A stretch of 6,190 nucleotides of DNA from NCBI GenBank assembly GCA_025774865.1, contig JALGZO010000541.1, forward strand, positions 1 to 6,190, read 5' to 3'. This document shows, piece by piece, positions 1 through 6,190 of this stretch (positions are counted from its first letter, which is position 1; every line of letters starts with the position of its first letter). Below the pieces are notes generated by a model. The model made no database searches. It worked only from the letters and a program-made list of their open reading frames with translations, and had not been told where the DNA came from. The DNA is from a bacterium. Lineage in GTDB: Bacteria; ARS69. A program made the translations under genes and the position numbers.

Positions 1-802
1 CCCCGAGCTCGTGGGACAACAGGAAGTCGCCGTCTGCGTCGGCACGAACCGTCGGCGCCGGTTGCGACAGCAGCACGGCCCGATATCCCACGGCGTCGAG
101 GAACTCGCCGCGGTCCGCGTCGACGAACTTCACGGTCCGACCTCGGCTCCAGACGGAAACCGTGCCGCCGGCGTCGGGGACCCACTTCCGCTCGCCGGCG
201 AGCCCGATCCCGCCGCTCGCGCCCGCCATCTGCTCCGCGCTCAACACCGTGCCCGCCTCCCGCTGCCAGAGCGGAAAGCTGGCCCCGGATCCCGGGTGAA
301 AGATGCCGACGCGAGTGTCCTCGATCAGCGTGCGCCAGAGCGCTTCCGTCCCGAGCTCCACGCGAAGATGCGGATTCTTCGACTGGATCGTGGCCACCGC
401 CTCACCCGTTCGCAGGTCGAAGACCCAAAGGTCGACGGTGGCGAGACCTTCTACCCCGTAACGACCCGCGACGAAGAGCCCCACGTCGGCGGCCATGTCG
501 TGGAGCAGGCCGACTCCGTGTACGAGCGGGTAGTGATGGAGGATTCTCTCCCCTTCGAGAAGAAAGATCCCGCCGGATTCCGGCACGTGAATGACGACCC
601 GATTGCTCTCGGGAACGATCGCGAACGGGGACGGCACGAGGATCGTGCCGCTCTCGTCCGGCTCGACGGTGACGGAGACACGGGCGTACACGTCTCCGGA
701 GACGACCGAATCCGCGGCGGGAGCGGAGCCGGCCAAGAGGCCGGACCCGATGAGGAAGACCAGCGCGGGCCGCGACGTCGCGGGCAAGCCGAAGCGAGGC
801 AT
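1..802 (-). CDS. Exported protein of unknown function, possibly beta-propeller-like (partial, C-terminus beyond left edge)
   Basis: This frame has no stop before the left edge; 267 residues are visible. Residues 1-29 look like a signal peptide: MPRFGLPATSRPA, a hydrophobic core LVFLIGSGLLAG, and A-P-A before Ala30. The mature part is rich in short beta-prone segments such as RVVIHVPESGGIFLLEG, DVGLFVAGRYG, VDLWVFDLRTGE and GTVSVWSRGRTVKFVDAD. They suggest repeated blades of a beta-propeller, but I cannot assign a family. ATG 802 is the only ATG, GTG or TTG between the upstream in-frame stop (958-956) and the signal peptide, so the start is well defined. There is no Shine-Dalgarno: a C6 tract (808-803) directly precedes the ATG. 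The gene lies downstream of the TPR/sigma-54 activator gene, the half-site cluster and the hairpin at 838-863, and may be the activator's target; that link is inference. Codon use, with G or C at most third positions, supports real coding in this frame. Confidence 0.8.
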   Translation of the reverse strand, partial: MPRFGLPATSRPALVFLIGSGLLAGSAPAADSVVSGDVYARVSVTVEPDESGTILVPSPFAIVPESNRVVIHVPESGGIFLLEGERILHHYPLVHGVGLLHDMAADVGLFVAGRYGVEGLATVDLWVFDLRTGEAVATIQSKNPHLRVELGTEALWRTLIEDTRVGIFHPGSGASFPLWQREAGTVLSAEQMAGASGGIGLAGERKWVPDAGGTVSVWSRGRTVKFVDADRGEFLDAVGYRAVLLSQPAPTVRADADGDFLLSHELG

Positions 803-837
803 GGGGGGATGGTACGTAGTGAAACGAAGCCGAGAAA

Positions 838-863
838 GGGGGAAGCGACGAATCGCTTCCCCC
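838..863 (-). terminator. Strong terminator-like hairpin just before the exported-protein gene (possible attenuator)
   Basis: A perfect 11-bp inverted repeat is present. On the minus strand the arm GGGGGAAGCGA (863-853) is followed by a TTCG tetraloop (852-849) and the arm TCGCTTCCCCC (848-838). The next bases read TTTCTCGGCTTCGTTTC, a broken T-rich tail. This is intrinsic-terminator architecture on the minus strand only; the plus strand lacks T after the stem. It ends 35 nt before the ATG at 802, too close for a full promoter in between, which makes a leader attenuator plausible. A near copy of its first arm, GGGGAGCGA, occurs upstream at 990-982 and could compete for the second arm. Confidence 0.6.
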
Positions 864-1013
864 TGACGACGCGTGATTCGTGTTGCCTCGGCAGGCGCCG
901 GGCCGGCATTCGCGAGTACTTGCCGGTGATCGACGCCTCCGAGCTCGGTCCGGCCTCATGAGACTCGAACCCTTCCCGTTTTCGCTCCCCTGGTAACGAA
1001 ATCGACCCGGCGT

Positions 1014-1030
1014 CCCCCCCGAGTGGGGGG
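1014..1030 (-). repeat. G7/C6 hairpin
   Basis: A run of seven C (1014-1020) is separated by GAGT (1021-1024) from a run of six G (1025-1030), giving a 6-bp GC-only stem with a 4-nt loop. No T-tract follows on either strand, so it is not an obvious terminator. On the minus-strand RNA its G7 run could also pair with the C6 run directly before the ATG at 802. Confidence 0.4.
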
Positions 1031-1058
1031 TGAGTCCCCTCGCTGTGAACCGCGCAGG

Positions 1059-1080
1059 CTCACCGGAAGCCTCCGATGAG
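1059..1080 (-). repeat. 9-bp RNA hairpin with tetraloop (minus-strand transcript)
   Basis: The minus strand reads CTCATCGGA, then loop GGCT, then TCCGGTGAG. All nine positions pair in RNA if one G-U wobble is allowed (1063 with 1076). In a plus-strand transcript the same position would be an A-C mismatch, so the structure favours minus-strand transcription. The distal arm can alternatively pair with CTCACC at 1034-1029. Confidence 0.45.
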
Positions 1081-1081
1081 T

Positions 1082-1118
1082 GGGACGGCGAAGGAGCGGC
1101 CGGCTTGCCGAGGGTCCC
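1082..1118 (-). repeat. Possible RNA hairpin in the intergenic leader
   Basis: GGGA (1082-1085) pairs with TCCC (1115-1118). CGGC (1086-1089) pairs with GCCG (1107-1110), and after a one-base bulge AAG (1091-1093) pairs with CTT (1104-1106). This leaves a 10-nt loop and a 4-nt bulge (1111-1114). It could fold in RNA, but GC-rich DNA makes such stems often. Confidence 0.35.
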
Positions 1119-1280
1119 GGTTCGTCGCGACCGCCCCTCCCCTACGCTGTCCACTTTTCCCCGAAGGGAGCTTCTGCCGACCGGGTCCGGGTCGGGTCCG
1201 CGCAATGACGACGGACGACCTTGATCAGAGCAATCCGCGGGCCGGAAACGAACGCGGAACGGGCGCGGCGCGGCGGAGAT

Positions 1281-1296
1281 GGCAGAAACCGCTCCA
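1281..1296 (-). promoter_or_regulatory. Possible sigma-54 (-24/-12) promoter
   Basis: The minus strand reads TGGAGCGGTTTCTGCC. It keeps the near-invariant GG and GC dinucleotides at the spacing of the consensus TGGCACG-N4-TTGCW, but departs from it at C4, A5, T12 and the final W. It is the best match I found by eye between the regulator and the exported-protein gene, and it lies about 90 bp downstream of the half-site cluster. Such a degenerate match can occur by chance. Confidence 0.25.
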
Positions 1297-1383
1297 GAAG
1301 GCCCGAGAAGGACGACCAGAGGATCGACCGCTCTCGGCGAGGCGACCGTCGATGTGGGCGGCCCCTCTCGATTGGACGGTGGA

Positions 1384-1434
1384 GTGTCCAGGAGGCTGGA
1401 CAGGTGTCCAACGCTCCCGGGGAGGCTGGACACC
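1384..1434. promoter_or_regulatory. Cluster of TGTCCA/TGGACA half-sites (candidate operator or enhancer)
   Basis: Four exact half-sites lie within 48 bp: TGTCCA at 1385-1390, TGGACA at 1397-1402, TGTCCA at 1405-1410 and TGGACA at 1427-1432. The first pair is a dyad with a 6-bp spacer; the second has a 16-bp spacer and 8-bp arms (GGTGTCCA and TGGACACC). Equal-orientation half-sites are 20 bp and 30 bp apart, which would put them on the same helical face. GGAGGC precedes TGGACA in both units, so a duplication is visible. A degenerate fifth half-site, TGGACG, is at 1373-1378. The location, downstream of a Fis-HTH activator gene and about 90-140 bp before a weak -24/-12 element, suits an upstream activating sequence. 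The binding protein is inferred. Confidence 0.55.
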
Positions 1435-1450
1435 CGCGGCGAGCGGACGA

Positions 1451-1480
1451 AGGCCCCCGGCGCGATGGCACCGGGGGCCT
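1451..1480 (-). terminator. Terminator-like GC hairpin downstream of the TPR regulator gene
   Basis: A perfect 10-bp inverted repeat, with arms AGGCCCCCGG (1451-1460) and CCGGGGGCCT (1471-1480), encloses a 10-nt loop. It begins 73 nt after the regulator stop. On the minus strand the stem is followed by TCGTCC rather than a T-tract. It is therefore either a weak or Rho-assisted terminator or a 3'-end stabilising hairpin. Confidence 0.5.
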
Positions 1481-1553
1481 CGAGAGAGGGAGCAGGCGGG
1501 CAAAGCCGGTGGTCGGAGCTCGACCCACCGGGCTCCCGGAACGCGTTCCGCCG

Positions 1554-3929
1554 CTAGGCGGCCGCGTCCGACACCGCGCGCACTCGAACCGCGGCGGTCT
1601 CCCTCCCGATCCCGTACTTCGACATCTTCGTATACAGCGTCTGCCGACTGATCCCGAGCTCGCGCGCCGCGCGGGAGCGGTTTCCGCCGGCATCCGACAG
1701 AGCCCGCACCACCGCTCGGCGTTCGGTTTCCTCGAGACTCGCGATCATGGGGCGAGGCCGTCGAGCCGCGTCCCGGATGCAGTCGGGCATCGCATCTACC
1801 GGGATAGGACCGCGCCCGAACGTCAGGAACGAAGCGCTCTCCGCGAGGTTCCGCAACTCCCGGACGTTCCCCGGCCACTCGTGAAGCTCCAGGAGTTCCC
1901 TCGCCGACGAGGACGCGGACCGTCCCGCGAACTGCTCGAACAGCAACCCGATGTCCCCCTTCCGCTCCCGCAGCGCCGGCACCACGATCTCGAAGCCGCG
2001 CAGCCGGTAGAAGAGGTCCGGCAGGAACTCGCCGGAGTCGACGAGATCCGGAAGACTCCGGTTCGTCGCCGCGACGATACGTACGTTCACCTGGATCGGC
2101 GTCACCCCGCCCACGCGCCGAACCTCGCCGGCGTCTAGTACGCGTAGGAGCTTCGCCTGCAGCGTGAGCGGCGCCTTTCCGACTTCGTCCAGAAAGACCG
2201 TCCCCTTGTTCGCCGCTTCGAAGATCCCCGCCTTGTCGCAGATCGCCCCGGTGAACGCTCCCTTCACGTGGCCGAACAGCTCGGCCTCGAGGAGCGTTTC
2301 CGTGAGAGCCGCGCAGTTGACAGCCAGGAACGGTTTGCCGCTCCGCGCACTCGCTCCGTGAATCGCACGAGCGAAGAGCTCCTTGCCGGTGCCGGTTTCT
2401 CCAGTGACGAGCACCGGGATGTCCGACGGCGCGATCCGGCGCGCCCGCTCGATCGCTTCTCGCATCACGTCCGAACCGGTGATGATCTCGCCGAAGGGAT
2501 CGTCCGAGCTCCCGGCGGCCCCAGCGATGCTCGCATTCTCTCCGGACGCGGTCGCGAGAGCTTCCGCGGCCTTCGCCGCTTCGCGCTCGGCGCCGAGCCC
2601 ACGAAGGCACCGCTCGGCCTGACGGAGCAGCGGTCCGGCGAGGGGAAGATCCGTCACGCTCTCGGCCAGCAGCTGGGCGAGAGCAGCCTGGCTGCGCCCG
2701 GTCTCGAACGGCATCGAGAGCTCGCGGAACACCTCGACGGCAAACTCGAGGTGCGGGCGAGCTTCGTCGCGCCGATTGCGACGCGCCAGCACGGTGCCCA
2801 GCGCGCGACGCGCCACCGCCTCGCAGAAGCGATAGTCACAACTGCGGACGAGCGCGACCGCCTCATCCAGCAAATCGAGCGCGCGAGCGTCCGGATCCCC
2901 CAGCCCCTCTTCGGCCAGTGCGAGTCGCCAGGCCGTATCGGCCACGGGCTCGCCCTCGGGCGACGATTCCCTCGCGAGCTCCAGAGTCTCGACGAGGATG
3001 TGCCGCGCCTCCGTCCAGTCGCCGCGCTCGATGGCGGCTTCTCCGAGGAGCTGACCGGTCACGATGAGATCGTGGGTCAAGCCCGCTTCCTCCGCCAGAC
3101 GGCGCGCCCTCTCGAGCTCCGGCCGCGGATCTTGGCCGCGGTAAAGCGCGAGCCGGCCGCGTTGAATCGCGACCGCGGACACCAGGCGCCGATCTCCGGA
3201 TTTCTCCGCACGTTCATGGCAGCGGGTCAGCAGGGCTTCGGTCTGCTGCCAATCTCCCGTGTGAAACTCGTCGATGGCGAGCGCGAAGAGCTCACGCGAG
3301 ATGTGCGTGTCGCTGCCGCACCGTTCGTGAGCTTCGAGCGCGCGGCGATGAAACCCCTTCGCTTCCTGAAACCGCCCCGACTGCCAGAGCAGGAAGCCGA
3401 GATTCGAGGCGCAGAGTCCCATCTCGTGATCGTTTCCTTCGCGGCGAGCCGCCGCCATCGCGTCGGTGTAGTCCTCGCGCGCGTCGTCGAGACGGCCGAG
3501 GCGCCGGTAGCCGTGGCCCCGGCAGGTGAGCGCTTGCGCCAGTCGGGAGTTCTCTCCGGTGTTCCGGAGTTCTTCCCACGCCGCGGTCGCGCTCCGCACG
3601 GTGTCTTCGTATTGTCCACGGTTGAGTGCGATGTAGCCACGCACGCAGTGCACGGCCCCCCGGGTCGCCGGCAGCACTCTCTCCATGTCCAGGTTCTCGA
3701 CCGGCGCAAGCGCCAGATCCGCCGAGTCGATGTCTCCGAGCTCCACGAAGCACTCCGCGACTCGCACGCGAAGTCCGGCTTCCTGATCTGGTGTCAGGTC
3801 ACCGCCGCGAAGCTCCATGGCTTCAGTGTAGGCCTCGATCGCTTCTCGGAAGCAGCTGGCAGCGCGACTGGCGTCACCTCTGCGCAGCGCATCGCGGAAG
3901 CGATGGAAAGGCAGTGGGTACCAGGTCAT
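1554..3929 (-). CDS. TPR-domain sigma-54-dependent transcriptional activator (AAA+ bEBP, Fis-type HTH)
   Basis: This 791-residue cytoplasmic regulator would activate RNA polymerase carrying sigma-54. Residues 1 to about 455 form helical TPR-like repeats of roughly 40 residues; the best are around 131-200, with RLGRLDDAREDYTDAM and QSGRFQEAKGFHRRALEA. Residues about 481-715 are the AAA+ domain: Walker A GETGTGKE (510-517), the sigma-54-contacting GAFTGA loop (557-562), Walker B GTVFLDE (576-582), ATN (621-623) and WPGNVREL (685-692). A Fis-type helix-turn-helix lies at about 742-774 (GGNRSRAARELGISRQTLY). No receiver, GAF or PAS domain is present, so the TPR array is the likely sensor. One oddity: the usual FRxDL of the arginine-finger region reads FLPDL, with Leu636 where an Arg is usual, while Arg642 is kept. 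The start is set by GGAGG 9 nt upstream and overlaps the preceding stop. The stop is TAG at 1556-1554. The domain calls are firm; the ligand and target genes are unknown. Confidence 0.95.
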   Translation of the reverse strand: MTWYPLPFHRFRDALRRGDASRAASCFREAIEAYTEAMELRGGDLTPDQEAGLRVRVAECFVELGDIDSADLALAPVENLDMERVLPATRGAVHCVRGYIALNRGQYEDTVRSATAAWEELRNTGENSRLAQALTCRGHGYRRLGRLDDAREDYTDAMAAARREGNDHEMGLCASNLGFLLWQSGRFQEAKGFHRRALEAHERCGSDTHISRELFALAIDEFHTGDWQQTEALLTRCHERAEKSGDRRLVSAVAIQRGRLALYRGQDPRPELERARRLAEEAGLTHDLIVTGQLLGEAAIERGDWTEARHILVETLELARESSPEGEPVADTAWRLALAEEGLGDPDARALDLLDEAVALVRSCDYRFCEAVARRALGTVLARRNRRDEARPHLEFAVEVFRELSMPFETGRSQAALAQLLAESVTDLPLAGPLLRQAERCLRGLGAEREAAKAAEALATASGENASIAGAAGSSDDPFGEIITGSDVMREAIERARRIAPSDIPVLVTGETGTGKELFARAIHGASARSGKPFLAVNCAALTETLLEAELFGHVKGAFTGAICDKAGIFEAANKGTVFLDEVGKAPLTLQAKLLRVLDAGEVRRVGGVTPIQVNVRIVAATNRSLPDLVDSGEFLPDLFYRLRGFEIVVPALRERKGDIGLLFEQFAGRSASSSARELLELHEWPGNVRELRNLAESASFLTFGRGPIPVDAMPDCIRDAARRPRPMIASLEETERRAVVRALSDAGGNRSRAARELGISRQTLYTKMSKYGIGRETAAVRVRAVSDAAA

Positions 3930-4222
3930 CGTGCAGGTCCTCCGAAGTTGAGCGAGCGCATGATGCGCAGCAGGCGAAGAAGGAGATTCTGCGATCGGTC
4001 GACCGGGGCCGCGACGATCCGTCGGTTCTCGCCGACGCTCTTCTCGACGACTACCTGATCTGGCTCACGGGGAGCCACGATGTTGGGGACTTCGGGCTCC
4101 GAGTCGTCCACGGCGAACTGCTTGCGGACCAGCCAGTCCGACGCCTGCACCTCACTCGGGAGAACCCAGACTGCCGCCACGGCGAGCACGGCCAGGATCC
4201 AGGATGTATTTCGGGTATGCAT
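3926..4222 (-). CDS. Small exported protein, unknown function, coupled to downstream TPR regulator
   Basis: This is a 98-residue protein I do not recognise. Residues 1-27 look like a Sec signal peptide: a short basic N-region (MHTR), a hydrophobic core (WILAVLAVAAVWVL) and a V-Q-A cleavage motif before Ser28. The mature part would be about 71 residues with no cysteine. It has an acidic, proline-containing middle (about 38-62) and a basic amphipathic C-terminal helix (LLLRLLRIMRSLNF, about 80-93). The start at ATG 4222 is supported by AAAGGTGG (4239-4232), 9 nt upstream. Its TGA stop (3928-3926) overlaps the ATG of the regulator as ATGA, which suggests translational coupling and joint function. 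It could be a signal precursor, a periplasmic ligand, or a product whose output the regulator monitors. The frame continues open upstream inside mgtE, but that part has no coding character. The gene is well supported; its role is inferred only from context. Confidence 0.8.
   Translation of the reverse strand: MHTRNTSWILAVLAVAAVWVLPSEVQASDWLVRKQFAVDDSEPEVPNIVAPREPDQVVVEKSVGENRRIVAAPVDRSQNLLLRLLRIMRSLNFGGPAR
3938..3944 (-). promoter_or_regulatory. Internal Shine-Dalgarno (CGGAGGA) for the TPR/sigma-54 regulator
   Basis: The minus strand reads CGGAGGA with the GGAGG core at 3943-3939, 9 nt before the ATG at 3929. It lies inside the last codons of the small exported-protein gene. Together with the ATGA stop/start overlap it fixes the regulator's start and indicates coupled translation of the two genes. 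Confidence 0.85.
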
Positions 4223-4326
4223 GGAAAACGACCACCTTTCTGTCCTGTACGAGGAACGCTCCCACTTTATGAACAGGCCGCCGGGGCTGAAAGGGGGCGT
4301 CCGACGAATATCGGCGAGGCGACGGC
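4223..4326 (-). promoter_or_regulatory. 104-nt gap between mgtE and the small exported-protein gene; promoter not clear
   Basis: The gap includes an AT-richer patch, CATAAA at 4271-4266, which matches TATAAT at 4 of 6 positions. CTTTCA at 4293-4288 is a poor -35 at 16-bp spacing. No -24/-12 element and no convincing terminator are visible. A separate weak promoter for the small gene and regulator is possible, as is read-through from mgtE. Confidence 0.2.
4232..4239 (-). promoter_or_regulatory. Ribosome binding site of the small exported protein gene
   Basis: The minus strand reads AAAGGTGG, ending 9 nt before the ATG at 4222. This supports that ATG as the start of a frame that is otherwise open far upstream. 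It is a direct sequence observation; ribosome use is inferred. Confidence 0.7.
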
Positions 4327-5673
4327 TCAGCGACCGAGGATCGAGGTCGCGAGCGAGAGGTAGATCAGGATTCCCAGGATGTCGTTGGAGGTCGTGACGA
4401 AGGGACCGGTGGCGAGCGCCGGATCGATCTGCACCCGATCCATGGCGAGCGGCACAAAAGCGCCCACGCTCGTCGAGATCAGGATCACGGCCAGCATCGC
4501 GAGCCCGACGACCGCGCCCAGGCGCATGTCGCCCCACCAGAACGATGCGGCCACGAAAATCAGAGCCGCGCACACGAGCCCGGTGATGATCGAGACGCCC
4601 ACCTCGCGGGTAAGGCGCCGGACCGCGTCGCGGGGTCGAATCTCTTCGGTCGCGAGCGCTCGCACCATCACGGCACTCGACTGGATGGCGACGTTGCCCC
4701 CCATGGCCATGATCACGGGGACGAAGAACGCGAGCGTGATCACCGCCGCCAGGTCGTCCTCGTAGCGCGAGAGCACGACCGCGGAGAGGACCCCCCCGAG
4801 GAGGCCCGTGACGAGCCACGGAAGACGGATCGCGGCCTTCCTCCAGACGGAGTCCTCGCGGAACTCCTCCTCGTCGGTGCCGGCGAGCCGCGAGTAGTCC
4901 TCGGCCGCCTCGTCCTGGATCACGTCGACGATATCGTCGACCGTGATCCGCCCCAGCAGGACTCCTTCGCGATCGACCACCGGGAGCGAGGGAAGGTCGT
5001 ACTTCTGGAAGATCTGAGCGACCTCTTCCTGATCCAGCTCGGCCTGTACCGACAGGATCTCCTCGTCCATGACGGAACGGACGGTGTCGGAAGGGTTCGC
5101 GAGGATGAGCCGGGGCACCGGCAGCCGACCCACCAGCTTGCCCTCGCTCGAGACGACGAACACGTAGAAGAAGTCCTCGCGGACGTCGCCCCACGCAAGG
5201 CGGATCTTCTCGATCGCGCGCTGGATGGTCCGGTCCTCGCGGACCGAGACGACCTCCAGCTGCATGATCCCGCCGGCGCAGTCTTCCGGATACGTGAGGA
5301 GCTGAGTTATTTCGCGGCGGTCGTCCTCTTCGAGGAGCTCGACGACTTCCACGGCCTTCTCTTCGTCGAGCTCGGAGACGACGTCGGCCGCGTCGTCGGA
5401 GTCCATCTCCTCGACGGCGTCCGCAATCTCGCGCGGCGTGAGCCGCTCCAGAACGTCTTCGCGAATCTCGTCACCGAGCTCCACGAGCACGTCGGCGGAG
5501 ATTTCTTCGGGGAGCTTCTTGAGGAGGTCGACGACCTGGTCGTCTTCCAGATGCTTCGCCGCCGAAGCGACGTCTGCCGCCGGGACCGTCTCCAGCTCTC
5601 GAAGGAGATCTGCGGCGTCACCCTCGAGGAGCGCAGAAATCCGCTCCGCCAGCTCGTCGGGTCGAATCTCCAT
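4327..5673 (-). CDS. mgtE: MgtE-type magnesium channel/transporter
   Basis: This is a complete 448-residue protein, the usual length for MgtE, a dimeric inner-membrane Mg2+ channel gated by cytoplasmic Mg2+. An acidic helical N domain (about residues 1-127) contains repeated 'LP/L-x-x-DVLVEL' and 'DDAADVVSEL' units. The YPEDCAGGIM motif (128-137) leads into two CBS domains (about 138-260). A connecting acidic stretch then precedes about five transmembrane helices (roughly 282-301, 309-325, 358-378, 385-409, 424-446). The conserved MAMGGNVAIQSS (322-333) and DPALATGPFVTTSNDILG (417-434) motifs are present. Asp431 aligns with the pore Mg2+-coordinating Asp432 of Thermus thermophilus MgtE, so the channel looks functional. 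The ATG start is preceded by GAAGG (5687-5683) at 9 nt spacing. The 60-nt gap to the DUF502 gene is too short for an M-box Mg2+ riboswitch, so none controls it locally. The stop is TGA at 4329-4327. Confidence 0.97.
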   Translation of the reverse strand: MEIRPDELAERISALLEGDAADLLRELETVPAADVASAAKHLEDDQVVDLLKKLPEEISADVLVELGDEIREDVLERLTPREIADAVEEMDSDDAADVVSELDEEKAVEVVELLEEDDRREITQLLTYPEDCAGGIMQLEVVSVREDRTIQRAIEKIRLAWGDVREDFFYVFVVSSEGKLVGRLPVPRLILANPSDTVRSVMDEEILSVQAELDQEEVAQIFQKYDLPSLPVVDREGVLLGRITVDDIVDVIQDEAAEDYSRLAGTDEEEFREDSVWRKAAIRLPWLVTGLLGGVLSAVVLSRYEDDLAAVITLAFFVPVIMAMGGNVAIQSSAVMVRALATEEIRPRDAVRRLTREVGVSIITGLVCAALIFVAASFWWGDMRLGAVVGLAMLAVILISTSVGAFVPLAMDRVQIDPALATGPFVTTSNDILGILIYLSLATSILGR

Positions 5674-5733
5674 TGCGGTCCGCCTTCGAGGCTCGCCCGG
5701 CCGGGAGCCGGTCGGGGCGGTTCGATTCTCGCG

Positions 5734-6190
5734 TCAGCTCTTCTCGGGAACCGCAACGGCTCCGGAGGATTTGTCGTCGGTCTTCGAAGACGGAAGCCGC
5801 GCCTCGGGCGTGGCTGGCGGGTACACCGCTCCCCCCGAAATCACGAGCTTCAGTCCGTCTTCGACCTTCATGTCCAAATCGATGAGGTCCTCTTCGGGGA
5901 GGAACAGGAGAAAGCCGGATGTCGGATTCGGCGTCGTGGGAACGAAGACGTGCGCGATCTTCTTTCCGGTTCGCGCCGCCAGGTCTCCTTTGTGCTCCGA
6001 GGTCACGAAGCCGATCGCCCAGCTCCCGAGCCGCGGGTACTCGAACATGACTACCCGCCGGAAGAGGTTCTTCCGCCTCCCGATGCCGCCCTCGCCGATC
6101 TGCTTGCCCGCGATGTAGATCCTACTGAACAGCGGTACCTTTGCAAAGAACGCTTCGAAGCGGTGAATGATGGTGCGTCCGATGATGTTG
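5734..6190 (-). CDS. DUF502 family membrane protein (partial, N-terminus beyond right edge)
   Basis: The reading frame enters from the right edge and ends at a TGA at 5736-5734. 151 residues are visible. The segment reading GRTIIHRFEAFFAKVPLFSRIY, followed by a GKQ, matches the family pattern of a 'P-l-x-x-IY-x-x-KQ' stretch after the membrane helices. FEYPRLGSWAIGFVT and VPTTPNPTSGFLLFLP, followed by a 'LDMKVEDGLKLVISGG' stretch, are hallmark DUF502 motifs. DUF502 proteins are usually about 200 residues with two N-terminal transmembrane helices; those helices would lie outside the window. The C-terminal tail of about 25 residues is rich in P, S, T and K and looks disordered. No biochemical function is established for the family. 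An ATG at 6048 is internal and is not the true start, because conserved family sequence continues upstream of it. The mgtE gene follows after 60 nt on the same strand and may be cotranscribed. Family assignment is confident; function is unknown. Confidence 0.9.
   Translation of the reverse strand, partial: NIIGRTIIHRFEAFFAKVPLFSRIYIAGKQIGEGGIGRRKNLFRRVVMFEYPRLGSWAIGFVTSEHKGDLAARTGKKIAHVFVPTTPNPTSGFLLFLPEEDLIDLDMKVEDGLKLVISGGAVYPPATPEARLPSSKTDDKSSGAVAVPEKS

Follow-up and report, generated by a model that had tools for sequence, protein, structure and literature searches.

A candidate three-part regulatory cassette linking a small exported protein, a TPR-containing sigma-54 activator and a structured RNA

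Cytoplasmic TPR regulators encoded next to small proteins with a Sec signal are known from the RRNPP systems (Rap-Phr, PlcR-PapR, NprR-NprX, AimR-AimP), which have so far been described from Firmicutes and their mobile elements and for which RRNPP_detector requires a receptor of 250–500 aa and a propeptide of 10–100 aa (PMC10075063). On the output side, LuxO of Vibrio is a bEBP that uses two UAS elements on the sigma-54 promoter of a regulatory RNA, Qrr (PMC10162802). The window analysed here, a stretch of 6,190 nucleotides that makes up one contig (G000:C545) of a high-GC genome, carries on its minus strand, in this order, DUF502, mgtE, a 98-aa ORF, the gene of a 791-aa activator, 751 nt of non-coding DNA and the gene of a 267-aa exported protein. 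As in RRNPP systems, an adjacent small protein with a predicted Sec signal accompanies a cytoplasmic TPR-containing regulator, and at 98 aa the small protein lies within the propeptide range. The receptor, in contrast, is a 791-aa sigma-54 AAA+ activator above the defining size, precursors of the family are often longer than 100 aa, and the small gene precedes and can overlap the receptor gene; membership of RRNPP is therefore not claimed.

The arrangement is read here as a cassette of three parts, namely an exported microprotein, a cytoplasmic TPR-bEBP that would be translated together with it, and an adjacent UAS and sigma-54 promoter that would drive a structured RNA. The microprotein would serve as the TPR ligand gating the TPR-bEBP and hence the sigma-54 RNA, a reading to which a probability of roughly 55% is assigned.

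The microprotein gene and its activator

The microprotein gene (P0001, 98 aa; 3926–4222, minus strand) is preceded by a strong Shine-Dalgarno sequence (GAAAGGTGG / AAAGGTGG; 4232–4239, minus strand) that is conserved in relatives, where it reads GAAAGGYGG or AGGAAGG. The predicted signal peptide covers about residues 1–27; by eye, a basic N-terminus leads into a hydrophobic core and then into EVQA-SD, an A-x-A-like cleavage region. The signal peptide is followed by the motif S-E-P-E-V-P, in which P43 and P46 are the conserved prolines, and by the C-terminal tail LLLRLLRIMRSLNFGGPAR. The ORF closes in an ATGA stop/start overlap with the activator gene P0002 (3926–3929, minus strand), as the initial annotation had described for a 98-residue signal-peptide protein, and through this overlap the two genes are probably translationally coupled. 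A TTC-N2-AAAGTGGRAGCGT-like box common to two genera is located 5' of the microprotein gene (4223–4290, minus strand, in the window; upstream of 1190 in L010). Farther upstream is mgtE (4327–5673, minus strand), a conserved neighbour that is not counted in the cassette. When P0001 alone served as the query of a tblastn-type search of 98 genomes, it matched nothing except the window; the family becomes visible only through synteny and then through an HMM.

The activator (P0002, 791 aa; 1554–3929, minus strand), defined by its ORF, Pfam and an AF2 model, begins with a TPR array at residues 7–462 (2544–3911, minus strand), which is a candidate ligand-binding superhelix. The AAA+ sigma-54 activation domain follows at residues 478–722 (1764–2498, minus strand) with Walker A, Walker B and an intact GAFTGA at residues 557–562, and a Fis-type HTH occupies residues 731–772 near the C-terminus (1614–1739, minus strand). 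The Pfam matches (TPR_12 / TPR_MalT at about 89–363, Sigma54_activat at 482–648 and HTH_8 at 731–772) and the AF2 model (mean pLDDT 92), with unbroken TPR-like helices at 7–462 and then AAA+ and HTH, agree with each other and with the architecture originally proposed for this protein. RpoN is encoded in the window's genome, and a UAS with a −24/−12 promoter as target was recognized by sequence only; P0002 is, to judge from these features, a competent-looking bEBP.

Among solved structures, kinesin light chains are closest in sequence to the TPR part. The TPR model superposed with the peptide-binding TPRs of phage Phi3T Rap (Z 28.6) and NprR (26.9), a likeness to RRNPP receptors, and of LGN (28) and APPBP2 (31), and also with MalT domain III (27.9), so that the modelled fold, matching Rap, NprR, MalT, LGN and APPBP2 about equally well, does not discriminate. 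TPR domains commonly bind intracellular partners, and the same folds also bind non-secreted ones. This general property favours an explanation in which the TPR array of P0002 senses an unrelated cytoplasmic protein, the microprotein itself being an envelope product expressed alongside it, or else an autoregulated target. Within the C-terminal TPR helices, the conserved charged residues R286, E293, E297, D327, E331, R335, E369, R375 and E409 (or their consensus equivalents) might, speculatively, belong to a ligand-binding site that could accept the acidic motif. When the tails and the TPR helices were compared for charge complementarity in a simple test, none was found.

Recurrence of the pair and features of the small-protein family

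For the window's phylum, five genomes were compared, all from one family. Searching the window's genome and its four relatives for the activator yielded two orthologues in synteny (68% and 58%) as well as ten other loci with a full-length TPR-EBP, among which one is a paralogue from the genome of the window itself. A small ORF lies directly upstream of the activator in 13/13 of the full-length TPR-EBPs of this phylum (window included), and each of the 13 combines a signal-peptide-like N-terminus with a common G[D/E]PxxP-type motif. The genes overlap at eight of these loci, six times through ATGA (window included) and twice through TGATG. An HMM built from the 13 small proteins detected two new members (E 4e-10 and 2e-5), both of which lie ahead of a further TPR-EBP, present only as its N-terminal part because the contig ends there. 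Two weaker matches, L055 and L059 (E above 0.01), were rejected as family members, being unrelated proteins when read.

An activator profile led to full-length TPR-EBPs in genomes whose taxonomy agrees with that of the window at no rank below domain. In a second phylum (that of G198, 47 genomes), such activators were present in 33 genomes, and a small signal-peptide protein accompanied them at 28 of 29 inspected loci (27 via an ORF scan and L135 via the HMM), a count with one doubtful case, L151. Most of these proteins carry GDPDxP, and one family has a GSPDETLxPP variant. All 28 HMM matches at E ≤ 1e-8 in this phylum are located directly upstream of a TPR-EBP, two of them with the EBP cut by a contig end. 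No HMM-detected partner accompanied 15 of the 52 second-phylum TPR-EBPs, a figure to be read with the shortness of the HMM and the placement of several of these activators in a paralogue group that is more divergent. The two genes do not overlap at most second-phylum loci and are separated by tens of nucleotides. The pair was also found at 2/2 loci in the phylum of G102 and at 5/5 in that of G138; in a fifth lineage (L100), the ORF encodes a signal peptide but lacks the motif.

As a control, 33 non-TPR EBPs from similar genomes were inspected; nine passed the crude signal test, several with apparent histidine kinase fragments, and the one motif match was in a spurious frame. The cut-offs for signal and motif were set heuristically, and because of the kinship among the loci their counts do not amount to independent trials; on this comparison, the association between the small protein and TPR-EBPs is far beyond chance. 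High-GC DNA yields many spurious ORFs, and the small ORF might be read as one of them, but its Shine-Dalgarno sequence, signal peptide, motif, tail and position are conserved across phyla, and the HMM from 13 sequences finds its new members beside TPR-EBPs. Such a chance origin is exceedingly improbable and is refuted by the comparative data.

Where one genome contains several paralogous activators, each has a microprotein copy of its own, and no microprotein gene without an activator occurred among the strong HMM matches. Because none occurs alone among these matches, the microprotein is, as far as gene content tells, dedicated to the activator and is not a general envelope protein. The same two findings, together with a gene position that nearly always precedes the activator across phyla, argue against the microprotein being only a co-expressed product beside a TPR array that senses something else, and that explanation is considered unlikely. 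Conservation of the small ORF beside homologous regulators had been set beforehand as a test of the pair, and recurrence in at least four phyla answers it: by this genomic comparison, the pair is dedicated and conserved. The peptide/TPR signalling pair suggested in the initial annotation is thus upheld as a dedicated pair by its recurrence and shared motif, while a place among RRNPP systems is not, given the 791-aa receptor.

Among 44 family members, an A.A or V.A site was found in 34 and the motif, by a loose pattern, in 42. The predicted signal peptides stand out both on inspection and in a hydrophobic-core test, the family genes have strong Shine-Dalgarno sequences in front of them, and the small proteins of relatives measure 82–123 aa. 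Little is conserved outside the signal peptide, motif and tail, and the linker is variable, with Gly, Ser and Pro frequently abundant. Searches of the small proteins with Pfam, NCBIfam and PADLOC returned nothing significant, and no Pfam or NCBIfam family fits them. Sequence pairs were saturated in the dN/dS analysis, so that codon-position counts gave only a weak third-position excess.

The C-terminal tail is more hydrophobic than the remainder of the protein in 41/44 members, rich in aromatic residues (16% vs 5%), cationic on average and in most cases Arg-rich; one subgroup (L013, L020, L022) has acidic tails. An amphipathic helix is not claimed for the tails, whose hydrophobic moment is not above that of shuffles. 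The tails are well conserved within a lineage (e.g., VWMWRLRVVLQSLRSFYFRF and its relatives) and different between lineages, and SLRSFYLRF-type tails are conserved between genera. The search for a conserved C-terminal segment in these proteins therefore ended in a tail kept within lineages in addition to the common motif.

These features bear on an RRNPP-like route, in which the microprotein would be exported and trimmed to a short peptide, either C-terminal or GDPxxP, which after re-import would occupy the TPR groove and switch the EBP. The Sec-type signal peptide, the adjacency of the genes and the Rap/NprR-like TPR fold are consistent with it, and the window pair agrees with four of the five features used by RRNPP_detector (PMC10075063), the signal peptide being judged by inspection only. 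However, the receptor has 791 aa against 250–500, the precursors reach 82–123 aa, the tails are kept between genera and are not diversified as pherotypes, and no importer or protease gene is conserved beside the pair among the compared loci. Peptide communication of this kind is accordingly regarded as rather improbable.

Predicted promoter and structured RNA 3' of the activator

Alignment of the non-coding stretch of three orthologues uncovered a conserved block 3' of the activator. Its candidate UAS (1385–1433, minus strand) comprises TGTCCAGCCTCCTGGACA (1385–1402), TTGGACACCTGTCCAG (1396–1411) and GTGTCCAG..TTGGACAC (1404–1433), which are inverted repeats built from TGTCCAG/CTGGACA and situated 140–160 nt upstream of the promoter, a spacing usual for enhancers. 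A search of the genome for further copies of the exact UAS palindrome returned the single occurrence in the window. The predicted sigma-54 −24/−12 promoter, CGGCCCGCGGATTGCT, has the form GG-N10-GC (1229–1244, minus strand), lies about 310 nt 3' of the activator and keeps the same position in orthologues. It would direct transcription of a conserved structured RNA of about 387 nt (832–1218, minus strand), whose start is deduced from the promoter. The RNA region is 70–73% conserved among the three orthologues, with 70–81% identity across relatives, and ends in an intrinsic terminator with a perfect stem, GGGGGAAGCGATTCGTCGCTTCCCCC followed by TTTCTC (832–863, minus strand), which was seen by eye and missed by a consensus terminator scan. 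About 30 nt beyond the terminator begins the gene of the 267-aa exported protein (2–802, minus strand; cut by the contig end), which is syntenic in three genera and has no Pfam match. Equivalents of this gene stand 3' of the RNA at L072:9113–9757 and L073:10343–10987.

A sigma-54 site scoring at least 21.5 of 25 was found at +100 to +420 after the EBP at 28 of 37 loci from four phyla, compared with 2.2% of random windows. The conserved RNA, which together with its UAS and promoter had been missed in the earlier description of this locus, is the likely output of the activator; the conserved promoter and the RNA with its terminator, as read from the DNA, would suit a non-coding RNA expressed from a bEBP promoter.

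In a second paralogue group of the window's phylum (L074–L083), microproteins are present, some with acidic tails, and a 3' sigma-54 site was found at 0/10 loci. The targets of these activators must lie elsewhere, because no such site follows their genes. At L079:3596–5820 (activator strand), directly 3' of the TPR-EBP, three tandem genes encode exported proteins of about 240 aa with the motif S-V-S-Y-[FY]-N-x-C-T-G-W-[IVL]-W, possibly the target operon of that paralogue. A second unit of UAS, sigma-54 promoter, RNA and exported protein is located in a relative at L122 (G002:C34; 1480–1960, minus strand), its RNA being 81% identical, and is preceded by a hybrid histidine kinase, with no TPR-EBP there. 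It is a possible in-trans target, and its position behind the hybrid histidine kinase suggests that the promoter–RNA unit is a separable target.

The f174 family of the second phylum repeats this geometry: a near-perfect TGGCACGN4TGCW site follows the activator by 242–354 nt at all eight fully read loci, and the clearest loci (L159, L164) have inverted repeats of the GTGTCACC/GGTGACAC type at −143 and −212. The f174 RNA is about 430–450 nt long with a terminator and a strongly conserved, covarying 3' part, and its covariance model recovered a held-out locus at E 1e-25. The 3' domain (L159:6511–6635 and equivalents; alignment A10) contains CAAAAAAAC..ATACGCCCGGTCAACGAAGCCGG, two copies of CCCGGTCA, a covarying stem and the terminator. 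Since the RNA is not followed by a lipoprotein gene at several f174 loci, the RNA, and not the lipoprotein, looks like the constant output in this family. The f269 family has its own repeats (about −225/−125) and its own conserved RNA, which at L144–L149 lies about 100–300 nt after the sigma-54 site and reads GGGCCGCGGACGATGGGGAGCTCTCAG..GGACATAAAGGCTCC..GTCCGCGGCCC with a closing stem. Rfam gave no match for the window, f174 or f269 RNA. The f174 covariance model found no match in the window and f269 RNAs, so homology of the RNAs across lineages is not established.

Proposed switch and relation to known systems

In the proposed cassette, the HTH would bind the inverted repeats and the AAA+ ring would open the adjacent promoter, while the TPR superhelix may read the co-encoded microprotein via its G[D/E]PxxP segment and/or its C-terminal tail. 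Such reading would switch the AAA+ ring, toward either activation or inhibition. Because the tails are conserved across genera and the cassette includes no importer or protease, we lean slightly to a route in which the unexported microprotein is sensed inside the cell, so that the switch would report export or envelope status. When Sec is limiting, the precursor would stay in the cytoplasm at its site of translation, bind the TPR-EBP and switch the sigma-54 RNA. The translation-coupled overlap with the receptor accords with this route, as do a dedicated small secretory protein conserved mostly in signal peptide, motif and tail, and the exported proteins encoded downstream of the activator in several lineages; the spaced, non-overlapping genes at most second-phylum loci speak against it. 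To our knowledge, no sensor of exactly this design has been described. Export-status sensing is doubtful in itself and slightly preferred to RRNPP-type communication. The broader proposal, a cross-phylum system in which GDPxxP-family microproteins are ligands of TPR sigma-54 activators that switch on dedicated new non-coding RNAs, is put forward tentatively, as somewhat less than an even chance.

Several described regulators share single elements with the cassette. Its TPR part resembles MalT, through domain III, and the kinesin light chains, which bind cargo peptides; MalT senses maltotriose and is not sigma-54-dependent. FlgM-like regulators follow the same export-reporting logic, in that an intracellular transcription factor is informed through the export of a small protein, whereas the cassette differs in export route, target and sigma factor. 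A literature search, with most subscription journals outside its scope, returned no paper on TPR-bEBPs with exported microproteins. RRNPP_detector would miss the cassette, because it was run, as published, on complete genomes of Firmicutes and viruses, with a receptor of 250–500 aa as a requirement (PMC10075063).

If the pair works as proposed, RRNPP-like logic would reach sigma-54 activators and lineages without known peptide signalling, and a peptide- or protein-responsive bEBP would exist outside Firmicutes. The comparison brings in one family of microproteins and several of RNAs, all new and all linked to a single regulatory cassette, which, with two proteins, one promoter and one RNA, is small and can be tested in a standard host. 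Like LuxO with Qrr, the cassette would join a bEBP to a UAS, a sigma-54 promoter and a putative RNA. LuxO, by contrast, has a receiver domain fed by a phosphorelay, a domain that Pfam did not find in P0002, and the cassette has instead a TPR array and an exported microprotein, while its RNAs are longer (about 390–450 nt) and unrelated. By analogy of logic, the closest described systems are RRNPP for the input and LuxO-Qrr for the output.
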